From positions 496,001 to 560,000 of the forward strand of contig NZ_SZUA01000003.1 in assembly GCF_005239095.1 (NCBI RefSeq): a stretch of DNA of 64,000 nucleotides, in the 5' to 3' direction. Shown here one piece after another: positions 1 to 64,000 of this stretch. Position numbers and translations under genes: made by a program. The stretch comes from Luteimonas gilva. Its GTDB lineage: Bacteria > Pseudomonadota > Gammaproteobacteria > Xanthomonadales > Xanthomonadaceae. Numbering within the stretch: the first letter of the stretch is position 1; every line of letters starts with the position of its first letter. The notes beneath the pieces were generated by a model that searched no databases, was not told the DNA's origin, and worked only from the letters and a program-made list of their open reading frames with translations.

Positions 1-2
1 AC

Positions 3-464
3 AAGAACGCGGCGATGCTGAAAGTGTTCGCGCACGACGAGCAAGGTTCGCGCGCGCTGCGCGAAGCGCTGGAGTCGCCCAGCCTGTACGACGAAACGCT
101 GCGCTTCCTCGCGCGCCGCGGGCACGCGATTCCCGCCGACTCCCTGGAGCGCGATTGGACCAAGCCGCACGTGTCCGATCCGCGCCTGCTGCAGGTGTTC
201 GAGAAGATCTACGAAAACACCAAGGCGCACTGGGACGAATACCATCTGTGCGAAGACCTGGTCGATCTGGAAAGCCAATTCCAGCTGTGGCGCTTCCGCC
301 ACATGCGCACGGTGATGCGCATCATCGGCTTCAAGCGCGGCACCGGCGGCTCGTCGGGCGTCGGCTTCCTGAAGCAGGCGCTGGAATTGACCTTCTTCCC
401 CGAATTGTTCGAAGTGCGCACGCTGATCGGCGGCGGCTATTCCGGCGCGTCGGAGCCGAAGTAA
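3..464 (+). CDS. kynA: Tryptophan 2,3-dioxygenase, C-terminal part (cut by the window edge)
   Basis: Heme dioxygenase of the kynurenine pathway that opens the indole ring of L-tryptophan to N-formylkynurenine. The reading frame is open to the left edge, so only about the last 153 residues are present. Typical family segments are visible: [10 protein letters not shown], then [20 protein letters not shown] and [13 protein letters not shown], followed by [10 protein letters not shown] near the C-terminus. The GTGGSSGV loop is the substrate/heme-pocket loop in known family members. The ATG at 15 is internal, not the true start. The stop at 462-464 is 2 bases before the GTG of the NUDIX gene, so the two are probably co-transcribed. 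Confidence 0.93.
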
Positions 465-466
465 CC

Positions 467-865
467 GTGCACGACTGCGTCGGCGCGGTGCTGGTGCGCG
501 GCGGCGAGCTGCTGCTCGGCCGGCGCGCGGCGGATCGCGCATGGCTGCCCGGCGCTTGGGACGTGTTCGGCGGCCATATCGAGCCGGGCGAAGATGCGCA
601 AGCCGCATTGGCTCGCGAATTGCGCGAAGAGCTGGGCATCGCGCCGCTGCGGATGCGCGCGCTCGGCGAGCTTTCGGGCAGCGCGCCCGACCCGTGGCGC
701 TTGCGGCTGTACGCGGTGACCGACTGGTCGGGCGAGCCGCATAACCTGCAACCGCAAGAGCACGACGTTTTGAGTTGGTGTGCGCTTTCCGATGCGGAAG
801 ACAAACTGCGCGGAGCGCATCCGGAGTTTCCACGATTGCTGCGGGCGGCGTTCGAACTTACGTAG
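467..865 (+). CDS. NUDIX hydrolase
   Basis: Small (132 aa) hydrolase of nucleoside diphosphates linked to another moiety; the substrate cannot be told from the sequence. The Nudix box is complete: G-H-I-E-P-G-E, seven residues, then RELREELGI, at about residues 39-61. I chose the GTG at 467 because it follows the kynA stop by 2 bases and the protein then begins VHDCVGAVLVRGGELLLGRR, a usual NUDIX N-terminus; the open frame upstream overlaps kynA and is a shadow. The stop codon TAG (863-865) is the TAG of a GTAG that begins a GC-rich repeat-like stretch, a situation that recurs in this window. Co-transcription with kynA is likely. Confidence 0.88.
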   Translation: MHDCVGAVLVRGGELLLGRRAADRAWLPGAWDVFGGHIEPGEDAQAALARELREELGIAPLRMRALGELSGSAPDPWRLRLYAVTDWSGEPHNLQPQEHDVLSWCALSDAEDKLRGAHPEFPRLLRAAFELT

Positions 866-897
866 CCCCGCGGCACGCTGCGATCCGGCTTGCCTCC

Positions 898-921
898 CCC
901 TCTCCCGCATGCGGGAGAGGG
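898..921. repeat. Perfect palindrome of the CTCTCCC/GGGAGAGG repeat family
   Basis: A perfect 24-base inverted repeat whose arms contain CTCTCCCGC and GCGGGAGAG. Related copies occur near 11874, 12333, 35136, 45100, 48406 and 58976. It lies in the 209-base gap between the NUDIX gene and the peptide transporter and may act as a transcript-end hairpin, but there is no T-tract. Confidence 0.8.
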
Positions 922-1074
922 CTTCAAGGCATATTCGAATCGCGAATCTGGAATCGATCTGCTGCGGCGCAGCATGAATCATTGGCCCATCCGAGGGTCC
1001 AATGGGTTTGACGTATCCCCCTCGCGGCGGGTACACCTTGCCGCCGTCTGCAACCACACAGGGGATTCTTCCGC

Positions 1075-2661
1075 ATGAGCGCCCAAGTTCCGAACGCCGC
1101 CGAACCGGCGGGTCCGCCGCTCGCAGCGCCCTCCGGCGCCGGCACCCAGCCGCCCACGTTCGACCAGCGTTTGGGGCATCCCAAGCCTTTGTGGATGCTG
1201 TTCATGACGGAATTCTGGGAACGCTTCGCGTTCTACGGCATCCGCTGGGCGCTGGTGTACTACATCGTCGCGCAGTTCTACGACGGCTCGGGTACCGGCG
1301 AGAAGCCGGCGAACCAGATGTACGGCGCTTACTTGGCGTTGGTCTACGCCGCGGCGATCTTCGGCGGCTACGTCGCCGACCGGGTCCTGGGCTACCAGCG
1401 ATCGATTCTGCTCGGCGCGGTGATCATGGCGGCTGGGTTGTTCATGATTTCGTTGCCGAACCAACAAATATTCCAATTGGGATTGGCGACCATCATTTGC
1501 GGCAATGGCTTGTTCAAACCGAACATCTCCACGATGGTGGGCAAACTGTACGGGGTAGGCGATCCGCGGCGCGATAGCGGCTTCACGATCTTCTATATGG
1601 GCATCAACCTGGGGGCGTTCTCCGCCCCAATCCTGACGCAGATCCTGGCGCAGAAAATCTTCGGCGACGAAGGGATGCCCGCTTACAAAGTCGTGTTCAT
1701 CGCTTCCGGCGTGGGTATGCTGTTCAGCCTGGTATGGTTCTGGTTCGGCCGCCGCCAGTTGCAAGGCATCGGCCGGCCGCCGGGCAACGCAGATAAGCGC
1801 AAGGTTCTATACGTTTTCGTCGGCGCGCTGCTCGCGATCCCCGTCGTATATTTTCTGCTGACGATGGGCGCCGAACCGCTCAACTGGTTCGTCCTGCTGC
1901 CCATGTTCCTCATTCTGTGCGCGCTTCTGCTCGTCGAAGGAATTCGCGAGGGCAAGGTGCAGCGCGACATGACCATCGCTATGCTGGTCATCTTCGTGTT
2001 CAACATCCTGTTCTGGATGTTCTTCGAACAGGCGGGTAGCTCGTTCAGCTTCCTCTCGGACAAGATCGTCGATCGCGATATCTTCAGCGGGTGGTCCGAA
2101 TCGCTGGTGATGGCGATCACCGGCGACCGCGTTTTCCCGAACGCCTGGTTCCAGTCGGTGAATTCGCTGGCGATCATTACCCTCGCGCCGGTTCTGGCCT
2201 TCATTTGGATCTGGATGGGGCGGCGCAATAAGGAGCCGTCGATTTCGCGCAAATTCAGCCTGGGCCTGATCTTCAATGGTTTGGCCTTCCTGCTGCTGAT
2301 GTTCGCGCTGTCCCGCTTGGTCGATCCGACCACGTTCAAGATCCCGTTCTGGACGCTGTTCATGGTCTACGTCATACAGTCGGTAGGCGAGCTGTGCCTG
2401 TCGCCGATCGGCTTGTCGATGGTCACCAAGCTCGCGCCGGTACGGTTGGTCGGGTTTGGAATGGGCGGCTGGTTCCTGTCCACGGGCATCGGCAACAACT
2501 TGTCGGGTATCTTCGCCGGCATCGTCAGTGGAGAAACCGGCATGACCGTGGAATCGGCGCATACCGGCTATACGTTCGGGTTCTGGGCGCTGGTGGGTTC
2601 GGGCGTCCTGTTGTTCCTGATTTCGCCGCTGATCAGCAAGTTGATGCACGGCGTGAAATGA
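1075..2661 (+). CDS. POT/PTR family proton-dependent oligopeptide transporter
   Basis: Inner-membrane major-facilitator symporter that imports di- and tripeptides with protons. The 528-aa length and the signature TEFWERFAFYG (the ExxERFxYG motif of TM1, about residues 44-54) identify the family. Many long hydrophobic segments follow, with FYMGINLGAF in the middle, consistent with 12-14 membrane helices. The N-terminus carries a roughly 40-residue Ala/Pro-rich cytoplasmic extension. The ATG at 1075 is preceded by AGGGGAT. Peptide specificity cannot be deduced. The next gene starts 18 bases after the stop. Confidence 0.92.
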   Translation: MSAQVPNAAEPAGPPLAAPSGAGTQPPTFDQRLGHPKPLWMLFMTEFWERFAFYGIRWALVYYIVAQFYDGSGTGEKPANQMYGAYLALVYAAAIFGGYVADRVLGYQRSILLGAVIMAAGLFMISLPNQQIFQLGLATIICGNGLFKPNISTMVGKLYGVGDPRRDSGFTIFYMGINLGAFSAPILTQILAQKIFGDEGMPAYKVVFIASGVGMLFSLVWFWFGRRQLQGIGRPPGNADKRKVLYVFVGALLAIPVVYFLLTMGAEPLNWFVLLPMFLILCALLLVEGIREGKVQRDMTIAMLVIFVFNILFWMFFEQAGSSFSFLSDKIVDRDIFSGWSESLVMAITGDRVFPNAWFQSVNSLAIITLAPVLAFIWIWMGRRNKEPSISRKFSLGLIFNGLAFLLLMFALSRLVDPTTFKIPFWTLFMVYVIQSVGELCLSPIGLSMVTKLAPVRLVGFGMGGWFLSTGIGNNLSGIFAGIVSGETGMTVESAHTGYTFGFWALVGSGVLLFLISPLISKLMHGVK

Positions 2662-2679
2662 CATTGCGATAGAAGGCCA

Positions 2680-3222
2680 ATGAAGAAGACGGCGCGCGGC
2701 GTCCGCTGGACGCCGCTGATTTTGGGGCTGGCGCTCGCCGCCGGCTGCGGTTCCGAACAGAAATCCGCGCAGAACGCGGCGCCGGCGCCGAGCGCGCCTG
2801 CCGTAGTCCAGGCCGAAAAGGTGCTGGCGGCCGATTTCGATCCCCGGCGCGATCCTGCCGACGATCTGCGCACCGCGACCCTGGCCGCGCAGCGCGAGGG
2901 CAAGCGCATCGTCCTGGACGTGGGCGGCGATTGGTGCGCCTGGTGCCGACGCATGGATGCCTTCGTCGAAAACGACGCGTCCGTGCGCGCCTACCGCGAC
3001 GCGCACTTCGTCTGGATGAAAGTGAACTACAGCGAAGAGAACGAAAACGTCACGTTCCTGTCGAAATTCCCGAAAGCGAAGGGCTACCCGCACCTGTTCG
3101 TGCTGGACGCCGACGGCAAGCTGCTGCACTCGCAATTCACCGGCGCGCTGGAGCAGGGCAAGGGTTACGATCGCGACAAGTTCCTGGCTTTCCTCAAGCG
3201 CTGGGCGCCAGCGCAGTCCTAA
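2680..3222 (+). CDS. Thioredoxin-fold lipoprotein
   Basis: Predicted lipoprotein of 180 aa. The N-terminus has a basic start, a hydrophobic stretch and a lipobox LAAGC, so mature Cys is near residue 23. The core is a thioredoxin-like domain with the redox motif WCAWC (Cys86 and Cys89), and FLSKFPKAKGYPHLFVLDADG resembles the cis-Pro region of thioredoxin-like proteins. The likely role is thiol reduction or disulfide handling in the periplasm. It follows the peptide transporter by 18 bases and may share its transcript. The exact substrate is unknown. Confidence 0.85.
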   Translation: MKKTARGVRWTPLILGLALAAGCGSEQKSAQNAAPAPSAPAVVQAEKVLAADFDPRRDPADDLRTATLAAQREGKRIVLDVGGDWCAWCRRMDAFVENDASVRAYRDAHFVWMKVNYSEENENVTFLSKFPKAKGYPHLFVLDADGKLLHSQFTGALEQGKGYDRDKFLAFLKRWAPAQS

Positions 3223-3341
3223 CGGTTTTCGCGAGCGAGGGGTTGCAGTTCAACGGCTAGTGTCGAACCGCTGGGCGACGGGCCGCATGGCACAATTCCG
3301 CGGCGCGCGTCGAGTAGCCCGGGCGGGATCCCGTCGTATCC

Positions 3342-5609
3342 ATGCAGGCACCGGTCTTCCGCTTCGGACAATTCACTCTCGATCTCGCCAAGCGGACGTT
3401 GTTCCGCGACGGCGAGCCGGTTGCCGTGTCCGGGCGCGCGCTGGATTGCCTGTGCTACCTCATCCTCAACCGCGATCGCGCGGTCGGCCGCGACGAATTG
3501 GCTGCCGCGGTGTTCGGGCGCACGAACGTCTCCGATTCGCAGCTGGGCCAGGTGATCGTGCGCGCGCGCCGGGCGATCGGCGACGATGGCCAGGAGCAGC
3601 GGAGCATCCGCACCATTCAGCGTTTCGGTTTTCGCTGGACCATGGAGGTGAGCGCGATCGTTGCGGGAACGGCCAACGAGCCCTCCGTTTCCGTCCCACG
3701 CTCCGCAGGCAGAAGGTGGCCATGGTTTGCCGGGGGGCTGGCGGCACTGGCGGCGATCTTGCTGCTGACTCCTTGGTCGTCTCCGAATCCGGATGGCGTA
3801 CGCGATGCGCCCACCCTGGTGTTGCCTGCGCGAGTGCGGAGCGGAGCGGACATGGCATGGGTCCGGCTGGGCCTCATGGACTTCGTGGCCGAGCGGCTCC
3901 GGGCGGCAGGGCTGCGGATACCTCCGAGCGAGAGCACGCTGCTCTTGCTGCAGAGGCGGCAGCAGAATGATCCGGCTTCGCTGCGCGAACTCTCGAAGGC
4001 GCAGATATTGATCGAAAGCGAAGCCGCGCACAGCGACGGCGTCTGGAAGGTGAGCCTGGTGGCCGCCGACGACAACGGCATCCGCCAGCGTGGACAGGGC
4101 GAGGCGAAGGATCTGTTCGAAGCGGCTCGGATCGCCTGCGATCGATTGCTGGCGGCGTTGGGGTATCCGCCCGCCGACGGCGATGTCGGTTCGGGGCTCG
4201 TCGCCGACGAGCGGCTGCGGCGGATGCAGGCGGCCCTTTTGTCGAATCAGCTCGATACCGCCAAGGCGCTGCTGGATTCGATGCCGGAACCGAAGCAGGC
4301 GCAATGGCGCTATCAGCGGGTACAGCTGCGCTTTCGCGAAGGGGAATACGAAACCGCACTGCAGGAGCTCGCCGAACTCCTGGAAACGCCCGAGGGCAAG
4401 CGCGATGCGGGTTTCCGGGCGCGCCTGTTCAACAGCCGCGGCGCGATGCAGATCCGCGTGGACCGCTATCCGGATGCCGAGCGCAGCTTCGATGCGGCGA
4501 TCGCGTTGATCGATCCCGCGCGCCATCCGTCCGAATGGGCGCAAGCCAGGGCGGGACGCGGCGTCGCCCGGCTTGCGCAAGGGAATGTCGAAGGCGCGCG
4601 GGGTGATCTGGGCGAAGCGAGGATCCAGCTGATGCGGACGGGCGATGCGATCGGCGTCGCGCGCGTGGACAGCAATCTGGGCCATCTCGAAAGTCGCCGC
4701 AATCGTCCGCATGAAGCTTTGGGGTACTTCCGCAAGGCCGCGCACGATTTCGAGGCCTTGGGCGCGGTCAATGAGCTGCTGAGCGCGCGGACGATGCTGG
4801 TGAGCGCGCATCTGGATCTGCTGCAGGCGGAGCCGGCATGGGCCGCCTCGGAGCGGCTGTGGGCATTGCGGGACAAAGCGGCAGACCCGGCCCAGCGCGC
4901 GATGATCGACATCAATCGCGCAGAAGTGCTGATGCACACCGGCCGCTTGCGCGAAGCCGAAGCGCTGCTGCGCGCTCCGCGCGAGGATACGCGCCCGACC
5001 GAGGGCCAATTGCAGCATTACGCGTTGCGCCAGGTCGAGCTGGCGTTGGAATCGGCCGATCCGGCGACTGCGACGGCCTTGGCTGACGCCGCGCTCGAGC
5101 GGTGGGCGCAAATGCGCGATCCGCTTCGGAGCTGGATGAAGCTTCGCCGCGAGCAGGCGGCATTGGCGGCGGACCTGCCGTCCTCGTTCCGGCCCGGCGA
5201 GCTATCCGCGGAAGCCATGGGCGCGCTGCCCGACAAACTGTCGGCCGCGATCAGGCTGCGCCGCCTCGGACGGGACGCCGCCGCGGACGCGCTCTACCTG
5301 CAAGCCATGCGGCACGCCGAGCGCGATGGCGTGCCGCACGAGATCGTCGAGGCGGCGTCCGCTTATGCGACCTGGCTGATCGAGCGGGGTCGGCTGAGCG
5401 AAGCCGCCGAGATCGTCGGACGGACGGCGCCATGGACGCAGGCCGATTTTCGTGCGGCGATATTGCAGGTGCGGCTGTTCCACGCCATGGGGCCGCCCGA
5501 TTTATGGAAGCGATCGTTGCGCGAGGCGGAGCTGATCGCCGGGGAGCGCCACATCCCGGCGTTGCTCAAAACCGCCAAGCCTCGGGCTGCGGCGTCACCA
5601 ACTCCTTGA
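3342..5609 (+). CDS. Membrane-anchored winged-helix regulator with TPR-like sensor domain (CadC/ToxR-like layout)
   Basis: A 755-aa protein. Residues 1-100 form an OmpR/PhoB-type DNA-binding winged helix (FGQFTLDLAKRTLFRDG, then VSDSQLGQVIVRARRAIGDD and IRTIQRFGFRW). A single hydrophobic segment at about 126-145 (FAGGLAALAAILLL) should span the inner membrane. The large remainder is alpha-helical with TPR-like helices (for example AQWRYQRVQLRFREGEYETALQ region). The layout matches one-component regulators that bind DNA in the cytoplasm and sense in the periplasm; there is no receiver domain. It sits directly upstream of the adhesin and subtilase genes on the same strand, so I infer it controls them. 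The ligand is unknown. Confidence 0.85.
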   Translation: MQAPVFRFGQFTLDLAKRTLFRDGEPVAVSGRALDCLCYLILNRDRAVGRDELAAAVFGRTNVSDSQLGQVIVRARRAIGDDGQEQRSIRTIQRFGFRWTMEVSAIVAGTANEPSVSVPRSAGRRWPWFAGGLAALAAILLLTPWSSPNPDGVRDAPTLVLPARVRSGADMAWVRLGLMDFVAERLRAAGLRIPPSESTLLLLQRRQQNDPASLRELSKAQILIESEAAHSDGVWKVSLVAADDNGIRQRGQGEAKDLFEAARIACDRLLAALGYPPADGDVGSGLVADERLRRMQAALLSNQLDTAKALLDSMPEPKQAQWRYQRVQLRFREGEYETALQELAELLETPEGKRDAGFRARLFNSRGAMQIRVDRYPDAERSFDAAIALIDPARHPSEWAQARAGRGVARLAQGNVEGARGDLGEARIQLMRTGDAIGVARVDSNLGHLESRRNRPHEALGYFRKAAHDFEALGAVNELLSARTMLVSAHLDLLQAEPAWAASERLWALRDKAADPAQRAMIDINRAEVLMHTGRLREAEALLRAPREDTRPTEGQLQHYALRQVELALESADPATATALADAALERWAQMRDPLRSWMKLRREQAALAADLPSSFRPGELSAEAMGALPDKLSAAIRLRRLGRDAAADALYLQAMRHAERDGVPHEIVEAASAYATWLIERGRLSEAAEIVGRTAPWTQADFRAAILQVRLFHAMGPPDLWKRSLREAELIAGERHIPALLKTAKPRAAASPTP

Positions 5610-5613
5610 TCCT

Positions 5614-5633
5614 GAAACGTTTCATCGAAACGT
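5614..5633 (+). promoter_or_regulatory. Direct repeat GAAACGT x2, possible operator in front of the adhesin gene
   Basis: GAAACGT occurs at 5614-5620 and 5627-5633 in the same orientation, 13 bases apart; the first copy is also part of the palindrome GAAACGTTTC. Winged-helix regulators of the OmpR class often bind direct repeats, and the gene just upstream encodes one. The link is inference. Confidence 0.35.
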
Positions 5634-5774
5634 CACGCAATTCACAAGAGACAGGAATGACTCCGCGCACTTCGGGCGGAGAACGTCGGGATGCGCGATG
5701 GCAGACATCGGGCACAGCGGGCGGGCCGGTCCTCGGCCCCGCCGGACGAATCCCAACGTGGAGTAGAGACACCG

Positions 5775-8003
5775 ATGAACCCGGTCTTAGGAGGCATGCG
5801 TCCGCATGCCGATATTTCAGTATCCAGTTTTCCCGCTCGCCGCACCGCCTGGCGGGCAGCGCTCGTACGCGGAACGCTCGCGCTGGGCATCGCTGCGGCG
5901 CTGGAATTGTTCGTGGCGCAGCCGGCGCTCGCGGCGGAGGGCGAGCCCCCGGCACGGTCCGCCGATGCCCCTGCTTCGGCGCGGGTCCGCGCCGCCCAGC
6001 TCGACCAGATCGAGGTGGATGCGGACAGTTCGGCGTCGGCCGAGGCGGAGCAGGAGGAAGAAACCGCTGACATCCAGGGCCTGGAGGCCGCGGACCAGTA
6101 TTTCGACAGCGTCGGCGATCCCGCCGGCGGCGACGCCGCGCTGGCGCTGGGCGACTTCGCCACGGCCGTCGGCTCGAGCAGCTTCGCCGTGGGCGCGCAT
6201 TCGCTGGCCATGGGGCATCTAGCGACCTCGTTGGGCGATTTCAGCACCGCGATCGGCTACGGCGTCAGCAGCGGCGGCCTGTCGTCGGTCGCCCTCGGCG
6301 GCTATACGGTCTTGCCGGAATACAACGCCGCGCCCGGTTTGCCGCCGCCGCCTATGTTGGAAATGGTGACCACGGCCAACGGCGAGAATGCGACCGCGGT
6401 CGGTCCGGGCGCCAATGCGGGCGGCACCGCATCGCTGGCGCTGGGCGCCGGAGCCGAGGCCACCGGAGAAATCTCCAGCGCCATCGGCTTGCGCGCACAG
6501 GCGGTCGGCCATTTTTCGACGGCAGTCGGCGCGTGGTCCCACGCGGACGGGCTCGGCGCGATGGCGATGGGGGTCACGGCCAGCGCCCTGGGCCGGGATT
6601 CGACGGCGGTCGGCGCCGGCGCAACTGCCGAAGGCGTGGACGCCACTGCGCTCGGACAAGGCACCTATGCCAACTTCTCGAGCTTGGCTGTCGGACCTTC
6701 CGCGCGAGCCGTAGGTCCGGTGTCGACGGCAGTCGGTCCGGGCAGCATGGGCGTTGGGCAGATGTCGGTGGCCGTCGGCGGCGCTGCGCAGGCGTACAGC
6801 GATTTCTCGGTGGCTACCGGATTCCATTCCGTCGCGCACGGCACGGCCAGCGTTGCGGTCGGCGAATACGCCGTCGCCGGCGGATACCTGCCCAAGGCGC
6901 CGGATCCGAACGAACCCCCATGCGACATCTGCGGGCCCTGGAATGCCCAAGGCGACCTCAATCCGATGCAGGCTCACCGTGCCGTTTCCATCGGCAATTT
7001 CTCGCAGGCGTACACTGAGGACAGTGTTGCGCTGGGATCGTTCAGCCTGGTGTCCGGAAACAACAGCGTCGCCATCGGCTCCGGTTCCCACGCCGACCGC
7101 GACAACGTCGTCTCCGTCGGCGCTTCGGAGGATTGGTACGGCAACGGCGAAGACGGCGACCTGTGGCGCAAGGCGATCCAGCGCCAAATCATCAATGTCG
7201 CGGCCGGAACCGAGGACCACGATGCCGTCAACGTAGCGCAGTTGGGTCAGTTCGCTCCGATATTCGGCGGCGGTGCGGCTTTGGTCGGGGGCGTGCTGAC
7301 GCCGCCCGTCTACACGATCCAAGGCCTCGACTATTCCGATATCGGCTCGGCGTTCGCCGCGGTGGACGCGCGCTTGACGAACCTGCAAAACGACATCGAC
7401 GACATCCCCGATGGTCCGCCGGGTCCTCCGGGGCCGCCTGGACCTCCAGGCCAACCGGGCACGCCCGGTGCGCCGGGCGCCGGCATCGTGTACGACGACG
7501 AAGGCAAGGGATCGCTCACGCTCGAAGGAGAGGGCGGTACCCGCGTGCGCAACGTCGCCGATGGCAGCGCGGCCACCGACGCCGTGAACAAGCGGCAGAT
7601 GGACGCCGGCGATGCGGCGACGCTCGCATCGTCGAAGCGCTATGCCGATAGCGCCTCGTCGCAGGCCTTGTCTTCGGCCAAGACTTATACCGATCAGCGC
7701 TTCGGCGCGCTCAGCAGCCAGTTCGAGGCGCTGGAGGAAAACGTCGGCCATCGGCTGAACCAGCAGGACGAGCGCATCGACAAAATCGGAGCAATGAGCT
7801 CGGCCATGATGGGCATGTCGATCAACGCCGCGAACGGCCGCAGCCCGCGCGGACGCCTGGCCGTAGGCATGGGCTGGCAGGGCAGCGAGGGCGCGCTCTC
7901 CGTGGGCTACTCGAAGTCGATCGGTCGAACCTCCTTCAGTCTCGGCGGCGCCTTCGCCAGCGACGAAAGCTCGGCGAGCGTCGGCTTCGGCGTCGATCTC
8001 TGA
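5775..8003 (+). CDS. YadA-type trimeric autotransporter adhesin with collagen-like segment
   Basis: A 742-aa outer-membrane adhesin. A signal segment (TLALGIAAALELFVAQPALA) ends near residue 55. Residues roughly 120-450 are many YadA head repeats with the pattern AxGxxSxAxG (for example GDFATAVGSSSFAVGAHS). A neck-like DAVNVAQL segment is followed by a run of eight Gly-X-Y collagen triplets at about residues 547-570. Then come a second DAVNKRQM neck, a coiled-coil stalk and the YadA C-terminal anchor (GRLAVGMGWQGSEGALSVGYS to the end). I chose the ATG at 5775; the frame is open further upstream, but that part is not signal-like. The subtilase gene follows after 26 bases, suggesting an operon. 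Confidence 0.9.
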   Translation: MNPVLGGMRPHADISVSSFPARRTAWRAALVRGTLALGIAAALELFVAQPALAAEGEPPARSADAPASARVRAAQLDQIEVDADSSASAEAEQEEETADIQGLEAADQYFDSVGDPAGGDAALALGDFATAVGSSSFAVGAHSLAMGHLATSLGDFSTAIGYGVSSGGLSSVALGGYTVLPEYNAAPGLPPPPMLEMVTTANGENATAVGPGANAGGTASLALGAGAEATGEISSAIGLRAQAVGHFSTAVGAWSHADGLGAMAMGVTASALGRDSTAVGAGATAEGVDATALGQGTYANFSSLAVGPSARAVGPVSTAVGPGSMGVGQMSVAVGGAAQAYSDFSVATGFHSVAHGTASVAVGEYAVAGGYLPKAPDPNEPPCDICGPWNAQGDLNPMQAHRAVSIGNFSQAYTEDSVALGSFSLVSGNNSVAIGSGSHADRDNVVSVGASEDWYGNGEDGDLWRKAIQRQIINVAAGTEDHDAVNVAQLGQFAPIFGGGAALVGGVLTPPVYTIQGLDYSDIGSAFAAVDARLTNLQNDIDDIPDGPPGPPGPPGPPGQPGTPGAPGAGIVYDDEGKGSLTLEGEGGTRVRNVADGSAATDAVNKRQMDAGDAATLASSKRYADSASSQALSSAKTYTDQRFGALSSQFEALEENVGHRLNQQDERIDKIGAMSSAMMGMSINAANGRSPRGRLAVGMGWQGSEGALSVGYSKSIGRTSFSLGGAFASDESSASVGFGVDL

Positions 8004-8029
8004 TCCTCCCTTATTCAGGACACCACACC

Positions 8030-9886
8030 ATGAAAACATTCCGATCCGCAGCATACGGATCAGTCATCGCGATCTGCGCCATGGCCGCGACGGCGGCCTC
8101 CCGCCCATCCCAATTGCCGCTCCGAGTGCAGCCTGCCCCGACCGCTGCCGATGCGAAAGCCGCGCCGTCGCGGCAGACCCGGTTCGACCGATTCATCGTT
8201 CAATATCGGGAAGGCGCGGCCGATGCCTCCGTTGTTTCCACGCATCTCACCCGAACCGCCCGGCAGGCCGGGGTGAGCGCCGTATCCGGCAAGACAGTGA
8301 CCCTGCGCCAGGTTAGGCGCACCGCGCTGGGTGGCCACGTCGTCGCCAGCTCGACGCCGCTCGATCGCGTCCAAGCCGACCGCTTCCTGGCCCAGTTGCG
8401 CAGCGATCCGCGGGTCGCCTGGGCCCAGCCGGACTACATCAAGCGCCCTCTCGAAACCGTGCCCACCGATCCGCGTTATGCCGATCTGCAGTGGGATATG
8501 CACGATCCGGTCGGCGGCGTGAATGCGCCGCTGGCATGGGACGTGACGGCCGGCGAGGGTGCGATCGTGGCGGTGATCGACACCGGCGCAGTCCAGCATG
8601 CGGATCTGTCGGCGAACATGCTTCCGGGCTACGACTTCATCAGTTGGCACGGCCAGGAAATCGACGGCGTCCTTTATCCCGATATCGCAGGCGACGGCGA
8701 TGGCCGCGATGCGGATGCCAGCGATCCCGGCGATTGGACCGACGCGAGCATGTCCGAATGGTGCCCGGTGGTCAGCAACAGCAGCTGGCACGGCACGCAT
8801 GTGGCGGGGACGATCGCCGCCGTGGCCAACAATGGTCTCGGCGTGGCGGGCCTGGCTTATCGCGCGAAAGTGCAGCCGGTGCGGGTGATGGGCCATTGCG
8901 GCGGACTGACGTCCGACATCGTCGATGCGATCGTCTGGGCGTCCGGCGGCAGCGTCGATGGCGTGCCGGACAATCCTACGCCCGCCGAAGTGCTGAACAT
9001 GAGCCTTGGAGTCAATATTCCTTGTTCGATGGATCCGGCGACGCAGGCGGCGATAGACGCCGCTTTGGGTCGCGGCGTCAGCGTGATCGTAGCTGCGGGC
9101 AATAGCGGGCAAAACGCATCGGGCCACAGTCCGGCAAGCTGCAGCGGCGTGGTGACGGTGGGGGCAACGGACGTTTACGGCGCGATCACCTTCTACAGCA
9201 ATTACGGAACGAGCGTGAGCGTCGCGGCGCCGGGCGGCGGCACCTACGATCCCATCGAGGCGGGCTACATCTGGTCCACCGGCAACAGCGGTACCACCAC
9301 CCCCGTTCCGAGTCCGGAGGGCGATGTCATGCTCGGCATGGCCGGTACGTCCATGGCTTCGCCCCATGTGGCCGCCATCGCCGCGATGATGCAGAGCGCG
9401 GCTGTCGCCAACGGCCATCCGGCGCTCGCGCCGAGCCAGGTCAAGGCCTTGCTCAAGGGCACCGCAAAGCCGTTCGGCGTGGCGCCTTCGCCCACGACCC
9501 CGATCGGCACCGGCATCGTCGATGCGGCCGCCGCGGTGAGCGCCGCCGCCAAGGGATACGACGAGCGCGCGATCGCCCTGCCCTTGACCAATCGCGTCCC
9601 GTTCTCGGGTGCCGGCGGCGAAGGGGGCGAGAACGTCTTCTTCAAGTTCACGGTCGAAGCCGGCACCCGCAGTTTGACGCTGCGCAGCTATGGCGGTATC
9701 GGCGACGTAAGCCTATTGGTCGCGCGCGAGCGGATTCCGACGGCGGACGATTACGATGGCCGCTCGCAGCAACCGGGCAACACCGAGTCGGTCACTCTGG
9801 CGAACCCCGCGGCTGGAACCTACTACCTGCGTTTGGGCGGAGCCGCTCCTTATCGCAATTTGTCGGTCGTTGCGGTCAGGCAGTAA
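8030..9886 (+). CDS. Secreted S8 (subtilisin-like) serine peptidase with PPC domain
   Basis: A 618-aa protease. A signal peptide (IAICAMAATAASRPS) and a propeptide (FIVQYREGAADASV to about residue 140) precede the catalytic domain. The catalytic triad is visible: Asp184 in VAVIDTG, His254 in HGTHVAGT and Ser441 in GTSMASPH. The C-terminal ~80 residues (FFKFTVEAGTRSLTLRSYGG to AAGTYYLRLGG) match a pre-peptidase C-terminal (PPC) domain, common in extracellular proteases. It lies 26 bases after the adhesin gene, so co-expression is likely; it might process the adhesin or act on outside proteins, which is inference. Confidence 0.93.
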   Translation: MKTFRSAAYGSVIAICAMAATAASRPSQLPLRVQPAPTAADAKAAPSRQTRFDRFIVQYREGAADASVVSTHLTRTARQAGVSAVSGKTVTLRQVRRTALGGHVVASSTPLDRVQADRFLAQLRSDPRVAWAQPDYIKRPLETVPTDPRYADLQWDMHDPVGGVNAPLAWDVTAGEGAIVAVIDTGAVQHADLSANMLPGYDFISWHGQEIDGVLYPDIAGDGDGRDADASDPGDWTDASMSEWCPVVSNSSWHGTHVAGTIAAVANNGLGVAGLAYRAKVQPVRVMGHCGGLTSDIVDAIVWASGGSVDGVPDNPTPAEVLNMSLGVNIPCSMDPATQAAIDAALGRGVSVIVAAGNSGQNASGHSPASCSGVVTVGATDVYGAITFYSNYGTSVSVAAPGGGTYDPIEAGYIWSTGNSGTTTPVPSPEGDVMLGMAGTSMASPHVAAIAAMMQSAAVANGHPALAPSQVKALLKGTAKPFGVAPSPTTPIGTGIVDAAAAVSAAAKGYDERAIALPLTNRVPFSGAGGEGGENVFFKFTVEAGTRSLTLRSYGGIGDVSLLVARERIPTADDYDGRSQQPGNTESVTLANPAAGTYYLRLGGAAPYRNLSVVAVRQ

Positions 9887-9890
9887 GGTC

Positions 9891-9955
9891 CTGCCGCAGC
9901 CTGCGGCAGTCACCTCCGCGCCTTCCTCCGTCCCAACGGGCGGAAGAAGGCGCGG
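9891..9955 (+). terminator. Two tandem hairpins after the subtilase gene
   Basis: CTGCCGCAG-C-CTGCGGCAG forms a 9-bp stem (9891-9909), followed by a longer, imperfect GC-rich stem at 9916-9955. No T-run follows, so this is a possible structural or factor-dependent terminator. The rest of the 252-base gap up to the MarR gene shows nothing recognisable. Confidence 0.5.
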
Positions 9956-10138
9956 CTTGCGGGCTCGATTGCACCACTCGCCGGCTGCTTTTCAGACTCT
10001 CTCCCATTCAAGCAGAGGTCGACGGCGATGGCTTGGTTCGCCGCGATGCGAATCCGGCGGGAGCAAGCAGCCCGGCAAGCCCGCTTTACGAAATCGCGTC
10101 CGACGAAAGCGGTGGAGTGGCCGGCGACAACCGAGGCG

Positions 10139-10669
10139 TCAATCGCCGGCTTCGGATTCGGCGCGGAATTCCAGCTCGTCGAGCCGGTCCAGCAGGCGGA
10201 ACAACATCGCCCGCTCCTCGTCGCTCATATCGCCGAGCAGGCGCCGTTCGAACGCCATCGCTAGCGGCGCCACTTCGTCGTAGATCCGGTAGCCGCCTTC
10301 CGACAGCCGCAGCACCGAGCGGCGGCGATCGTCGCCGTGCGTGTCGCGCTGCAAGCGGCCGGATTCGATCAAGCGCGCCACCGCGCGGCTGACCGCGACC
10401 TTGTCCATCGCGGTGCGTTGGGCCACTTCGTTGGCCGACAGGTCCGGATAGCGGCCCAGCACGGCCATGACCCGCCATTCGGTGACGCCCAGGGCGAAGC
10501 GCTCGGTGTAGATGCGGGCGATCATCCCGCTGACCCGGTTGGACAGCACCGACAGGCGGTAGGGCAGGAAGCGCTCCAGCTCCAGCACGGCGTGGGCGGC
10601 GCCGATCGACGGCTCGGCGGCGGCCGCGGCGGGGCCCGAGCGGGGCGATTCGGCAGTGCGATCCGTCAT
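10139..10669 (-). CDS. MarR-family transcriptional regulator
   Basis: A 176-aa winged-helix regulator. Core: LGVTEWRVMAVLGRYPDLSA, NEVAQRTAMDKVAVSRAVAR (recognition helix) and the wing SGRLQRDTHGDDRRRSVL. The open frame extends 29 codons further upstream, but that part overlaps the operator and the hppD promoter, so I chose the ATG at 10669 (MTDRTAESP). It is divergent from hppD with a clear palindrome between the genes. In related bacteria MarR-type proteins repress 4-hydroxyphenylpyruvate dioxygenase genes; control of hppD-hmgA here is inferred from position. Confidence 0.88.
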   Translation of the reverse strand: MTDRTAESPRSGPAAAAAEPSIGAAHAVLELERFLPYRLSVLSNRVSGMIARIYTERFALGVTEWRVMAVLGRYPDLSANEVAQRTAMDKVAVSRAVARLIESGRLQRDTHGDDRRRSVLRLSEGGYRIYDEVAPLAMAFERRLLGDMSDEERAMLFRLLDRLDELEFRAESEAGD

Positions 10670-10691
10670 GCTGCGTTGCGCCTTGCAAATG

Positions 10692-10705
10692 GTTTCAGAT
10701 GAAAC
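10692..10705. promoter_or_regulatory. Probable MarR operator between the regulator and hppD
   Basis: Perfect inverted repeat GTTTCA-GA-TGAAAC. It is followed at once by TATAAC (10706-10711), which could be the hppD -10 element, so a bound repressor would block the promoter. It also lies 23 bases upstream of the regulator's own start, which fits autoregulation. Confidence 0.6.
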
Positions 10706-10754
10706 TATAACGTTGGCACGCATTTCGCAAGCCGCGCCGCAACAGGAGTTTCCC

Positions 10755-11864
10755 ATGAACGCGCAACCGCAGACGACCGTTCAGCCGAATCTCGGCATGC
10801 AAGTCACCACCTTCGAAAATCCGATGGGCATCGACGGCTTCGAGTTCGTCGAATTCGCCGCGCCCGCGGGCCAGGGCGAGCTGCTGCACGACTATTTCCG
10901 CAAGATGGGCTTCAGCGCCGTCATGCACCACAAGACTCGGCCGATCACGGTGTACCGACAGGGCGGCGTGAACTTCCTGGTCAACGAAGATCCCGATTCG
11001 TTCGCGGCGGATTTCGCGGCGGCGCACGGGCCTTGCGCTTGCGGTTTCGCGATCCGTTTCAAGAAGCCCGGCGCGGAAGTCTTCAAGGCCGTGCTCGGCA
11101 ACGGCGGCGAAGCGATCGACCATAAGGAAAATACCAAAGCCGTCGGCACGCCGGTGGTGAAGGGCATCGGCGATTGCATGCTGTACCTGGTCGACCGCTA
11201 CGGCGGCAACGGCAGCGTGTACGAAGACTACCTGCCGGTGCAGGGCGCGGTGCAGGATCCGCGCGGATTCGGCCTGACCTTCATCGACCATCTGACCCAC
11301 AATCTGTACTTCGGCAACATGCAGAAGTGGTCGGACTACTACGAGCGCCTGTTCAACTTCCGCGAGATCCGCTACTTCGACATCAAGGGCGCCAAGACCG
11401 GCCTGGTGTCCAAGGCGATGACCGCGCCCGACGGCATCGTCCGCATCCCGCTCAACGAATCCAGCGATCCGAAGTCGCAGATCAACGAGTACCTGGACGC
11501 GTACAAGGGCGAGGGCATCCAGCACATCGCCTGCTTCACCGACAACATCTACGAAACGGTCGAAGCGATGCGCGCGCAGGGCGTCGAATTCCTGGATACG
11601 CCGGACACCTATTTCGAAGTGATCGACCAGCGCGTGCCCAACCACGGCGAGGACGTGCCGCGGTTGGCGAAGAACAAGATCCTGATCGACGCCGATCCGG
11701 AAACGCACCAGCGGAAATTGCTGCAGATCTTCACCCAGAACGCGATCGGCCCGATCTTCTTCGAGATCATCCAGCGCAAGGGCAACGAAGGCTTCGGCGA
11801 GGGCAATTTCCAGGCCCTGTTCGAGAGCATCGAGCGCGACCAGATGAAGCGCGGCGTGCTGTGA
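10755..11864 (+). CDS. hppD: 4-hydroxyphenylpyruvate dioxygenase
   Basis: Fe(II) enzyme (369 aa) that converts 4-hydroxyphenylpyruvate to homogentisate in tyrosine catabolism. Two vicinal-oxygen-chelate halves are visible; the second carries the metal ligands: His in FIDHLTHNL, His in IQHIACFT and Glu in GPIFFEIIQRKG. The ATG at 10755 has AGGAG seven bases upstream; the longer open frame includes the operator region and is not coding. hmgA lies 525 bases downstream on the same strand, separated by the DUF559 insertion. Expression is probably controlled by the divergent MarR protein. Confidence 0.96.
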   Translation: MNAQPQTTVQPNLGMQVTTFENPMGIDGFEFVEFAAPAGQGELLHDYFRKMGFSAVMHHKTRPITVYRQGGVNFLVNEDPDSFAADFAAAHGPCACGFAIRFKKPGAEVFKAVLGNGGEAIDHKENTKAVGTPVVKGIGDCMLYLVDRYGGNGSVYEDYLPVQGAVQDPRGFGLTFIDHLTHNLYFGNMQKWSDYYERLFNFREIRYFDIKGAKTGLVSKAMTAPDGIVRIPLNESSDPKSQINEYLDAYKGEGIQHIACFTDNIYETVEAMRAQGVEFLDTPDTYFEVIDQRVPNHGEDVPRLAKNKILIDADPETHQRKLLQIFTQNAIGPIFFEIIQRKGNEGFGEGNFQALFESIERDQMKRGVL

Positions 11865-11873
11865 TGCTTGAGT

Positions 11874-11912
11874 CCCCTCTCCCTCCGGGAGAGGGCTGGG
11901 GTGAGGGTTCGG
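11874..11912 (+). repeat. Left inverted copy flanking the DUF559 gene (GGGAGAGG family)
   Basis: Begins 10 bases after the hppD stop. A CTCTCCC/GGGAGAG hairpin is followed by TGGGGTGAGGGTTCGG. Its reverse complement matches 12333-12373 almost base for base (about 37 of 40), so the pair brackets the DUF559 gene. Confidence 0.85.
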
Positions 11913-11982
11913 AGTACGACGATATTCCAGATCGTGGCTAATCCGATAACAGGAGCGATGAAGGCCGCGGCAATCTCTTGGG

Positions 11983-12393
11983 ATGCCGACGATCAAACCA
12001 CCTCTTCCAAGCCGGACGGCCTCCATTTCGCGCCGCTTGCGCCACGGCCAGACGGATGCGGAAGCTGCGCTCTGGAGGCGATTGAAGGGCAGTCAGGTCG
12101 AGGGCCGCAAATTCCGCCGCCAGCATCCGATTCCGCCGTACATAGCCGATTTTTGTTGCGTGGGAGCCGGGCTCATTGTCGAATTGGACGGGTCTCAGCA
12201 CACTCCGGAAAGCGATGCGAGAAGAAGCCGGTTTTTGGAAGCTAGAGGTTGGAAGGTCGTCAGGTTTTGGGATACCGACGTCCTGTTGAACATCGATGGG
12301 GTTCTGGATGCGATCTTGAACATCCTCGGACCCCGAACCCTCACCCCAACCCCTCTCCCGGCGGGAGAGGGGCTTGAAGAGCCAACGCCATGA
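11983..12393 (+). CDS. DUF559 protein (Vsr/restriction-endonuclease-like fold), repeat-bracketed
   Basis: A 136-aa protein with the DUF559 signature: [45 protein letters not shown] and [18 protein letters not shown]. The family is related to very-short-patch-repair nucleases; the E/D-x-D-G residues in VELDGSQH and the preceding IADF acid are the expected metal-binding positions. The last ~20 residues (from [17 protein letters not shown]) are encoded by the right-hand repeat, and the stop lies inside the hmgA start region (4-base overlap). No good Shine-Dalgarno precedes the ATG. The gene plus its repeats fills the whole hppD-hmgA gap and looks inserted. Biological role unknown. Confidence 0.8.
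12333..12373 (-). repeat. Right inverted copy flanking the DUF559 gene
   Basis: CCGAACCCTCACCCCAAC followed by a CTCTCCC/GGGAGAGG hairpin; the mirror image of 11874-11912. It encodes the C-terminal tail of the DUF559 protein and ends 16 bases before the hmgA start. Confidence 0.85.
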
Positions 12394-13742
12394 ACACCGC
12401 CAGCAACGACGATGTGATCCGCATGCCGCAGCGCGACGCCGCGGCGTTGCGCCCGAACGGCTATATGAGCGGCTTCGGCAACGAATTCGCCACCGAGGCC
12501 TTGCCGGGAACGTTGCCGCAGGGCCAGAACTCGCCGCAGAAAGTCGCGCACGGGCTGTACGCGGAACAGTTGTCCGGCACCGCGTTCACCGCGCCGCGCG
12601 GCGAGAATCGGCGCAGTTGGCTGTACCGGATCCGGCCCGCGGCGATGCACGAGACTTTCGCGGCTTACGAACAGCCGCGCTTCCACAACTTGTTCGGCCA
12701 CGAACCGGTGCCGCCGGACCAGTTGCGCTGGAATCCGCTGCCGATGCCCGACACGCCGGTGGACTTCGTCGATGGCCTGTACACGATGGCCGGCAACGGC
12801 TATCCCGCCGCGCAGCATGGCGTGGGCATCCATCTGTATGCCGCCAATCGCTCGATGCAAGGCCGCTATTTCTACGATGCCGACGGCGAACTGCTGATCG
12901 TGCCGCAACAGGGCGCGCTGCGGATCGCGACCGAACTGGGCGTTCTAGACGTAGCGCCGCAGGAGATCGCGGTGATCCCGCGCGGCGTGCGCTTCCGGGT
13001 CGAACTCCTGGACGGCGAAGCGCGCGGCTACGTCTGCGAAAACTTCGGCGCGCAGCTGCGCCTGCCGGACCTCGGCCCGATCGGTTCGAACGGCCTGGCC
13101 AATCCGCGCGACTTCCTGGCGCCGAAAGCGGCGTACGAGGATCTGGAAGGCGATTTCGAACTGCTCGCCAAGTTCCAGGGCAACCTGTGGAAAGCGAAGA
13201 TCGGCCATTCGCCGCTGGACGTGGTCGGCTGGCACGGCAACTACGCGCCGTACAAATACGATCTGCGCCGTTTCAACACCATCGGCTCGATCAGCTTCGA
13301 CCATCCCGACCCCAGCATCTTCACCGTGCTCACTTCGCCCAGCGATACGCGCGGCACGGCGAACATGGACTTCGTGATCTTCCCGCCGCGCTGGCTGGTG
13401 GCGCAGCACACGTTCCGGCCGCCGTGGTTCCACCGCAACGTGGCCAGCGAATTCATGGGCCTGGTGCACGGCGCCTACGACGCCAAGGCCGAAGGCTTCG
13501 CGCCCGGCGGCGCCAGCCTGCACAACTGCATGAGCGGGCACGGGCCGGATGCGGCCACGTTCGAGAAAGCCTCCCATGCCGACCTGGCCAAGCCGGACGT
13601 CATCGGCGATACCATGGCTTTCATGTTCGAAACGCGGGCGGTGATCAGCCCGACCCGGCAGGCGCTGGACGCGGCGCATCGGCAGCGCGATTACCAGCAA
13701 TGCTGGGCCGGTTTGCGCAAGCATTTCATACCGCCCGGCTAG
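12390..13742 (+). CDS. hmgA: Homogentisate 1,2-dioxygenase
   Basis: Fe(II) ring-cleaving enzyme (450 aa) that turns homogentisate into maleylacetoacetate, the step after hppD. The N-terminus [16 protein letters not shown] and the later [19 protein letters not shown] and SEFMGLVHG segments are classic; the His and Glu ligands lie in PWFHRN, SEFMG and the [10 protein letters not shown] loop. Its ATG overlaps the end of the DUF559 frame and lies just after a repeat, and only a weak ribosome site (GAAGAG) is seen. The later enzymes maleylacetoacetate isomerase and fumarylacetoacetase are not in this window. Confidence 0.96.
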
Positions 13743-13752
13743 CTTTCGCTCC

Positions 13753-13776
13753 GTAGAGTCGAGCTTGCTCGACTCT
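13753..13776. repeat. GTAG repeat, GAGTCGAGC family, single hairpin
   Basis: GTAGAGTCGAGC-TT-GCTCGACTCT forms a hairpin 10 bases after the hmgA stop. A second, longer copy is at 15196-15273. GTAG-headed hairpins of this kind resemble the SMAG repetitive elements described in Stenotrophomonas. Confidence 0.75.
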
Positions 13777-13800
13777 CTCAGACGAAGAAGAGCGGCGACC

Positions 13801-13883
13801 GTAGCCCGGGTAAGCGCAGCGCACCCGGGGTTTGTCGCGATACGGCCGTATGGCGTCCCGGGTGCGCTGCGCTTACCCGGGCT
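13801..13883. repeat. GTAG repeat, CCCGGGTAAGCGCAGCGCAC family (copy 1)
   Basis: Two 28-base arms in inverted orientation (13801-13828 and about 13856-13883) around a short centre. Other copies are at 30111-30186 and 37762-37838. The right arm supplies the last codons and the stop of the minus-strand gene at 13873-14451. Confidence 0.85.
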
Positions 13884-14451
13884 GCGCGGCGGTGCGGTCG
13901 CCGAACAAGGCGTCGCGGAACACGTCGAGCTCGGGCAGGTATTGCTCGGGCATGATCTCGGCCAGCCGGTCGGCCACGCGCCGGCTCAGGCTGGAATTGG
14001 CGGCGCCGTGGATGAAGCGCAGCGCGCGCAGCATGTGCGCGGCGAGTTCGTCCTGGTCGCGGCAGACGCGCACGGCGGCGGCGATCGCGGCGGCTTCGGG
14101 GCCGCGCTGCAATTGCAGCATGTCGATGACGTACATCTTCGCCGCGGCGATCGAGCGGCGCGAGGAAGCCGGCGCCGCGCCCGGCGATTCGCGCGGCTCA
14201 CTCACGACGGGCGGTGCGGCCGCCGGCATCACCGGCGCCGCGTCGCGATCGTACAGGTAGCCTTCGCGCAACAGGCGCACGAGCGCGTCGCGCGCCTGCG
14301 CGCCGAGCAAGTCGGCGATTTCCTCGTCGCCGCGCCTGCCGTCGCTGAGGATCAGGATCCGGCGCTCGAGCACGCTCACGTCCGCGGGACGGTCGCGCAA
14401 GGCGCTGTGCGCTTTTTCGGTCTTGTGTGGGTGCATGGCCGCGGCACTCAT
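13873..14451 (-). CDS. Conserved-looking hypothetical protein with winged-helix-like N-terminus
   Basis: A 192-aa protein I do not recognise. The N-terminal 70 residues (VLERRILILSDGRRGDEEIA, DLLGAQARDALVRLLREGYL) look like a small helix-turn-helix or PilZ-adjacent winged fold. An Ala/Pro-rich linker follows, then a helical C-terminal part (SIAAAKMYVIDMLQLQRGPE to ADRLAEIMPEQYLPELDVFR). The last residues (AQPG) and the TAA stop come from the GTAG repeat at 13801-13883, so the original C-terminus may have been replaced. Start uncertain: the ATG at 14451 or 14436. Likely cytoplasmic. Confidence 0.65.
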   Translation of the reverse strand: MSAAAMHPHKTEKAHSALRDRPADVSVLERRILILSDGRRGDEEIADLLGAQARDALVRLLREGYLYDRDAAPVMPAAAPPVVSEPRESPGAAPASSRRSIAAAKMYVIDMLQLQRGPEAAAIAAAVRVCRDQDELAAHMLRALRFIHGAANSSLSRRVADRLAEIMPEQYLPELDVFRDALFGDRTAAQPG

Positions 14452-14569
14452 GAGGCGGCGACGCTAAGGCCGGCGCATGAAGCTGTCATGACAGTGGCAC
14501 GATTCCTGCTTTCGCGGTCCGTTCACCCGCTTCGCTTAGGCTGTCGCCGACCGATCCGGAGCGAACGAG

Positions 14570-15187
14570 ATGAAGCCATCCCTTCCTGTCCTGGCCGCGC
14601 TGATTGTGGGGCTGTCGGCTTGCAATGCCGAGCGCAAACCACAGGACGGCGCCGGCGCCGAGCAAGCGCAAGCGCAGCAGCCCTTGGACCAGCCTGCGGA
14701 AGATGTGCCGCCGGCGACCGCGCCGCCCGCCACGCCGATGCCGGCGCCGGTGCCCGGTACTTACGAGGGTTATGGCGCAGCGCGCTTCGGCATGAGCGCC
14801 GAAGAAGTCAAGCGCGGCTGGGACGGCGAACTGGAAGGAGCGTCCGCCGACGCCTGCTACTACCTGCGCCCGAAACAGACGGACGGCGCCGGCTGGCCCG
14901 CGTTGATGTTCGAGAACGGCAAGTTCGTGCGCTACGACGTGGAAACGATCGCCGACGTCGCGCCCGGCGGCGGGCAAGTGGGCATGAGCGTCGACGACAT
15001 CAAGACCGCTTATGCCGGCCGCGTCGAAGAGCAGCCGCACAAGTACGTCGAAGGCGGCAAGAACTTGCGCATCAAGTCGAACGACGGCGCCAGCGCGATC
15101 GTGTTCGAGACCGATGCCGCCGGCAAGGTCACGTCCTGGCGCGTGGGCGTGCCGCCGCAGGTCGATTACGTCGAAGGCTGTTCTTAG
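14570..15187 (+). CDS. Hypothetical lipoprotein
   Basis: A 205-aa predicted lipoprotein. The signal LPVLAALIVGLSAC ends at a lipobox LSAC with Cys near residue 18. A Pro/Ala/Gln-rich linker (residues 25-60) leads to a globular part (YGAARFGMSAEEVKRGWDGE to VDYVEGCS) with a repeated pattern: GAARFGMSAEEVKRGW and QVGMSVDDIKTAYAGR look like two copies of one motif. Three Cys lie in the mature part (SADACYY, EGCS and the lipid Cys). Function unknown; GMS-x2-x-V/IK repeats of this sort occur in other small xanthomonad lipoproteins. Divergent from the preceding gene. Confidence 0.75.
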   Translation: MKPSLPVLAALIVGLSACNAERKPQDGAGAEQAQAQQPLDQPAEDVPPATAPPATPMPAPVPGTYEGYGAARFGMSAEEVKRGWDGELEGASADACYYLRPKQTDGAGWPALMFENGKFVRYDVETIADVAPGGGQVGMSVDDIKTAYAGRVEEQPHKYVEGGKNLRIKSNDGASAIVFETDAAGKVTSWRVGVPPQVDYVEGCS

Positions 15188-15195
15188 GCGATTTT

Positions 15196-15273
15196 GTAGA
15201 GTCGAGCCTTGCTCGACCGCTTTTGCTTTCCTGGCACGGGGACGAAAGAGCAGTCGAGCGAGGCTCGACTCTG
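15196..15273. repeat. GTAG repeat, GAGTCGAGC family, paired form
   Basis: GTAGAGTCGAGCCTTGCTCGAC and an inverted second hairpin (GTCGAGCGAGGCTCGACTC) separated by about 35 bases. It fills most of the gap after the lipoprotein gene. Confidence 0.8.
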
Positions 15274-15348
15274 CTAAAAGCCGCTAGCCGACCCCTCCAC
15301 GGCGAATGGCATAGAATCGGCCGGAACCGACCTGGGGAGGCAACGGCG

Positions 15349-16314
15349 ATGGCGGAAGCTCTGGCGTTTTTCGTGTTGGGCCTGGTGCTGCTCGCGCTCG
15401 GCGGCGATTCCATCGTCAAGGGCGCTTCGGGGCTGGCGCAACGCTTCGGCGCATCGCCTTTCGTCGCCGGCCTGTTGTTGGTGGCTTTCGGCACTTCGCT
15501 GCCGGAACTGGCCGTCAACGCGCGCGCGATCTGGACCGGAAACCCGGCGCTGGCGCTGGGCAACGCGGTCGGCAGCAACGTCGCCAACTTCGGCCTGACC
15601 CTGGGCTTGGCCGCGCTGACGGCGCCGCTGCTGGTCGGATGGCGCGCATTGGCGCCGCTGCTGCTGTGCTTCATCGTCGGCAGCGTCGCGGTCATCGGCT
15701 TCGGCCTGGACGGCGCGCTCAACCGTTGGGAAGGTTTGATCCTGATCTTGGCCTTCGTCGCCGTGTTGGCCTTCGCGTTGGCGCGCACGCGCCGCGAGGC
15801 GCCCGAGGTGCAGGACGCGATCGCCGCGTTCACCCGCACCAGCGACAACCTGGGACTCAATTTGGTGCGTTTCGCGATCGCGATCGCGCTGCTGTTCTTC
15901 GGCGCGCGCATAGTGGTCGAACACGCGCCGACGATCGGCCTGGCGATGGGCATGGAACCGATGCTGACCGGCTTGCTGGTGGTCGCGATCGGCACCGCCC
16001 TGCCCGAGGTGGCAGCGGCGATCGCGGCCGCACGGCGCGGCCACGGCGGCATGGTCGCCGGGCACGTGATCGGTTCCAGCCTGTTCAATCTGTTGCTGAT
16101 CCTGGGCGGCATGGCCGCGTTTTCCGGCACCGGCGAACTGGCGTTGCCGGCTTCGTTCGTACGCTTCGAATTGCCGGCGGCATTGGCCTTCGCGGTGGCG
16201 CTGTATCCGATGCTGCGCGGCGACCTGCGCATCAGCCGCAAGGAAGGCGGCATTTTGTTCGTGGCCTTCCTCGCCTGGCTCGCGTTCGAACTCTGGATCA
16301 GCCATCGCGGCTGA
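15349..16314 (+). CDS. Calcium/sodium antiporter, CaCA family (YrbG-like)
   Basis: A 321-aa inner-membrane cation exchanger. It has the two inverted alpha repeats of the family: FVAGLLLVAFGTSLPELAVN (about 37-56) and MLTGLLVVAIGTALPEVAAA (about 205-224), each with the G-T-S/A-LPE core that binds the cations. GNAVGSNVANFGLTLGLAAL and GHVIGSSLFNLLLILGG are the partner helices. About ten membrane helices are expected. The ATG at 15349 has GGGGAGG upstream; the longer open frame to the left crosses other genes and is not real. nhaA follows 21 bases downstream, so two cation antiporters may be co-expressed. Confidence 0.92.
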   Translation: MAEALAFFVLGLVLLALGGDSIVKGASGLAQRFGASPFVAGLLLVAFGTSLPELAVNARAIWTGNPALALGNAVGSNVANFGLTLGLAALTAPLLVGWRALAPLLLCFIVGSVAVIGFGLDGALNRWEGLILILAFVAVLAFALARTRREAPEVQDAIAAFTRTSDNLGLNLVRFAIAIALLFFGARIVVEHAPTIGLAMGMEPMLTGLLVVAIGTALPEVAAAIAAARRGHGGMVAGHVIGSSLFNLLLILGGMAAFSGTGELALPASFVRFELPAALAFAVALYPMLRGDLRISRKEGGILFVAFLAWLAFELWISHRG

Positions 16315-16335
16315 GCGGACGAGGCGGCGGCTACA

Positions 16336-17583
16336 ATGCCGGCCATGTCCGACTCGCCGCCGAACCCGCGTCCCGTGCGCGCCTTGCCCAGGCGCGCCGT
16401 CCGCGCGCTGAGCGAATTCTTCCGGTTGGAAGCGGCGGGCGGCATCTTGCTGATCGGCGCCGCGCTGTTGGCCTTGGTCTGCGCCAATTCGCCGCTGCAA
16501 TCGCTGTATCTGGCGTTCCAGGACATGCCGGTGGAAGTGCGCATCGGCGGCTTCGCGATCGCCAAGCCGTTGTTGCTGTGGATCAACGACGGCCTGATGG
16601 CGGTGTTCTTCCTGCTGGTGGCGCTGGAGATCAAACGCGAAACGCTGAGCGGGCAGTTGTCCAGCCGCGACCAATTGGTCTTGCCGATGGTGTGCGCGGT
16701 CGCCGGCGTGGCGGTGCCGGCGGCGATTTTCTGGTGGCTCAACCAGGGCCAGGCCGATGCGCTGCGCGGCTGGGCGGTTCCGACCGCGACCGACATCGCT
16801 TTCGCGCTCGGCATCCTCGCCTTGCTCGGTTCGCGCGTGCCGCTGGGGATGAAGCTGCTGCTGTCGACGATCGCCGTGGTCGACGACCTGATCGCGATCT
16901 TGATCATCGCGATCTTCTATTCGCACGGCATGTCGTTGGTCGCCTTGGCTTGCGCCGCGGTCGCGCTCTTCGCGATGTGGGTGCTGAACCGGCGCGGGGT
17001 GAAGGCGCTGACGCCGTATCTGCTGCTGGGCGTCGTGCTGTGGGTGTGCGTGCTAAAGTCCGGCGTGCACGCGACTTTGGCCGGCGTCGCCACGGGATTG
17101 ATGATTCCGCACGTGGATCCGCGCAACCGCATCGACGACGAAGTCGAGCATTCGCCGCTCGAACATCTCGAGCACGCGCTGCATCCTTGGGTCGCGTTCG
17201 GCATCCTGCCGATCTTCGCCTTCGCCAACGCCGGACTCGCGCTCGGCGGCATCGCATTGGACGATTTGCTCTCGCCCTTGCCGCTGGGCATCGCGCTCGG
17301 CTTGGTGTTGGGCAAGCCGCTGGGCATCGTCGCCGCCGCGCTGGCGATGCGCGGCCTGCGCCTGGCGCGTTTCCCGGACGGCATGGGGCTGGGCGCGATG
17401 CTCGGCTTGGGATTGCTGTGCGGCATCGGCTTCACGATGAGCTTGTTCATCGCTTCGCTGGCTTTCGCGAACGATGCGGTGCGCTATACCGAAAGCGTGA
17501 TCGGCGTGCTCGCCGCTTCCTTGGTAGCGGCCTTGGCCGGCCTGGCTTGGTTGCGGGTCGCGTTGCGGCCGCAGGGCGGCTGA
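16336..17583 (+). CDS. nhaA: Na+/H+ antiporter NhaA
   Basis: A 415-aa inner-membrane antiporter that exports Na+ in exchange for protons at alkaline pH. Key residues are visible: TDIAFALGIL and VVDDLIAILIIAIFY, corresponding to Asp133 and the Asp163-Asp164 pair of the E. coli protein. MPLASLAG-like and GIGFTMSLFIASLAF segments near the C-terminus are also typical. An extra ATG at 16345 is an alternative start; the first ATG was kept. The stop overlaps the next start by one base (TGATG), indicating translational coupling to the dehydratase-like gene. Confidence 0.95.
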   Translation: MPAMSDSPPNPRPVRALPRRAVRALSEFFRLEAAGGILLIGAALLALVCANSPLQSLYLAFQDMPVEVRIGGFAIAKPLLLWINDGLMAVFFLLVALEIKRETLSGQLSSRDQLVLPMVCAVAGVAVPAAIFWWLNQGQADALRGWAVPTATDIAFALGILALLGSRVPLGMKLLLSTIAVVDDLIAILIIAIFYSHGMSLVALACAAVALFAMWVLNRRGVKALTPYLLLGVVLWVCVLKSGVHATLAGVATGLMIPHVDPRNRIDDEVEHSPLEHLEHALHPWVAFGILPIFAFANAGLALGGIALDDLLSPLPLGIALGLVLGKPLGIVAAALAMRGLRLARFPDGMGLGAMLGLGLLCGIGFTMSLFIASLAFANDAVRYTESVIGVLAASLVAALAGLAWLRVALRPQGG

Positions 17584-18449
17584 TGCGCACCGCGCTCGTG
17601 TTCGGCGGCAGCGGCCAGATCGGATTGCCTTTGCTGGACCTGTTGCACGACGACGGTTGGCGGGTGATCGCCGTCTCGCGCGGCGATCGTTCCGACCAGC
17701 CCGGCCTGCAATGGCTGAAGGGCGATCTGAACGACACGCCGGGTTTGCCGCGCCACGCCGATGCGGTATTCAGCTGCGGACCGCTCGATCTGTTCTCGCA
17801 TTGGTACGCTCGCGCCGCGCTGGAAACGCCGCGCGTGATCGCCTTCGGCTCCACCAGCGTCGAGGTCAAGCGCGGTTCGTCGGACCCGGCCGAGCGCGAA
17901 ACCGCCGCGCGCCTGCGCGAAGCCGAACGGGTGCTGTTCGACGCGTCGCAAGCGCGCGGTACCGGTGCGACCGTGCTGCGCCCGACCTTGGTCTACGGCG
18001 CGGGACGCGATATGACCTTGAGCCGGATCGCGCGCACCGCGCAACGTTTCGGCCGTTTCGCTCTGCCGCGCGGCGCGGTCGGTTTGCGCCAGCCGGCGCA
18101 CGTCGGCGATCTGGCCGTCGCCGCCTATGCCGTCGTCGGCGCGCCGGGGACGCACGGCCGAGCCTATGCCTTGCCCGGCGGCGAAACGCTGCCGTATCGC
18201 GAGATGGTGCGGCGCACGTTGGCCGTGCTGCGGCCGCCACCGCGCCTGTTCGAACTGCCGTCGCCGCTGTTCAACCTGTTGCTGGCCGCCGCGCACGCCG
18301 CCGGCCATGCGCGCGGCTTCGGCGAAGCCGCGGTAGCGCGGATGCGCAGCGATTTGGTTTTCGACGCGGGGCCGGCGCAGCGCGATTTCGGTTACGCGCC
18401 GCGGCCGTTCCGGCCGACCGCGGACATGTTCGCTTCGCGCGAAACCTAG
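17583..18449 (+). CDS. NAD-dependent epimerase/dehydratase-like (extended SDR) protein
   Basis: A 288-aa Rossmann-fold protein. The N-terminal dinucleotide motif is FGGSGQIGLPLLD (GxxGxxG), with GDLNDTP and FGSTSVEVKRG as later SDR landmarks; the classical YxxxK catalytic pair is not obvious, so it may be an atypical SDR or NmrA-like oxidoreductase. LRPTLVYGAGRDMTLSRIAR is the usual extended-SDR substrate region. Translationally coupled to nhaA (TGATG). The 3' end overlaps the convergent transporter gene by 4 bases. Substrate unknown. Confidence 0.82.
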   Translation: MRTALVFGGSGQIGLPLLDLLHDDGWRVIAVSRGDRSDQPGLQWLKGDLNDTPGLPRHADAVFSCGPLDLFSHWYARAALETPRVIAFGSTSVEVKRGSSDPAERETAARLREAERVLFDASQARGTGATVLRPTLVYGAGRDMTLSRIARTAQRFGRFALPRGAVGLRQPAHVGDLAVAAYAVVGAPGTHGRAYALPGGETLPYREMVRRTLAVLRPPPRLFELPSPLFNLLLAAAHAAGHARGFGEAAVARMRSDLVFDAGPAQRDFGYAPRPFRPTADMFASRET

Positions 18450-19333
18450 ATTTCCTTGGCCGGCGCCGGCGTGCGCGCCTTGGCGCGCGTCCGCAGCGCG
18501 ATCAGCAGCACGCCGCCCAATACCATCGCGCCGCCGATCAGCAGTTTCGGGCCCGGCCGATCGCCCCAGAACGCGATGCCCAGCCCGACCGCGAGCACCG
18601 GCGACAGCAGCAGATAGGGCGTGATCTGCGCGACCGGGTGGCGCTGCACCAGCACGTAGTACAAACCGTAGCCGAGCAGCGAAGAGATCAGAGAGGCGTA
18701 AACCACGCTGACCCAGGCCCAGGCGTCGGCGCGCACCACGGCGGTGGTCGCGCCGGGTTCGAAAATCAGGCTCGCGAACAGCAGCGGCAGCACGCCGATC
18801 GCCGCGGTCCAGCCTTGCGCGCTGATCGCATCCAGCCCTTGCAGCTTGCGCGTGACGATGGTGCCCAGCGCGAGCACGAAGCCCGAGCCGAGCATCAATG
18901 CCAGCGACAAGGGCCGGTCGAGCACGATCGGATCGAAACCCAGCACCAGCACGCCGGCGAAACTGACCCCGATCGCCAACGCCGTGCGCCAGCCGAAGCG
19001 TTCGCCCAGCAGCAGCCAAGCCAGCAGCGCCGACATCGGCACATAGCACTGCTGGATGATCGCCGGCGACGACAGATCGCCGGCCAAGCGGATCGACCAC
19101 AGGCTCAGCGCGAAATTCAAGGTGCCGTTGCATAGGCCCAGCGCCAGCAACAACGGCCATTGCCCGGCCGGCGGCCGCTTGATGAAAGGGATCAGCACCA
19201 AGGCCAGCAGGCCGAGCCGCAGCGCGGCGAACATCATCGGCGGGATTTGCTGCAGGCCGTAGCCCGAAGCGAGGAAGCTGCCGGCCCAAGCGATGCAGAT
19301 GACCAGCAGATAGAAAAGATCGCGGGAGGACAT
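18446..19333 (-). CDS. EamA/DMT superfamily transporter
   Basis: A 295-aa inner-membrane protein with ten hydrophobic segments arranged as two EamA repeats (IAWAGSFLASGYGLQQIPPM at the start, and LPLLFASLIFEPG through LLGYGLYYVLVQRHPVAQI in the second half). The family exports amino acids, drugs or metabolites; the substrate is not evident. The C-terminus is a short basic tail (RTRAKARTPAPAKEI). It runs convergently into the SDR gene. Start chosen at the ATG at 19333, preceded by TCTCGCGACCGCATG context on the minus strand without a strong Shine-Dalgarno. Confidence 0.88.
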   Translation of the reverse strand: MSSRDLFYLLVICIAWAGSFLASGYGLQQIPPMMFAALRLGLLALVLIPFIKRPPAGQWPLLLALGLCNGTLNFALSLWSIRLAGDLSSPAIIQQCYVPMSALLAWLLLGERFGWRTALAIGVSFAGVLVLGFDPIVLDRPLSLALMLGSGFVLALGTIVTRKLQGLDAISAQGWTAAIGVLPLLFASLIFEPGATTAVVRADAWAWVSVVYASLISSLLGYGLYYVLVQRHPVAQITPYLLLSPVLAVGLGIAFWGDRPGPKLLIGGAMVLGGVLLIALRTRAKARTPAPAKEI

Positions 19334-19357
19334 GCGGTCTCGCGAGAAGCGAATATT

Positions 19358-19417
19358 TGTGGGAGCGGCTTTAGCCGCGAGCTCTTCCTAAAAGCTCGCG
19401 GCTAAAGCCGCTCCCCC
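19358..19417. repeat. GAGCGGCTTTAGCCGCGAGC repeat (copy 1)
   Basis: Two arms in inverted orientation, each itself containing GCGGCTTTAGCCGC, with TTCCTAAAA between them. This copy starts GTGGGAGCGG instead of GTAGGAGCGG. Copies 2 and 3 are at 24978-25069 and 53987-54075. Confidence 0.85.
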
Positions 19418-19431
19418 CAAAAGTGAGGGGG

Positions 19432-19920
19432 TCAATATTTCCAGCCGAGCTTGTTGTACAGCTTGGCCACCACCCAAGCCGGCCCGATCAGCAGGAAGGT
19501 GATGTCGGTCAGGAAGCTGGGTTTGCGCCCTTCGATCTTGTGGCCGACGAACTGGGCGACCCAGGCGACGACGAACACGACGATCGCGGCGATCAGCAGC
19601 GCCTGGGTGCCGTAGGCGTTGTGCAGCCAGCGGGTGAACCAGGCCATGACCACGAACACCGCCAGCATGCCGAAGCCGAGCGAACGCGAGGAGCGGTAAT
19701 AAAACATCCACGCCGCGAACATGGTCAGCGCGGCCCAGAAACCGGGCCGGAACCAAGTGCCGGGCGAGGGGATGCACCACAACAGCGCGACGATCGTCCA
19801 CAGGATCGCCGGCACGGCGAACACGTGGATCGTCTGGTTGGTCGGATTGCGGTGGTCCTCGGCGTACTTGTCGAACCAGCGATGGATCGGAGTGGCGCGG
19901 GAATCGGCCTGGGCGTGCAT
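19432..19920 (-). CDS. DUF962/Mpo1-like membrane protein
   Basis: A 162-aa membrane protein of the DUF962 family, related to yeast Mpo1, which is a Fe-dependent 2-hydroxy fatty acid dioxygenase. Conserved segments: WFDKYAEDHRNPTNQTIHVF (with the His residues of the metal site) at the N-terminus and FVGHKIEGRKPSFLTDITF near the C-terminus, with about four hydrophobic helices between and after. Activity in bacteria is inferred from the family. It ends just beyond the GAGCGGC repeat at 19358-19417 and is transcribed away from purC, which lies upstream on the same strand with an 180-base gap. Confidence 0.88.
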   Translation of the reverse strand: MHAQADSRATPIHRWFDKYAEDHRNPTNQTIHVFAVPAILWTIVALLWCIPSPGTWFRPGFWAALTMFAAWMFYYRSSRSLGFGMLAVFVVMAWFTRWLHNAYGTQALLIAAIVVFVVAWVAQFVGHKIEGRKPSFLTDITFLLIGPAWVVAKLYNKLGWKY

Positions 19921-20010
19921 GGCGGAGCCTCCGGCGGGTCAGGAGGCAAGCATAACTCTAGACAGGTTAGGCTGCCCGGAATCGGTTCGGGACCAGCTAA
20001 GCCAGAGCTT

Positions 20011-20086
20011 GTGTAGAGCGGAGTGCTCCGCTGCTTTCGCGAGACGTGCCGGAATCAAGAGCAGCGGAGCAAGCTCCGCTCTACAC
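20011..20086. repeat. GTAGAGCGGA repeat pair
   Basis: GTGTAGAGCGGAGTGCTCCGCT and the inverted AGCGGAGCAAGCTCCGCTCTACAC flank about 25 bases. Each arm is also a small hairpin. Located between the DUF962 gene and purC. Confidence 0.82.
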
Positions 20087-20102
20087 AGGCAAAGCGAAGC
20101 GG

Positions 20103-20999
20103 TCAGTCGACGCTGATCCCGGCCAGCTTCTGCAACGCCTCGGCGTATTTTGCCCGGGTGCGTTCGATCACTTCCGCCGGCAGGCGCGGCCCGGGCGGCG
20201 TCTTGTCCCAACCCAAGGTTTCCAGATAGTCGCGCACGAACTGCTTGTCGTAGCTGGGCGGGCTGGTGCCGACTTCGTATTCGTCGGCCGGCCAGTAACG
20301 CGACGAATCGGGCGTCAGCATCTCGTCCATCACGTACAGGCGGCCGTCGGCGTCGGTGCCGAATTCGAATTTGGTGTCGGCCAGCAGGATGCCGCGCTGG
20401 GCCGCGTAGTCGGCGGCGAACTGGTACAGGCGCAGGGTGGCGTCGCGCACCTGTTCGGCGAGTTCGGCGCCGACGTTGCGCACCATCGTGTCGAAATCGA
20501 TGTTCTCGTCGTGGTCGCCGACCGCCGCTTTGGTCGAGGGCGTGAAGATCGGCTGCGGCAGCCGTTCCGCCTGGCGCAGGCCGTCGGGCAGGGCGATGCC
20601 GCTAACCCGGCCGGTGCGCTGGTAATCCTTCCAGCCGCTGCCGATCAGGTAGCCGCGCGCGATCGCCTCCACCGGCACCGGCTTCAATTTCTTGGTCACC
20701 ACCGAACGCTGCGCGTACAGCGCCGGATCCACGCCGTCCGGCAACACCGAAGCGACGTCGACGCCGGTCAGATGGTTGGGCAGCAGATGCGCGGTTTCGC
20801 CGAACCAGAAATTGCTGATCTGGCACAGCATCTCGCCCTTGCCGGGGATCGGGTCGGGCAGGACCACGTCGAAGGCGCTGAGCCGGTCGGTGGCGACCAT
20901 CAACAGCGTGTCGTTGCCCAGGTCGAACACGTCGCGCACCTTGCCGCGGTGGCGCAGCGTGAGGCCGGGGAGTTCGGCGGAAAGCAGAGTCGTCGCCAT
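20103..20999 (-). CDS. purC: Phosphoribosylaminoimidazole-succinocarboxamide synthase
   Basis: A 298-aa ATP-dependent ligase of purine biosynthesis joining aspartate to CAIR. Characteristic segments are [20 protein letters not shown] (ATP-site loop), [28 protein letters not shown] and [22 protein letters not shown]. The length matches the eukaryote-like long form common in xanthomonads. The start ATG at 20999 is 60 bases from the divergent J-domain gene, so the short region 21000-21059 must hold both promoters. Confidence 0.96.
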
Positions 21000-21059
21000 C
21001 GTCCGGGAAGCTCGCTACGGGGCGCCATTGTACCGATGCCCGCGGGCTAGAATGGGCCC

Positions 21060-21386
21060 ATGCGCTGGTACGGGAAATTGCTGGGCTTCGTGGCGGGCTG
21101 GCTGCTGATGCGGCACCCGGCGGGCGGTTTGGTCGGGCTGCTGATCGGCCATGCCTTCGATATCGACTGGTTCAAGAGCCCGAGCGATAACCCGTATCGT
21201 GTGTTCGGCCTGACCGATGAGGCCAGCGATGCCGAAATCGACCAGGCCTACCGCCGCCTGATTTCGCAATACCACCCGGACCGAACCGGCGGCCTGGCCG
21301 AAGAATTGCGCCAGCAGGCCGAAAAGAAGGCCCGCGAGATCAACGCCGCCTACGACCGGATCAAGACCCTGCGCAAGCGGCGATAG
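21060..21386 (+). CDS. Short J-domain (DnaJ-like) membrane-associated protein
   Basis: A 108-aa protein. Residues 1-30 are hydrophobic ([20 protein letters not shown], then LLIGHAFD), resembling the membrane anchor of DjlA. Residues 44-105 form a J domain: [20 protein letters not shown], then the HPD tripeptide in [10 protein letters not shown] that stimulates Hsp70 ATPase, and [11 protein letters not shown]. It is like a DjlA stripped of its middle TerB region. The rpe gene follows after 25 bases on the same strand. The Hsp70 partner is presumably DnaK. Confidence 0.88.
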
Positions 21387-21411
21387 CCCTCACCACCCTT
21401 CAGGCCTTTCC

Positions 21412-22083
21412 ATGCAGTCCACCGTCATCGCGCCTTCCATCCTGTCCGCGAACTTCGCCAAGTTGGGCGAGGAAGTCGACAACGTCCTCGCCGCCGGCGC
21501 CGACTGGGTGCACTTCGACGTGATGGACAACCATTACGTGCCCAACCTGACCATCGGCCCGCTGGTCTGCGAAGCGCTGCGCAAGCACGGCGTGACCGCG
21601 CCCATCGACGTGCATCTGATGGTGCAGCCGGTGGACCGGATCGTGCCCGATTTCGCCAAGGCCGGCGCCAGCGTCATCAGTTTCCATCCCGAAGCCAGCG
21701 CCCATGTGCACCGTACGATCCAGTTGATCAAATCGCTCGGTTGCCAAGCCGGTTTGGTGCTGAATCCGGCGACGCCGGTGGAGGTGCTGGATTACGTGCT
21801 GGAAGACTTGGATCTGGTGCTGCTGATGTCGGTCAATCCGGGTTTCGGCGGACAGTCCTTCATTCCTTCCGCGCTGGACAAGCTCAAGCGCGTGCGCGGC
21901 ATGATCGACAAGACAGGCAAGCCGATTCGTTTGGAAATCGACGGCGGCGTGAAGACCGACAACATCGCGCAGATCGCGACCGCCGGCGCCGACACCTTCG
22001 TCGCCGGCTCGGCGATCTTCGGCCAATCGGATTACGCCGGCATCGTGCGCCGCATGAAGGACGCCGTCGCCGGCGCGCGCTGA
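21412..22083 (+). CDS. rpe: Ribulose-phosphate 3-epimerase
   Basis: A 223-aa TIM-barrel metalloenzyme of the pentose phosphate pathway interconverting ribulose-5-P and xylulose-5-P. Motifs: [36 protein letters not shown] (metal-binding His and Asp), [28 protein letters not shown] and [11 protein letters not shown]. These give the usual His-Asp-His-Asp metal ligands. A strong hairpin follows 5 bases after the stop. The linkage rpe then trpE within 1.5 kb is common in proteobacteria. Confidence 0.97.
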
Positions 22084-22088
22084 CGAAA

Positions 22089-22113
22089 AAGGCCGCTGCA
22101 GGGCAGCGGCCTT
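22089..22113. terminator. Hairpin after rpe
   Basis: Perfect 11-bp stem AAGGCCGCTGC/GCAGCGGCCTT with a 3-base loop. There is an A-run before it, so on the minus strand it is followed by TTTTT; on the plus strand there is no T-tract. Confidence 0.7.
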
Positions 22114-22264
22114 CGGGATATTGGAGGCAATCCCGCCTCCCTCTTTCGTCCTTGCTATGGCCTTCCATTCTCTGGGCGGCAAGTGACGGGCGCGTGACAA
22201 GCGGAGCTTCACGTCGCTTCGGCGCGGCCTGGTTAGCCTGTGGTTTTGGCGAACGGCGGCAAGC

Positions 22265-23206
22265 ATGGCATCGACGCATTGGCGACTAATACTCAACGGC
22301 AAATCCACCGGCGACGAGCCGCTGCGAGACGCGGTGGCCGCGATGCGCGAACGCGGCATCGCCCTGGACGTGCGCGTCACCTGGGAAGCCGGCGACGCCG
22401 AACGCTACGTCGCCGAAGCCATCGCCGACGGCGTCGACAGCGTGATCGCGGCCGGCGGCGACGGCACTTTGAGCGAAGTCGCCACCGCCTTGGCGCATCG
22501 CGACGAAGACGCGAGGGACCTGCCGACGCTGGGCCTAGTGCCGATGGGCACCGCGAACGATTTCGCCGCGGCGGCCGGAATCCCGATCGAACCGCTGCCG
22601 GCTTTGGAGACGATCGAAACCCGGCCCGCGAACGCCATCGATCTGCTCAAGCTCGAAGCGAACGGGCAGATACACTGGGCCGCGAACCTGGCCAGCGGCG
22701 GCTTCGGTACGCAGGTCACGGTGGAAACGCACGACGGGTTGAAGAAATTGCTCGGCGGCTTGTCGTATCTGATCACCGGCCTGTCCAAGCTGGGCAGGAT
22801 CGAACCGATCCAAGCGCGCATCGCCGGGCCCGATTTCGCCTGGCAAGGCGGCTTCATCGCGCTGGGCATCGGCAACGGCCGGCAGGCGGGCGGTGGACAA
22901 GCCTTGTGCCCGGATGCCGCGATCGACGATGGCCTGCTCGACGTCACGGTGATCCCGGAATTGTCCGGCGAAGTGGCCGCCACGCTGGCGACGCTGCTCA
23001 AGGACGGCAAGCAGGCGGCGCTGGACCAAGCCGCGGTGCGCGTGCAATTGCCGTGGGTGGAGATCGAATCCGACGCTCCTTTCGCGCTGAATCTGGACGG
23101 CGAACCGCTGGAATCGCGGCATTTCAAGGTGGAATGCGCGGCGAGCCGGTTGCGCATGCATCTCCCCGAAGATTGCCCGCTGATATCGCGCATCGAAGCG
23201 TCATAG
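22265..23206 (+). CDS. yegS: YegS-like lipid kinase (diacylglycerol kinase catalytic fold)
   Basis: A 313-aa kinase of the DAGK/YegS family, thought to phosphorylate phosphatidylglycerol or related lipids at the inner membrane. The nucleotide motif [17 protein letters not shown] (about residues 59-75) and the [13 protein letters not shown] segment (about 88-100) are diagnostic. [11 protein letters not shown] and [16 protein letters not shown] belong to the second domain. The ATG at 22265 gives an N-terminus ([10 protein letters not shown]) that begins the first beta strand directly, as in other members. It stands alone between rpe and trpE. Confidence 0.9.
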
Positions 23207-23225
23207 CTTCACGTGGCCGCGCACC

Positions 23226-23347
23226 GCTGTTTCCCCCTTTGAAAGGGGAATCAAAGGGGATTTGCTCTTGATCTTGCTTTATCGAGCAAGAGCCGAAAAA
23301 GCAAAAGCAAATCCCCCTCAGTCCCCTTTTCAAAGGGGGAAAACAGC
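23226..23347. repeat. Large inverted repeat (GCTGTTTCCCCCTTTGA family)
   Basis: The two ends, GCTGTTTCCCCCTTTGA and TCAAAGGGGGAAAACAGC, are inverted copies with one base of difference in length. Inside, AAGGGGATTTGCTCTTG and GCAAATCCCC continue the symmetry, so the whole 122 bases could fold into one long hairpin. It separates yegS from the trp leader. Confidence 0.8.
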
Positions 23348-23388
23348 GGGGCTCGCCGGGATTGGGGAGACCCGCTAAAGTGTCCGCC

Positions 23389-23535
23389 ATGTCCAACCAC
23401 GCGAACCCGCACTCCGTTTCCGCCGATCTGGGTTGGCGATGGTGGCCCTCGGCCGCCGTCATGTCCGTCGTCCCCCCGCTTTCGAAGGAAACATCGCGTG
23501 ATCACGCAAGAACAGTTCCAGCAATACGCCGCTGA
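23389..23535 (+). CDS. trpL: Probable trp operon leader peptide
   Basis: A 48-codon frame beginning MSNHANPHSVSADL and then G-W-R-W-W-P, three Trp codons within four (TGG at 23434, 23440, 23443) just upstream of trpE. Trp-rich leaders upstream of trpE are the hallmark of attenuation or ribosome-stalling control. A 10-bp hairpin (23438-23460) begins in the Trp codons. The frame has no stop before trpE and would end 38 bases inside it, unlike the classical E. coli leader, so control could act on trpE translation. Too short for routine gene finders. Confidence 0.6.
   Translation: MSNHANPHSVSADLGWRWWPSAAVMSVVPPLSKETSRDHARTVPAIRR
23438..23460 (+). promoter_or_regulatory. Hairpin overlapping the Trp codons of the leader
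   Basis: GATGGTGGCC (23438-23447) pairs fully with GGCCGCCGTC (23451-23460) allowing two G-U pairs, with loop CTC. A ribosome stalled at the Trp codons would prevent this stem and free downstream bases near the trpE ribosome site AAGGA (23485-23489). Confidence 0.55.
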
Positions 23536-24973
23536 CGGCCACACCCGCATCCCGGTGGTGCGCGAGGTGCTGTCCGACTTGGACACGCCGCTGTCGGTCT
23601 ATCTGAAGCTGGCCGACGGCCCGCACACTTACCTGTTCGAATCGGTCGAAGGCGGCGAACGCTTCGGCCGCTATTCGATCATCGGCCTGCCGGCCAAACG
23701 CGTGTACGCCTTCGCCGGCCGCACCCTATACGTCACCGAGCTGGGCGAACTGGTCGAAACGCGCGAAGTCGCCGATCCCTTCGCCGAAGTCGAGCGCTTG
23801 CGCGCCGAGCATTCGGTGCCTCGTCTGGAAAATCTGCCGGTGTTCGCCGGCGGCCTGGTCGGCTGGTTCGGTTTCGAATGCATCCAGTACATCGAGCCGC
23901 GCCTGGCCGGCGGCGACAAGCCGGACGAACTGGGCACGCCCGACATCCTGCTGATGCTGAGCGAAGAGATCGCGGTGTTCGACAACCTCAAGGGCCGGCT
24001 GTACCTGATCGTGCACGCCGATCCGCGCGAGCCGCAGGCCTGGGCGCGCGCCAACCGCCGCCTGGACGAGCTCAGCCATCGCTTGCGCCATGCCGGCGCC
24101 GGCTATCCGGAAACGCTGGTGCCGGTGGCGATCGACGAAAGCGATTTCCGCTCGTCGTTCACCCGCGAGGAATACGAGGACGTGGTGCGCAAGGCGCAGG
24201 AATACATCCGCGCCGGCGACATCTTCCAAGTGGTGCCGTCGCAGCGTTTGAGCGTGCCGTTCCGGGCGCGGCCGGTGGACGTGTATCGCGCGTTGCGCGC
24301 GCTGAATCCGTCGCCGTACATGTACTTCATCGATGTCGGCGGCACTCAGGTGGTGGGTTCGTCGCCGGAAATCCTGGCGCGCTTGCAAGAGGGCGTCGTG
24401 ACCGTGCGGCCCATCGCCGGCACCCGCCGCCGCGGCAAGAACGCGGAAGAAGACCAGGCTTTGGAAGCCGAATTGCTGGCCGATCCGAAAGAACGCGCCG
24501 AGCACCTGATGCTGATCGATCTGGGCCGCAACGACGTCGGCCGCATCGCCGAGAAGGGCACCGTGGAAGTGGGCGAGCAGTTCGTGATCGAACGCTACAG
24601 CCACGTCATGCACATCGTCAGCGAAGTCACCGGCCAGCTGAAAGAAGGCCTGAGCTACGCCGACGTGCTGCGCGCCACGTTCCCGGCCGGCACCGTCAGC
24701 GGCGCGCCCAAGATCCGCGCATTGGAAATCATCCGCGAACTCGAGCCGGTGAAGCGCAACGTCTACTCCGGCGCCGTCGGCTACATCAGCTGGCACGGCG
24801 ACGCCGACACCGCCATCGCGATCCGCACCGCCGTCATCCAGGACGGACGCTTGTACGTGCAAGCCGGCGGCGGCGTGGTGTACGACTCCGATCCGGGCGC
24901 GGAGTGGGAAGAGACGATGAACAAGGGCCGCGCGCTCTTTCGCGCCGTCGCCGAAGCCGCCAAGGGCCTTTGA
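23498..24973 (+). CDS. trpE: Anthranilate synthase component I
   Basis: A 491-aa enzyme converting chorismate to anthranilate with the TrpG glutaminase. Chorismate-binding motifs: EDVVRKAQEYIRAGDIFQVV, PSPYMYFIDVGGTQVVGSSP, RPIAGTRRRGKNAEEDQALE, ERAEHLMLIDLGRNDVGR, ATFPAGTVSGAPKIRALEII and QAGGGVVYDSDP. The N-terminal lobe contains YLKLADGPHTYLFESVEGGE; the LLES-type feedback site for tryptophan is represented by YLFESVEGG. GTG start with AAGGA eight bases upstream. The partner trpG is 3.1 kb downstream, after an unrelated two-component system. Confidence 0.97.
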   Translation: MITQEQFQQYAADGHTRIPVVREVLSDLDTPLSVYLKLADGPHTYLFESVEGGERFGRYSIIGLPAKRVYAFAGRTLYVTELGELVETREVADPFAEVERLRAEHSVPRLENLPVFAGGLVGWFGFECIQYIEPRLAGGDKPDELGTPDILLMLSEEIAVFDNLKGRLYLIVHADPREPQAWARANRRLDELSHRLRHAGAGYPETLVPVAIDESDFRSSFTREEYEDVVRKAQEYIRAGDIFQVVPSQRLSVPFRARPVDVYRALRALNPSPYMYFIDVGGTQVVGSSPEILARLQEGVVTVRPIAGTRRRGKNAEEDQALEAELLADPKERAEHLMLIDLGRNDVGRIAEKGTVEVGEQFVIERYSHVMHIVSEVTGQLKEGLSYADVLRATFPAGTVSGAPKIRALEIIRELEPVKRNVYSGAVGYISWHGDADTAIAIRTAVIQDGRLYVQAGGGVVYDSDPGAEWEETMNKGRALFRAVAEAAKGL

Positions 24974-24977
24974 TTTT

Positions 24978-25069
24978 GTAGGAGCGGCTTTATCCGCGAG
25001 CTTTTCCCTTCAAATCTCGACATAGCAGCGATTTCGAGAGAAACAGCTCGCGGCTAAAGCCGCTCCTAC
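24978..25069. repeat. GTAGGAGCGGCTT repeat (copy 2)
   Basis: Starts 4 bases after the trpE stop. Two inverted arms (GTAGGAGCGGCTTTATCCGC and GCGGCTAAAGCCGCTCCTAC) around about 40 bases. One base in the left arm (TATCC for TAGCC) has diverged. Confidence 0.85.
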
Positions 25070-25202
25070 AAAAAAAGCAGCATTTCGGCGCATTAAATAT
25101 TTTTAATCCGACGGAAAGCCGGCGGCACGACGCCCTGGCGCAATCTGGCCCGGCGATGGGAAACGCCCCATCCATTCCCCAGATTTCCGAAGGAGCACCG
25201 CC

Positions 25203-25403
25203 ATGAAGATCCGCAACACCCTGATCGCGCTCGGCCTGGCCATGGCCGCCACCAGCGCGTTCGCCGCCACGCCGCAGCCGGCCGCGGCCGGCGCCAAGGC
25301 CAAGCCCGCGAAGCATTGCGTGCAGCGCAGCAAGATCGGCAAGTGCGAGAAGTGGTCCACCGACGCCAAGCAGGACGCCGCCAAGGCCGAGAAGAAGAGC
25401 TGA
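25203..25403 (+). CDS. Small secreted Lys/Ala-rich protein
   Basis: A 66-aa protein I do not recognise. A clear signal peptide MKIRNTLIALGLAMAATSAFAA would be cleaved near residue 22. The mature ~44 residues are basic (many Lys), with two Cys in KHCVQRSKIGKCEKW and the tail KAEKKS. It has its own GAAGGAG ribosome site (about 25189-25195). It may be periplasmic. It lies upstream of the response regulator with a 135-base gap, so it could be a target or sensor accessory, but that is speculation. Confidence 0.75.
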   Translation: MKIRNTLIALGLAMAATSAFAATPQPAAAGAKAKPAKHCVQRSKIGKCEKWSTDAKQDAAKAEKKS

Positions 25404-25538
25404 TCCGCAACCCGTCGATTCCTGAAGCAAAAACGAAATCCCCGTCGTTGAAGGCTTGAGCCCGTTCCTCCCTGCGGGCGCACCCCGCCGCCGCCCCCAG
25501 CGCCGGCGGGGTATTCTTTGCCCGAAACCGGAGTCGAC

Positions 25539-26213
25539 ATGCGCATCCTGCTCGTCGAAGACGACCCGCACACCGCCGGGTTCATCGCCAAAGGCCTGAA
25601 GGAAGACGGCCACGCCGTCGATCACGCCGACAACGGCAAGGACGGCTTGTTCCTGGCCACCACCGAGCCTTACGACGCCATCGTCCTGGACCGCATGCTG
25701 CCGCAGCTGGACGGCATGACCTTGTTGAAGACTTTGCGCGGCGCCGGCAATCGCGTGCCGACGTTGTTGCTCACCGCGCTCGGCGACGTCGAACAACGCG
25801 TCGAAGGCCTGCGTGCCGGCGCCGACGATTATCTGGTCAAGCCTTTCGCCTACGCCGAACTCAGCGCGCGCCTCGACGGCCTGGCGCGGCGCGGAACGGC
25901 GGCGTCGGCGGAACCGACCCGGCTGCGCGTGGAGGACCTGGAACTCGACCTGCTCAAGCGCAGCGCATCGCGCGACGGCAAGGCCATCGAATTGCAGCCG
26001 CGCGAATACCGCCTGCTTGAATACCTGATGCGGCAGGCCGGGCGCGTCGTCACCCGTACGATGCTGCTGGAAGCGGTCTGGGACTACCACTTCGATCCGC
26101 AGACCAACGTGATCGACGTGCACATCAGCCGCCTGCGGCAGAAGATCGACCACGGCTTCGCCGCGCCGCTGCTGCATACCGTGCGTGGCGCCGGTTACCG
26201 ATTGGGCTCGTGA
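25539..26213 (+). CDS. OmpR-family response regulator
   Basis: A 224-aa two-component regulator. The receiver domain has the acidic pair in LLVEDDPHTAGF, the phosphoacceptor Asp in YDAIVLDRMLPQLDG (about residue 51), Thr in LLLTALGD and Lys in DYLVKPFAYAEL. The C-terminal winged helix shows LQPREYRLLEYLMRQAGRVV and NVIDVHISRLRQKID with the usual wing GAGYRLGS. The ATG at 25539 was chosen over an upstream TTG because a GGAG lies just before it and the receiver domain starts there. Overlaps the kinase by 4 bases. Confidence 0.94.
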   Translation: MRILLVEDDPHTAGFIAKGLKEDGHAVDHADNGKDGLFLATTEPYDAIVLDRMLPQLDGMTLLKTLRGAGNRVPTLLLTALGDVEQRVEGLRAGADDYLVKPFAYAELSARLDGLARRGTAASAEPTRLRVEDLELDLLKRSASRDGKAIELQPREYRLLEYLMRQAGRVVTRTMLLEAVWDYHFDPQTNVIDVHISRLRQKIDHGFAAPLLHTVRGAGYRLGS

Positions 26214-27556
26214 GCGCGGCGCCGGCACGCTTGCTGTCGACCAGCGCGCGTTTGGCGCTGGCGGTCACCGTCTCCTTTCTCCTCGCTTTCGCCTTGCTCG
26301 GCGCAGGCGTCTATTACGCCGTGTCTACGCTGCTCACCGCCGATGCGCGCGAAGTGGTGCGCGCCGACGCGGCGGGCCTGGCCGACATCTATCGCGGCGC
26401 CGGGCGTGCGCCGTTGATCGCCGAATTGCGCGATCGGCTCGCCGCGCCGGACGATCCCGATGCGGTGTACGCGCTCGTCGACCGCGACGGCCGCGCGATC
26501 GTCGGCAGCGCGCCGCCCTTGTCCGTGCCGCGCAGCGCGGCGCCGCGTTGGATCGTGTTCCGCGACCGCGCCGACGGCGGCACCCGCGTGCTAGCCCGGC
26601 TGTCGCCGTTGGACGACGGCGAAACCCTGCTGACCGGTTTGCGCACGCGTTCGCAGGACGGTTTCCTGGCGATGATGCTGCGCACCGCGTTGATCGCCTT
26701 GCTGGTGGCGGCGGCGCTGGGCGCGCTGATCGGCTGGCTGACCGCGCGCTGGGTGTCGCGGCGATTGCAGAGTCTCGACTTGACCGCGGCGCGCGTCGGC
26801 GCGGGCGAACTGGCGCTGCGCGCGCGCCTGGACGGCAGCGACGACGCCTTCGACCGCCTCGCGCACCGCTTCAACGCCATGCTCGACCGCATCGAGGAAT
26901 TGCTCGGCGGCGTACGCCACGCCACCGACCACATCGCCCACGATCTGCGCACGCCGCTGACCCGGCTGCGCAATCGTTTGGACCAATTGCGCGAACGCGA
27001 AGCGCCCGCGCCCGAGCTGGACGCGGCCATCGCCGAAACCGATCAGCTGCTGCAATCCTTCGGCGCGCTATTGCGATTGGCTCGGATCGAAGCGCAGCCG
27101 CCGCTGCACGATGCGCCAGCGGTGGATCTGCAGGCGCTGGTCGGCGATGTGCTGGAGCTGTACGCGCCCAGCGCCGCCGAGCGCCGGATCGCGCTGCGCG
27201 ACGCGACCGAACCGGCCAGCGTGCGCGGCGATGCGGACCAACTGTTCCAATTGCTGGTGAACCTGGTCGACAACGCCGTCAAGTTCGCGCCCGCCGACAG
27301 CGAAGTCGAACTCACCTCGAGCGCATCCGGCGCGGAAGTGCGTTTGCAAGTCCGCGACCACGGCCCGGGCATCCCGGTCGCCGACCGGGAGCGCGTACTC
27401 GACCGCTTCGTCCGCTTGGAAACCCATCGCGGCTCGCCCGGCACCGGCCTGGGGCTGAGCCTGGTGCGGGCGATCGTGTTGCGCCACGAAGGGCGCATCG
27501 AGCTCTCGGACGCCGCGCCCGGCTTGCGGGTCTGCATCGCCCTGCCGCGAGCCTAG
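26210..27556 (+). CDS. Sensor histidine kinase
   Basis: A 448-aa partner of the upstream regulator. Two membrane segments (LAVTVSFLLAFALLGAGVYY near residue 20 and TALIALLVAAALGALIGWLT near 160) enclose a periplasmic sensor of about 110 residues. A HAMP region follows (SRRLQSLDLTAARVGAGELA). The phosphorylated His is in HIAHDLRTPLTRLRNRL, and the ATPase has the N box LLVNLVDNAVKFA and G boxes RDHGPGIP and GSPGTGLGLSLV. GTG start overlapping the regulator stop (translational coupling). The signal is unknown; the layout resembles QseC/PmrB-type kinases. Confidence 0.93.
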   Translation: MSAAPARLLSTSARLALAVTVSFLLAFALLGAGVYYAVSTLLTADAREVVRADAAGLADIYRGAGRAPLIAELRDRLAAPDDPDAVYALVDRDGRAIVGSAPPLSVPRSAAPRWIVFRDRADGGTRVLARLSPLDDGETLLTGLRTRSQDGFLAMMLRTALIALLVAAALGALIGWLTARWVSRRLQSLDLTAARVGAGELALRARLDGSDDAFDRLAHRFNAMLDRIEELLGGVRHATDHIAHDLRTPLTRLRNRLDQLREREAPAPELDAAIAETDQLLQSFGALLRLARIEAQPPLHDAPAVDLQALVGDVLELYAPSAAERRIALRDATEPASVRGDADQLFQLLVNLVDNAVKFAPADSEVELTSSASGAEVRLQVRDHGPGIPVADRERVLDRFVRLETHRGSPGTGLGLSLVRAIVLRHEGRIELSDAAPGLRVCIALPRA

Positions 27557-27618
27557 CCGCCGGATTGCCGGGCACGCAGCCGCCGGCTAGATTGCCGTCT
27601 CCACGACGCGCCGACGCC

Positions 27619-27984
27619 ATGTCCATCGCCCGCAAAATCCTGCCGCCGTTCGTCGGTCTCGTGTTGGGCGCACTGTGCGCCCTGCTGTCCGTGGCCGTCG
27701 CCGGCGGCGGCCATGGCTGGAATTCGGCACTCCCTTTCGGTCTGTGCGCGCTGCTGCTGTATCCCTCGGCTTTCGTCGGCGCGCAAACGCCCGATACGCG
27801 TCGAGAGCTGAACTCGGCCTTGCTGGTCGCGGCCGTCGCGCTCGACGCGTGGCTGGCGGTGCGCTCGCTGCAGGAAGGCCTGCACTATGTCGTGCCGGTG
27901 TGGCCGTTCGCCCTCGCCTGGCTCGCCCTTTGGTTCGGCTGGCAAGGGCTCGCCTTGCGGAGCTGGATCCGGGCGAAAAAATAG
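27619..27984 (+). CDS. Small hydrophobic membrane protein, unknown function
   Basis: A 121-aa protein with four likely membrane helices (PFVGLVLGALCALLSVAVAG, SALPFGLCALLLYPSAFVGA, ALLVAAVALDAWLAVRSL and WPFALAWLALWFGWQGLAL). A basic RTP-type loop and the tail RSWIRAKK fit a cytoplasmic C-terminus. The frame extends far upstream in the kinase gene as a shadow; the ATG at 27619 begins the first hydrophobic helix. It lies 62 bases after the kinase and 83 bases before trpG on the same strand. I recognise no family. Confidence 0.65.
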   Translation: MSIARKILPPFVGLVLGALCALLSVAVAGGGHGWNSALPFGLCALLLYPSAFVGAQTPDTRRELNSALLVAAVALDAWLAVRSLQEGLHYVVPVWPFALAWLALWFGWQGLALRSWIRAKK

Positions 27985-28067
27985 CTTTCCGCGTTGCCAT
28001 GGACACCGCCCGCCGCTAGATTGCTGGTCTTCCCCCGCACGCGGCATGGCCGCCGGAGCCGCGCCTC

Positions 28068-28646
28068 GTGCTGCTGATGATCGACAACTACGACAGCTTC
28101 ACCTACAACCTCGTGCAGTACCTGCAGGCGCTGGGGTCGGAGGTGAAGGTGGTGCGCAACGACGAGCTGTCGGTGGCGCAGATCGCCGCGCTGGAACCCG
28201 AGCGGATCGTGATTTCGCCCGGGCCTTGCACGCCGAACGAAGCGGGCGTGTCGCTGGACGTATTGCGCGAACTGGGTCCGCGCACGCCGATCCTGGGCGT
28301 GTGCCTGGGCCACCAGAGTTTGGGGCAGGCTTACGGCGGCCACGTGATCCGCGCCGGAAAGATCATGCACGGCAAGACCTCGCGCATCCGCCACGAAGGC
28401 AAAGGCGTGTTCGCGGGCTTGCCGGACGGCTACGAAGCGACGCGCTACCACTCGCTGGTCGTCGAAAAGGATTCGCTGCCCGATTGCCTGGAAGTGACCG
28501 CCTGGACCGAAAACGAGGACGGCACGGTCGAGGAGATCATGGGCCTGCGCCACCGCGAACATCCGGTGGAGGGCGTGCAGTTCCATCCGGAGTCGATCTT
28601 GACCGAGCATGGGCATGCGTTGCTGAAGAATTTCCTCGAGCGATGA
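28068..28646 (+). CDS. trpG: Anthranilate synthase component II (glutamine amidotransferase)
   Basis: A 192-aa class I glutaminase that supplies ammonia to TrpE; it may also serve aminodeoxychorismate synthase (PabA role). Motifs: [20 protein letters not shown] at the N-terminus, [14 protein letters not shown], the catalytic Cys in [15 protein letters not shown] (about residue 79) and the His-Glu pair in [17 protein letters not shown] start at 28068. In this window it is 3.1 kb from trpE but only 1 kb from trpD. Confidence 0.96.
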
Positions 28647-28658
28647 TCTCCAAGGCCG

Positions 28659-28685
28659 TCATCCCGGCGAAAGCCGGGATCCAGA
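28659..28685. repeat. GTCATCCCGGC/GCCGGGATCCAG repeat (short)
   Basis: Inverted repeat with stem ATCCCGGC-GAAA-GCCGGGAT, a common small palindrome in this genome. Other copies begin at 40371 and 50571, and diverged forms at 40249 and 58829. Confidence 0.75.
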
Positions 28686-28704
28686 GCCGTCTGCCAATCT
28701 TCCA

Positions 28705-29055
28705 ATGACCGATCTCCCTTGCCCAGCATGCGGTTTTATGACGCTCGAAGGCGCTTATGGGTCGTACGCACTTTGCCGTCTATGCGATTGGGAAGATGAT
28801 GGCGTGCAATTGGCTAACCCGACATCGGATGGCGGCGCCAACAGCGAGTCTCTGGCGCAGGCTCAGACATCAGCCCTTGCCAAATTCCCGCTGCAGGTCG
28901 AGATTGTGCAAGGATTTCGACGCGGAACTCATTGGCGTCCGTTGTCCGATATCGAGATAACGGCGTATGACGCGCTGCGGATGAAGAGTCATTGGCACAC
29001 AAGGGCGATCCTAGAAGAGCGCCAAGCCTATTGGTTCTCGGAACGGCGCGAGTAA
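28705..29055 (+). CDS. CPCC-type cysteine-rich protein
   Basis: A 116-aa protein matching the bacterial cysteine-rich CPCC family: PCPACGFMTLEGAYGSYALC, RLCDWEDDGVQLANPTSDGG and ANSESLAQAQ. Two CxxC pairs (Cys6-Cys9 and about Cys25-Cys28) probably bind one zinc. Function of the family is unknown; members are often found near toxin-immunity or metabolic genes. Here it sits between trpG and trpD with a base composition (lower GC, codons such as TTA-like and AAT) somewhat unlike its neighbours, suggesting a later insertion. Confidence 0.8.
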   Translation: MTDLPCPACGFMTLEGAYGSYALCRLCDWEDDGVQLANPTSDGGANSESLAQAQTSALAKFPLQVEIVQGFRRGTHWRPLSDIEITAYDALRMKSHWHTRAILEERQAYWFSERRE

Positions 29056-29088
29056 GGCTTCGGACGACAGCGAACGAGAACGAAACGA

Positions 29089-30114
29089 ATGCCCATCACC
29101 CCGCAACAAGCCCTGCAGCGCACGATCGAGCATCGCGAGATCTTCTTCGACGAGATGGTCGAGCTGATGCGCCAGATCATGCGCGGCGAGGTCTCGCCGA
29201 GCATGACCGCAGCGATCCTCACCGGTTTGCGGGTGAAGAAGGAAACGGTGGACGAGATCGCCGGCGCGGCCACGGTGTTGCGCGAGTTCGCGCTGCCGGT
29301 GCCGGTTGCGGACCGGACCAACCTGATCGACATCGTCGGCACCGGCGGCGACGGCGCGCACACCTTCAACATCTCCACTGCGTCGATCTTCGTGGTCGCC
29401 GCGGCCGGCGCGCGGGTGGCCAAGCACGGCAACCGCAGCGTCTCCTCGAAATCCGGCAGCGCGGACGTGCTGGAGGCGCTGGGCGCGAACATCGAATTGC
29501 GGCCGGAACAAGTGGCGCAGTGCATCGCCGACTGCGGGATCGGCTTCATGTTCGCGCCGATCCACCATCCGGCGATGAAAGTGGTCGCGCCGGTGCGCAA
29601 GGAAATGGGCGTGCGGACGCTGTTCAACATCCTGGGCCCGCTGACCAATCCGGCCGGAGCGCCGAACATCCTGATGGGCGTGTTCCACCCGGACCTGGTC
29701 GGCATCCAGGTGCGCGTGCTGCAGGCGCTGGGCGCGCAGCGGGCGATGGTGGTCTGGGGCCGCGACGGCATGGACGAACTGTCGCTGGGCGCGGCCACCC
29801 TGGTCGGCGAACTGCGCGACGGGGCGGTGCGCGAATACGAAGTGCACCCCGAGGATTTCGGCATCGCGATGGCCGCCAGCCGCAATCTGCGGGTGGCCGA
29901 TGCGGCCGAGTCGAAGACGATGCTGCTCGGCGCGCTGGGCAACGAACCCGGACTGCCGCTGGAAATCGTGGCGCTGAACGCCGGCGCGGCCTTGTATGCG
30001 GCGGGCGTGGCGGATTCGATCGAAGCCGGCATCGCGAAGGCTCGCGAGGCGATCGCCTCCGGCGCGGCGATGGCGAAGTTGCGCGAATTCGTCGAGACCA
30101 CCCGGCGCCTGTAG
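29089..30114 (+). CDS. trpD: Anthranilate phosphoribosyltransferase
   Basis: A 341-aa enzyme attaching PRPP ribose-phosphate to anthranilate. Motifs: [20 protein letters not shown] (PRPP site), [56 protein letters not shown] and [11 protein letters not shown]. Length matches the family. The stop codon TAG (30112-30114) is the TAG of the GTAG that opens the repeat at 30111, so the repeat has captured the gene's 3' end. The C-terminus ([11 protein letters not shown]) still looks complete. Confidence 0.97.
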
Positions 30115-30186
30115 CCCGGGTAAGCGCAGCGCACCTGGGACCACGACGCGACGGAACCCCGGGTGCGCTGCGCTTACCCGGGCTAC
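30111..30186. repeat. GTAG repeat, CCCGGGTAAGCGCAGCGCAC family (copy 2)
   Basis: Inverted arms 30111-30136 and about 30161-30186, with one mismatch (ACCTGGG in the left arm). It gives trpD its stop codon and fills most of the gap before the next gene. Confidence 0.87.
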
Positions 30187-30223
30187 GCTCAAGAAAACCG
30201 CGCGAAGCCGTAGAATTGCGCTC

Positions 30224-30604
30224 ATGACCGACTCTTTCGCCCAACTCCCGCCGCCGCCTTATTACGCGGTGGTCTTCAGCTCGCAACGCCGCGAAGGCGA
30301 TAACGGCTACGGCGCCGCGTCCGACCGCATGGTCGAGTTGGCGCAACAGCAGCCCGGCTTCTTGGGCATGGAATCGGTCCGCGGCGAGGACGGTTTCGGC
30401 ATCACCGTCGCCTACTGGGAAAGCGAGGAGGCGATCAAGGCCTGGCGCTTGCACGTCGAGCACACCGCGGCGCGCGAGCAGGGCCGGGCGCAGTGGTACC
30501 GGCATTTCGAATTGCGCATCGCCAAGGTGGAGCGCGCCTACGGCTGGGATTTGGCCACCGGCTACCGCCGTCCGCCGGATGCGAAATCGGACGCCGCGGC
30601 ATGA
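30224..30604 (+). CDS. Antibiotic biosynthesis monooxygenase (ABM)-like protein
   Basis: A 126-aa ferredoxin-like dimeric barrel protein of the ABM family: [60 protein letters not shown] and [20 protein letters not shown]. Members are cofactor-free monooxygenases or heme/quinone handling proteins; the exact reaction is unclear. ATG at 30224 was chosen over upstream in-frame codons inside the repeat. Its stop overlaps the trpC ATG (ATGA), so the two genes are translationally coupled, which is curious for a biosynthetic gene. Confidence 0.85.
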
Positions 30605-31410
30605 ACGCGGCGCAACGTCCCGACGTGCTGCAGAAAATCCTGCAACGCAAGGCGGAAGAAGTCGCCGAGCGTTCGGCGCGGCGATCGCTCGACGAGATCA
30701 AGGCGATGGCGGCCGACGGGCCGCCGGTGCGCGGTTTCGCCGCGGCGATCGAAGCGAAGATCGCCGCCGGCCATCCGGCGGTGATCGCCGAAGTCAAAAA
30801 GGCCAGCCCGTCCAAGGGCGTGATCCGCGCCGATTTCGACCCGGCCGCGATCGCGCGCAGCTACGAAGCCGGCGGCGCGGCCTGCTTGTCGGTGCTGACC
30901 GACGTCGATTTCTTCCAGGGCGCCGACGACTACCTGCGCCAGGCGCGCGAGGCCTGTGCGCTGCCGGCGCTGCGCAAGGACTTCGCCATCGATCCCTGGC
31001 AGGTCTACGAAGCGCGCGCGCTCGGCGCCGATTGCGTCCTGCTGATCGTCGCCGCGTTGGACGATGCACGTTTGGCCGCATTGTCCGATCTCGCCCTGGC
31101 GCTGGGCATGGACGTGCTGGTCGAAGTGCACGACATGGACGAATTGGAGCGCGCCCTGCAGGTGCCGGCGCCCTTGCTGGGCATCAACAACCGCAGCCTG
31201 CGCAGCTTCGAGGTCAGTCTCGACACCACCTTGTCGCTGAAGCACGCCGTGCCCGGCGATCGCCGCTTGGTCACCGAAAGCGGCATCGCCACGGCCGACG
31301 ACGTGCGCAAAATGCGCGGCGCGGGCGTCGACGCCTTCCTGGTCGGCGAGAGCTTCATGCGCGAACGCGATCCGGGCGCGGCGCTGCAGCGGTTGTTCTT
31401 CGCCGCATGA
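30601..31410 (+). CDS. trpC: Indole-3-glycerol phosphate synthase
   Basis: A 269-aa TIM-barrel enzyme closing the indole ring in tryptophan synthesis. Motifs: [20 protein letters not shown] (catalytic Lys and substrate loop), [68 protein letters not shown] and [13 protein letters not shown]. Stand-alone TrpC, not fused to TrpF. Starts on the ABM stop and its own stop overlaps the HAD phosphatase start (ATGA), making a tight three-gene unit. Confidence 0.97.
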
Positions 31411-32135
31411 GCGCGTTCGGCGAAACCGCGGTGCCGTACCGGCCGCTGGTGGTATTCGATTTCGACCACACTTTGTACGACGGCGATTCCGGCGGCCATT
31501 TGGTGGCCTGGCTGATCCGCCGCCATCCGTTGCGCAAGCTCGCGGCGCTGCTCGCCGCGCCGCTGCTGTTGCCGATGATCGCCTGGTTGCCGACGCGGCG
31601 CCGCGGCATCTCCGGATTCTTGTGGATCGGCACGTTCGGCCTGCATCGGCGCCGCGATTTCGACGCCTTGATCGACGAATACGTGCAAGCCGACGCCAAG
31701 CGCATCCGCGCCCGCTTGTTGCCGACGGCGCTGGAAGTGCTGCACAAGCACCGCATCCGCGGCGACCGCGTCGTGATCGCCACCGGCGCGCCGCCGGAGT
31801 TGGCGCGCGCGATCCTGGATTTCGTCGCGCACGAGGACCTGCCCGTGATCGGCAGCCTCGGCAAGCCCTTCCTGGGCGGCCTGATCACCGCCCAGCACTG
31901 CCACGCGCAGAACAAGGTGCGGATGATCTGGGACGCCGGCTACGACCAGGTCGCCGTCGCCTACAGCGACAGCCGCGCCGATTTGCCGTTGCTGCGCATC
32001 GCCAAGCGGCCGGTGGTGGTGAATCCGAAGGCGGGCGCCGTGAATACGTTCCGGCGCGTGTTGCCGCCGGAGACGCCGATCCTCAATTGGGGCTGCCGCG
32101 ATCGCGCGGGCCAACCGGCGACCGGGATTCCCTGA
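31407..32135 (+). CDS. HAD-superfamily (SerB-like, HAD-IB) phosphatase
   Basis: A 242-aa hydrolase. The nucleophile motif is [15 protein letters not shown] (Asp-x-Asp, about residues 18-20), motif II is [12 protein letters not shown], and the acidic motif is [15 protein letters not shown] basic, hydrophobic region at about residues 45-75 ([20 protein letters not shown]) may contact the membrane, as in HAD-IB proteins linked to lipid or phosphoserine phosphatase activity. Coupled to trpC. Substrate unknown; it is not a dedicated Trp enzyme in known pathways. Confidence 0.85.
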
Positions 32136-32149
32136 TGAAATCGCCGAAC

Positions 32150-32258
32150 GTAGGCTGGGTTGGCTACATCAACCCAGCATTGCGGTCTCCCGCTTCGCCT
32201 GGATATCGCCGCAATTGAACCCGTGCGGCGCTGGGTTGGTGAAGCCAACCCAGCCTAC
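32150..32258. repeat. GTAGGCTGGGTTGG repeat pair
   Basis: GTAGGCTGGGTTGGCTACATC, a centre of about 65 bases, then GGTGAAGCCAACCCAGCCTAC in inverted orientation. Arms also contain a smaller AACCCAGC/GCTGGGTT pair. It lies between the HAD gene and the convergent GNAT gene. Confidence 0.82.
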
Positions 32259-32268
32259 GATTCTGGAA

Positions 32269-32736
32269 TTACGCGTCGCCGAGGCGCTTGATGAAGCGCA
32301 GCGTGCCGTCGCTATAACCGCAAGCCTTGTAGAAGGCGTGCGCATCGGCGCGCTGCGAACCGCTGGTCAGCTCGATCCGGGCCGCGCCGGCGGCGCGCGC
32401 GCGGCGCTCGGCTTCGCGCAGCAATTGGCGGCCCAGGCCGCGGCCCTGCGCCGAGGTGCTCACCACCAACGCCGTGATCCGGCAGGTGGTGGTGTCCAGC
32501 GGCAGGTAGTACATGAAGTCCAGTGCGATCAGCCCGCAGACCTCGCCGTCGCAACGCGCCACGACCAGCGCCTGGCGGTCGTTGTCGACGATGGCGGCGA
32601 TGCGCTGGGCCGCGTCCTGCGCGTCGCAGGGATAGCCCAGCTCCGACAGCAGCGCGGCGACGTCGTCGGCGTCGATCCGGGAAGCGCTGCGCAGGTCGGC
32701 ATCCGGCAGTTTCCCCCGGGGGCCGAAGATCGCCAT
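32269..32736 (-). CDS. GNAT family N-acetyltransferase
   Basis: A 155-aa acetyl-CoA-dependent acetyltransferase. The acetyl-CoA loop is VVSTSAQGRGLGRQLLREAE (Q-x-x-G-x-G motif), followed by GAARIELTSGSQRADAHAFY and KACGYSDGTLRFIKRL, where YxxCGY is the usual C-terminal signature. Substrate unknown. It starts 4 bases downstream of the clp stop on the minus strand, so it is probably transcribed with clp. Confidence 0.9.
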   Translation of the reverse strand: MAIFGPRGKLPDADLRSASRIDADDVAALLSELGYPCDAQDAAQRIAAIVDNDRQALVVARCDGEVCGLIALDFMYYLPLDTTTCRITALVVSTSAQGRGLGRQLLREAERRARAAGAARIELTSGSQRADAHAFYKACGYSDGTLRFIKRLGDA

Positions 32737-32740
32737 CGGC

Positions 32741-33427
32741 TCAGCGGGTTCCGTACAGCACGACGGTCTTGCCGCGCGCGTGCAGTTTGCCGTCCAGCTG
32801 CAGCTTCTTCAGCACGCGGCCGGCCATTTCGCGCGAGCAGCCGACCAGGCGCGCCAGCTCCTGTCGCGACACGCGCAGTTGCGTGCCTTGCGGATGGCTC
32901 ATCGCCTCCGGTTCGCGGGCCAGGTCGTGCAAAGTGCGGATGATGCGGTCGCTGACGTCCAGGAAGGCCAGGCGCCCGGCCTTGCGGCTGGTGTCCAGCA
33001 AGCGCCGCGACAGCTGCTTGCCGATCGCGAACATCAGCTTGGCCGCGTCCTGCTGCAGCGGGCCGCCGATCAGCTGGAACAGGCGCTCGTAGCTGATTTC
33101 GGCCAGTTCGCATTGCGTGCGGGTGCGCAGCATCACTTCGCGCTGATCGGATTCGATGAACAGGCCCATCTCGCCGACGAACTCGCCGGTGCCGAAATAG
33201 CCCAGCACCAGTTCGCGGTCGTCGTCTTCGGTGATGATGCTGACCGAACCGTTGACCACGTAATACATGGTTCCGGCCGGATCGCCGGGCCGGAACACCT
33301 CCGTTCGGGAGGGATAACGGCGCAGATGGCAATGGGCGAGGAAGCGCTCTAGGGCGGCCGCATCCAGCTGAAGAGGGCTGGTCGGCTGCCGCATCGTCGG
33401 GTACGAGAGTGCGGGGGGCTGGTTCAT
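32741..33427 (-). CDS. clp: CRP-like global regulator Clp
   Basis: A 228-aa member of the CRP/FNR family that in xanthomonads senses cyclic di-GMP and controls virulence and secreted enzymes. The cyclic-nucleotide fold has RRYPSRTEVFRPGDPAGTMY, VLGYFGTGEFVGEMGLFIES and ELAEISYERLFQL; the helix-turn-helix is LRVSRQELARLVGCSREMAG, ending RVLKKLQLDGKLHARGKTVV. The track frame starts 33 codons earlier, but the ATG at 33427 gives the length and alignment of known Clp proteins, so I chose it. Divergent from speD across a palindrome-rich region. Confidence 0.95.
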   Translation of the reverse strand: MNQPPALSYPTMRQPTSPLQLDAAALERFLAHCHLRRYPSRTEVFRPGDPAGTMYYVVNGSVSIITEDDDRELVLGYFGTGEFVGEMGLFIESDQREVMLRTRTQCELAEISYERLFQLIGGPLQQDAAKLMFAIGKQLSRRLLDTSRKAGRLAFLDVSDRIIRTLHDLAREPEAMSHPQGTQLRVSRQELARLVGCSREMAGRVLKKLQLDGKLHARGKTVVLYGTR

Positions 33428-33475
33428 GGCGGGGACAGGTCGGTGAAGACCGCAGCTTAGGGCCTGAATCCGCGC

Positions 33476-33524
33476 GCGGCAAACCCTATGCCCGGCGCGA
33501 TATCGCGAATGAGCGGTTTGCCGC
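33476..33524. promoter_or_regulatory. Nested palindromes in the clp-speD divergent region
   Basis: GCGGCAAACC (33476-33485) is the exact inverse of GGTTTGCCGC (33515-33524), and between them lies the perfect palindrome CGCGATATCGCG (33496-33507); the two are almost concentric. It is followed by CATAAT (33524-33529), a possible -10 for speD. No TGTGA-N6-TCACA CRP/Clp site is seen. Confidence 0.5.
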
Positions 33525-33570
33525 ATAATCGCGCCCTTCTTCGCCAGCCCTGACCGGGGGGACGACCGCC

Positions 33571-34362
33571 GTGGTCAAGCCACTGCCGCGCCTGAAGCTG
33601 CAAGGCTTCAACAACCTCACCAAAGCTCTGTCGTTCAACATCTACGACGTGTGCTACGCCGTGTCCGAAGAGGAGCGCCAGCGCTACATCGAGTACATCG
33701 ACGAGGAATACAACGCCGACAGGCTCACCCAGATCCTGACGGACGTAGCCGACATCATCGGCGCCAACATCCTCAACATCGCCCGCCAGGACTACGATCC
33801 GCAGGGCGCGTCGGTGACGATCCTGATCAGCGAGCAGCCGGTGATCGAGAAGTCGGCTGCCAAGGGCGTGATCTCCGACGCGGTGGTCGCGCACCTGGAC
33901 AAGAGCCACATCACCGTCCACACCTATCCGGAAACGCACCCGCAGCACGGCATCGCCACCTTCCGCGCCGACATCGACGTGGCCACCTGCGGCGTGATCT
34001 CGCCGCTGAAGGCCTTGAACTACCTGATCGAAAGCCTGGAATCGGACATCGTGGTGATGGACTACCGGGTCCGCGGCTTCACCCGCGACATCAAGGGCAA
34101 GAAGCACTACATCGACCACAAGATCAATTCGATCCAGGATTTCCTGGCCAAGAACATCAAGTCGCGCTACGAGATGCTGGACGTCAACGTCTATCAGGAA
34201 AACATCTTCCACACCAAGATGCACCTGAAGGACTTCGACCTGGACCAGTATCTGTTCGAGGAAAAGGCCAAGAACCTGTCGTTCAAGGACCGGATGAAGA
34301 TCGAGTCGCTGCTCAAGCGCGAGATCGAAGAGCTGTTCCACGGACGCAATCTGGTCGAATGA
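33571..34362 (+). CDS. speD: S-adenosylmethionine decarboxylase proenzyme
   Basis: A 263-aa pyruvoyl enzyme that decarboxylates SAM for spermidine synthesis. Self-cleavage should occur at Lys111-Ser112 in [13 protein letters not shown], with Ser112 becoming the pyruvoyl group, as in the E. coli class 1A enzyme. [20 protein letters not shown] contains the catalytic Cys. The GTG at 33571 follows GGGGGGACGA. Divergent from clp. The gene ends in a region that can form a long hairpin with the start of the coq7 downstream region. Confidence 0.96.
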
Positions 34363-34366
34363 CGGC

Positions 34367-34430
34367 CAGGAACCAGAAAAGACAGGAAACAGGAACGAGT
34401 AACAGCGTCGTCGCTAGTTTCTGGTTCCTG
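34367..34430. terminator. Convergent inverted repeat between speD and coq7
   Basis: CAGGAACCAGAAA (34367-34379) is exactly inverted at 34418-34430 (TTTCTGGTTCCTG), with further imperfect pairing inside. Lies between two convergent genes and may end both transcripts. Confidence 0.6.
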
Positions 34431-34444
34431 CTTCTGTCTAGTTC

Positions 34445-35089
34445 CTACAACCGATAGGCGACCGCCTTCATCAGCTTCGACGCGGCGGCCATGATCGCCG
34501 GCACCGGCTGCGGCAGGATGCGCGCGCCGGCCTGTTCGGCGTTGTCGGCGTGGCGGGCTTCGTCGGCCTTCATCGTGCGCAGGATCCGGCGGCTGCGCAG
34601 GTCGGCCTCCGGCAAAGTCTGCAGGTGCTCGTCCAGATGCGCTTCCACCTGGCGTTCGGTTTCGACCACGAAGCCCAGGTTCCAACCGTCGCCGCGCAGG
34701 CCGGCGGCGACGCCGATCGCATAGCTGCCGGCGTACCACAACGGGTTGAACAGGCTGGGGCGGCTGTCGAGTTCATGCAGGCGGTCGGCGCACCAGGCGA
34801 GGTGGTCGGTTTCCTCTTGCGCCGCTTCGAGAAGATGTGCGCGGGTCGCGGCATCGCGGGCGACCGCGGCCTGGCCGCTGTACAAGGCCTGGGCGCAGAT
34901 CTCGCCGACGTGATTGATCCGCATCAGGCCGGCGGCGTGGCGGCGTTCGGCCTCGTCCAGCTCGACCTCGGCGGTGTCGCCGGCCGGATTGGGGCGGGCG
35001 GCGGCCGGGGCGCCGAAGACGGTTTCCAGGGCGCGCTGGGATTCGCCGAGGAACAGGTCCAGAGGGGTTTGCAGGCGGATGGCGGTCAT
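34445..35089 (-). CDS. coq7: 3-demethoxyubiquinol 3-hydroxylase (COQ7)
   Basis: A 214-aa di-iron monooxygenase of ubiquinone synthesis (the COQ7/CLK-1 type used where UbiF is absent). Four-helix di-iron ligands are visible: [20 protein letters not shown] (E-x-x-H type), [20 protein letters not shown] and [13 protein letters not shown]. The open frame runs 86 codons further upstream, but that part encodes repeat sequence, so I chose the ATG at 35089 ([13 protein letters not shown]). Membrane-associated through hydrophobic surface helices in family members. Confidence 0.93.
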
Positions 35090-35135
35090 GGCGCCTATGT
35101 TCCCGCCGATGGGTTCTGAGCGCCAGCGGCGAGCT

Positions 35136-35291
35136 TTTTCCTCCCCCACGTGGGGGAGGATGCCCCGAAGGGCAGGAGAGGGCGAAGCGGAGCGAGCGTG
35201 CTTTTGATCTTGCTGGGGGGCTGCGCCAAACGCCGAACCCTCTCCCTGGCCCTTCGGGCCTATCCCTCCCGCAAGGGGAGAGGGTGAAGCC
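35136..35291. repeat. Compound CTCTCCC/GGGAGAGG repeat block
   Basis: Two halves: CCTCCCCCACGTGGGGGAGG (35140-35159) with GGGCAGGAGAGGGC, and CCGAACCCTCTCCC ... CCGCAAGGGGAGAGGGTG (35232-35285), in inverted relation. A run of unrelated bases lies between them. It sits in the 331-base gap before rplM; the rplM promoter must be in its right part or after it. Confidence 0.78.
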
Positions 35292-35420
35292 GGCTTGCGA
35301 CGCCAGGCCCGGCCGGCTATCATTCCGTTTCTTTGTCGCTCCGACACCCCAACGCGTGGCGAAATTCCGCGGCCCCGGCCCGGAACCAGCCCGACTAGGT
35401 ACCGCTACCAGAGCCCTGTC

Positions 35421-35849
35421 ATGAAGACTTTCACCGCTAAAAACGAGACCGTGCAGCGCGACTGGTACATCGTCGACGCCTCCGGCAAGACCCTCGGCCG
35501 ACTCTGCTCCGAATTGGCCCGCCGCCTGCGCGGCAAGCACAAGCCGGTCTACACCCCGCACGTCGACACCGGCGATTACATCGTCGTGATCAATGCCGAG
35601 AAGATCCACGTCACCGGCAACAAGCTGGCCGACAAGCAGTACCACCGCTTCACCGGCTACATCGGCAACCTCAAGACCGAGACCCTGGCGCAGGCGCTGG
35701 AACGCCATCCCGAACGCGTGATCGAGATCGGCGTGAAGGGCATGCTGCCGAAGAATCCGCTCGGCCGCGCCATGTACCGCAAGCTCAAGGTCTACAAGGG
35801 TTCCGAACACCCGCACGCCGCCCAGCAGCCGCAAGTCCTGGATATTTAA
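35421..35849 (+). CDS. rplM: 50S ribosomal protein L13
   Basis: A 142-aa ribosomal protein. Clear L13 segments: [60 protein letters not shown] and [20 protein letters not shown]. The ATG at 35421 matches the usual start ([16 protein letters not shown]). Followed 3 bases later by rpsI, the standard rplM-rpsI pair. An upstream extension in the same frame overlaps the repeat and is not coding. Confidence 0.98.
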
Positions 35850-35852
35850 CTC

Positions 35853-36245
35853 ATGGCCATCTCTCAGAACTACGGCACCGGCCGTCGCAAGTCCTCCACC
35901 GCCCGCGTGTTCCTGCGCAAGGGCAGCGGCAACATCACCGTCAACGACCGTCCGCTGGACGAGTTCTTCGGCCGCGAAACCGCGCGCATGATCGTGCGCC
36001 AGCCGCTGGAGCTCACCCAGACCACCGACAAGTTCGACATCGTCGTGACGGCCGCCGGCGGCGGCACCACCGGCCAGGCCGGCGCCATCCGCCTGGGCAT
36101 CGCCCGCGCCCTGGTCGAATACGACGAGTCGTTGAAGACGTCGCTGCGCAAGGCCGGTTTCATGACCCGCGATGCGCGCGAAGTCGAGCGCAAGAAGGTC
36201 GGCCTGCACAAAGCCCGCCGCGCCACTCAGTTCTCCAAGCGTTAA
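35853..36245 (+). CDS. rpsI: 30S ribosomal protein S9
   Basis: A 130-aa ribosomal protein with the S9 landmarks [59 protein letters not shown] and the C-terminal [19 protein letters not shown], whose last Arg reaches the P-site tRNA. Two bases separate it from rplM. A perfect 10-bp hairpin follows 7 bases after the stop. Confidence 0.98.
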
Positions 36246-36252
36246 TGGGTAT

Positions 36253-36276
36253 GCGCCGGAATCGATATTCCGGCGC
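36253..36276 (+). terminator. Hairpin after rpsI
   Basis: GCGCCGGAAT/ATTCCGGCGC, perfect 10-bp stem with loop CGAT. It is followed directly by TACAAT (36277-36282), which could be the -10 of the tRNA promoter. Confidence 0.6.
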
Positions 36277-36290
36277 TACAATCGAAACAT

Positions 36291-36365
36291 AGCCCCGTCG
36301 CCAAGCGGTAAGGCACCTGACTCTGACTCAGGCATTCGGTGGTTCGAATCCATCCGGGGCTGCCA
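36291..36365 (+). tRNA. tRNA-Gln (anticodon CUG)
   Basis: 75 nt including an encoded CCA. Acceptor AGCCCCG/CGGGGCT, D arm GCC/GGC with AAGCGGTAA loop, anticodon arm CCTGA-CTCTGAC-TCAGG (anticodon CTG at 36323-36325), T arm GGTGG-TTCGAAT-CCATC. The first acceptor pair is A1-U72, unlike the U1-A72 of E. coli glutamine tRNA. Confidence 0.96.
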
Positions 36366-36391
36366 TACGCAGCCGTCACATTGGCTCCATC

Positions 36392-36421
36392 GAAAGCCCG
36401 CCTCGCGCGGGCTTTCTTTTT
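36392..36421 (+). terminator. Rho-independent terminator after tRNA-Gln
   Basis: GAAAGCCCGC-CTC-GCGCGGGCTTTC followed by TTTTT. Strong GC stem plus T-run. Confidence 0.85.
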
Positions 36422-36637
36422 GCGCGTCGTCACGGATCTTCTCGCTGCGTCACGGCGGCGGCCGATGCCCTGTGCTAGGTTTTCTTCGCCGCGCATGCAG
36501 CGCGGCCTCTGTCCGGCCAAGACGCGATGCGATTGCCACTGCGACCGAACTTCGGATCGGTCGAAGCGTCCGCCGGCACCGCCATCGATGGGACCTTCGC
36601 AAGGATCGTCCCCCACCATTGATTCGGAGGGAATCGG

Positions 36638-36868
36638 ATGAAAATGAATGTGTGCTTGAGCGCGGGCGTAGTCGTTTCCGCCTTGGTGATGACGTTCGGC
36701 GTGGCCGGCAACGCCTCCGCGGGCGCCGGAACCACGTTCTGCGGTTATCAAGAAGTCGGCGGCGCGCAGGTTTGGGAAAGGCGTTACGTCGGCAATCGGC
36801 AATGCCCGGCCAGCGACGTCAAGAACGGCGTGGAAGGCACGCTGGTCTATTCGGAATACATCGCCTGA
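36638..36868 (+). CDS. Small secreted protein, unknown function
   Basis: A 76-aa protein. A signal peptide (VVVSALVMTFGVAGNASAGA) would be cut near residue 29, leaving about 47 residues with two Cys in TTFCGYQEVGG and GNRQCPASD. Both Cys could form one disulfide. The mature part has many aromatic residues (Tyr, Trp). It has a strong ribosome site (GGAGG, 36626-36630) and a strong terminator 35 bases after the stop, so it looks like a stand-alone transcription unit. No family recognised with certainty. Confidence 0.75.
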   Translation: MKMNVCLSAGVVVSALVMTFGVAGNASAGAGTTFCGYQEVGGAQVWERRYVGNRQCPASDVKNGVEGTLVYSEYIA

Positions 36869-36903
36869 CGAAGGGCGGGCAGCTGCCGTTCCGATGCGCT
36901 ATC

Positions 36904-36935
36904 GCGAAGGGCCCGAACGGGCCCTTCGCTTTTTT
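36904..36935 (+). terminator. Rho-independent terminator after the small secreted gene
   Basis: GCGAAGGGCCCG/CGGGCCCTTCGC stem with a 2-base loop, followed by TTTTTT. Confidence 0.9.
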
Positions 36936-37022
36936 GCGCGCGCCGTCGAGCGCAGATTTGCTGGGATAATGCCGCTCGCCTCGCCGCGCAGCGGCCCGGG
37001 CTCAGAGAGGCAAGTCGCCGCC

Positions 37023-37760
37023 ATGGTCGCCGTATTCTCCGCTCCGTTCACGCCCGTCCAATCCGTCTTGCCGGCCTTGCGCGAGCGCGGCTACGCGGTG
37101 CTCACGCCTGCGAGCGTCGCCGAACTCTGCGGCGGATCCTCGGCGGCGTTCGACGCGCTGGCGCCCAGTTGGAACGACCTGGCGCTGGACAATTACCTGC
37201 GCGACGGCGGCAACTACCGTCGCCGCCGCCATTCCTGTTTCGTCGTCGACGCCGCCGGCATCGAACAGGCGCCGCACCGCGCGCATTGGCAATCGGAGGA
37301 ATACAACGCGTTGCACGGCGGCATGCGCCGCTGGTTCGAGTCGATCCGCGCGGAGACGATCGCGCAACCGGCTTGGCCGAGGTTGTTGCGCGCCCTGGCC
37401 GCCGAATTCACCGCGCTGAGCGGCGTCGAGCGCTGGTTCGTCGAAGCGCACCAGTTCCGCATCGACACCAGCGACGGCATCGGCCGGCCCACGCCCGAGG
37501 GCGCGCACCGCGACGGCGTCGATTACGTCGCCGTGGTCCTGGTCGGGCGGCACGGCATCAAGGGCGGCGAAACGCGGGTGTTCGAAGCGGCGGGACCGGA
37601 CGGCCAGCGCTTCACCTTGCTGGAGCCGTGGTCGATGCTGCTGCTCGACGACGCGCGGGTGATCCACGAATCCACGCCGATCCAACCGTTGGACGGGCAG
37701 GGCCATCGCGACACGCTGGTGCTCACCTACCGGCGCGGCGCCTTCCAAGGCGACGATTGA
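37023..37760 (+). CDS. 2OG-Fe dioxygenase family protein
   Basis: A 245-aa member of the 2OG-Fe dioxygenase (PF10014-like) family, whose members hydroxylate free amino acids in other bacteria. Iron ligands: His and Asp in EGAHRDGVDYVAVVLVGR (H-x-D, about residues 161-163) and the distal His in DDARVIHESTPI, with Arg in LTYRRG for 2-oxoglutarate. The ATG at 37023 was chosen over the longer frame because the protein then begins MVAVFSAPF and matches the usual length. The specific amino acid substrate is unknown. A GTAG repeat begins 2 bases after the stop. Confidence 0.85.
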   Translation: MVAVFSAPFTPVQSVLPALRERGYAVLTPASVAELCGGSSAAFDALAPSWNDLALDNYLRDGGNYRRRRHSCFVVDAAGIEQAPHRAHWQSEEYNALHGGMRRWFESIRAETIAQPAWPRLLRALAAEFTALSGVERWFVEAHQFRIDTSDGIGRPTPEGAHRDGVDYVAVVLVGRHGIKGGETRVFEAAGPDGQRFTLLEPWSMLLLDDARVIHESTPIQPLDGQGHRDTLVLTYRRGAFQGDD

Positions 37761-37761
37761 C

Positions 37762-37838
37762 GTAGCCCGGGTAAGGCCGAAGGCCGCACCCGGGACACGA
37801 CGCAACCCGAGTGCGGCCTTCGGCCTTACCCGGGCTAC
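37762..37838. repeat. GTAG repeat, CCCGGGTAAG-family (copy 3)
   Basis: Inverted arms GTAGCCCGGGTAAGGCCGAA and TTCGGCCTTACCCGGGCTAC with a related centre. The right arm gives the minus-strand acyltransferase its stop codon (TAG, 37835-37837), so the repeat touches both neighbouring genes. Confidence 0.87.
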
Positions 37839-38749
37839 GAATACACCGAAGGCTGGCCGTCGGGCTGGCGTTTGAAGCGCCGGTGGATCCACAAATACTG
37901 CGACGGCGCTTCGCGCACCATGCGTTCGATCGCCGCATTCACCCGCGCGCTGTCGGCGACGGCGTCCGCGGTGGGGAAGTCGGGCAGCGGGTCGCCGACG
38001 CGCAGGATGTAGCGTCCGCCTTCGCGCCGATGGAAGAACGGCACCACCGCGCAGCCGGTCAGCCGCGCCAGTTGGTGGGTGGCGGTGATGGTGGAAGCGG
38101 GAATGCCGAAGAACGGCGCGAACACGGTGTCCTTGCCGCGCATGTCCTGGTCCGGCGCGTACCACAGGAACCCGCCGCGCTTGAGCAGCCGCACCACCGG
38201 CCGGATCTCGTCGTTGGTGTACATCGCGCTGGCGTAGCGCAGGCGGCCGCGCTTGACCGCCCACTCGAACACGGCGTTGCGGTGGCGGCGGTACATGCCG
38301 GCCAGCACTACGTGGTCGCAAAGCAGGCGGCCGCAGGTCTCCAAGGTCATGAAATGCCCGGAGATCAGCAGCACGCCGCGGCCCTGGGCCTGCAGCGCGA
38401 GCAGCTTGTCCAAGCCTTCGATGCTCGCCTCGCGCCGCATCGGCGCGATCGAGCCCCACCAGGCCCGGGCGAATTCGAACATGCCGATGCCCAGGTCCTC
38501 GAAGCTATGGCGCAGCAGGGTTTCGCGCTGGTCCTCGCTCAGCTCGGGCAGGCAAAGGGCGAGGTTGGTGCGCGCGGCTTCGCGCCGGTCCGGCACCAGG
38601 TGCCGCAGCGCGCGGCCGATCAAGCCGCCCAGCCAGCGCTGCAGCGCCCAAGGCAGGCGCGCGCCCAGCCACATGCCGGCCATGATCAGCCACATCGGCC
38701 AGTGGCGCGGCGAGAGCGGCGGCGGACCGGCGGGGGATTCGGAAGACAT
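37835..38749 (-). CDS. Lipid A biosynthesis acyltransferase (LpxL/HtrB-like)
   Basis: A 304-aa inner-membrane acyltransferase that adds a secondary acyl chain to lipid A precursors. The catalytic motif is GHFMTLE (His-x4-Glu), followed by YRRHRNAVFEWAVKRGR and FLWYAPDQDMRGKDTVFAPF. An N-terminal hydrophobic anchor (WPMWLIMAGMWLGARLPWAL) is present. The protein ends SVYS at a TAG supplied by the repeat at 37762-37838. It is divergent from waaA (38800) with 50 bases between, so the pair of LPS genes shares a promoter region. Confidence 0.92.
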   Translation of the reverse strand: MSSESPAGPPPLSPRHWPMWLIMAGMWLGARLPWALQRWLGGLIGRALRHLVPDRREAARTNLALCLPELSEDQRETLLRHSFEDLGIGMFEFARAWWGSIAPMRREASIEGLDKLLALQAQGRGVLLISGHFMTLETCGRLLCDHVVLAGMYRRHRNAVFEWAVKRGRLRYASAMYTNDEIRPVVRLLKRGGFLWYAPDQDMRGKDTVFAPFFGIPASTITATHQLARLTGCAVVPFFHRREGGRYILRVGDPLPDFPTADAVADSARVNAAIERMVREAPSQYLWIHRRFKRQPDGQPSVYS

Positions 38750-38799
38750 GCGCCGATTTTAGGCCAACAAGCCCGGCCGCTTCGCTATGCTGTGCGCGT

Positions 38800-40110
38800 A
38801 TGCGGGGCGACCCTATCGAACGAATCCTACGCGCCCTGTACTCGGCGACCTTGTACTTGTTGGCGCCGGTCACGCTGTATCACCTGATCTGGCGCGGTTT
38901 CCGCCATCGCGAATACTTCCAGCGCTGGAACGAGCGCTACGCGGCGTATTCCGAAAAACCCGACGGCACGATGGTCTGGCTGCACGCCGTGTCGGTGGGC
39001 GAAGTCAACGCGGCCGCGCCGCTGGTCGATGCGCTGCGCCGGGCGCGCCCGGACTTGAAGCTGGTGGTGACCACGATCACGCCCACCGGTTCGGCGCGTG
39101 CGCGTTCGCTGTGGTTGGACGCGGTCGAGCACGTGTACCTGCCCTACGATCTGCCCGGCGCGGTGGGCCGCTTCCTCGACCATTTCCGGCCGCGGATCGC
39201 GCTGATCCTGGAAACCGAGCTGTGGCCGAACCTGCTGTTCGGCTGCCGCGACCGCGATATCCCGTCGTACGTGCTCAATGCGCGCTTGTCGGAGCGCTCG
39301 TTGCGCGGCTATCGCGTGCTGGCGCCGCTGATCGGACGCGCGTTGCGCAGCGTCACCCGGGTGGCGGCGCAATCGGCCGCGGACGGCGAACGCTTCGTCG
39401 CCTTGGGTGCGCAACGCGAGCGGGTGGTGGTCACCGGCAATCTGAAATACGACATCGCAGTGCCGGCGGACGTGTCGGGCTTCCTGGCCGAGTTCCAGGC
39501 CAGCCTGGGCGCGCCGCGTCCGGTCTGGATCGCAGCCAGCACCCACGACGGCGAGGAAGCCGCGGTGATCGCCGCGCATCGCTGCTTGCGCAAACGCTGG
39601 CCGGATTTGCTGCTGCTGTGGGCGCCGCGGCACCCGGAGCGGTTCCGGCCGGTGGCCGATCTGGCGCGCGGCGAAGGGCTGCCGGTCGCTTTGCGCAGCC
39701 AGCAACGTTGGCCGCAGGCGAAGGACGCGGTGTTCGTGGTCGATACGCTGGGCGAATTGACCAAGTTCTACGGTTGCGCCGACGTGGCTTTCGTCGGCGG
39801 CAGCCTGCAGCCGATCGGCGGGCACAACCTGCTCGAACCGGCGGCGCTGGGCAAGGCCATCGTCACCGGGCCGCATCTGCACAATTTCGCCGAAATCGCT
39901 GCGAAGCTGGAGCAGGCCGGCGCGTTGCGCATCGTCGCCGGAACTGAAGCGCTGGCGTCGGCGATCGAAACGCTGCTCGCCGATCCAGCGGCGCGCACGG
40001 CGATGGGCGATGCGGGCTTGGCGCTGGTCGCGCAAGGGCGCGGCGCGTTGGCGCGGACGATGGCTTTGATCGAGCCGCAGTTGCCGGCGGCGGTTTCAGT
40101 CGCCGAATAA
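38800..40110 (+). CDS. waaA: 3-deoxy-D-manno-octulosonic acid (Kdo) transferase
   Basis: A 436-aa glycosyltransferase that adds Kdo to lipid A at the inner membrane. N-terminal hydrophobic anchor (LYSATLYLLAPVTLYHLIWR), then WLHAVSVGEVNAAAPLVDAL, TTITPTGSARA, LILETELWPNLL, LSERSLRGYR and the donor-site region FVGGSLQPIGGHNLLEPAAL. The ATG at 38800 is in the usual position. It is divergent from the LpxL-type gene, matching linked roles in lipopolysaccharide assembly. Confidence 0.96.
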   Translation: MRGDPIERILRALYSATLYLLAPVTLYHLIWRGFRHREYFQRWNERYAAYSEKPDGTMVWLHAVSVGEVNAAAPLVDALRRARPDLKLVVTTITPTGSARARSLWLDAVEHVYLPYDLPGAVGRFLDHFRPRIALILETELWPNLLFGCRDRDIPSYVLNARLSERSLRGYRVLAPLIGRALRSVTRVAAQSAADGERFVALGAQRERVVVTGNLKYDIAVPADVSGFLAEFQASLGAPRPVWIAASTHDGEEAAVIAAHRCLRKRWPDLLLLWAPRHPERFRPVADLARGEGLPVALRSQQRWPQAKDAVFVVDTLGELTKFYGCADVAFVGGSLQPIGGHNLLEPAALGKAIVTGPHLHNFAEIAAKLEQAGALRIVAGTEALASAIETLLADPAARTAMGDAGLALVAQGRGALARTMALIEPQLPAAVSVAE

Positions 40111-40248
40111 ACCTTCATCCCCCAACGACAGTCATCCCAACGAAACGAGCGAAGCGAGTTAACGGCGAAGCCGGCCCAAAGGGCGAGCGCGCAGCGCGAG
40201 TCAAGCTGGGATTCATTGCTCTTGCCATTGATCCTGCCGTTGTTTAAG

Positions 40249-40363
40249 CCGTCATTCCCGCGAAGGCGGGACTGCGGAGGCAGGATGCCGGAGCGAACAT
40301 CGGCGAAGCCGATGGCCCGAAGGACGCGCCGCAGGAGCGGAGCGTAATCCAGTGACTTTGCTT
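40249..40363. repeat. Long (about 115 bp) dispersed repeat, copy 1
   Basis: Starts GTCATTCCCGCGAAGGCGGG and continues through CAGGATGCCGGAGCG, ATGGCCCGAAGG and CGTAATCCAGTGACTTTGCT. A second copy of the same order at 58829-58943 lies inside the ilvA gene. It fills part of the 695-base gap between waaA and tolC. Confidence 0.8.
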
Positions 40364-40370
40364 ACTGCTC

Positions 40371-40398
40371 GTCATCCCGGCGTAAGCCGGGATCCAGG
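40371..40398. repeat. GTCATCCCGGC/GCCGGGATCC repeat
   Basis: Stem CATCCCGGC-GTAA-GCCGGGATCC. Directly follows the 115-base repeat, so the two families are stacked here. Confidence 0.75.
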
Positions 40399-40469
40399 GC
40401 ATCCGATGAACTGGTCGATGGCGATGCGACTCGTTACGTGGACAACAGCTTCCGGGCTTTCGCCCGGGT

Positions 40470-40509
40470 CACTTTCTTTACTGGCATAAAGAAGTAACCA
40501 AAGAAAGTG
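40470..40509. repeat. CACTTTCTTT/AAAGAAAGTG inverted repeat
   Basis: Perfect 10-base arms around a 20-base centre (ACTGGCATAAAG...). AT-rich, unlike the GC-rich repeats elsewhere here. Confidence 0.7.
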
Positions 40510-40516
40510 CCTAACT

Positions 40517-40768
40517 TCAACGGCGGTGCGTGGCGTCGTACTTCTCGATCCACTGGGCGTTGTAGCTGGACAGCACGCCGACTCTCGGTCTCGGTCCGTA
40601 GTTCGATGGCGGCCGTTCGTATTGGCATCGCTTCGCTGTTGAGTCGCTGGCGGGCCAGGAGTGGTAATTCGCAGCTTCGGAAAGCGCCGAGCGCTCGTCC
40701 GGATACTCGGCGTGACGATGGAAAATCGCCGCGCAAGAAAGGAAGCCCGGATTTCTCCGGGCTTCGAT
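40517..40768 (-). pseudogene. Protein-like open stretch with no start codon (possible gene remnant)
   Basis: On the minus strand, 83 codons are open from after a TAG (40769-40771) to a TGA (40517-40519). The translation (CAAIFHRHAEYPDERSALSE, then AANYHSWPASDSTAKRCQY and LSSYNAQWIEKYDATHRR) has a natural amino-acid mix, unlike most shadows here, but there is no ATG, GTG or TTG in frame. It could be a gene remnant, or chance. I do not recognise a family. Confidence 0.35.
40742..40765 (-). terminator. Hairpin downstream of tolC
   Basis: On the minus strand GAAGCCCGG-AGAAAT-CCGGGCTTC is followed by CTTTCTT. It lies 41 bases beyond the tolC stop. Confidence 0.7.
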
Positions 40769-40805
40769 CTAGTTCTTGCAATGTCCCGGGCGTGCCCGGG
40801 CGAGA

Positions 40806-42215
40806 TCACTGCTGCGGCTTCAACTGCGCCTCGGCATTGACGGTGAGCAGGCGATTGACTTCCTGCACGTCGGCGATGTCCAGCTGGCCGGCGGCCTGGT
40901 CCAGGCGCAGGCGGTTCTGCAGGAAACCGTACTTGGCTTGCGCGTACAGCTGCTGCGCGTTGAACAGGTTCTGTTGGTTGATCAGCACGTCGATCACGGT
41001 GCGGGTGCCGACTTCCAAACCGACTTGCGAAGCTTCGTACGCGGCCTTGGCCGAAACCACCGCCAAGCGGCGCGCTTCGACTTCGCTGACGCCCGCGACC
41101 AGCGCCTGATAGGCGCTGCGGGTGCTGCGCTCCAATGCGCGCTTCTGCTGTTCCAGCTGATCCTGCGCCGTGTCGCGGCGGGCGAGCGCTGCGCGCACTC
41201 GCGACTGGGTGACGCCGCCGGAGAAGATCGGCACCGACAAGGTCAGGCCGATGCCCGGGCCATAACCGTGGTCGCTGTTGAACGGCCCGAGACTGGTGCC
41301 GCCGCGGCTGATGTCGCCCCAGCTGTTGGTGTCGCTGTAGTTGCCGCTCAGGTACAGCCGCGGCCAATGGCCGGCGCGCGCGGTTTCCACGTCGGCGGCG
41401 GCGGATTGCACCTGGTATTGCTTGGCCATCAGCGCCGGATTGTTCTTCACCGCGCTATCGACCCAGCTTTCCACCGTCTGTTCCGGCGGCAATTCCGGCT
41501 TGAAGTCTTCCGGCAGGCCCTTCAGGTTGCGCACCGGCTGACCGGTGATTTCGGTCAGCGCCTGGTAGGCGTCTTCCAGTTCGTTGCGGCGGACGATGGT
41601 GTTGGCGCGGGCGCTGTCGTACTGCGCGCGCGCTTCGTGCACGTCGGTGATCGGCGCCAAGCCCACTTCCAAACGCTTGTCGGCGAAGTCGAACTGCTTC
41701 TTCAGCGCGGTTTCCTGCGCTTCGGCCGCGGCCAGCGTTTCGATCGCGACCAGCACGTTGAAGTAGGCCTGCGAGGTGCGGATGATCAGGTCGTCGTTCG
41801 CGCTGTCCAGCGAGAAGTCGGCGCCCTTGCTCAGCGCTCTCTGGCTTTTCAGGCCGGTGAACAGGGCGCGGTCGTAGACCATCTGGTCCAGGTTCACGCC
41901 GGTGCGGCGGGTATTGGTCTCGGTGGTGCGGTTGCCGCCGGTGATCTGGCCGGTGATCGGGTCGATCCGGGTCGGCGTATTGCCGTCGACGTGGTTCCAA
42001 TCGCGGTTGAACGACGCGCTGCCGTCGATCTGCGGCAGCATCGCGCCGCGCGCCTGCACGGCGCCTTCCTTGACGGCGCGGCGGTCGGATTCTGCGGCCG
42101 ACAGCTGCGGATCGCCGGTGCGTGCCAGCTCGTAGGTCTGCAACAGGTCTTCGGCGAAGGCGCTGGCCGGCAACAGGGCCAGGGCGAGGGCGAAAAACAA
42201 CGGGCGGCGACTCAT
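40806..42215 (-). CDS. tolC: TolC-family outer-membrane channel protein
   Basis: A 469-aa outer-membrane efflux protein. Signal peptide LFFALALALLPASAFA. The two helical repeats of the family begin TYELARTGDPQLSAAESDRR and QVQSAAADVETARAGHWPRL; GPGIGLTLSVPIFSGGVTQS and EVGTRTVIDVLINQQNLFNA are standard TolC segments. It serves as the outer channel for tripartite pumps such as RND or type I systems. The RND adaptor/permease pair at 43929-48403 lacks its own channel and could use it. A terminator hairpin follows. Confidence 0.95.
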   Translation of the reverse strand: MSRRPLFFALALALLPASAFAEDLLQTYELARTGDPQLSAAESDRRAVKEGAVQARGAMLPQIDGSASFNRDWNHVDGNTPTRIDPITGQITGGNRTTETNTRRTGVNLDQMVYDRALFTGLKSQRALSKGADFSLDSANDDLIIRTSQAYFNVLVAIETLAAAEAQETALKKQFDFADKRLEVGLAPITDVHEARAQYDSARANTIVRRNELEDAYQALTEITGQPVRNLKGLPEDFKPELPPEQTVESWVDSAVKNNPALMAKQYQVQSAAADVETARAGHWPRLYLSGNYSDTNSWGDISRGGTSLGPFNSDHGYGPGIGLTLSVPIFSGGVTQSRVRAALARRDTAQDQLEQQKRALERSTRSAYQALVAGVSEVEARRLAVVSAKAAYEASQVGLEVGTRTVIDVLINQQNLFNAQQLYAQAKYGFLQNRLRLDQAAGQLDIADVQEVNRLLTVNAEAQLKPQQ

Positions 42216-42283
42216 GCGGGGAGGTCCTTGGGTTTTTATTTGGCTGTCCGCGCATCGATGCGCGGGCGGGTTCTACGGTCGCA

Positions 42284-42940
42284 TCACAAACGGAATTCGG
42301 GCGCCGGCTCGGCGCCGGCAAGGTACTGCAGCTCGGTTTCGAACAACGATTCGATGCGCGCTCCGTTGACTTCGTTGCGCACGCGAACCGCTTCCATCAC
42401 CGGCGCCCGGCCGCGGACCACGAACAAGCGTCCGCCTGGGCGCAGCCATTCGACGAAGCGGGCCGGCACCGCATCGACCGCCGCGGTCACGCAGATCGCA
42501 TCGAAGCGCCGCTGCGTGTTCCAAGCCAGCGCATCGGCGGTTTCGACGCGCACGTTGTTGTCGAAACCGTGCTGCGCCAAACGCGCCCGCGCCGCTTCGG
42601 CCAACTGCGGCGCTATTTCGAGACTATGCACGTCGCGTGCCAGGTAGCCGAGGCAGGCGCTGACGAAGCCGCTGCCCGCGCCGATCTCCAGCACTTCGTC
42701 GCCGGCGCCGATCTCCAGCGCCTGCAGCATGCGGCCTTCGACCACCGGCTTCATCATCGATTGGCCGTGGCCGATCGGCAGTTCCAGGTCGGCGTAGGCC
42801 AGCGCGCGATAGGCCTCGGGCACGAACGCATCGCGCGGCACGGCGTTGAGCGCCTCGAGCACGCGGATATCCAGCACGTCCCAGGGACGTACTTGCTGTT
42901 CGACCATGGTTTCGCGGACTTTGGCGTAATCGATCGTCAT
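42284..42940 (-). CDS. pcm: Protein-L-isoaspartate O-methyltransferase family protein
   Basis: A 218-aa SAM-dependent methyltransferase that in known members repairs isoaspartate in aged proteins. Segments: MVEQQVRPWDVLDIRVLEAL, VPRDAFVPEAYRALAYAD, PIGHGQSMMKPVVEGRMLQA and the SAM motif VLEIGAGSGFVSACLGYLA. The ATG at 42940 was chosen; the open frame upstream is GC-rich leader without family match. Located 69 bases upstream of tolC on the same strand, and probably co-transcribed with it. Confidence 0.9.
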   Translation of the reverse strand: MTIDYAKVRETMVEQQVRPWDVLDIRVLEALNAVPRDAFVPEAYRALAYADLELPIGHGQSMMKPVVEGRMLQALEIGAGDEVLEIGAGSGFVSACLGYLARDVHSLEIAPQLAEAARARLAQHGFDNNVRVETADALAWNTQRRFDAICVTAAVDAVPARFVEWLRPGGRLFVVRGRAPVMEAVRVRNEVNGARIESLFETELQYLAGAEPAPEFRL

Positions 42941-43192
42941 AGGGGCAGTAGGGAGCGGCCGGCCCGCGATTTTACCGGGTCCGGGGCTCCTCCGCGCCTG
43001 CGGGGAGCCGGGGAATAGCATTCATCACGCTTCATCCGGGTCTGAGTGCCGGAAGTAACCAAGACTCTCGTACCGCGGGACCGTCTATAGCTTCCTGCAG
43101 CGCCCGCAAGCGGGCATCGGGCAAACGTCTCCTCGTCTCCATGACAGCTGTCAGACGACCGCGGACGTCCGCATCGCCGCGGCGGACACCGT

Positions 43193-43855
43193 TCAGCGCG
43201 GCCCGTAGGCGCGCAGGAACAACTCCACCGTCGCGTCGATATGCGCGTCCACCTCGCGCTTGCTCGGCGCGCCGCACAGGCCGCTGGCCATGCGCATGTG
43301 CAGCTCGCCTTTCAACAAACAGAAGAATTGCGGCACGGCACGGTCGATGTCGGGCACGTCGAGTTCGTGCGCCGCCGCGCGCGCTTCCAAAAAGGCCTTG
43401 AACGCGTCCTGCACCTTCTGCGGACCGGCCTGCCAGAACATCTGGCGCACGCGGATGTCGCTGGCCTGGGTCATCATCATCCGGTGCATCGACAGCGCTT
43501 CGTCGCTGGTGATCAGCGCGAAGAACGCCTGCGCGATCCGGGTCAGCTGGCTGCGCAACGGGCCTTTCAGGTCCGAGGGGAACAAGTCCGCCGGCATCTG
43601 CTCTTCGCACTTGGCGCGGATGGCCTCCATGAACAGCGCGTCCTTGTCGCCGAAATGGCTGTAGACGGTGAGCTTGGACACGCCGGCCTCGCCGGCGATC
43701 TGGTCCATGCTGACGCCGTCGTACCCCTGCAGGGTGAACAAGCGCTTGGCCGTATCCAAGATCGCGGCGCGCTTGTTCAGGTCCTTAGGACGGCCTGGAC
43801 TGGCCGCTTTGGGGGCCTTGGAAGCGAGTGGGCTGGCGGTGGCTGGCTTGCTCAT
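43193..43855 (-). CDS. TetR/AcrR-family regulator
   Basis: A 220-aa repressor. The helix-turn-helix is AILDTAKRLFTLQGYDGVSM, DQIAGEAGVSKLTVYSHFGDK (about residues 30-70); the rest is the helical ligand domain. The N-terminus is a basic Ala/Ser/Pro-rich extension (KPATASPLASKAPKAASPGR). Divergent from the RND adaptor gene with an AT-rich intergenic region, the usual layout of a pump and its local repressor. The 252 bases between this gene and pcm (42941-43192) show nothing clearly recognisable. Confidence 0.92.
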   Translation of the reverse strand: MSKPATASPLASKAPKAASPGRPKDLNKRAAILDTAKRLFTLQGYDGVSMDQIAGEAGVSKLTVYSHFGDKDALFMEAIRAKCEEQMPADLFPSDLKGPLRSQLTRIAQAFFALITSDEALSMHRMMMTQASDIRVRQMFWQAGPQKVQDAFKAFLEARAAAHELDVPDIDRAVPQFFCLLKGELHMRMASGLCGAPSKREVDAHIDATVELFLRAYGPR

Positions 43856-43860
43856 GCGGC

Positions 43861-43915
43861 AATACTAGACTAATCGGTTTTATATTTATACTATACCGGC
43901 AAGTCCATTAATAGG
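43861..43915. promoter_or_regulatory. AT-rich divergent promoter/operator of the RND pump
   Basis: Much lower GC than its surroundings. GACT-n3-CGG (43868-43877) and CCG-n3-AGTC (43896-43905) are inverted half-sites around TTTTATATTTATACTATA, which holds TATACT (43887-43892), a possible -10 for the adaptor. A TetR dimer pair could sit here. Confidence 0.5.
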
Positions 43916-43928
43916 CCGGAGTGGAACC

Positions 43929-45068
43929 ATGTCGCCGATCTTCAGGCAAGCCATGCTGGCGGGCGCGTTGCCGGGCATGCTCGTCCTCCTCGCCGCCTGC
44001 AGCAATGCGGCCACGCCCAGCGAAACGCCGCGTCCGGTGCTGGTCACCCGCGCGGGGGACTCCGGACCCGCCGCCACCGCCTATGCCGGCGAAATCCGCG
44101 CCCGCGAGGAGAGCGCGCTGTCGTTCCGGGTCGGCGGCAATCTGATCCGCCGCGACGTCGATGTCGGTGCGCGGGTCAAGCGCGGCGATCTGCTGGCGGT
44201 GCTGGATCCGGGCGATCTGCGCCTGCAGGCCCAAGCCGCGCAGGCGCAGTTGGCCGCCGCGGAGGCCGAACTCGGCCGCGCCCGCGCCGACCAAGTCCGC
44301 TACGCGCAATTGGAGAAGCAGCAACTGGTCAGCCGTTCGGCGCTGGATGCGCAGAACGCCGCCTTCCGCGCCGCCGAAGGCCAGGCCCGCGCCGCGCGCG
44401 CCAATATGGATGTGGCCCGCAACCAGGCCGAGTACTCGCAACTGCGCGCGCCGCGCGACGGCGTCATCGCCAGCCGCCAGGCCGAAGCGGGGCAGGTGGT
44501 CGCCGCCGGCCAGACCGTGTTCACCCTGGCCGGCGACGCCGGCCGCGAGGTCGCCATCGCTTTGCCGGAAGCGAGCATCCGCGATTTCAGCGTCGGTCAG
44601 CCGGTGCTGGTCGAATTGTGGAACGCGCCCGGCGAACGCCTGCCGGGCAAGATCCGGGAAATCGCCCCGGCCGCCGACCCGCAAGCGCGCACCTACGCCG
44701 CGCGCATCGCCTTGCAAGGCGATGCCGCGAATGCGGTGGAACTGGGCCAGAGCGCACGCGTCTACGCCGCAGGCGTCGGACGCGCCACCCTGACCTTGCC
44801 GCTGTCGGCGTTGCAGCGCGACGCGAACGGACGCAGCGCGGTGTGGGTGGTCGATCCCCAAACCCAGCGCGTGCATGCGGTGACGGTGCGCACCGGCGCT
44901 TTCGGCGAAGACAGCGTGCCGGTACTCGACGGCCTGCGGCCCGATGCGCTGGTGGTCGCCGCCGGCGGACATCTGCTGCGCGAGAACCAGTGGGTGGCGC
45001 CGGTGGATCGGGAAAACAGACCCCTCTACCCGAACCAACAGAAGCGACTCACCGCAAGCGCCAAGTAA
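43929..45068 (+). CDS. RND efflux periplasmic adaptor (HlyD/AcrA family)
   Basis: A 379-aa lipoprotein adaptor. A signal with lipobox LAAC (PGMLVLLAACSN). The lipoyl-like domain is RVGGNLIRRDVDVGARVKRG and later YSQLRAPRDGVIASRQAEAG; a helical hairpin of Ala/Gln/Glu-rich repeats (QAAQAQLAAAEAELGRARAD) links them. The C-terminal beta-barrel and membrane-proximal domains follow. It bridges the permease encoded 179 bases downstream and an outer-membrane channel. The gap to the permease is filled by a repeat block, which is unusual. Confidence 0.93.
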   Translation: MSPIFRQAMLAGALPGMLVLLAACSNAATPSETPRPVLVTRAGDSGPAATAYAGEIRAREESALSFRVGGNLIRRDVDVGARVKRGDLLAVLDPGDLRLQAQAAQAQLAAAEAELGRARADQVRYAQLEKQQLVSRSALDAQNAAFRAAEGQARAARANMDVARNQAEYSQLRAPRDGVIASRQAEAGQVVAAGQTVFTLAGDAGREVAIALPEASIRDFSVGQPVLVELWNAPGERLPGKIREIAPAADPQARTYAARIALQGDAANAVELGQSARVYAAGVGRATLTLPLSALQRDANGRSAVWVVDPQTQRVHAVTVRTGAFGEDSVPVLDGLRPDALVVAAGGHLLRENQWVAPVDRENRPLYPNQQKRLTASAK

Positions 45069-45099
45069 TCCGAACAAAGCGACTCCCGCTCGGCACCGA

Positions 45100-45232
45100 C
45101 TCCCCCTCTCCCCTGCGGGAGAGGGATGGGGAGAGGGGCACGGTCGCGACGAAACCAAGCTTTAGATAACGAGCGCAGTCGACACTCACCCTCACCCCAA
45201 CCCTCTCCCGCGAAGCGGGAGAGGGGGCTAAA
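45100..45232. repeat. Compound CTCTCCC/GGGAGAGG repeat between adaptor and permease
   Basis: CCCCCTCTCCCCTGCGGGAG at 45102-45121 with GATGGGGAGAGGGG, then CTCACCCTCACCCCAACCCT and CTCTCCCGCGAAGCGGGAGAG (about 45185-45226) in inverted order. It occupies nearly the whole 179-base gap. Confidence 0.85.
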
Positions 45233-45247
45233 AGCCAGAGCGAACCA

Positions 45248-48200
45248 ATGCGCAGATTCAACCTTTCCGAGTGGGCGCTGAACAACCGCAGCCTGGTGCT
45301 GTACGCGATGCTGCTGCTGGGCCTGGTCGGCGCCTGGTCCTACCGCCATCTCGGCCAGTCCGAAGATCCGCCTTTCACCTTCAAGGCGATGGTGGTGCGC
45401 ACGCTGTGGCCCGGCGCGACCGCGGAAGAGGTGTCCACCCAGGTCACCGAGCGGATCGAAAAGAAATTGATGGAGACCGGCAGCTACGAGTTCATCCGCT
45501 CGTATTCGCGGCCCGGCGAATCGCAAGTGATCTTCATGGCCCGCGATTCGATGAAGTCCTCGCAGATCGAACCGCTCTGGTACCAGGTGCGCAAGAAGAT
45601 CGGCGACATCCGCCCGACCTTGCCCGACGGCGTGGTCGGCCCGTTCTTCAACGACGAATTCGGCGACACCTTCGGCAACATCTACGCGCTCACCGGCCAG
45701 GGCTTCGACTACGCGGTGCTGAAGGACTACGCCGACCGCCTGCAATTGGAACTGCAGCGCGTGCCGGACGTCGGCAAAGTGGAATTGGTCGGCCTGCAGG
45801 ACCAGAAGGTCTGGATCGAAGTCAGCAACACCAAGCTGGCGACGCTGGGCGTGCCCTTGTCGGCGGTGCAGCAGGCGCTGGAGCAGCAGAACGCGATCGC
45901 GCCCGGCGGCTTTTTCGAAACGCCCAGCACGCGCGTGCAGTTGCGCGTGGACGGCGCCTTCGATTCGATCGAAGCGATCCGCAAATTCCCGATCCGCGCC
46001 GGCGACCGCACCATCCGCCTGGAAGACGTGGCCACGATCCAGCGCGGCTTCGCCGATCCCGCCGCGCCGCGTATGCGCTTCATGGGCGAGGACGCCATCG
46101 GCCTCGCGGTGGCGATGAAGGACGGCGGCGACATCCTGCGCCTGGGCAAATCCCTGGAAACGGAGTTCCGCCGCTTGCAGGAAACCTTGCCGGCCGGCAT
46201 GCAGCTGCGCAAGGTCGCCGACCAGCCGCACGCGGTGCAGGAATCGGTAGGCGAATTCGTGCGCGTGCTGGCCGAGGCGGTGGCGATCGTGCTGCTGGTC
46301 AGCTTCTTCTCGCTCGGCTTCCGCACCGGCTTGGTGGTGGCGGTGTCGATCCCGCTGGTGCTGGCGATGACTTTCGCGGCGATGCACTACTTCGGCATCG
46401 GCCTGCACAAGATTTCGCTCGGCGCGCTGGTGCTGGCGCTGGGCCTGTTGGTGGACGACGCGATCATCGCGGTGGAGATGATGGCGATCAAGATGGAGCA
46501 GGGGTTCAGCCGCCTGAAAGCGGCCAGCTTCGCCTATGAATCCACGGCGTTTCCGATGCTGACCGGCACCTTGGTGACCGCGGCCGGCTTCCTGCCGATC
46601 GCGACCGCGGCTTCGAGCACCGGCGAATACACGCGTTCGCTGTTCCAGGTGGTGACCATCGCGCTGATCGTGTCCTGGGTCGCGGCGGTGCTGTTCATCC
46701 CGTACCTGGGCGACAAGATGCTGCCGGACCTGCACGACGCGCATCTGAAGCCGACCCTGCGGCAGCGGGCGTTCGCGTTCTTCCGTTCGCGCTTCGGCTC
46801 CCGAACCGCGCCGGCGCATGAGGCGGCGCCGGCGGCCCAGGACGCGCACGATCCGTACCAGTCGCGCTTCTACCAGCGTTTCCGCGGTTTGGTGGAATGG
46901 TGCCTGTCGCGCAAATGGTGGGTCATCGCCGTCACCGTAGCGGCGTTCTTCGCCGCGATCATGATGTTCCGCTTCATCCCGCAGCAATTCTTCCCCGATT
47001 CCACCCGCCCCGAGCTGATGGTGGACATGGAGCTGGCGGAGGGCGCCTCGCTGCGCGCCACCGAAGCGCAGGCCAAGAAGCTGGAGAAGCTGCTGCAAGG
47101 CCACGAAGGCATCGACAATTACGTCGCCTACGTCGGCACCGGTTCGCCGCGCTACTACTTGCCGTTGGACCAGCAGTTGCCGGCCGCCAATTTCGCCCAG
47201 TTCGTGGTGCGTGCCGACGATCTGGAGGCGCGCGAAAAAGTGCGCCGCTGGATCGTCGACGAAGTGATTCCGCGCTTCCCCGAACTGCAGGTGCGGGTGA
47301 CGCGCCTGGAAAACGGCCCGCCAGTCGGCTATCCGGTGCAGTTCCGCGTGTCCGGCGAGCACATCGACCAGGTCCGCGCGCTCGCGCGCCGGGTGGCCGA
47401 GCGGGTGCGCGCCAATCCGCACGTCGCCAACGTCAATTTGGATTGGGACGAGCCGAGCAAAGTCGTGCGCTTGCGCATCGACCAGGACCGCGCGCGCGTG
47501 CTCGGCGTGACTTCTTCGGACGTCGCCCATTTCCTGTCCGGCTCGCTGTCCGGTTTGCGGGTCAGCACCTACCGCGAAGGCAACGAGCTGATCGAAATGC
47601 TGTTGCGCGGCCCGGACGACGAGCGCGCGCGGCTGGATCTGCTGTCGAGCCTGGCGATCCCCACGGCCAGCGGCCAGTCGGTGCCGCTGTCGCAGGTCGC
47701 GAAGCTGGAATACGCCTTCGAGGAAGGCATCGTCTGGCACCGCGACCGCCTGCCGACGGTGACGGTGCGCGCCGACATCAAGGACGCGCTGACGCCGCCG
47801 ACGGTAGTGGCACAGATCGAACCCACGCTGGACAAGATCCGCGCCGAACTGCCGGAAGGCTATCTGCTGAAAACCGGCGGCACGGTCGAGGATTCCGCAC
47901 GCGGCCAGAACTCGGTCAACGCCGGCATGCCGCTGTTCCTGGTGGTGGTGTTCACCTTGCTGATGCTGCAGCTGCGCAGCTTCTCGCGGGTGTTCCTGGT
48001 GTTCCTGACCGCGCCGCTGGGCCTGATCGGCGTGACGCTGTTCCTGCTGCTGTTCCGCGTGCCGTTCGGTTTCGTGGCGATGCTGGGCACCATCGCGCTG
48101 GCCGGCATGATCATGCGCAACTCGGTGATCCTGGTCGACCAGATCGAACAGGACATCGCCGCCGGCCACGACCGCTGGCACGCGATCATCGACGCCACCG

Positions 48201-48403
48201 TGCGCCGTTTCCGCCCGATCGTGCTGACCGCGCTGGCGGCGGTACTGGCCATGATTCCGCTGTCGCGTTCGGTGTTCTACGGACCGATGGCGGTGGCGAT
48301 CATGGGCGGCCTGATCGTCGCGACCGCCCTGACGCTGCTGTTCCTGCCGGCGCTGTACGCCGCCTGGTTCAAGGTGAAGCCCGAAGAAGCCCGCGCCGCT
48401 TGA
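45248..48403 (+). CDS. RND efflux permease (HAE1 family)
   Basis: A 1051-aa inner-membrane proton-driven pump. N-terminus WALNNRSLVLYAMLLLGLVG; family motifs AMVVRTLWPGATAEEVSTQV, SLGFRTGLVVAVSIPLVLAM, and the TM4 proton-relay LGALVLALGLLVDDAIIAVE (the Asp-Asp pair). The second half has GGTVEDSARGQNSVNAGMPL and IALAGMIMRNSVILVDQIEQ. The sequence type is closer to the TriC/VexK-like branch than to AcrB, judging by the SEDPPFTFKAMVV opening. Substrates cannot be told. No outer channel gene follows; tolC 5 kb away is the obvious candidate. Confidence 0.95.
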   Translation: MRRFNLSEWALNNRSLVLYAMLLLGLVGAWSYRHLGQSEDPPFTFKAMVVRTLWPGATAEEVSTQVTERIEKKLMETGSYEFIRSYSRPGESQVIFMARDSMKSSQIEPLWYQVRKKIGDIRPTLPDGVVGPFFNDEFGDTFGNIYALTGQGFDYAVLKDYADRLQLELQRVPDVGKVELVGLQDQKVWIEVSNTKLATLGVPLSAVQQALEQQNAIAPGGFFETPSTRVQLRVDGAFDSIEAIRKFPIRAGDRTIRLEDVATIQRGFADPAAPRMRFMGEDAIGLAVAMKDGGDILRLGKSLETEFRRLQETLPAGMQLRKVADQPHAVQESVGEFVRVLAEAVAIVLLVSFFSLGFRTGLVVAVSIPLVLAMTFAAMHYFGIGLHKISLGALVLALGLLVDDAIIAVEMMAIKMEQGFSRLKAASFAYESTAFPMLTGTLVTAAGFLPIATAASSTGEYTRSLFQVVTIALIVSWVAAVLFIPYLGDKMLPDLHDAHLKPTLRQRAFAFFRSRFGSRTAPAHEAAPAAQDAHDPYQSRFYQRFRGLVEWCLSRKWWVIAVTVAAFFAAIMMFRFIPQQFFPDSTRPELMVDMELAEGASLRATEAQAKKLEKLLQGHEGIDNYVAYVGTGSPRYYLPLDQQLPAANFAQFVVRADDLEAREKVRRWIVDEVIPRFPELQVRVTRLENGPPVGYPVQFRVSGEHIDQVRALARRVAERVRANPHVANVNLDWDEPSKVVRLRIDQDRARVLGVTSSDVAHFLSGSLSGLRVSTYREGNELIEMLLRGPDDERARLDLLSSLAIPTASGQSVPLSQVAKLEYAFEEGIVWHRDRLPTVTVRADIKDALTPPTVVAQIEPTLDKIRAELPEGYLLKTGGTVEDSARGQNSVNAGMPLFLVVVFTLLMLQLRSFSRVFLVFLTAPLGLIGVTLFLLLFRVPFGFVAMLGTIALAGMIMRNSVILVDQIEQDIAAGHDRWHAIIDATVRRFRPIVLTALAAVLAMIPLSRSVFYGPMAVAIMGGLIVATALTLLFLPALYAAWFKVKPEEARAA

Positions 48404-48405
48404 AG

Positions 48406-48640
48406 CCCTCTCCCGCCTGCGGGAGAGGGTTGGTGAGGGCGCGCACCGCGTTAAGTCGCGTCGATAGGTTGGATTCCCCGAGACGTCGGAATCGCGTTGT
48501 TTGACGCGATCAGTTACCCCGCGCGCCCTCACCCTAGCTCCGCTTCGCGCCCCGGCCCGCGCTTTCGCGCGTGCGCTCAGCGGCGCGCGCGGCAGTGCTG
48601 CGCAAGCAACGCCGCATCGCCCCGCAAGCGGGAGAGGGGA
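48406..48640. repeat. Compound CTCTCCC/GGGAGAGG block after the permease
   Basis: Starts CCTCTCCCGCCTGCGGGAG (48407-48425) then GGTTGGTGAGGGCGCGC, and later GCGCGCCCTCACCCTAGCTC (48521-48540) and CCCGCAAGCGGGAGAGGGG (about 48620-48639) in inverted order. A GC-rich middle of about 80 bases lies inside each half. The 330-base gap before the next gene holds nothing else I recognise except the probable promoter close to 48700. Confidence 0.82.
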
Positions 48641-48733
48641 TGACCGCGCCTTTGCCGCGCGGCGCCTTTCAGGTCTAGACTCGCCCCAGCAAGCGAGGCC
48701 GGCGCGTCCGGCGAGCCAGCAGCGAGGATCGCG

Positions 48734-50557
48734 GTGAAGCCGACCGATATTCGCAACCCCGACACCTTCCACAAGGTCGTCGATTGCCAATGGGCCTGCC
48801 CGGCGCATACGCCGGTGCCCGAATACATCCGCCTGATCGCCGCCGGCCGCTACGCCGACGCGTACATGGTCAACTGGCAATCCAACGTCTTCCCCGGAAT
48901 CCTCGGTCGCACTTGCGACCGTCCTTGCGAACCGGCCTGCCGACGCGGCCGCGTCGAAGAAAACAACGGCGAGAAACCCGAACCCGTCGCGATCTGCCGG
49001 CTCAAGCGCGTCGCCGCCGACAACAAAGGCGAAGTGCAAGCGCGGATGCCGAAGCCGGCGATGCAGCGCAACGGCAAACGCATCGCGTGCGTGGGCGCCG
49101 GGCCGTCCTCGCTCACCGTCGCGCGCGATCTGGCGCCGTTGGGCTACTCGGTCACCGTGTTCGAAGCCGATCCGAAAGCGGGCGGCTTCATGCGCACCCA
49201 GGTACCGCGCTTCCGTCTGCCCGAATCGGTGATCGACGAGGAAACCGGCTACATCCTCGATCTGGGCGTGGATTTCGTCGGCGGCCATCGCATCGAATCG
49301 ATGCGCGATCTGCTGGCGCAAGGCTTCGATGCGATCTTCGTCGGCAGCGGCGCGCCGCGCGGTCGCGATCTCGATCTGCCGGGCCGGCAAGAAGCCGCCG
49401 CGCAAATCCACGTCGGTTTGGATTGGTTGGCGAACGTCTATTTCGGCCACGTCACTGCGGTCGGCAAGCGCGTGCTGGTGCTCGGCGGCGGCAATACCGC
49501 GATGGACTGCTGCCGTTCGGCGCGGCGTTTGGGCGGCACCGACGTCAAGGTGCTGGTGCGCTCGGGCTTCGACGAAATGAAAGCGAGCCCGTGGGAAAAA
49601 GAGGACGCGATGCATGAGGGCATCCCGATCCTCGACTACCGCGTACCCAAGAGCTTCGTCCACGCCAGCGGCCGCCTGACTGGCATGACTTTCGAACTCG
49701 TCCGCGCCGAATACGACGACAAAGGCCGGCGCAAATTGGTTCCGACCGGCGAACCCGACGAATTCCATCCCTGCGACGAAGTGCTGATCGCGGTGGGCCA
49801 GGAAAACGCCTTTCCCTGGATCGAACGCGACCTGGGCATCGAATTCGACGAGTGGGGCATGCCCATCGTCGACAAGGTCACGCATCAGTCGACCTTGCCG
49901 AACGTGCTGTTCGGCGGCGATGCCGCGTTCGGGCCGAAGAACATCATCTGGGCGGTCGCGCACGGCCACGCGGCCGGGATTTCCATCGACAAACTGCTGC
50001 ATGGCGAAGATACGCGCGAACGGCCCGATCCGCTGGTCCAGCTCGATTCGCAGAAGATGGGCATCCACGAATGGAGCTACGACAACGCGGTCTCGCCGGA
50101 CGAACGCTATGTCGTGCCCTGGTCGGAGGCGGCGAAGAAGCTGGACAGCATGCAAGTGGAGGTCGAACTCGGCTTCGACCCCGCGACGGCATGGAAGGAA
50201 ACCCAGCGCTGCCTGAACTGCGACGTGCAGACCGTGTTCACCCGCGACAAGTGCATCGAATGCGACGCCTGCGTCGACATCTGTCCGACCGATTGCATCA
50301 CGTTCACTCCGAACGCCGACGAGGCCGTGCTGCGGACGCGCCTGACCGCGCCGGCGCTCAATACGACACAGGACCTGTACGTGTCCGAGCCGCTGAAGAC
50401 GATGCGGGTAATGGTGAAGGACGAAGACGTGTGCCTGCACTGCGGCTTGTGCGCGGAGCGCTGCCCGACCGGGGCCTGGGACATGCAGAAATTCCTGTTG
50501 CTGGAGACTTATGCCGGCTCGGGATGCCGAGGGGCGAAGCGAAAGGAGGCGGCGTGA
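48734..50557 (+). CDS. GltD-like FAD/NAD(P) oxidoreductase fused to two [4Fe-4S] ferredoxin-type clusters
   Basis: A 607-aa flavoprotein. The N-terminal part carries the Cys-rich dihydropyrimidine/glutamate synthase small-subunit region (CQWACPAHTPVPEY, RTCDRPCEPACRRG), then the FAD site VGAGPSSLTVARDLAPLG and NAD(P) site VLVLGGGNTAMDCCRSARRL. Residues 507-518 (CIECDACVDICP) and 567-578 (CLHCGLCAERCP) are two ferredoxin-type Cys clusters. GTG start. The 2-oxoacid oxidoreductase subunits follow at once, so it probably passes electrons between NAD(P)H and ferredoxin for that enzyme. No large GltB is nearby. Confidence 0.9.
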   Translation: MKPTDIRNPDTFHKVVDCQWACPAHTPVPEYIRLIAAGRYADAYMVNWQSNVFPGILGRTCDRPCEPACRRGRVEENNGEKPEPVAICRLKRVAADNKGEVQARMPKPAMQRNGKRIACVGAGPSSLTVARDLAPLGYSVTVFEADPKAGGFMRTQVPRFRLPESVIDEETGYILDLGVDFVGGHRIESMRDLLAQGFDAIFVGSGAPRGRDLDLPGRQEAAAQIHVGLDWLANVYFGHVTAVGKRVLVLGGGNTAMDCCRSARRLGGTDVKVLVRSGFDEMKASPWEKEDAMHEGIPILDYRVPKSFVHASGRLTGMTFELVRAEYDDKGRRKLVPTGEPDEFHPCDEVLIAVGQENAFPWIERDLGIEFDEWGMPIVDKVTHQSTLPNVLFGGDAAFGPKNIIWAVAHGHAAGISIDKLLHGEDTRERPDPLVQLDSQKMGIHEWSYDNAVSPDERYVVPWSEAAKKLDSMQVEVELGFDPATAWKETQRCLNCDVQTVFTRDKCIECDACVDICPTDCITFTPNADEAVLRTRLTAPALNTTQDLYVSEPLKTMRVMVKDEDVCLHCGLCAERCPTGAWDMQKFLLLETYAGSGCRGAKRKEAA

Positions 50558-50570
50558 TGCGTTCTTGCTC

Positions 50571-50651
50571 GTCATCCCGGCAAAAGCCGGGATCCAGGCC
50601 CGTGAACGCTCAGCCGCTTTGTGCCTGGGTCCCGGCTTTCGCCGGGATGAC
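50571..50651. repeat. GTCATCCCGGC repeat, paired form
   Basis: GTCATCCCGGCAAAAGCCGG (50571-50590) and the inverted GGTCCCGGCTTTCGCCGGGATGAC ending at 50651, with about 40 bases between. It fills the gap before korA; the korA ribosome site GGAGG (50657-50661) is right after it. Confidence 0.8.
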
Positions 50652-50669
50652 GGTTTGGAGGATTCAGGC

Positions 50670-52508
50670 ATGACTTCGGCCCTCGTCCCGCTCCAATCCA
50701 TCAACGACTTCGTCGTCAAATTCGCCAACGTCAACGGCTCCGGTTCCGCTTCCGCCAACGAACTGTTCGCCAAGGCCATCCTGCGCATGGGCGTGCCGGT
50801 CAGCCCGCGCAACATCTTCCCGTCCAACATCCAAGGCTTGCCGACCTGGTACGAAGTGCGGGTCAGCGAGCGCGGCTGGCTGGGCCGGCGCGGCGGCGTC
50901 GACCTGATGGTGGCGATGAATCCGCAGACCTGGGACGCCGACATCGCCGAGATCGAAGCCGGCGGCTATCTGTTCTACGACAACAGCAAGCCGCTGCCGA
51001 AATCCAAGTTCCGCGACGACGTCACCATCATCGGCGTGCCGTTGACCGAAATCTGCAACGCGACCTACAGCGATCCGCGCCAGCGCCAGCTGTTCAAGAA
51101 CATCATGTACGTCGGCGCGCTCAGCGCCTTGCTGGACATGGACGTGCCGACGATCGAAACCCTGATCGGCGAGCAGTACAAGGGGAAGGAAAAGCTGCTC
51201 AAACCCAATATCGAGGCCCTGCACCTGGGCCGGGATTGGGTCAAAACGCATCTGCAGCACCCGATCAGTTTGCAAGTGCGCAAGGCCGACGCCGTCGGCG
51301 ACCGCATCTTCGCCGAAGGCAACGCCGCCGCCGCGCTCGGCTGCGTCTACGGCGGCGCCACGGTTTGCGCCTGGTATCCGATCACGCCTTCGTCGTCGCT
51401 GGCCGAGGCGTTCCAGAAGTATTGCCAGAAATACCGCGTCGATAGCGAAGGCAGGGCGCGTTACGCGGTGATCCAAGCCGAGGACGAGATCGCCTCGATC
51501 GGCATGGTGGTCGGCGCCGGCTGGAACGGCGCGCGCGCGTTCACCACCACCGCCGGCCCCGGCATTTCGCTGATGAACGAATTCATCGGCCTGGCCTATT
51601 TCGCCGAAATTCCGGTCACCATCATCGACGTGCAGCGCGGCGGGCCGTCGACCGGCATGCCGACCCGCACACAGCAATCGGACGTGCTCGCTTGCGCCTA
51701 CGCTTCGCACGGCGACACCAAGCACGTGCTGCTGTTCCCGGAAGATCCGCACGAATGCTTCGAATTCGCCGCGGCCGCGCTGGACCTGGCCGACCGGCTG
51801 CAAACGCCGATCTTCGTGCTGACCGACCTGGACATCGGCATGAACCAGCGCCTATGCGCGCCGTTCGCCTGGGACGACGCGCGCGCCTACGACCGCGGCA
51901 AGGTGATGACCGCCGAAGACTTGGAATCGGGCCGCGAATTCGCCCGCTATAAGGACGTGGACGGCGACGGCATTCCCTACCGCACCTATCCGGGCACGCA
52001 CTCGGACAAGGGCGCGTACTTCACCCGCGGCACCTCGCGCAATCCGCAAGCGCAGTATTCCGAGCGCGGCCCGGACTACGTCTACAACATGCAGCGCCTG
52101 CTGCAGAAATTCGATACGGCCAAATCGCTGGTGCCGCAGCCGATCGCGGCGCAAGCCGATCTGCCGGCGCGGCATGGGGCGATCTACTTCGGTTCGACCA
52201 GCCCGGCGATGCAGGAGGCCATCGAAAGGTTGCGCGCCGAAGGCATCGCCCTGGATACGCTGCGCGTCCGCGCGTTCCCGTTCCCGGATTCGGTGAAGGA
52301 CTTCATCGACGCGCACGAATCGGTGTTCGTGGTCGAGCAGAACCGCGATGGCCAACTGCGGTCGCTGCTGGTCAACGAATTCGGCATCGATCCGGCCCGT
52401 TTGATCGCGGTGTTGCACTACGACGGCACGCCTATCACCGCACGCTTCATCGGCGACGCGATCTGCGCACGGTTGCGGCCGGCGGAGCATCGGGAAAAGG
52501 TAGCCTGA
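50670..52508 (+). CDS. korA: 2-oxoacid:ferredoxin oxidoreductase alpha subunit (with fused gamma domain)
   Basis: A 612-aa subunit of a thiamine-diphosphate oxidoreductase, probably acting on 2-oxoglutarate and making or using succinyl-CoA. Residues 1-190 (FANVNGSGSASANELFAKAI to ISLQVRKADAVGD) are the gamma domain; the alpha domain has CAWYPITPSSSLAE, TTTAGPGISLMNEFIGLAYF and RGGPSTGMPTRTQQSDVLAC. The ATG at 50670 follows GGAGG by 8 bases. It is transcribed with the FAD/FeS subunit upstream and KorB downstream. These enzymes are usually oxygen-sensitive, so its presence in an aerobic-looking genome is notable. Confidence 0.93.
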   Translation: MTSALVPLQSINDFVVKFANVNGSGSASANELFAKAILRMGVPVSPRNIFPSNIQGLPTWYEVRVSERGWLGRRGGVDLMVAMNPQTWDADIAEIEAGGYLFYDNSKPLPKSKFRDDVTIIGVPLTEICNATYSDPRQRQLFKNIMYVGALSALLDMDVPTIETLIGEQYKGKEKLLKPNIEALHLGRDWVKTHLQHPISLQVRKADAVGDRIFAEGNAAAALGCVYGGATVCAWYPITPSSSLAEAFQKYCQKYRVDSEGRARYAVIQAEDEIASIGMVVGAGWNGARAFTTTAGPGISLMNEFIGLAYFAEIPVTIIDVQRGGPSTGMPTRTQQSDVLACAYASHGDTKHVLLFPEDPHECFEFAAAALDLADRLQTPIFVLTDLDIGMNQRLCAPFAWDDARAYDRGKVMTAEDLESGREFARYKDVDGDGIPYRTYPGTHSDKGAYFTRGTSRNPQAQYSERGPDYVYNMQRLLQKFDTAKSLVPQPIAAQADLPARHGAIYFGSTSPAMQEAIERLRAEGIALDTLRVRAFPFPDSVKDFIDAHESVFVVEQNRDGQLRSLLVNEFGIDPARLIAVLHYDGTPITARFIGDAICARLRPAEHREKVA

Positions 52509-52510
52509 CG

Positions 52511-52924
52511 GTGCGCGGCATGCTGTTCCTGCTGCTGGGTTTCACCGCCGTACTCCTGCTCGGCTTTTGGCTGGCGGGGAGTTTCGTGCCGACGCCGCAG
52601 GAAGCGGTCGTGGTGAGCGGAACGCCGCCGCCGGATCGCGAGGGTGCCGACTGGACCTTAATCTGGACGCTGATCGTGGCGTCTTGGGCCACCGCCTTCC
52701 TGCAGCGGCCGTTCTGGCTGAGTTTGCTGCTGTCGGTCGCGATCGCCGGCTTCGGAGCCTTGCTGGTCGTGGGGGGAGCCGTCGCCGGTTATGCGGACAG
52801 CTATCTGCGTCCGGGAGACGACAGCAACTGGGCTTTGTTCTGGTGCGGCGTCGCGATGGTGGCCTCGCGCCTGGTTACGCTGTATCTGTGGTTGCGGAAG
52901 CATCCGGAGGAGCTCGTGCCATGA
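52511..52924 (+). CDS. Small membrane protein between korA and korB
   Basis: A 137-aa protein with four likely membrane helices (LFLLLGFTAVLLLGFWLAGS, LIWTLIVASWATAFL, FWLSLLLSVAIAGFGALLVV and WALFWCGVAMVASRLVTLYL). GTG start at 52511, 2 bases after the korA stop; it overlaps the korB start by 4 bases. I know no such subunit in the 2-oxoacid:ferredoxin oxidoreductase family. It may anchor or connect the complex to the membrane, but it could also be an unrelated inserted gene. Confidence 0.7.
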   Translation: MRGMLFLLLGFTAVLLLGFWLAGSFVPTPQEAVVVSGTPPPDREGADWTLIWTLIVASWATAFLQRPFWLSLLLSVAIAGFGALLVVGGAVAGYADSYLRPGDDSNWALFWCGVAMVASRLVTLYLWLRKHPEELVP

Positions 52925-53976
52925 CCTATCTCGCCAAGCCCAAACTCCACCATCCGACCCTGGCCTGCAACGCGATCGGCTTCACCCGGCGCGACTACGA
53001 AGGCAAGATCAGCACGCTGTGCGCCGGCTGCGGCCACGATTCGATCTCGGCGGCGATCATCCAGGCCTGTTGGGAACTGGACATCGAACCGCATCGCGTC
53101 GCCAAACTGTCGGGCATCGGCTGCAGCAGCAAGACGCCGGACTATTTCCTCGGCCAATCGCACGGCTTCAACACGGTGCACGGGCGCATGCCTTCGGTGC
53201 TGACCGGCGCCAATCTGGCCAACCGCGATTTGATCTACCTGGGCGTGTCGGGCGACGGCGATTCGGCCTCGATCGGCATCGGCCAGTTCGTGCACGCGAT
53301 CCGGCGCGGCGTGAACATGGTCTACATCGTCGAGAACAACGGCGTGTACGGGCTCACGAAAGGACAATTCTCCGCGACCGCGGACCAGGGTTCGGTGTCG
53401 AAGAAGGGCGTCGCCAACACCGACAGCCCCTTGGACATGGTCAGCATGGCGCTGCAGCTCGGCGCGAGCTACGTCGCACGCAGTTTTTCCGGCGACAAGC
53501 AGCAACTGGTGCCGCTGATCAAGGGCGCCTTGACCCACCGCGGCGCGGCGTTCCTGGACGTGATCAGCCCCTGCGTGGCCTTCAACAACCATCCGGGCAG
53601 CACCAAGAGCTACGACTACGTGCGCGAGCACAACGATGCCGTCAATCAACTGGACGTGATGCTGCCGCGGGCCGAAATCGCGGTCGACTACGCCGCCGGC
53701 GACAGCATCGAGGTCGAGCAGCACGACGGCACCGTGCTGCGTCTGCGCAAACTAGACGAAACCTACGACCCGCGCGACAAACTGGCGGCGATGAATTTGA
53801 TCCAGCAGCGCCAGGCGCAAGGCGAAGTCGTGACGGGTTTGCTATTCGTCGACCGCGAAGCGCGGGATCTGCATGGGCATCTGGGCACGGTGCCTGTGCC
53901 GTTGAACACCTTGAATGCGGCCGAACTCAACCCCGGAGCCGCAGCGTTGGCGAAGATCAACGCGGCTCTGCGCTAG
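52921..53976 (+). CDS. korB: 2-oxoacid:ferredoxin oxidoreductase beta subunit
   Basis: A 351-aa thiamine-diphosphate-binding subunit. Cluster/cofactor motifs: STLCAGCGHDSISAAI, LSGIGCSSKTPDYFL, and the ThDP fold GVSGDGDSASIGIGQF with NMVYIVENNGVYGLTKGQ. The Cys residues ligate the [4Fe-4S] near the ThDP. The ATG overlaps the small membrane gene. It completes the catalytic pair with korA. Likely role: reversible oxidative decarboxylation of 2-oxoglutarate, linked to ferredoxin or to the flavoprotein upstream. Confidence 0.95.
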   Translation: MTYLAKPKLHHPTLACNAIGFTRRDYEGKISTLCAGCGHDSISAAIIQACWELDIEPHRVAKLSGIGCSSKTPDYFLGQSHGFNTVHGRMPSVLTGANLANRDLIYLGVSGDGDSASIGIGQFVHAIRRGVNMVYIVENNGVYGLTKGQFSATADQGSVSKKGVANTDSPLDMVSMALQLGASYVARSFSGDKQQLVPLIKGALTHRGAAFLDVISPCVAFNNHPGSTKSYDYVREHNDAVNQLDVMLPRAEIAVDYAAGDSIEVEQHDGTVLRLRKLDETYDPRDKLAAMNLIQQRQAQGEVVTGLLFVDREARDLHGHLGTVPVPLNTLNAAELNPGAAALAKINAALR

Positions 53977-53986
53977 CCTGATTTTC

Positions 53987-54075
53987 GTAGGAGCGGCCAG
54001 CCGCGAGCTCTTTCCTTCAAATCGCGGCATCGCGGCGATTTCGGAGAAAAAGCTCGCGGCTGAAGCCGCTCCTAC
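53987..54075. repeat. GTAGGAGCGGC repeat (copy 3)
   Basis: Inverted arms GTAGGAGCGGCCAGCCGCGAG and CTCGCGGCTGAAGCCGCTCCTAC around about 40 bases including CGGCATCGCGGCGATTTCG. It sits 10 bases after the korB stop. Confidence 0.85.
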
Positions 54076-54116
54076 GAAGAGCGGTTCCTCGGTGCGGGAT
54101 AGATTCTCGCCCGGCG

Positions 54117-55202
54117 TCAATCGCGCAGCTCGGCCACGTGGCAATCCGCGCCGATCCGCTCGATCACTTCGGCGGCGAACCGCACCGTGCCCACGCCGCG
54201 CTCCGGCGCCAGGTCGCGGGTCAAGATGCCGTCTTCCAACGCCGCCGACACTGCGCGCTCCACGCAGCCGGCTTCCAGCTCCAGTCCCAACGAATGGCGC
54301 AACAGCATCGCCGCGCTCAGGATCGCGCCGCAGGGATTGGCGATGCCGCGGCCGGCGATGTCCGGCGCGGAGCCGTGGATCGGTTCGTACAGGCCGACCC
54401 GGCCGTCGCCGAGCGAGGCCGAGGGCAGCAGGCCCATCGAACCGGCCAGCATCGAAGCTTCGTCGGTGAGGATGTCGCCGAACATGTTCTCGGTCACGAC
54501 GACGTCGAAGGCACGCGGCTTCGACAGCAAATGCATGGCCATCGAGTCGACCAGCTGGTGTTCGATCGTCACATCCGAGAATTCGTCGCGGGCGACGCGC
54601 GTGGCGACTTCTCGCCACAGCCGCGAAGTTTCCAGCACATTGGCCTTGTCGACGGAAGTCACATGCCCGCGGCGCTGGCGCGCGAGCACGCAGGCGCGCC
54701 TTACGACGCGTTCGACCTCGGCGACGCTGTAGCGGCAAACGTCGCTGGCCCCATCGGCGTCGCGGGTCTTGTCGCCGAAATAGATGCCGCCGGTCAGTTC
54801 GCGCACCACCAGCAGATCCACGCCCGCCAGCAGATGAGGCTTGATCGGCGCCGCGCCGAGCGTGGCCGGATGCGGCCGCACCGGGCGCAGGTTGGCGTAC
54901 AGACCCAACGCCTTGCGCAAGGCCAGCAAGCCTTGTTCGGGGCGTACTTTCGCCTGCGGATCCGACCATTGCGGGCCGCCGACCGCGCCCAGCAGCACCG
55001 CATCGGCGTTGCGGCAGGCGGCGAGCGTCTTCTCCGGCAGCGGATCGCCATGGGCGTCGATCGCCGCGCCGCCGATCGCGTGCTCGTGCAGGTCGAAACG
55101 ATGACGATAGCGCTGGCCGACGGTGCGCAACACCGCCGCCGCGGCGGCGGTGACCTCCGGGCCGATGCCGTCGCCGGGCAGGACTACGATTTCAGCGTGC
55201 AT
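54117..55202 (-). CDS. leuB: 3-isopropylmalate dehydrogenase
   Basis: A 361-aa NAD-dependent dehydrogenase of leucine synthesis. Motifs: [91 protein letters not shown] and [20 protein letters not shown]. Last gene of the leu block; its start overlaps leuD's stop by 11 bases. The C-terminal stretch includes the repeat-free [14 protein letters not shown]. Length and residues are normal. Confidence 0.97.
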
Positions 55203-55803
55203 GTTGGAACTCCTGTCGCGGATGCGCCGTCAGGCGGCTGTTTTCGAAACGGGTGATCACGTATTGCTGATTGAGCAGATAGCCGAGCTGGTCCACGCCC
55301 TGCAGCAGGCAGGTTTGCGCGAAAGCGTCGAGCGGGAATTCGAAGCAGCGCCCGTCCGGCAAGGCGACACTGCGCGCGGCCACGTCGACGCTCAGCTCGA
55401 TGCCGGGTCGGTCCAGCAATTCGTCCACCACCGCCTGGTCCAGCACGATCGGCAGCAAGCCGTTCTTCAGTGCGTTGCTGCGGAAGATGTCGGCGATCTC
55501 GCTGCTGATCACCGCGCGCAGGCCCAGGTCGGTCAAGGCCCAAGGCGCGTGCTCGCGCGAAGAGCCGCAGCCGAAGTTGCGGCCGGCGACCAGGATCGCG
55601 GCGCCGGCGTTTTCGGGCCGGTTGAAGGCGAACTCGGGATTCGGCGATCCGTCCGCCAGAGTGCGCCAATCGTTGAATGCGAAGCGTCCGAGGCCTTTGC
55701 GCTCGGTCGTAGTCAGGAAACGAGCCGGGATGATCTGGTCGGTATCGATGTTGCGTTCGCGCAGCACCACGGTGCGCGATACCAATCCGGCGAGGGCGGA
55801 CAT
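55192..55803 (-). CDS. leuD: 3-isopropylmalate dehydratase small subunit
   Basis: A 203-aa subunit that with LeuC isomerises 2- to 3-isopropylmalate. Segments: [60 protein letters not shown] and [17 protein letters not shown]. The ATG at 55803 overlaps the leuC stop by one base; a longer frame upstream crosses leuC. The C-terminal tail ([17 protein letters not shown]) overlaps the leuB start. Confidence 0.96.
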
Positions 55804-57242
55804 CAGGCCACCTCCGCGAAGGTGGCGCTGCGCACGGGCGGCGTCGGCAAGAGATCGCGAGGATCGGTCACCACGCCCATCACCGCGCACGCGGCGGCGG
55901 TGAGCGGCGACGCCAGCAGCGTGCGCGCGCCCTTGCCCTGGCGGCCTTCGAAATTGCGGTTGCTGGTCGACACCGCGAGCTGGCCGGGGCCGACCAGATC
56001 GCCGTTCATCGCGATGCACATCGAACACCCCGGCTCGCGCCATTCGGCGCCGGCGTCCTTGACGATACGGTCGATGCCCTCGGCCTCGGCCGCGCGCTTC
56101 ACTTGTTCCGAACCCGGCACGACCAGCATCCGCACCCGCGGATGCACCTTGCGTTCGCGCAGCACTTCGGCGACTTGGCGCAAATCGGACAAGCGCGAAT
56201 TGGTGCAGCTGCCGACGAACACCACGTCGATCGGCTTGCCGGCCAGCGCCGAGCCGCCTTCGAAACCCATGTAAGCCAGCGCTTTGCTCTCGTCGGCGTC
56301 GCGCGCCGCCGGCAGGCGCGCGTCCACCGGCGCCACTTGGCCCGGATGCGTGCCCCAGGTCAGGGTCGGCCGGATCCGGCTCGCATCGATCCGCACTTCG
56401 CGGTCGAAGCGCGCGCCTTCGTCGCTATGCAGTTCTTTCCAGCGCGCGACGGCCTTGGCGAAATCGGCGCCTTGCGGCGCGCGCGGCGTCGTCGCCAGGT
56501 AATCGAACGTGGTCTGGTCCGGCGCGATCAGTCCGGCGCGCGCGCCGGCCTCGATCGACATGTTGCAGACCGTCATGCGCTCGTCCATCGACAAGGCGCG
56601 GATCGCCGGGCCGCGGTATTCGATCACGTGGCCCGTGCCGCCGTTGACGCCGATCGCGCCGATCACGTGCAGGATCAGATCTTTGGCGCCGACGCCCGGT
56701 CCGAATTCGCCTTCGACGGTGATCGCCAGCGTCTTCGGCTTGCGCTGCAGCAGGCATTGCGTGGCCAGCACGTGGCCCACTTCGCTGGTGCCGATGCCGA
56801 ACGCCAGCGCGCCGAACGCGCCGTGGGTGGCGGTGTGGCTGTCGCCGCAGACGATGGTCATGCCGGGCTGGGTCAGCCCGAGTTCCGGGCCGATCACGTG
56901 GACGATGCCGCGTTGGGCGCTGCCGAAGTCGAACAATTCGACTTCGTGCTTCGCGCAATTGCGCCGCAAGGTTTCCACCTGCGTTTCCGCTTCGGCGCTG
57001 GCGTAGGGCAGGCGGCCTGCGGCATCGGCGGGCAGGGTGGGCGTCGAATGGTCCAGCGTCGCTTTGGTCAGGTCCGGCCTGCGCAGGCGCAGGCCGCGCG
57101 CGTCGAGTTCGGCGAAGGCCTGGGGCGAGGTGACTTCGTGGATCAGGTGCAAGTCGATATACAGAATCGCGGGCGTGACTTCGCTTTCCGGCGACACCAG
57201 ATGCGCGTCCCACAATTTGTCGAAGAGGGTCTTGGGTGTCAT
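55803..57242 (-). CDS. leuC: 3-isopropylmalate dehydratase large subunit
   Basis: A 479-aa aconitase-family [4Fe-4S] enzyme. Landmarks: [60 protein letters not shown], and the cluster Cys in [20 protein letters not shown] and [16 protein letters not shown]. It follows leuA with a 13-base gap. Normal in length. Confidence 0.97.
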
Positions 57243-57255
57243 GAGGGTCTCGGCG

Positions 57256-58791
57256 TCAGGCGAAGGCGGAAAGGCGTTGCGGGCGGCGCGTGCGCAATAC
57301 GCGGTTGGCGATGTCCAGCCAGGCCAATGCGCTGGCCTCGATGATGTCTTTGCTGGTTCCCGTGCCTTGGTATTCGGCGCCCTCGCAGCGCACGCTCAGG
57401 TTCGCTTCGCCGCGCGCGTCGTTGCCGATGCCGACGCTGTGCACGTGGTAGCTCTCCAGCTTCAGATCGACGCCGGTGGCGGCGGCCAAGGCGGCGAACA
57501 AGGCGTCGACGGGACCGTCGCCCAAGGCGCTTTCGGCGACGTGCGCGCCGTCCGGGCCGGAAAGCTCGATCAGCGCGCTCGCGCGGCGGCCGCGGTCGCT
57601 GACGGTCATCGCGGCCAGGCGGTATCCGTCGTCGTCGTCGTTGCCGCGCACCAGGCGGTGCAGATCGTCGTCGCCGACGACGCGCTGCGTCTCGCACAGC
57701 GCCTTGAAATCGGCGAAGACGCGGTCCAGAGCCTCGTCTTGCAGCGCATGGCCCAGGCTTTCCAGGCGATGCGCCACAGCGGCGCGGCCGCTGTGGCGGC
57801 CCAGCACCATTTGCGAGGCGGGCCAGCCGACGTCTTCCGGATGCATGATTTCGTAAGTGCCGCGGTGGCGCAGCATGCCGTGCTGGTGGATGCCTGATTC
57901 GTGGGCGAAGGCGTTGGCGCCGACGATGGCCTTGTTGCGCTGCACCGGCATGCCGACCAGGCGCGACAGCAGTTGCGAGGTCGGCACCAGGCGGCGCGTA
58001 TCGATGCGGGTGTCGGCGTCGAAGTACGCGCCGCGCACCTTCATCGCCATCGCCAGCTCCTCCATGGCGCAGTTGCCTGCGCGTTCGCCGATGCCGTTGA
58101 TCGTGCATTCGACCTGGCGCGCGCCGCCTTCGATCGCGGCCAGCGAGTTCGCGACGGCCATGCCCAGATCGTTATGGCAATGGGCGCTGAACACGACGTT
58201 CCTGGCGCCGGGAACGGTCGCGATCAAGCGCTGGAACAAGGCACGTATTTCAGCCGGCGTCGTGTAACCCAGCGTGTCCGGCACGTTGATCGTGCTCGCG
58301 CCCGCGGCGATGGCGACGCCGATGACTTCGGCCAGGAAGTCCTCTTCGGTGCGGGTACCGTCCTCGGTCGAGAATTCGACGTCGTCGACCAGCCGGCGGG
58401 CATGGGTAACGTGGCGGGCGGTCGCTTCGAGTACTTCCTCCTTGCTCATCCGCAGCTTGTGTTCGCGGTGCAGCGGGCTGGTGGAGATGAACACGTGCAG
58501 ACGCGGCTTAGCGGCCGCTTCCAGCGCTTTGGCAGAGGCTTCGATGTCGCCGGCGAGGCAGCGCGACAGCACGCACAGCGTGGTTTCGCGCAGGTCGCGC
58601 GCGATCAGCGCGGCGGCTTCGCGATCGGATTGCGAACTGGCCGGGAAGCCGGTTTCGATGATGTCGACGCCGAGTTCGGCGAGCGCGCGCGCCATCACCG
58701 CTTTCTGTTGCGGCGACATGCTGCAGCCGGGCGATTGCTCGCCGTCGCGCAGGGTGGTGTCGAAAATGCGTACGTGCGCTGGGGTGGTCAC
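57256..58791 (-). CDS. leuA: 2-isopropylmalate synthase
   Basis: A 511-aa enzyme joining acetyl-CoA and 2-ketoisovalerate, the first leucine step. N-terminus [20 protein letters not shown] (metal/catalytic Asp-Gly-Glu), then [20 protein letters not shown] (HxNDxG-like) and [20 protein letters not shown]. The C-terminal ~120 residues are the LeuA allosteric domain ([20 protein letters not shown]). Its ATG overlaps the ilvA stop by 4 bases, a coupling that passes through repeat-derived codons. The N-terminal motif differs from the long LeuA form and fits the bacterial class. Confidence 0.96.
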
Positions 58792-60041
58792 GCGCAGATC
58801 TCCTCGAGTAGATTGGTTTTGCTTTGGACGTCATTCCCGCGAAAGCGGGACTGCGAAGGCATGGATGCCGGAGCGGACATCGCGCAGCGATGGCCCGAAG
58901 GGCACGCCGCAGGATGCGTCGTGCAATCCAGCGACTTTGCTTTTTCTCCAGGCGGCGGCGCGGCGACCTCGGTACTCCGCGCGCCCTCACCCAACCCTCT
59001 CCCGTGAACGGGAGAGGGCTTAGGCGCGTCGCGTTCTTGAACCCGACGCCGCGGTTTTCGCGGAGCGCGCGGCCGTACTTCGGAGAGTAATCTCGCGAGC
59101 ACACCGGCATCGACATTCCCGCCCGAAACTACGGCGCACTTGCGCTTGCCTGCGACTCGTCGTCCCGCGGCCAAAGCCAACGCGCCGGCGCCTTCGGCGA
59201 TCACGTGTTCTTCAAGCGCCAGCCGCACCAGCGTCTCGCGCAATTCGGCTTCGCGGACGATGACGATGTCGTCCAGCAGCGAAGACAGCAGTTGTTGGGT
59301 CAGATAACCGGGTTCCTTGACGCGCACGCCGTCGGCGAGCGTGACGGCGGGTTCGCGTTCGGAGCGATCGCCGCGCAATGCGCGCGCCATCGCGTCGACG
59401 CCTTCGATCTGTGCGCCGACGATGCGCACGTCTTGCCGACGCGACGCTCGCGTCGCGGATACGCACATTTTGAGGGCCAACGCTATGCCGGCGGCCAATC
59501 CGCCGCCGCCGATCGGCACCAGCACCACGTCCGGCGCCAGCGCCGCCAGTTCTAATCCGACGGTGCCTTGGCCGGCGATCACGTCGCGGTCGTCGAAGGC
59601 GGACAGCAAGCGATAATCGTGCTGTTCGGCGAGGTCGCGGGCGAAAGCCTTGGCTTCGTCGTAGCTATCGCCGTGCAAGCGTACGGTGGCGCCCCAGTGG
59701 GCGACGCCGGCGATTTTGGTTTCCGGCGCGCAGCGCGGCATCACTGTGATCGCCTGCACGCCGAGCCGGTACGCGGCCCAGGCCAGGCCTTGCGCGTGGT
59801 TGCCCGCGGACGCGGCGATCACGGCGCGCTCGTCGCCGCGTTCGCGCGCCGCCAGCAGCGCGTTCAAGGCGCCGCGCACTTTGTACGAGCCGGTGCGCTG
59901 CAGGTTTTCCAGTTTCAGCCAGCAGCCGAAACGCTCCGCGTAATGCACGGGCGTCGCATCCAAGTAGCGGCGCAAACGCGCCTGCGCCGCCAGCACGTCG
60001 GCGGCGGTGACGGACACGTCGCTGGCTACGGCGGGATCCAC
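58788..60041 (-). CDS. ilvA: Threonine dehydratase (catalytic domain) with repeat-encoded C-terminal tail
   Basis: A 417-aa PLP enzyme making 2-oxobutyrate for isoleucine. The catalytic core is residues 1-320: [20 protein letters not shown] (PLP Lys54), [24 protein letters not shown] and [19 protein letters not shown]. There is no ACT regulatory domain. Residues from about 341 onward ([17 protein letters not shown], then [13 protein letters not shown]) are encoded by two dispersed repeats (58976-59020 and 58829-58943), and the frame runs on to overlap the leuA start by 4 bases. So the gene has taken a repeat-derived tail while keeping its operon coupling. Confidence 0.92.
58829..58943. repeat. 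Long (about 115 bp) dispersed repeat, copy 2 (inside ilvA)
   Basis: TCATTCCCGCGAAAGCGGG, then GGATGCCGGAGCGGACATCG, ATGGCCCGAAGGGC and GCAATCCAGCGACTTTGCT, in the same order as the copy at 40249-40363. It lies within the 3' part of the ilvA coding frame. Confidence 0.8.
58976..59020 (-). repeat. CTCTCCC/GGGAGAGG repeat inside ilvA
   Basis: CGCGCGCCCTCACCCAACCC and CTCTCCCGTGAACGGGAGAGG at 58999-59019. It encodes ilvA residues around 341-356. Same family as 11874 and 45100. Confidence 0.82.
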
Positions 60042-60044
60042 GGC

Positions 60045-60974
60045 TCAGACCGGCGTCAGCCAGGCTTGCGAGGCCGCTTCTTCGCCGCGAACCGTGCGCG
60101 CGTACAGCGCGGCCAGTTCGCGGCCGATCGGGTTGTCGCCGTAGGCGCGGTCGTCCGCGGCGGCGATCGGTGCGACTTCGGCAGCGGTGCCGCAGGCGAA
60201 AACTTCGTCGGCGTCGCGCAACTCTTCCAACGTCACCGGCCGAGACGGCGCGCCGCTCAGCGCGATCAGAGTATCGCGGGTGATGCCCGGCAGGGCATCG
60301 CGATGCTCGACCGCGGTGACGCGCCCGTCTTTTACGATGAAGACGTTGGCGCCGGTGCATTCGACGACGAATCCTCGCTCGTCGACGAACAAAGCCTCGT
60401 CGAAGCCGCGTGATTTGGCTTCGCGCTTGGCCAGGATCGAATTGACGTAAGCGCCGCACAGCTTCAGCGGCGGCAGCGAACTGGCGGGATTGCGCCGCCA
60501 CGGCGACACCGTCATCCGCGCCTTGGCGCCGCCCAGATGCACCAAGGTCGGCGTGGTCGCGACCATCAAATGCTGCGCATGACCGGCCACGTCCAGCCCG
60601 AAGCTTCCGGCGCCGACCCAAGCCAGCGGGCGGATATAGGCGTCGCGATGGCCGTTGGCGCGCAGCGCCTGCAGCACCGCTTCGGTCGCTTGCGCGGCGT
60701 CGAAGGCGATGCCCAGCAAATCGGCGCCCTTGCGCATGCGTTCCAGATGCTCCGGCAGGCGGAACACGGCGGCGCCGTTTTTAGTGGCGTAGCTGCGGAT
60801 GCCTTCGAACACGCCGCTGCCGTAATGCATGGCGTGGGTCGATAGGTCGGCTTGCAGCGCGTCAGCGTCGGCGATCTCGCCGTCGAACCACAGCTTCGGT
60901 TTGTCGCGCGTTTCGCGTTTTTCGGCGAACGCCGGCGCGTCGGCGCGCCGTTCCGCGGCGGTCGAGGTCAACAT
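60045..60974 (-). CDS. ilvE: Branched-chain-amino-acid aminotransferase
   Basis: A 309-aa PLP class IV aminotransferase making Val, Leu and Ile. Motifs: LWFDGEIADADALQADLSTH, HAMHYGSGVFEGIRSYATKN, LAWVGAGSFGLDVAG, LKLCGAYVNSILAKREAKSR (PLP Lys region) and GFDEALFVDERGFVVECTGA NV-type end with GITRDTLIALS. An N-terminal extension of ~25 residues (LTSTAAERRADAPAFAEKRE) precedes the fold. Starts overlap the ilvM end by 7 bases. Confidence 0.96.
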   Translation of the reverse strand: MLTSTAAERRADAPAFAEKRETRDKPKLWFDGEIADADALQADLSTHAMHYGSGVFEGIRSYATKNGAAVFRLPEHLERMRKGADLLGIAFDAAQATEAVLQALRANGHRDAYIRPLAWVGAGSFGLDVAGHAQHLMVATTPTLVHLGGAKARMTVSPWRRNPASSLPPLKLCGAYVNSILAKREAKSRGFDEALFVDERGFVVECTGANVFIVKDGRVTAVEHRDALPGITRDTLIALSGAPSRPVTLEELRDADEVFACGTAAEVAPIAAADDRAYGDNPIGRELAALYARTVRGEEAASQAWLTPV

Positions 60975-61201
60975 GGCGTCACCCGCGCTTCCAGGCAGTC
61001 GTAGAGCTTGGCGAGCTGGTGCTGCAGGGATTCGTCGGAGCGTTCGCCTTCGACGGTCATGCGCACGTACCAGCGGTCGCCGTCGGTTTGCGCTTCGCCG
61101 TCGACGGACAACGGGCGGAAACCGCGGCGCTCGGCGGTGCCGAGCACGCGCGCCAGCGCGCCTTCGGCTTGGCGCAAGGTGAGATCAAGCTGATAGCGCA
61201 T
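60968..61201 (-). CDS. ilvM: Acetolactate synthase small (ACT-like) subunit
   Basis: A 77-aa regulatory subunit of the IlvM type: MRYQLDLTLRQAEGALARVL, GTAERRGFRPLSVDGEAQTD and RWYVRMTVEGERSDESLQHQ. Small ACT domain, shorter than IlvN/IlvH. The frame is open upstream through ilvG; I chose the ATG at 61201 because it starts the ACT strand, overlapping the ilvG stop by 17 bases. Pairs with IlvG to form acetohydroxyacid synthase II. Confidence 0.9.
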   Translation of the reverse strand: MRYQLDLTLRQAEGALARVLGTAERRGFRPLSVDGEAQTDGDRWYVRMTVEGERSDESLQHQLAKLYDCLEARVTPC

Positions 61202-62945
61202 TGGAGGGTTCCTCGGATTCGGCGATGGGGGAAGCGACGGACAGCGAAGCGACTTCGTCGGCGTCGAGCATCTGCGCGTTGTTGCGGTTGGGCGGCACCA
61301 GCGGCCAAACGTTCGCCGCTTGGTCGATGGCCACATGCAGCACGGCCGGCCCCGGCGCGGCGAGCAGCGCCTGCAATGCGGAATCGACGCCGTCGGCGCG
61401 GTCGACGAACGAAGCCGGAATGCCAAACGCGGCGGCGACCGCGGCGAAATCGGGGTTGTCCGACAAATCCACTTCGGAATAGCGGCGCTCGAAGAACAGC
61501 TCCTGCCATTGCCGGACCATGCCCAGCGCCTGGTTGTCGAGCAGCACGATCTTGATCGGCAGTCGATAGCGGGCGATGGTCGCCAGCTCCTGCACGTTCA
61601 TTAGGAAGGAACCGTCGCCGCTGACGCAGATCACCTGCGCATCCGGATTTTCCGGCTCTCGCAGAGCGAGCAGCGCACCGATCGCGGCCGGCAGGCCGAA
61701 GCCCATCGCGCCGAGCGCGCCGCTGGTCAGGTGCTTGCGCGGGTCTTTGAGCCGCCAGTGCTGCGCGACCCACATTTGGTGCTGGCCGACGTCGCAGGAC
61801 ACCACCGCCTCGGGCGCCAATTCCGACAAGCGCTTCAGCAAGGCCGGCGCATACACGCTCTCGCCGGGCGCGTCGTAGCGCGCGGCATGCTGGCGCGCGC
61901 GCTGCTGGCAGGCCGCGCGCCACTGCTTTCGCGCGACGCCGTGGCGTCCGTGCAGGTGTGCGGCGCAGGGCAGGGTGAGCGCGGTCAGCGTCGTGCGGAT
62001 GTCGCCGCGCACGCCGACTTCGGCATGGCGCAGCTTGCCGATCTCGCAAGCGTCCAGGTCCATGTGCACGACCCGCGCATGCGGCGCGAATTCGGCCAGC
62101 TTGCCGGTGGCGCGATCGTCGAAGCGCGCACCGACCGCGATCAGCAGATCGCATTCCTGCACCGCCATGTTCGCGGCGCGGCTGCCGTGCATGCCGACCA
62201 TGCCCAGGTTCAGCGGATGAGCGGCCGGCAGCGCGCCCAAGCCCTTGAGCGTCAGCACCGCCGGGATTTGGGTCGCGTCGGCGAACAAGCGGAACGCTTG
62301 CACCGCATCGCCCAACACCAACCCGCCGCCGCCGTATAGCACCGGTTTCTGCGCCTGCGAGATCAGCGCCAACGCTGCGTGTAGAGAAGCATCCATCGGT
62401 GCGGGCACCGGATCGGTCGGCAGCGGCGCGTGCAGCGGCAGATGCGAAGCGTCGCCGTTCTGCACGTCTTTGGGTAAATCGATCAGCACCGGGCCCGGAC
62501 GGCCGGAGCGGGCGATGCGGAAGGCTTCGGCGAACATCCGCGGCAGGTCGTCGACGCTGCGCGGCAGGAAGCTGTGCTTGACGATAGGCATCGTCATGCC
62601 GAACACGTCGATTTCCTGGAACGCATCGGTACCCATCAGCGCGGTCGGCACCTGGCCGGTGACGATCACCATCGGCACCGAATCCAGCATCGCATCGGCG
62701 ATGCCGGTGACCAGGTTGGAGGCGCCGGGGCCGGAAGTGGCCACGCATACGCCGACGCGGCCGCCGGCGCGCGCATAGCCGTTCGCCGCGAACGCCGCGC
62801 CTTGTTCGTGCCGGACCAATACGTGTTTCAGGTCCGACCCGTGCAGCGCGTCGTAGAACGGCATGATCGCGCCGCCCGGATAACCGAACAGCGTGTCCAC
62901 GCCTTCCGCGGACAATGCTTGCACCAACCAGCGCGCCCCGTTCAT
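61185..62945 (-). CDS. ilvG: Acetolactate synthase large subunit
   Basis: A 586-aa ThDP/FAD enzyme condensing pyruvate (or pyruvate and 2-oxobutyrate). ThDP site: VDTLFGYPGGAIMPFYDALH; later CVATSGPGASNLVTGIADAM, DVFGMTMPIVKHSFLPRSVD, VISCDVGQHQMWVAQHW-like region and LVCVSGDGSFLMNVQELATI, and DNQALGMVRQWQELFFERRY (the C-terminal ThDP/FAD part). The pairing with a short ilvM indicates isozyme II. The start ATG is 1 base after the ilvC stop. The gene is intact. Confidence 0.97.
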   Translation of the reverse strand: MNGARWLVQALSAEGVDTLFGYPGGAIMPFYDALHGSDLKHVLVRHEQGAAFAANGYARAGGRVGVCVATSGPGASNLVTGIADAMLDSVPMVIVTGQVPTALMGTDAFQEIDVFGMTMPIVKHSFLPRSVDDLPRMFAEAFRIARSGRPGPVLIDLPKDVQNGDASHLPLHAPLPTDPVPAPMDASLHAALALISQAQKPVLYGGGGLVLGDAVQAFRLFADATQIPAVLTLKGLGALPAAHPLNLGMVGMHGSRAANMAVQECDLLIAVGARFDDRATGKLAEFAPHARVVHMDLDACEIGKLRHAEVGVRGDIRTTLTALTLPCAAHLHGRHGVARKQWRAACQQRARQHAARYDAPGESVYAPALLKRLSELAPEAVVSCDVGQHQMWVAQHWRLKDPRKHLTSGALGAMGFGLPAAIGALLALREPENPDAQVICVSGDGSFLMNVQELATIARYRLPIKIVLLDNQALGMVRQWQELFFERRYSEVDLSDNPDFAAVAAAFGIPASFVDRADGVDSALQALLAAPGPAVLHVAIDQAANVWPLVPPNRNNAQMLDADEVASLSVASPIAESEEPSNALSA

Positions 62946-62946
62946 G

Positions 62947-63972
62947 TCAGGCGGCCTCGGGCTGCGGTTTTCGCGCGGATTTGGCGGCGGCGGATTTCGC
63001 CGGCGCCTGCGGCGCGGTCGACAACCACTTCATGTTGGCGCGCAGCTTCTTGCCGACCGCTTCGATCGGATGCTCGAGATCGGCCTGCTTCAGCGCCTTG
63101 TAATTGGCGTTGCCGGCGGCGTATTCGGCGATCCACTGGCGGGCGAAAGTGCCGTCCTGGATTTCGGCTAGGATCTTCTTCATCTGCGCGCGCGCGTCGT
63201 CGTCGATCACGTAGGTGCCGCGGGTCAGCGCGCCGTATTGCGCGGTTTCGCTGATGAATTCGTGCATGCGGGTGATGCCGCCCTCGTAGAACAGGTCGAC
63301 GATCAGCTTCAGTTCGTGCAGGCACTCGTAGTAGGCGACTTCGGGTTGGTAACCGGCTTCGACCAGCGTTTCCCAGCCGGCCTGCACGAGCTTGGTGGCG
63401 CCGCCGCAGAGCACGGCTTGTTCGCCGAACAGGTCGGTCTCGGTTTCTTCCTTGAACGTGGTCCTGATCGCGTTCTGGCGCGCGCCGCCGATGCCGGCGC
63501 AATAGGTCAGCGCGAATTCCTCGGCGCGGCCGCTCTTGTCCTGGTGCACGGCGTAGACGCTGGGCACGCCGCGGCCGATCTCGTATTCGCGCCGCACCAG
63601 CGCGCCCGGGCCTTTCGGCGCGACCAGCACCACGTCCAGGTCTTCGCGCGGCGCGATCTGGCCGTAATGCACGTTGAAGCCGTGCGCGAACAGCAGGCAG
63701 GCGCCCGGCGCGATATTCGGCTCGATGGTTTCGCCGTACAGCTGCGGCTGGACCATGTCGGGCGTCAGCACGGCGACGAGTTCGGCGCCGCGCACCGCTT
63801 CGGCCGGCGTTTTCGGCGCGAAGCCGTCGGCCTTGGCCTTGATTTCGGTCGGGCCGCCCGGACGCAGGCCGACGGTGACGTCGAAGCCGGAATCGCGCAG
63901 GTTGAGGGCGTGCGCGCGGCCTTGGCTGCCGTAGCCGAGGATCGCTATCTTGGGTTTGCTTGCAGTGCTCAT
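62947..63972 (-). CDS. ilvC: Ketol-acid reductoisomerase
   Basis: A 341-aa Mg/NAD(P)H enzyme rearranging acetolactate in Val/Leu/Ile synthesis. It starts directly at the Rossmann motif [20 protein letters not shown] with no N-terminal extension, as in xanthomonad IlvC. Catalytic region: [40 protein letters not shown] and [20 protein letters not shown]. The C-terminus has an extra Ala/Lys tail ([16 protein letters not shown]). First gene seen in the operon on this strand; only 28 bases upstream are in the window, so any leader or attenuator is not visible. Confidence 0.96.
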
Positions 63973-64000
63973 GTCGTTGGCCTGGTGGTGGAGGGGTTTC

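What the first reader, a model, noticed from the sequence alone, without database searches (positions are those of the whole stretch)
3342..9886. Regulator, trimeric adhesin and subtilase as one surface system
A CadC-like winged-helix/TPR membrane protein is followed by a YadA-type adhesin and, 26 bases later, a secreted subtilase. I know of no standard system with these three. The protease could shed or mature the adhesin while the regulator senses the envelope or medium.
Basis: inference. Interest (0 to 1): 0.62.

Follow-up and report, generated by a model that had tools for sequence, protein, structure and literature searches.

The report
Regulated adhesin and secreted protease module
Three neighbouring genes, a membrane regulator, a trimeric surface adhesin and a secreted subtilisin-type protease, form an inherited module in Xanthomonas-like bacteria; the protease belongs to the family of the known virulence protease StmPr1, which turns out to be encoded beside a giant adhesin.

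Summary
In 119 family genomes, a dedicated subtilase lineage sits directly behind a YadA-type adhesin (69 of 107 sampled subtilase loci; the adhesin-linked label needs 3 changes on the protease tree, shuffles 30). Pairs are inherited as units. One family member is about 99% identical to StmPr1, the Xps type-II-secreted protease of Stenotrophomonas maltophilia; there the order is adhesin, protease, T2SS genes. A regulator like this one flanks 17 pairs, none beside T2SS genes. In the upstream-regulator clade a DNA element lies about 30 nt after the regulator's stop. A matrix trained only on regulators next to a different gene (LVIVD propeller) finds it in 11 of 12 regulator-adhesin loci, the window included. 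In three congeners the 6.9-kb block is missing from the same site. Still inferred: that the protease acts on the adhesin (rather than both acting on the same outside material), what the regulator senses, and its sign. The adhesin-protease adjacency was already noted in X. arboricola (PMC12448352); the regulator and element were not found described.

The parts
3342..5609 (+). Regulator (R): cytoplasmic OmpR/CadC-type winged helix, one membrane span, about 600-residue TPR region predicted periplasmic
   Evidence: Pfam PF00486 and TPR; hydropathy and tree of 31 homologues
5640..5662 (+). Conserved cis element, ATTCACAAGAGACAGGAATGACT, 31 nt behind the R stop and about 113 nt before the adhesin ATG; proposed R-dependent operator/promoter
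   Evidence: 17.8 bits with a matrix not trained on it (99.999th percentile of 4.35 million positions is 12.6); locus-corrected p about 6e-4 with a matrix trained only on R-LVIVD loci
5775..8003 (+). YadA/XadA-type trimeric autotransporter adhesin (A), 742 aa; no extended signal peptide; the longer ORF begins at 5691
   Evidence: Pfam YadA_head and YadA_stalk; PDB relatives include BpaC and other trimeric autotransporters; homologues
7413..7484 (+). Collagen-like (GPP) segment in the adhesin stalk, about 196 residues before the C-terminus
   Evidence: Sequence; not specific to protease-linked adhesins
8030..9886 (+). Secreted S8 subtilase (S) of the StmPr1 family: signal, N-terminal propeptide region, catalytic domain, PPC domain
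   Evidence: Pfam; best PDB match StmPr1, 364 bits over residues 144-506; alignment
3230..10131 (.). 6.9-kb block holding R, element, A and S that is absent from the same site (between thioredoxin-like and MarR genes) in congeners
   Evidence: Flank homology to the unoccupied site ends at about 3229 and resumes at about 10132

Best explanation
The locus is one inherited surface module. The membrane regulator R (DNA-binding domain inside, TPR sensor predicted outside the inner membrane) acts on a DNA element just behind its own gene and so controls the adhesin-protease operon that follows. The adhesin reaches the surface as a type Vc trimeric autotransporter; the protease is exported by Sec and the type II secretion system, as StmPr1 is, loses its propeptide, and works outside the cell. 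Most likely the protease remodels or releases the adhesin layer of its own cells, so that attachment can be undone; attack on the same outside material that the adhesin grips is nearly as likely. Shown here: domains, gene order, order-wide pairing, a dedicated protease lineage, co-inheritance, the R-linked element, gain or loss as a block, and T2SS genes in the genome. Inferred: direct R binding and its sign, co-transcription, T2SS export of this copy, the protease's substrate, and the signal. The confidence given is for the module with its local regulator; for the protease acting on the adhesin it is about 0.45.
For: 69 of 107 sampled subtilase loci have a YadA-anchor ORF directly upstream on the same strand. 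On the protease tree the adhesin-linked label needs 3 changes (shuffled mean 30.1, 0 of 500), apart from a clade of 33 unlinked secreted subtilases; the 3 exceptions also have an adhesin next door. Anchor and protease distances correlate (rho 0.50; within-genome partner swaps 0.15 +/- 0.06, 0 of 2000 as high). Pairs lie beside xpsE/xpsF genes at 23 loci; a protease from one of them is about 99% identical to StmPr1, a published Xps T2SS substrate (PMC5003817, PMC11089167). R flanks 17 pairs. The element: EM score 130.8 against 82-88 for shuffles; a matrix trained only on R-LVIVD loci finds it behind R at p<0.03 in 11 of 12 R-adhesin loci; 0 of 126 stretches after S and 0 of 74 after A reach 14 bits; all 9 hits with at most one mismatch in 15 genomes lie directly behind an R gene. 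The block is absent at the same site in congeners.
Against: Most pairs have no R, and 15 of 18 adhesin anchors in this genome have no protease behind them, so neither partner is required by trimeric adhesins in general. StmPr1 is a broad protease with host matrix proteins as published substrates, and trimeric coiled stalks tend to resist proteases (general knowledge). Co-inheritance follows from linkage alone and does not prove contact between the two proteins. No element was found behind R in the clade where R lies downstream of the pair. The window's own element is a diverged copy.
Confidence: 0.68

Rival explanations
1. Attach and digest: adhesin and protease are made together because both act on the same outside material (plant, animal or microbial matrix); the protease does not cleave the adhesin.
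For: StmPr1 is reported to degrade collagen, fibrinogen and fibronectin (PMC11089167), and its PPC domain is proposed to bind collagen (PMC12181431). Passenger length varies widely (about 600 to over 3000 aa) while the protease stays near 600-680 aa.
Against: A generic digestive enzyme would not need an adhesin-bound lineage; the unlinked subtilase clade already supplies free secreted proteases.
Confidence: 0.38
2. Only a chromosomal habit: the pair stays together because it began beside the xps T2SS cluster and is copied as a block; there is no functional contact between adhesin and protease.
For: 23 pairs still lie beside xps genes, and linkage alone gives correlated trees.
Against: 45 pairs are away from the T2SS yet keep adhesin and protease adjacent; the pair is found at unrelated sites with either regulator layout.
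Confidence: 0.15
3. The element behind R belongs to R itself (its terminator or an autoregulatory site), not to the next gene.
For: It keeps to about 30 nt behind the R stop in most loci.
Against: It has no terminator form (GC-rich hairpin plus T run; no + strand hit there); similar sites stand before a Kelch gene away from R in three LVIVD loci.
Confidence: 0.15

Closest known systems
XadA homologues followed by S8 serine proteases beside the xps cluster in Xanthomonas arboricola (PMC12448352)
   Same: Same pair in the same order, each XadA-like adhesin followed by an S8 protease, two of them next to the xps T2SS
   Different: Reported as annotation only: no regulator, no element, no wider survey, no function proposed. 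The window's copy is away from xps, has a regulator and a short adhesin without ESPR
StmPr1 of Stenotrophomonas maltophilia (PDB 9G8V, 9GOI, 9GRG, 9I67, 9I6C)
   Same: Same protease family, layout and catalytic residues; a locus with a protease about 99% identical to it has a 2534-aa adhesin ORF directly upstream and xpsE/F downstream
   Different: Known as a virulence protease on its own; adhesin and operon are not mentioned in the structure paper, nor autotransporters in the review searched
CadC/ToxR-type one-component membrane regulators
   Same: OmpR-type winged helix, one membrane span, C-terminal sensor region
   Different: TPR region instead of the CadC periplasmic domain; 33.5 bits on the CadC model against a cut-off of 400; local target directly behind its own gene
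NalP and SphB1 subtilases that process surface proteins of Neisseria and Bordetella (general knowledge, not tested here)
   Same: A subtilase that acts on an adhesin or other surface protein of the same cell
   Different: These are autotransporter proteases; the present one has a PPC domain and is a probable T2SS substrate, and it is encoded with its own trimeric adhesin

Membership tests
Trimeric autotransporter adhesins (YadA/XadA, type Vc) | YadA head and stalk repeats | tested here: met
   PF05658 125.7 bits, PF05662 54 bits
Trimeric autotransporter adhesins (YadA/XadA, type Vc) | C-terminal YadA-type membrane anchor | tested here: inconclusive
   12.4 bits against a cut-off of 22.7; a relative found with the window's own C-terminus passes at 33.9; the C-terminus shows four strand-like repeats
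S8 subtilases, StmPr1 type | Asp/His/Ser triad in S8 context | tested here: met
   PF00082 166.9 bits; D184, H254, S441 invariant
S8 subtilases, StmPr1 type | C-terminal PPC domain | tested here: met
   PF04151 50 bits
S8 subtilases, StmPr1 type | Recognised N-terminal propeptide domain | tested here: inconclusive
   About 110-140 residues precede the mature start seen in StmPr1, but no Pfam propeptide model matches
S8 subtilases, StmPr1 type | Export by type II secretion | not testable with these tools
   Published for StmPr1 (PMC5003817, PMC11089167); the genome encodes GspE above the cut-off
CadC (lysine decarboxylase activator) | Full-length match to the CadC model | tested here: not met
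   33.5 bits against 400, N-terminal domain only
CadC/ToxR-like one-component regulators, broad sense | Winged helix, single membrane span, large C-terminal domain | tested here: met
   PF00486; single hydrophobic peak after the winged helix in most of 31 homologues, marginal (1.56) in this copy

The most novel reading that the evidence does not exclude
StmPr1-type proteases arose and are kept as dedicated partners of trimeric autotransporters: the protease releases or trims the adhesin, and the TPR sensor of R monitors adhesin or protease on its way through the periplasm and adjusts their operon through the element behind its own gene, a closed attach-and-release circuit. Host matrix damage by StmPr1 would then be a by-product.
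Probability: 0.27. Interest if true: 0.78.

Novelty: new variant of a known kind. Interest (0 to 1): 0.6.

Why it matters
It places a well-studied secreted virulence protease in a conserved pair with a giant adhesin, which gives a testable physiological role for it in plant-associated, environmental and opportunistic bacteria. It also offers a regulator with one local target and a defined DNA element, a clean case for asking what TPR-type membrane regulators sense and how bacteria undo trimeric-autotransporter attachment.

Tried and rejected
Collagen-like stalk segments seemed depleted from protease-linked adhesins (4 of 68 against 13 of 23). This was ascertainment bias, because the query carried such a segment; with an anchor-only query it was about 2 of 33 against at least 14 of 73, counted by hand and not taken as significant. 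AlphaFold2 of R without an alignment gave pLDDT 44 and was not used. Homologues from the fetch from genomes are not among the sequences the fold tool lists as accepted, so no aligned fold was tried. Sigma-70 consensus scan: nothing. Xylella PrtA, looked up as a possible analogue, is a trypsin-like protease, not a subtilase. Best subtilases sampled elsewhere in the class have no anchor beside them. Border repeats of the 6.9-kb block: none longer than 7 nt. Papers on regulator plus adhesin, or protease plus trimeric adhesin, beyond PMC12448352: none relevant in the held library. The border comparison used a wrong window string and was repeated.

Full report
What is there. A has YadA head and stalk repeats; its anchor is below the Pfam cut-off, but a relative's anchor passes. 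S has a complete S8 catalytic set and a PPC domain.

The pair. Searches of 119 genomes of the family with each protein, followed by reading 100 regions around the best subtilases, show that 69 of 107 subtilases with enough upstream sequence have a YadA-anchor ORF directly before them on the same strand. On a tree of 104 subtilases this label needs 3 changes, against a mean of 30 in shuffles: the adhesin-linked proteases are set apart from a clade of 33 unlinked secreted subtilases. The three exceptions have an adhesin that is frameshifted, divergent or on the other side. Adhesin anchors cluster by linkage too (8 changes against 19.8). Distances between anchors track distances between proteases (rho 0.50), and swapping partners within a genome destroys this (mean 0.15, 0 of 2000 as high). 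So pairs are copied and inherited together. The pair also occurs in another family of the order and in named Stenotrophomonas, Xanthomonas and Dyella loci, with a divergent form in Pseudoxanthomonas. It was not seen beside the best subtilases sampled elsewhere in the class. The sampled subtilases were chosen by similarity to the window's protease, so 69 of 107 is a property of that sample, not of all subtilases.

Identity of the protease. The nearest solved structures are 9G8V, 9GOI, 9GRG, 9I6C and 9I67, which are StmPr1 (PMC12181431). The protease of one family genome is about 99% identical to StmPr1 over 356 residues, and there a 2534-aa adhesin ORF lies directly upstream and xpsE and xpsF directly downstream. 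StmPr1 is reported as an Xps type II substrate (PMC5003817 and PMC11089167). In X. arboricola, XadA homologues followed by S8 proteases beside xps were already noted (PMC12448352), so the adjacency itself is not new. The StmPr1 structure paper does not mention an adhesin or operon, and the review does not mention autotransporters.

The regulator. R homologues flank 17 of the pairs, 12 before A and 5 behind S. None of these 17 lies beside T2SS genes, while 23 pairs without R do (Fisher p 3e-4, which ignores relatedness). Adhesins with R lack the extended signal peptide (0 of 17) that 20 of 43 complete R-less ones carry. R relatives also stand before other exported proteins: an LVIVD beta-propeller protein in the genus, and an M4 protease with a large secreted protein elsewhere.

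The element. Comparing the stretch behind the R stop in the 12 R-A-S loci gave a shared motif (EM score 130.8; shuffles 82-88; shuffling removes relatedness, so this test alone is generous). A matrix from 9 of these loci finds the same motif behind R in all five R-LVIVD loci of the L196-L199 and L202 set, none used for training (28-32 bits; 99.999th percentile 12.6), and at 17.8 bits in the window, also not used. Trained the other way, only on R-LVIVD loci, it picks the site behind R in 11 of 12 R-A loci at locus-corrected p below 0.03, usually 29-33 nt behind the stop. No stretch behind S or A reaches 14 bits. In 15 genomes all 9 hits with at most one mismatch lie directly behind an R gene; hits with two mismatches are at control level. 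That pattern was written from the LVIVD-type and nearest adhesin-type sites, so diverged elements such as the window's are not counted in it. The partner gene differs (adhesin or propeller) while regulator and element stay together, which is what a local regulator and its binding site would show. The downstream-R clade lacks it. Direct binding has not been tested.

Moves as a unit. In three congeners the MarR gene and its flanking genes occupy the same site with no R-A-S between them; in two of them MarR and the thioredoxin-like gene are about 120 nt apart around a palindrome, and in the third the thioredoxin-like gene was not found. Homology to the unoccupied site stops at about 3229 and resumes at about 10132 in the window, so the 6.9-kb block with all three genes was gained or lost whole. 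Another genus has the closest R-A-S block with different neighbours.

Mechanism. I take the locus as a regulated surface module: R controls A-S; A goes out as a trimeric autotransporter; S goes out by T2SS and acts outside. That S remodels or releases A is my first choice (about 0.45) over joint action on outside material (0.38). The lineage bond between S and A speaks for the first; the known broad substrates of StmPr1 for the second. Nothing computed here shows cleavage.

Limits. The genome sample is one per species and unnamed. Trees were quick searches, and the anchor alignment is short. The R structure could not be modelled usefully. Transcript data were not available.

Noticed in passing
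window genome G000, 18 places listed, e.g. C2:184591-191822 and C2:218472-229309: The 3.6-Mb genome encodes 18 YadA-type anchors, several in tandem clusters; only 3 are followed by a subtilase.
   Followed up: partly
G000:C2:1129053-1131571: The genome's T2SS gspE lies convergent with and next to a 3536-aa adhesin ORF, with no subtilase match nearby, perhaps a remnant of the adhesin-protease-xps arrangement.
   Followed up: no
L196, L197, L198, L199, L202: Relatives of R stand before a secreted LVIVD beta-propeller gene with the same element; in L196, L197 and L199 further copies, in two loci in tandem 22 nt apart, precede a Kelch-repeat gene nearby.
   Followed up: partly
L210 and L211: R relatives followed by an M4 thermolysin-like protease, a 1640-1850-aa secreted protein with no Pfam match, and a DUF4915 protein: a second regulator-protease-surface protein arrangement (L211 judged by resemblance).
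   Followed up: no
L115, L123, L124, L128: Reversed order (protease then adhesin) in L115, and tandem adhesin-protease pairs in L123, L124 and L128.
   Followed up: no
window:10139-13742: MarR-type regulator, 4-hydroxyphenylpyruvate dioxygenase-like and homogentisate dioxygenase-like genes, conserved in congeners beside the site of the block (names of the two enzymes from sequence resemblance, not searched).
   Followed up: partly
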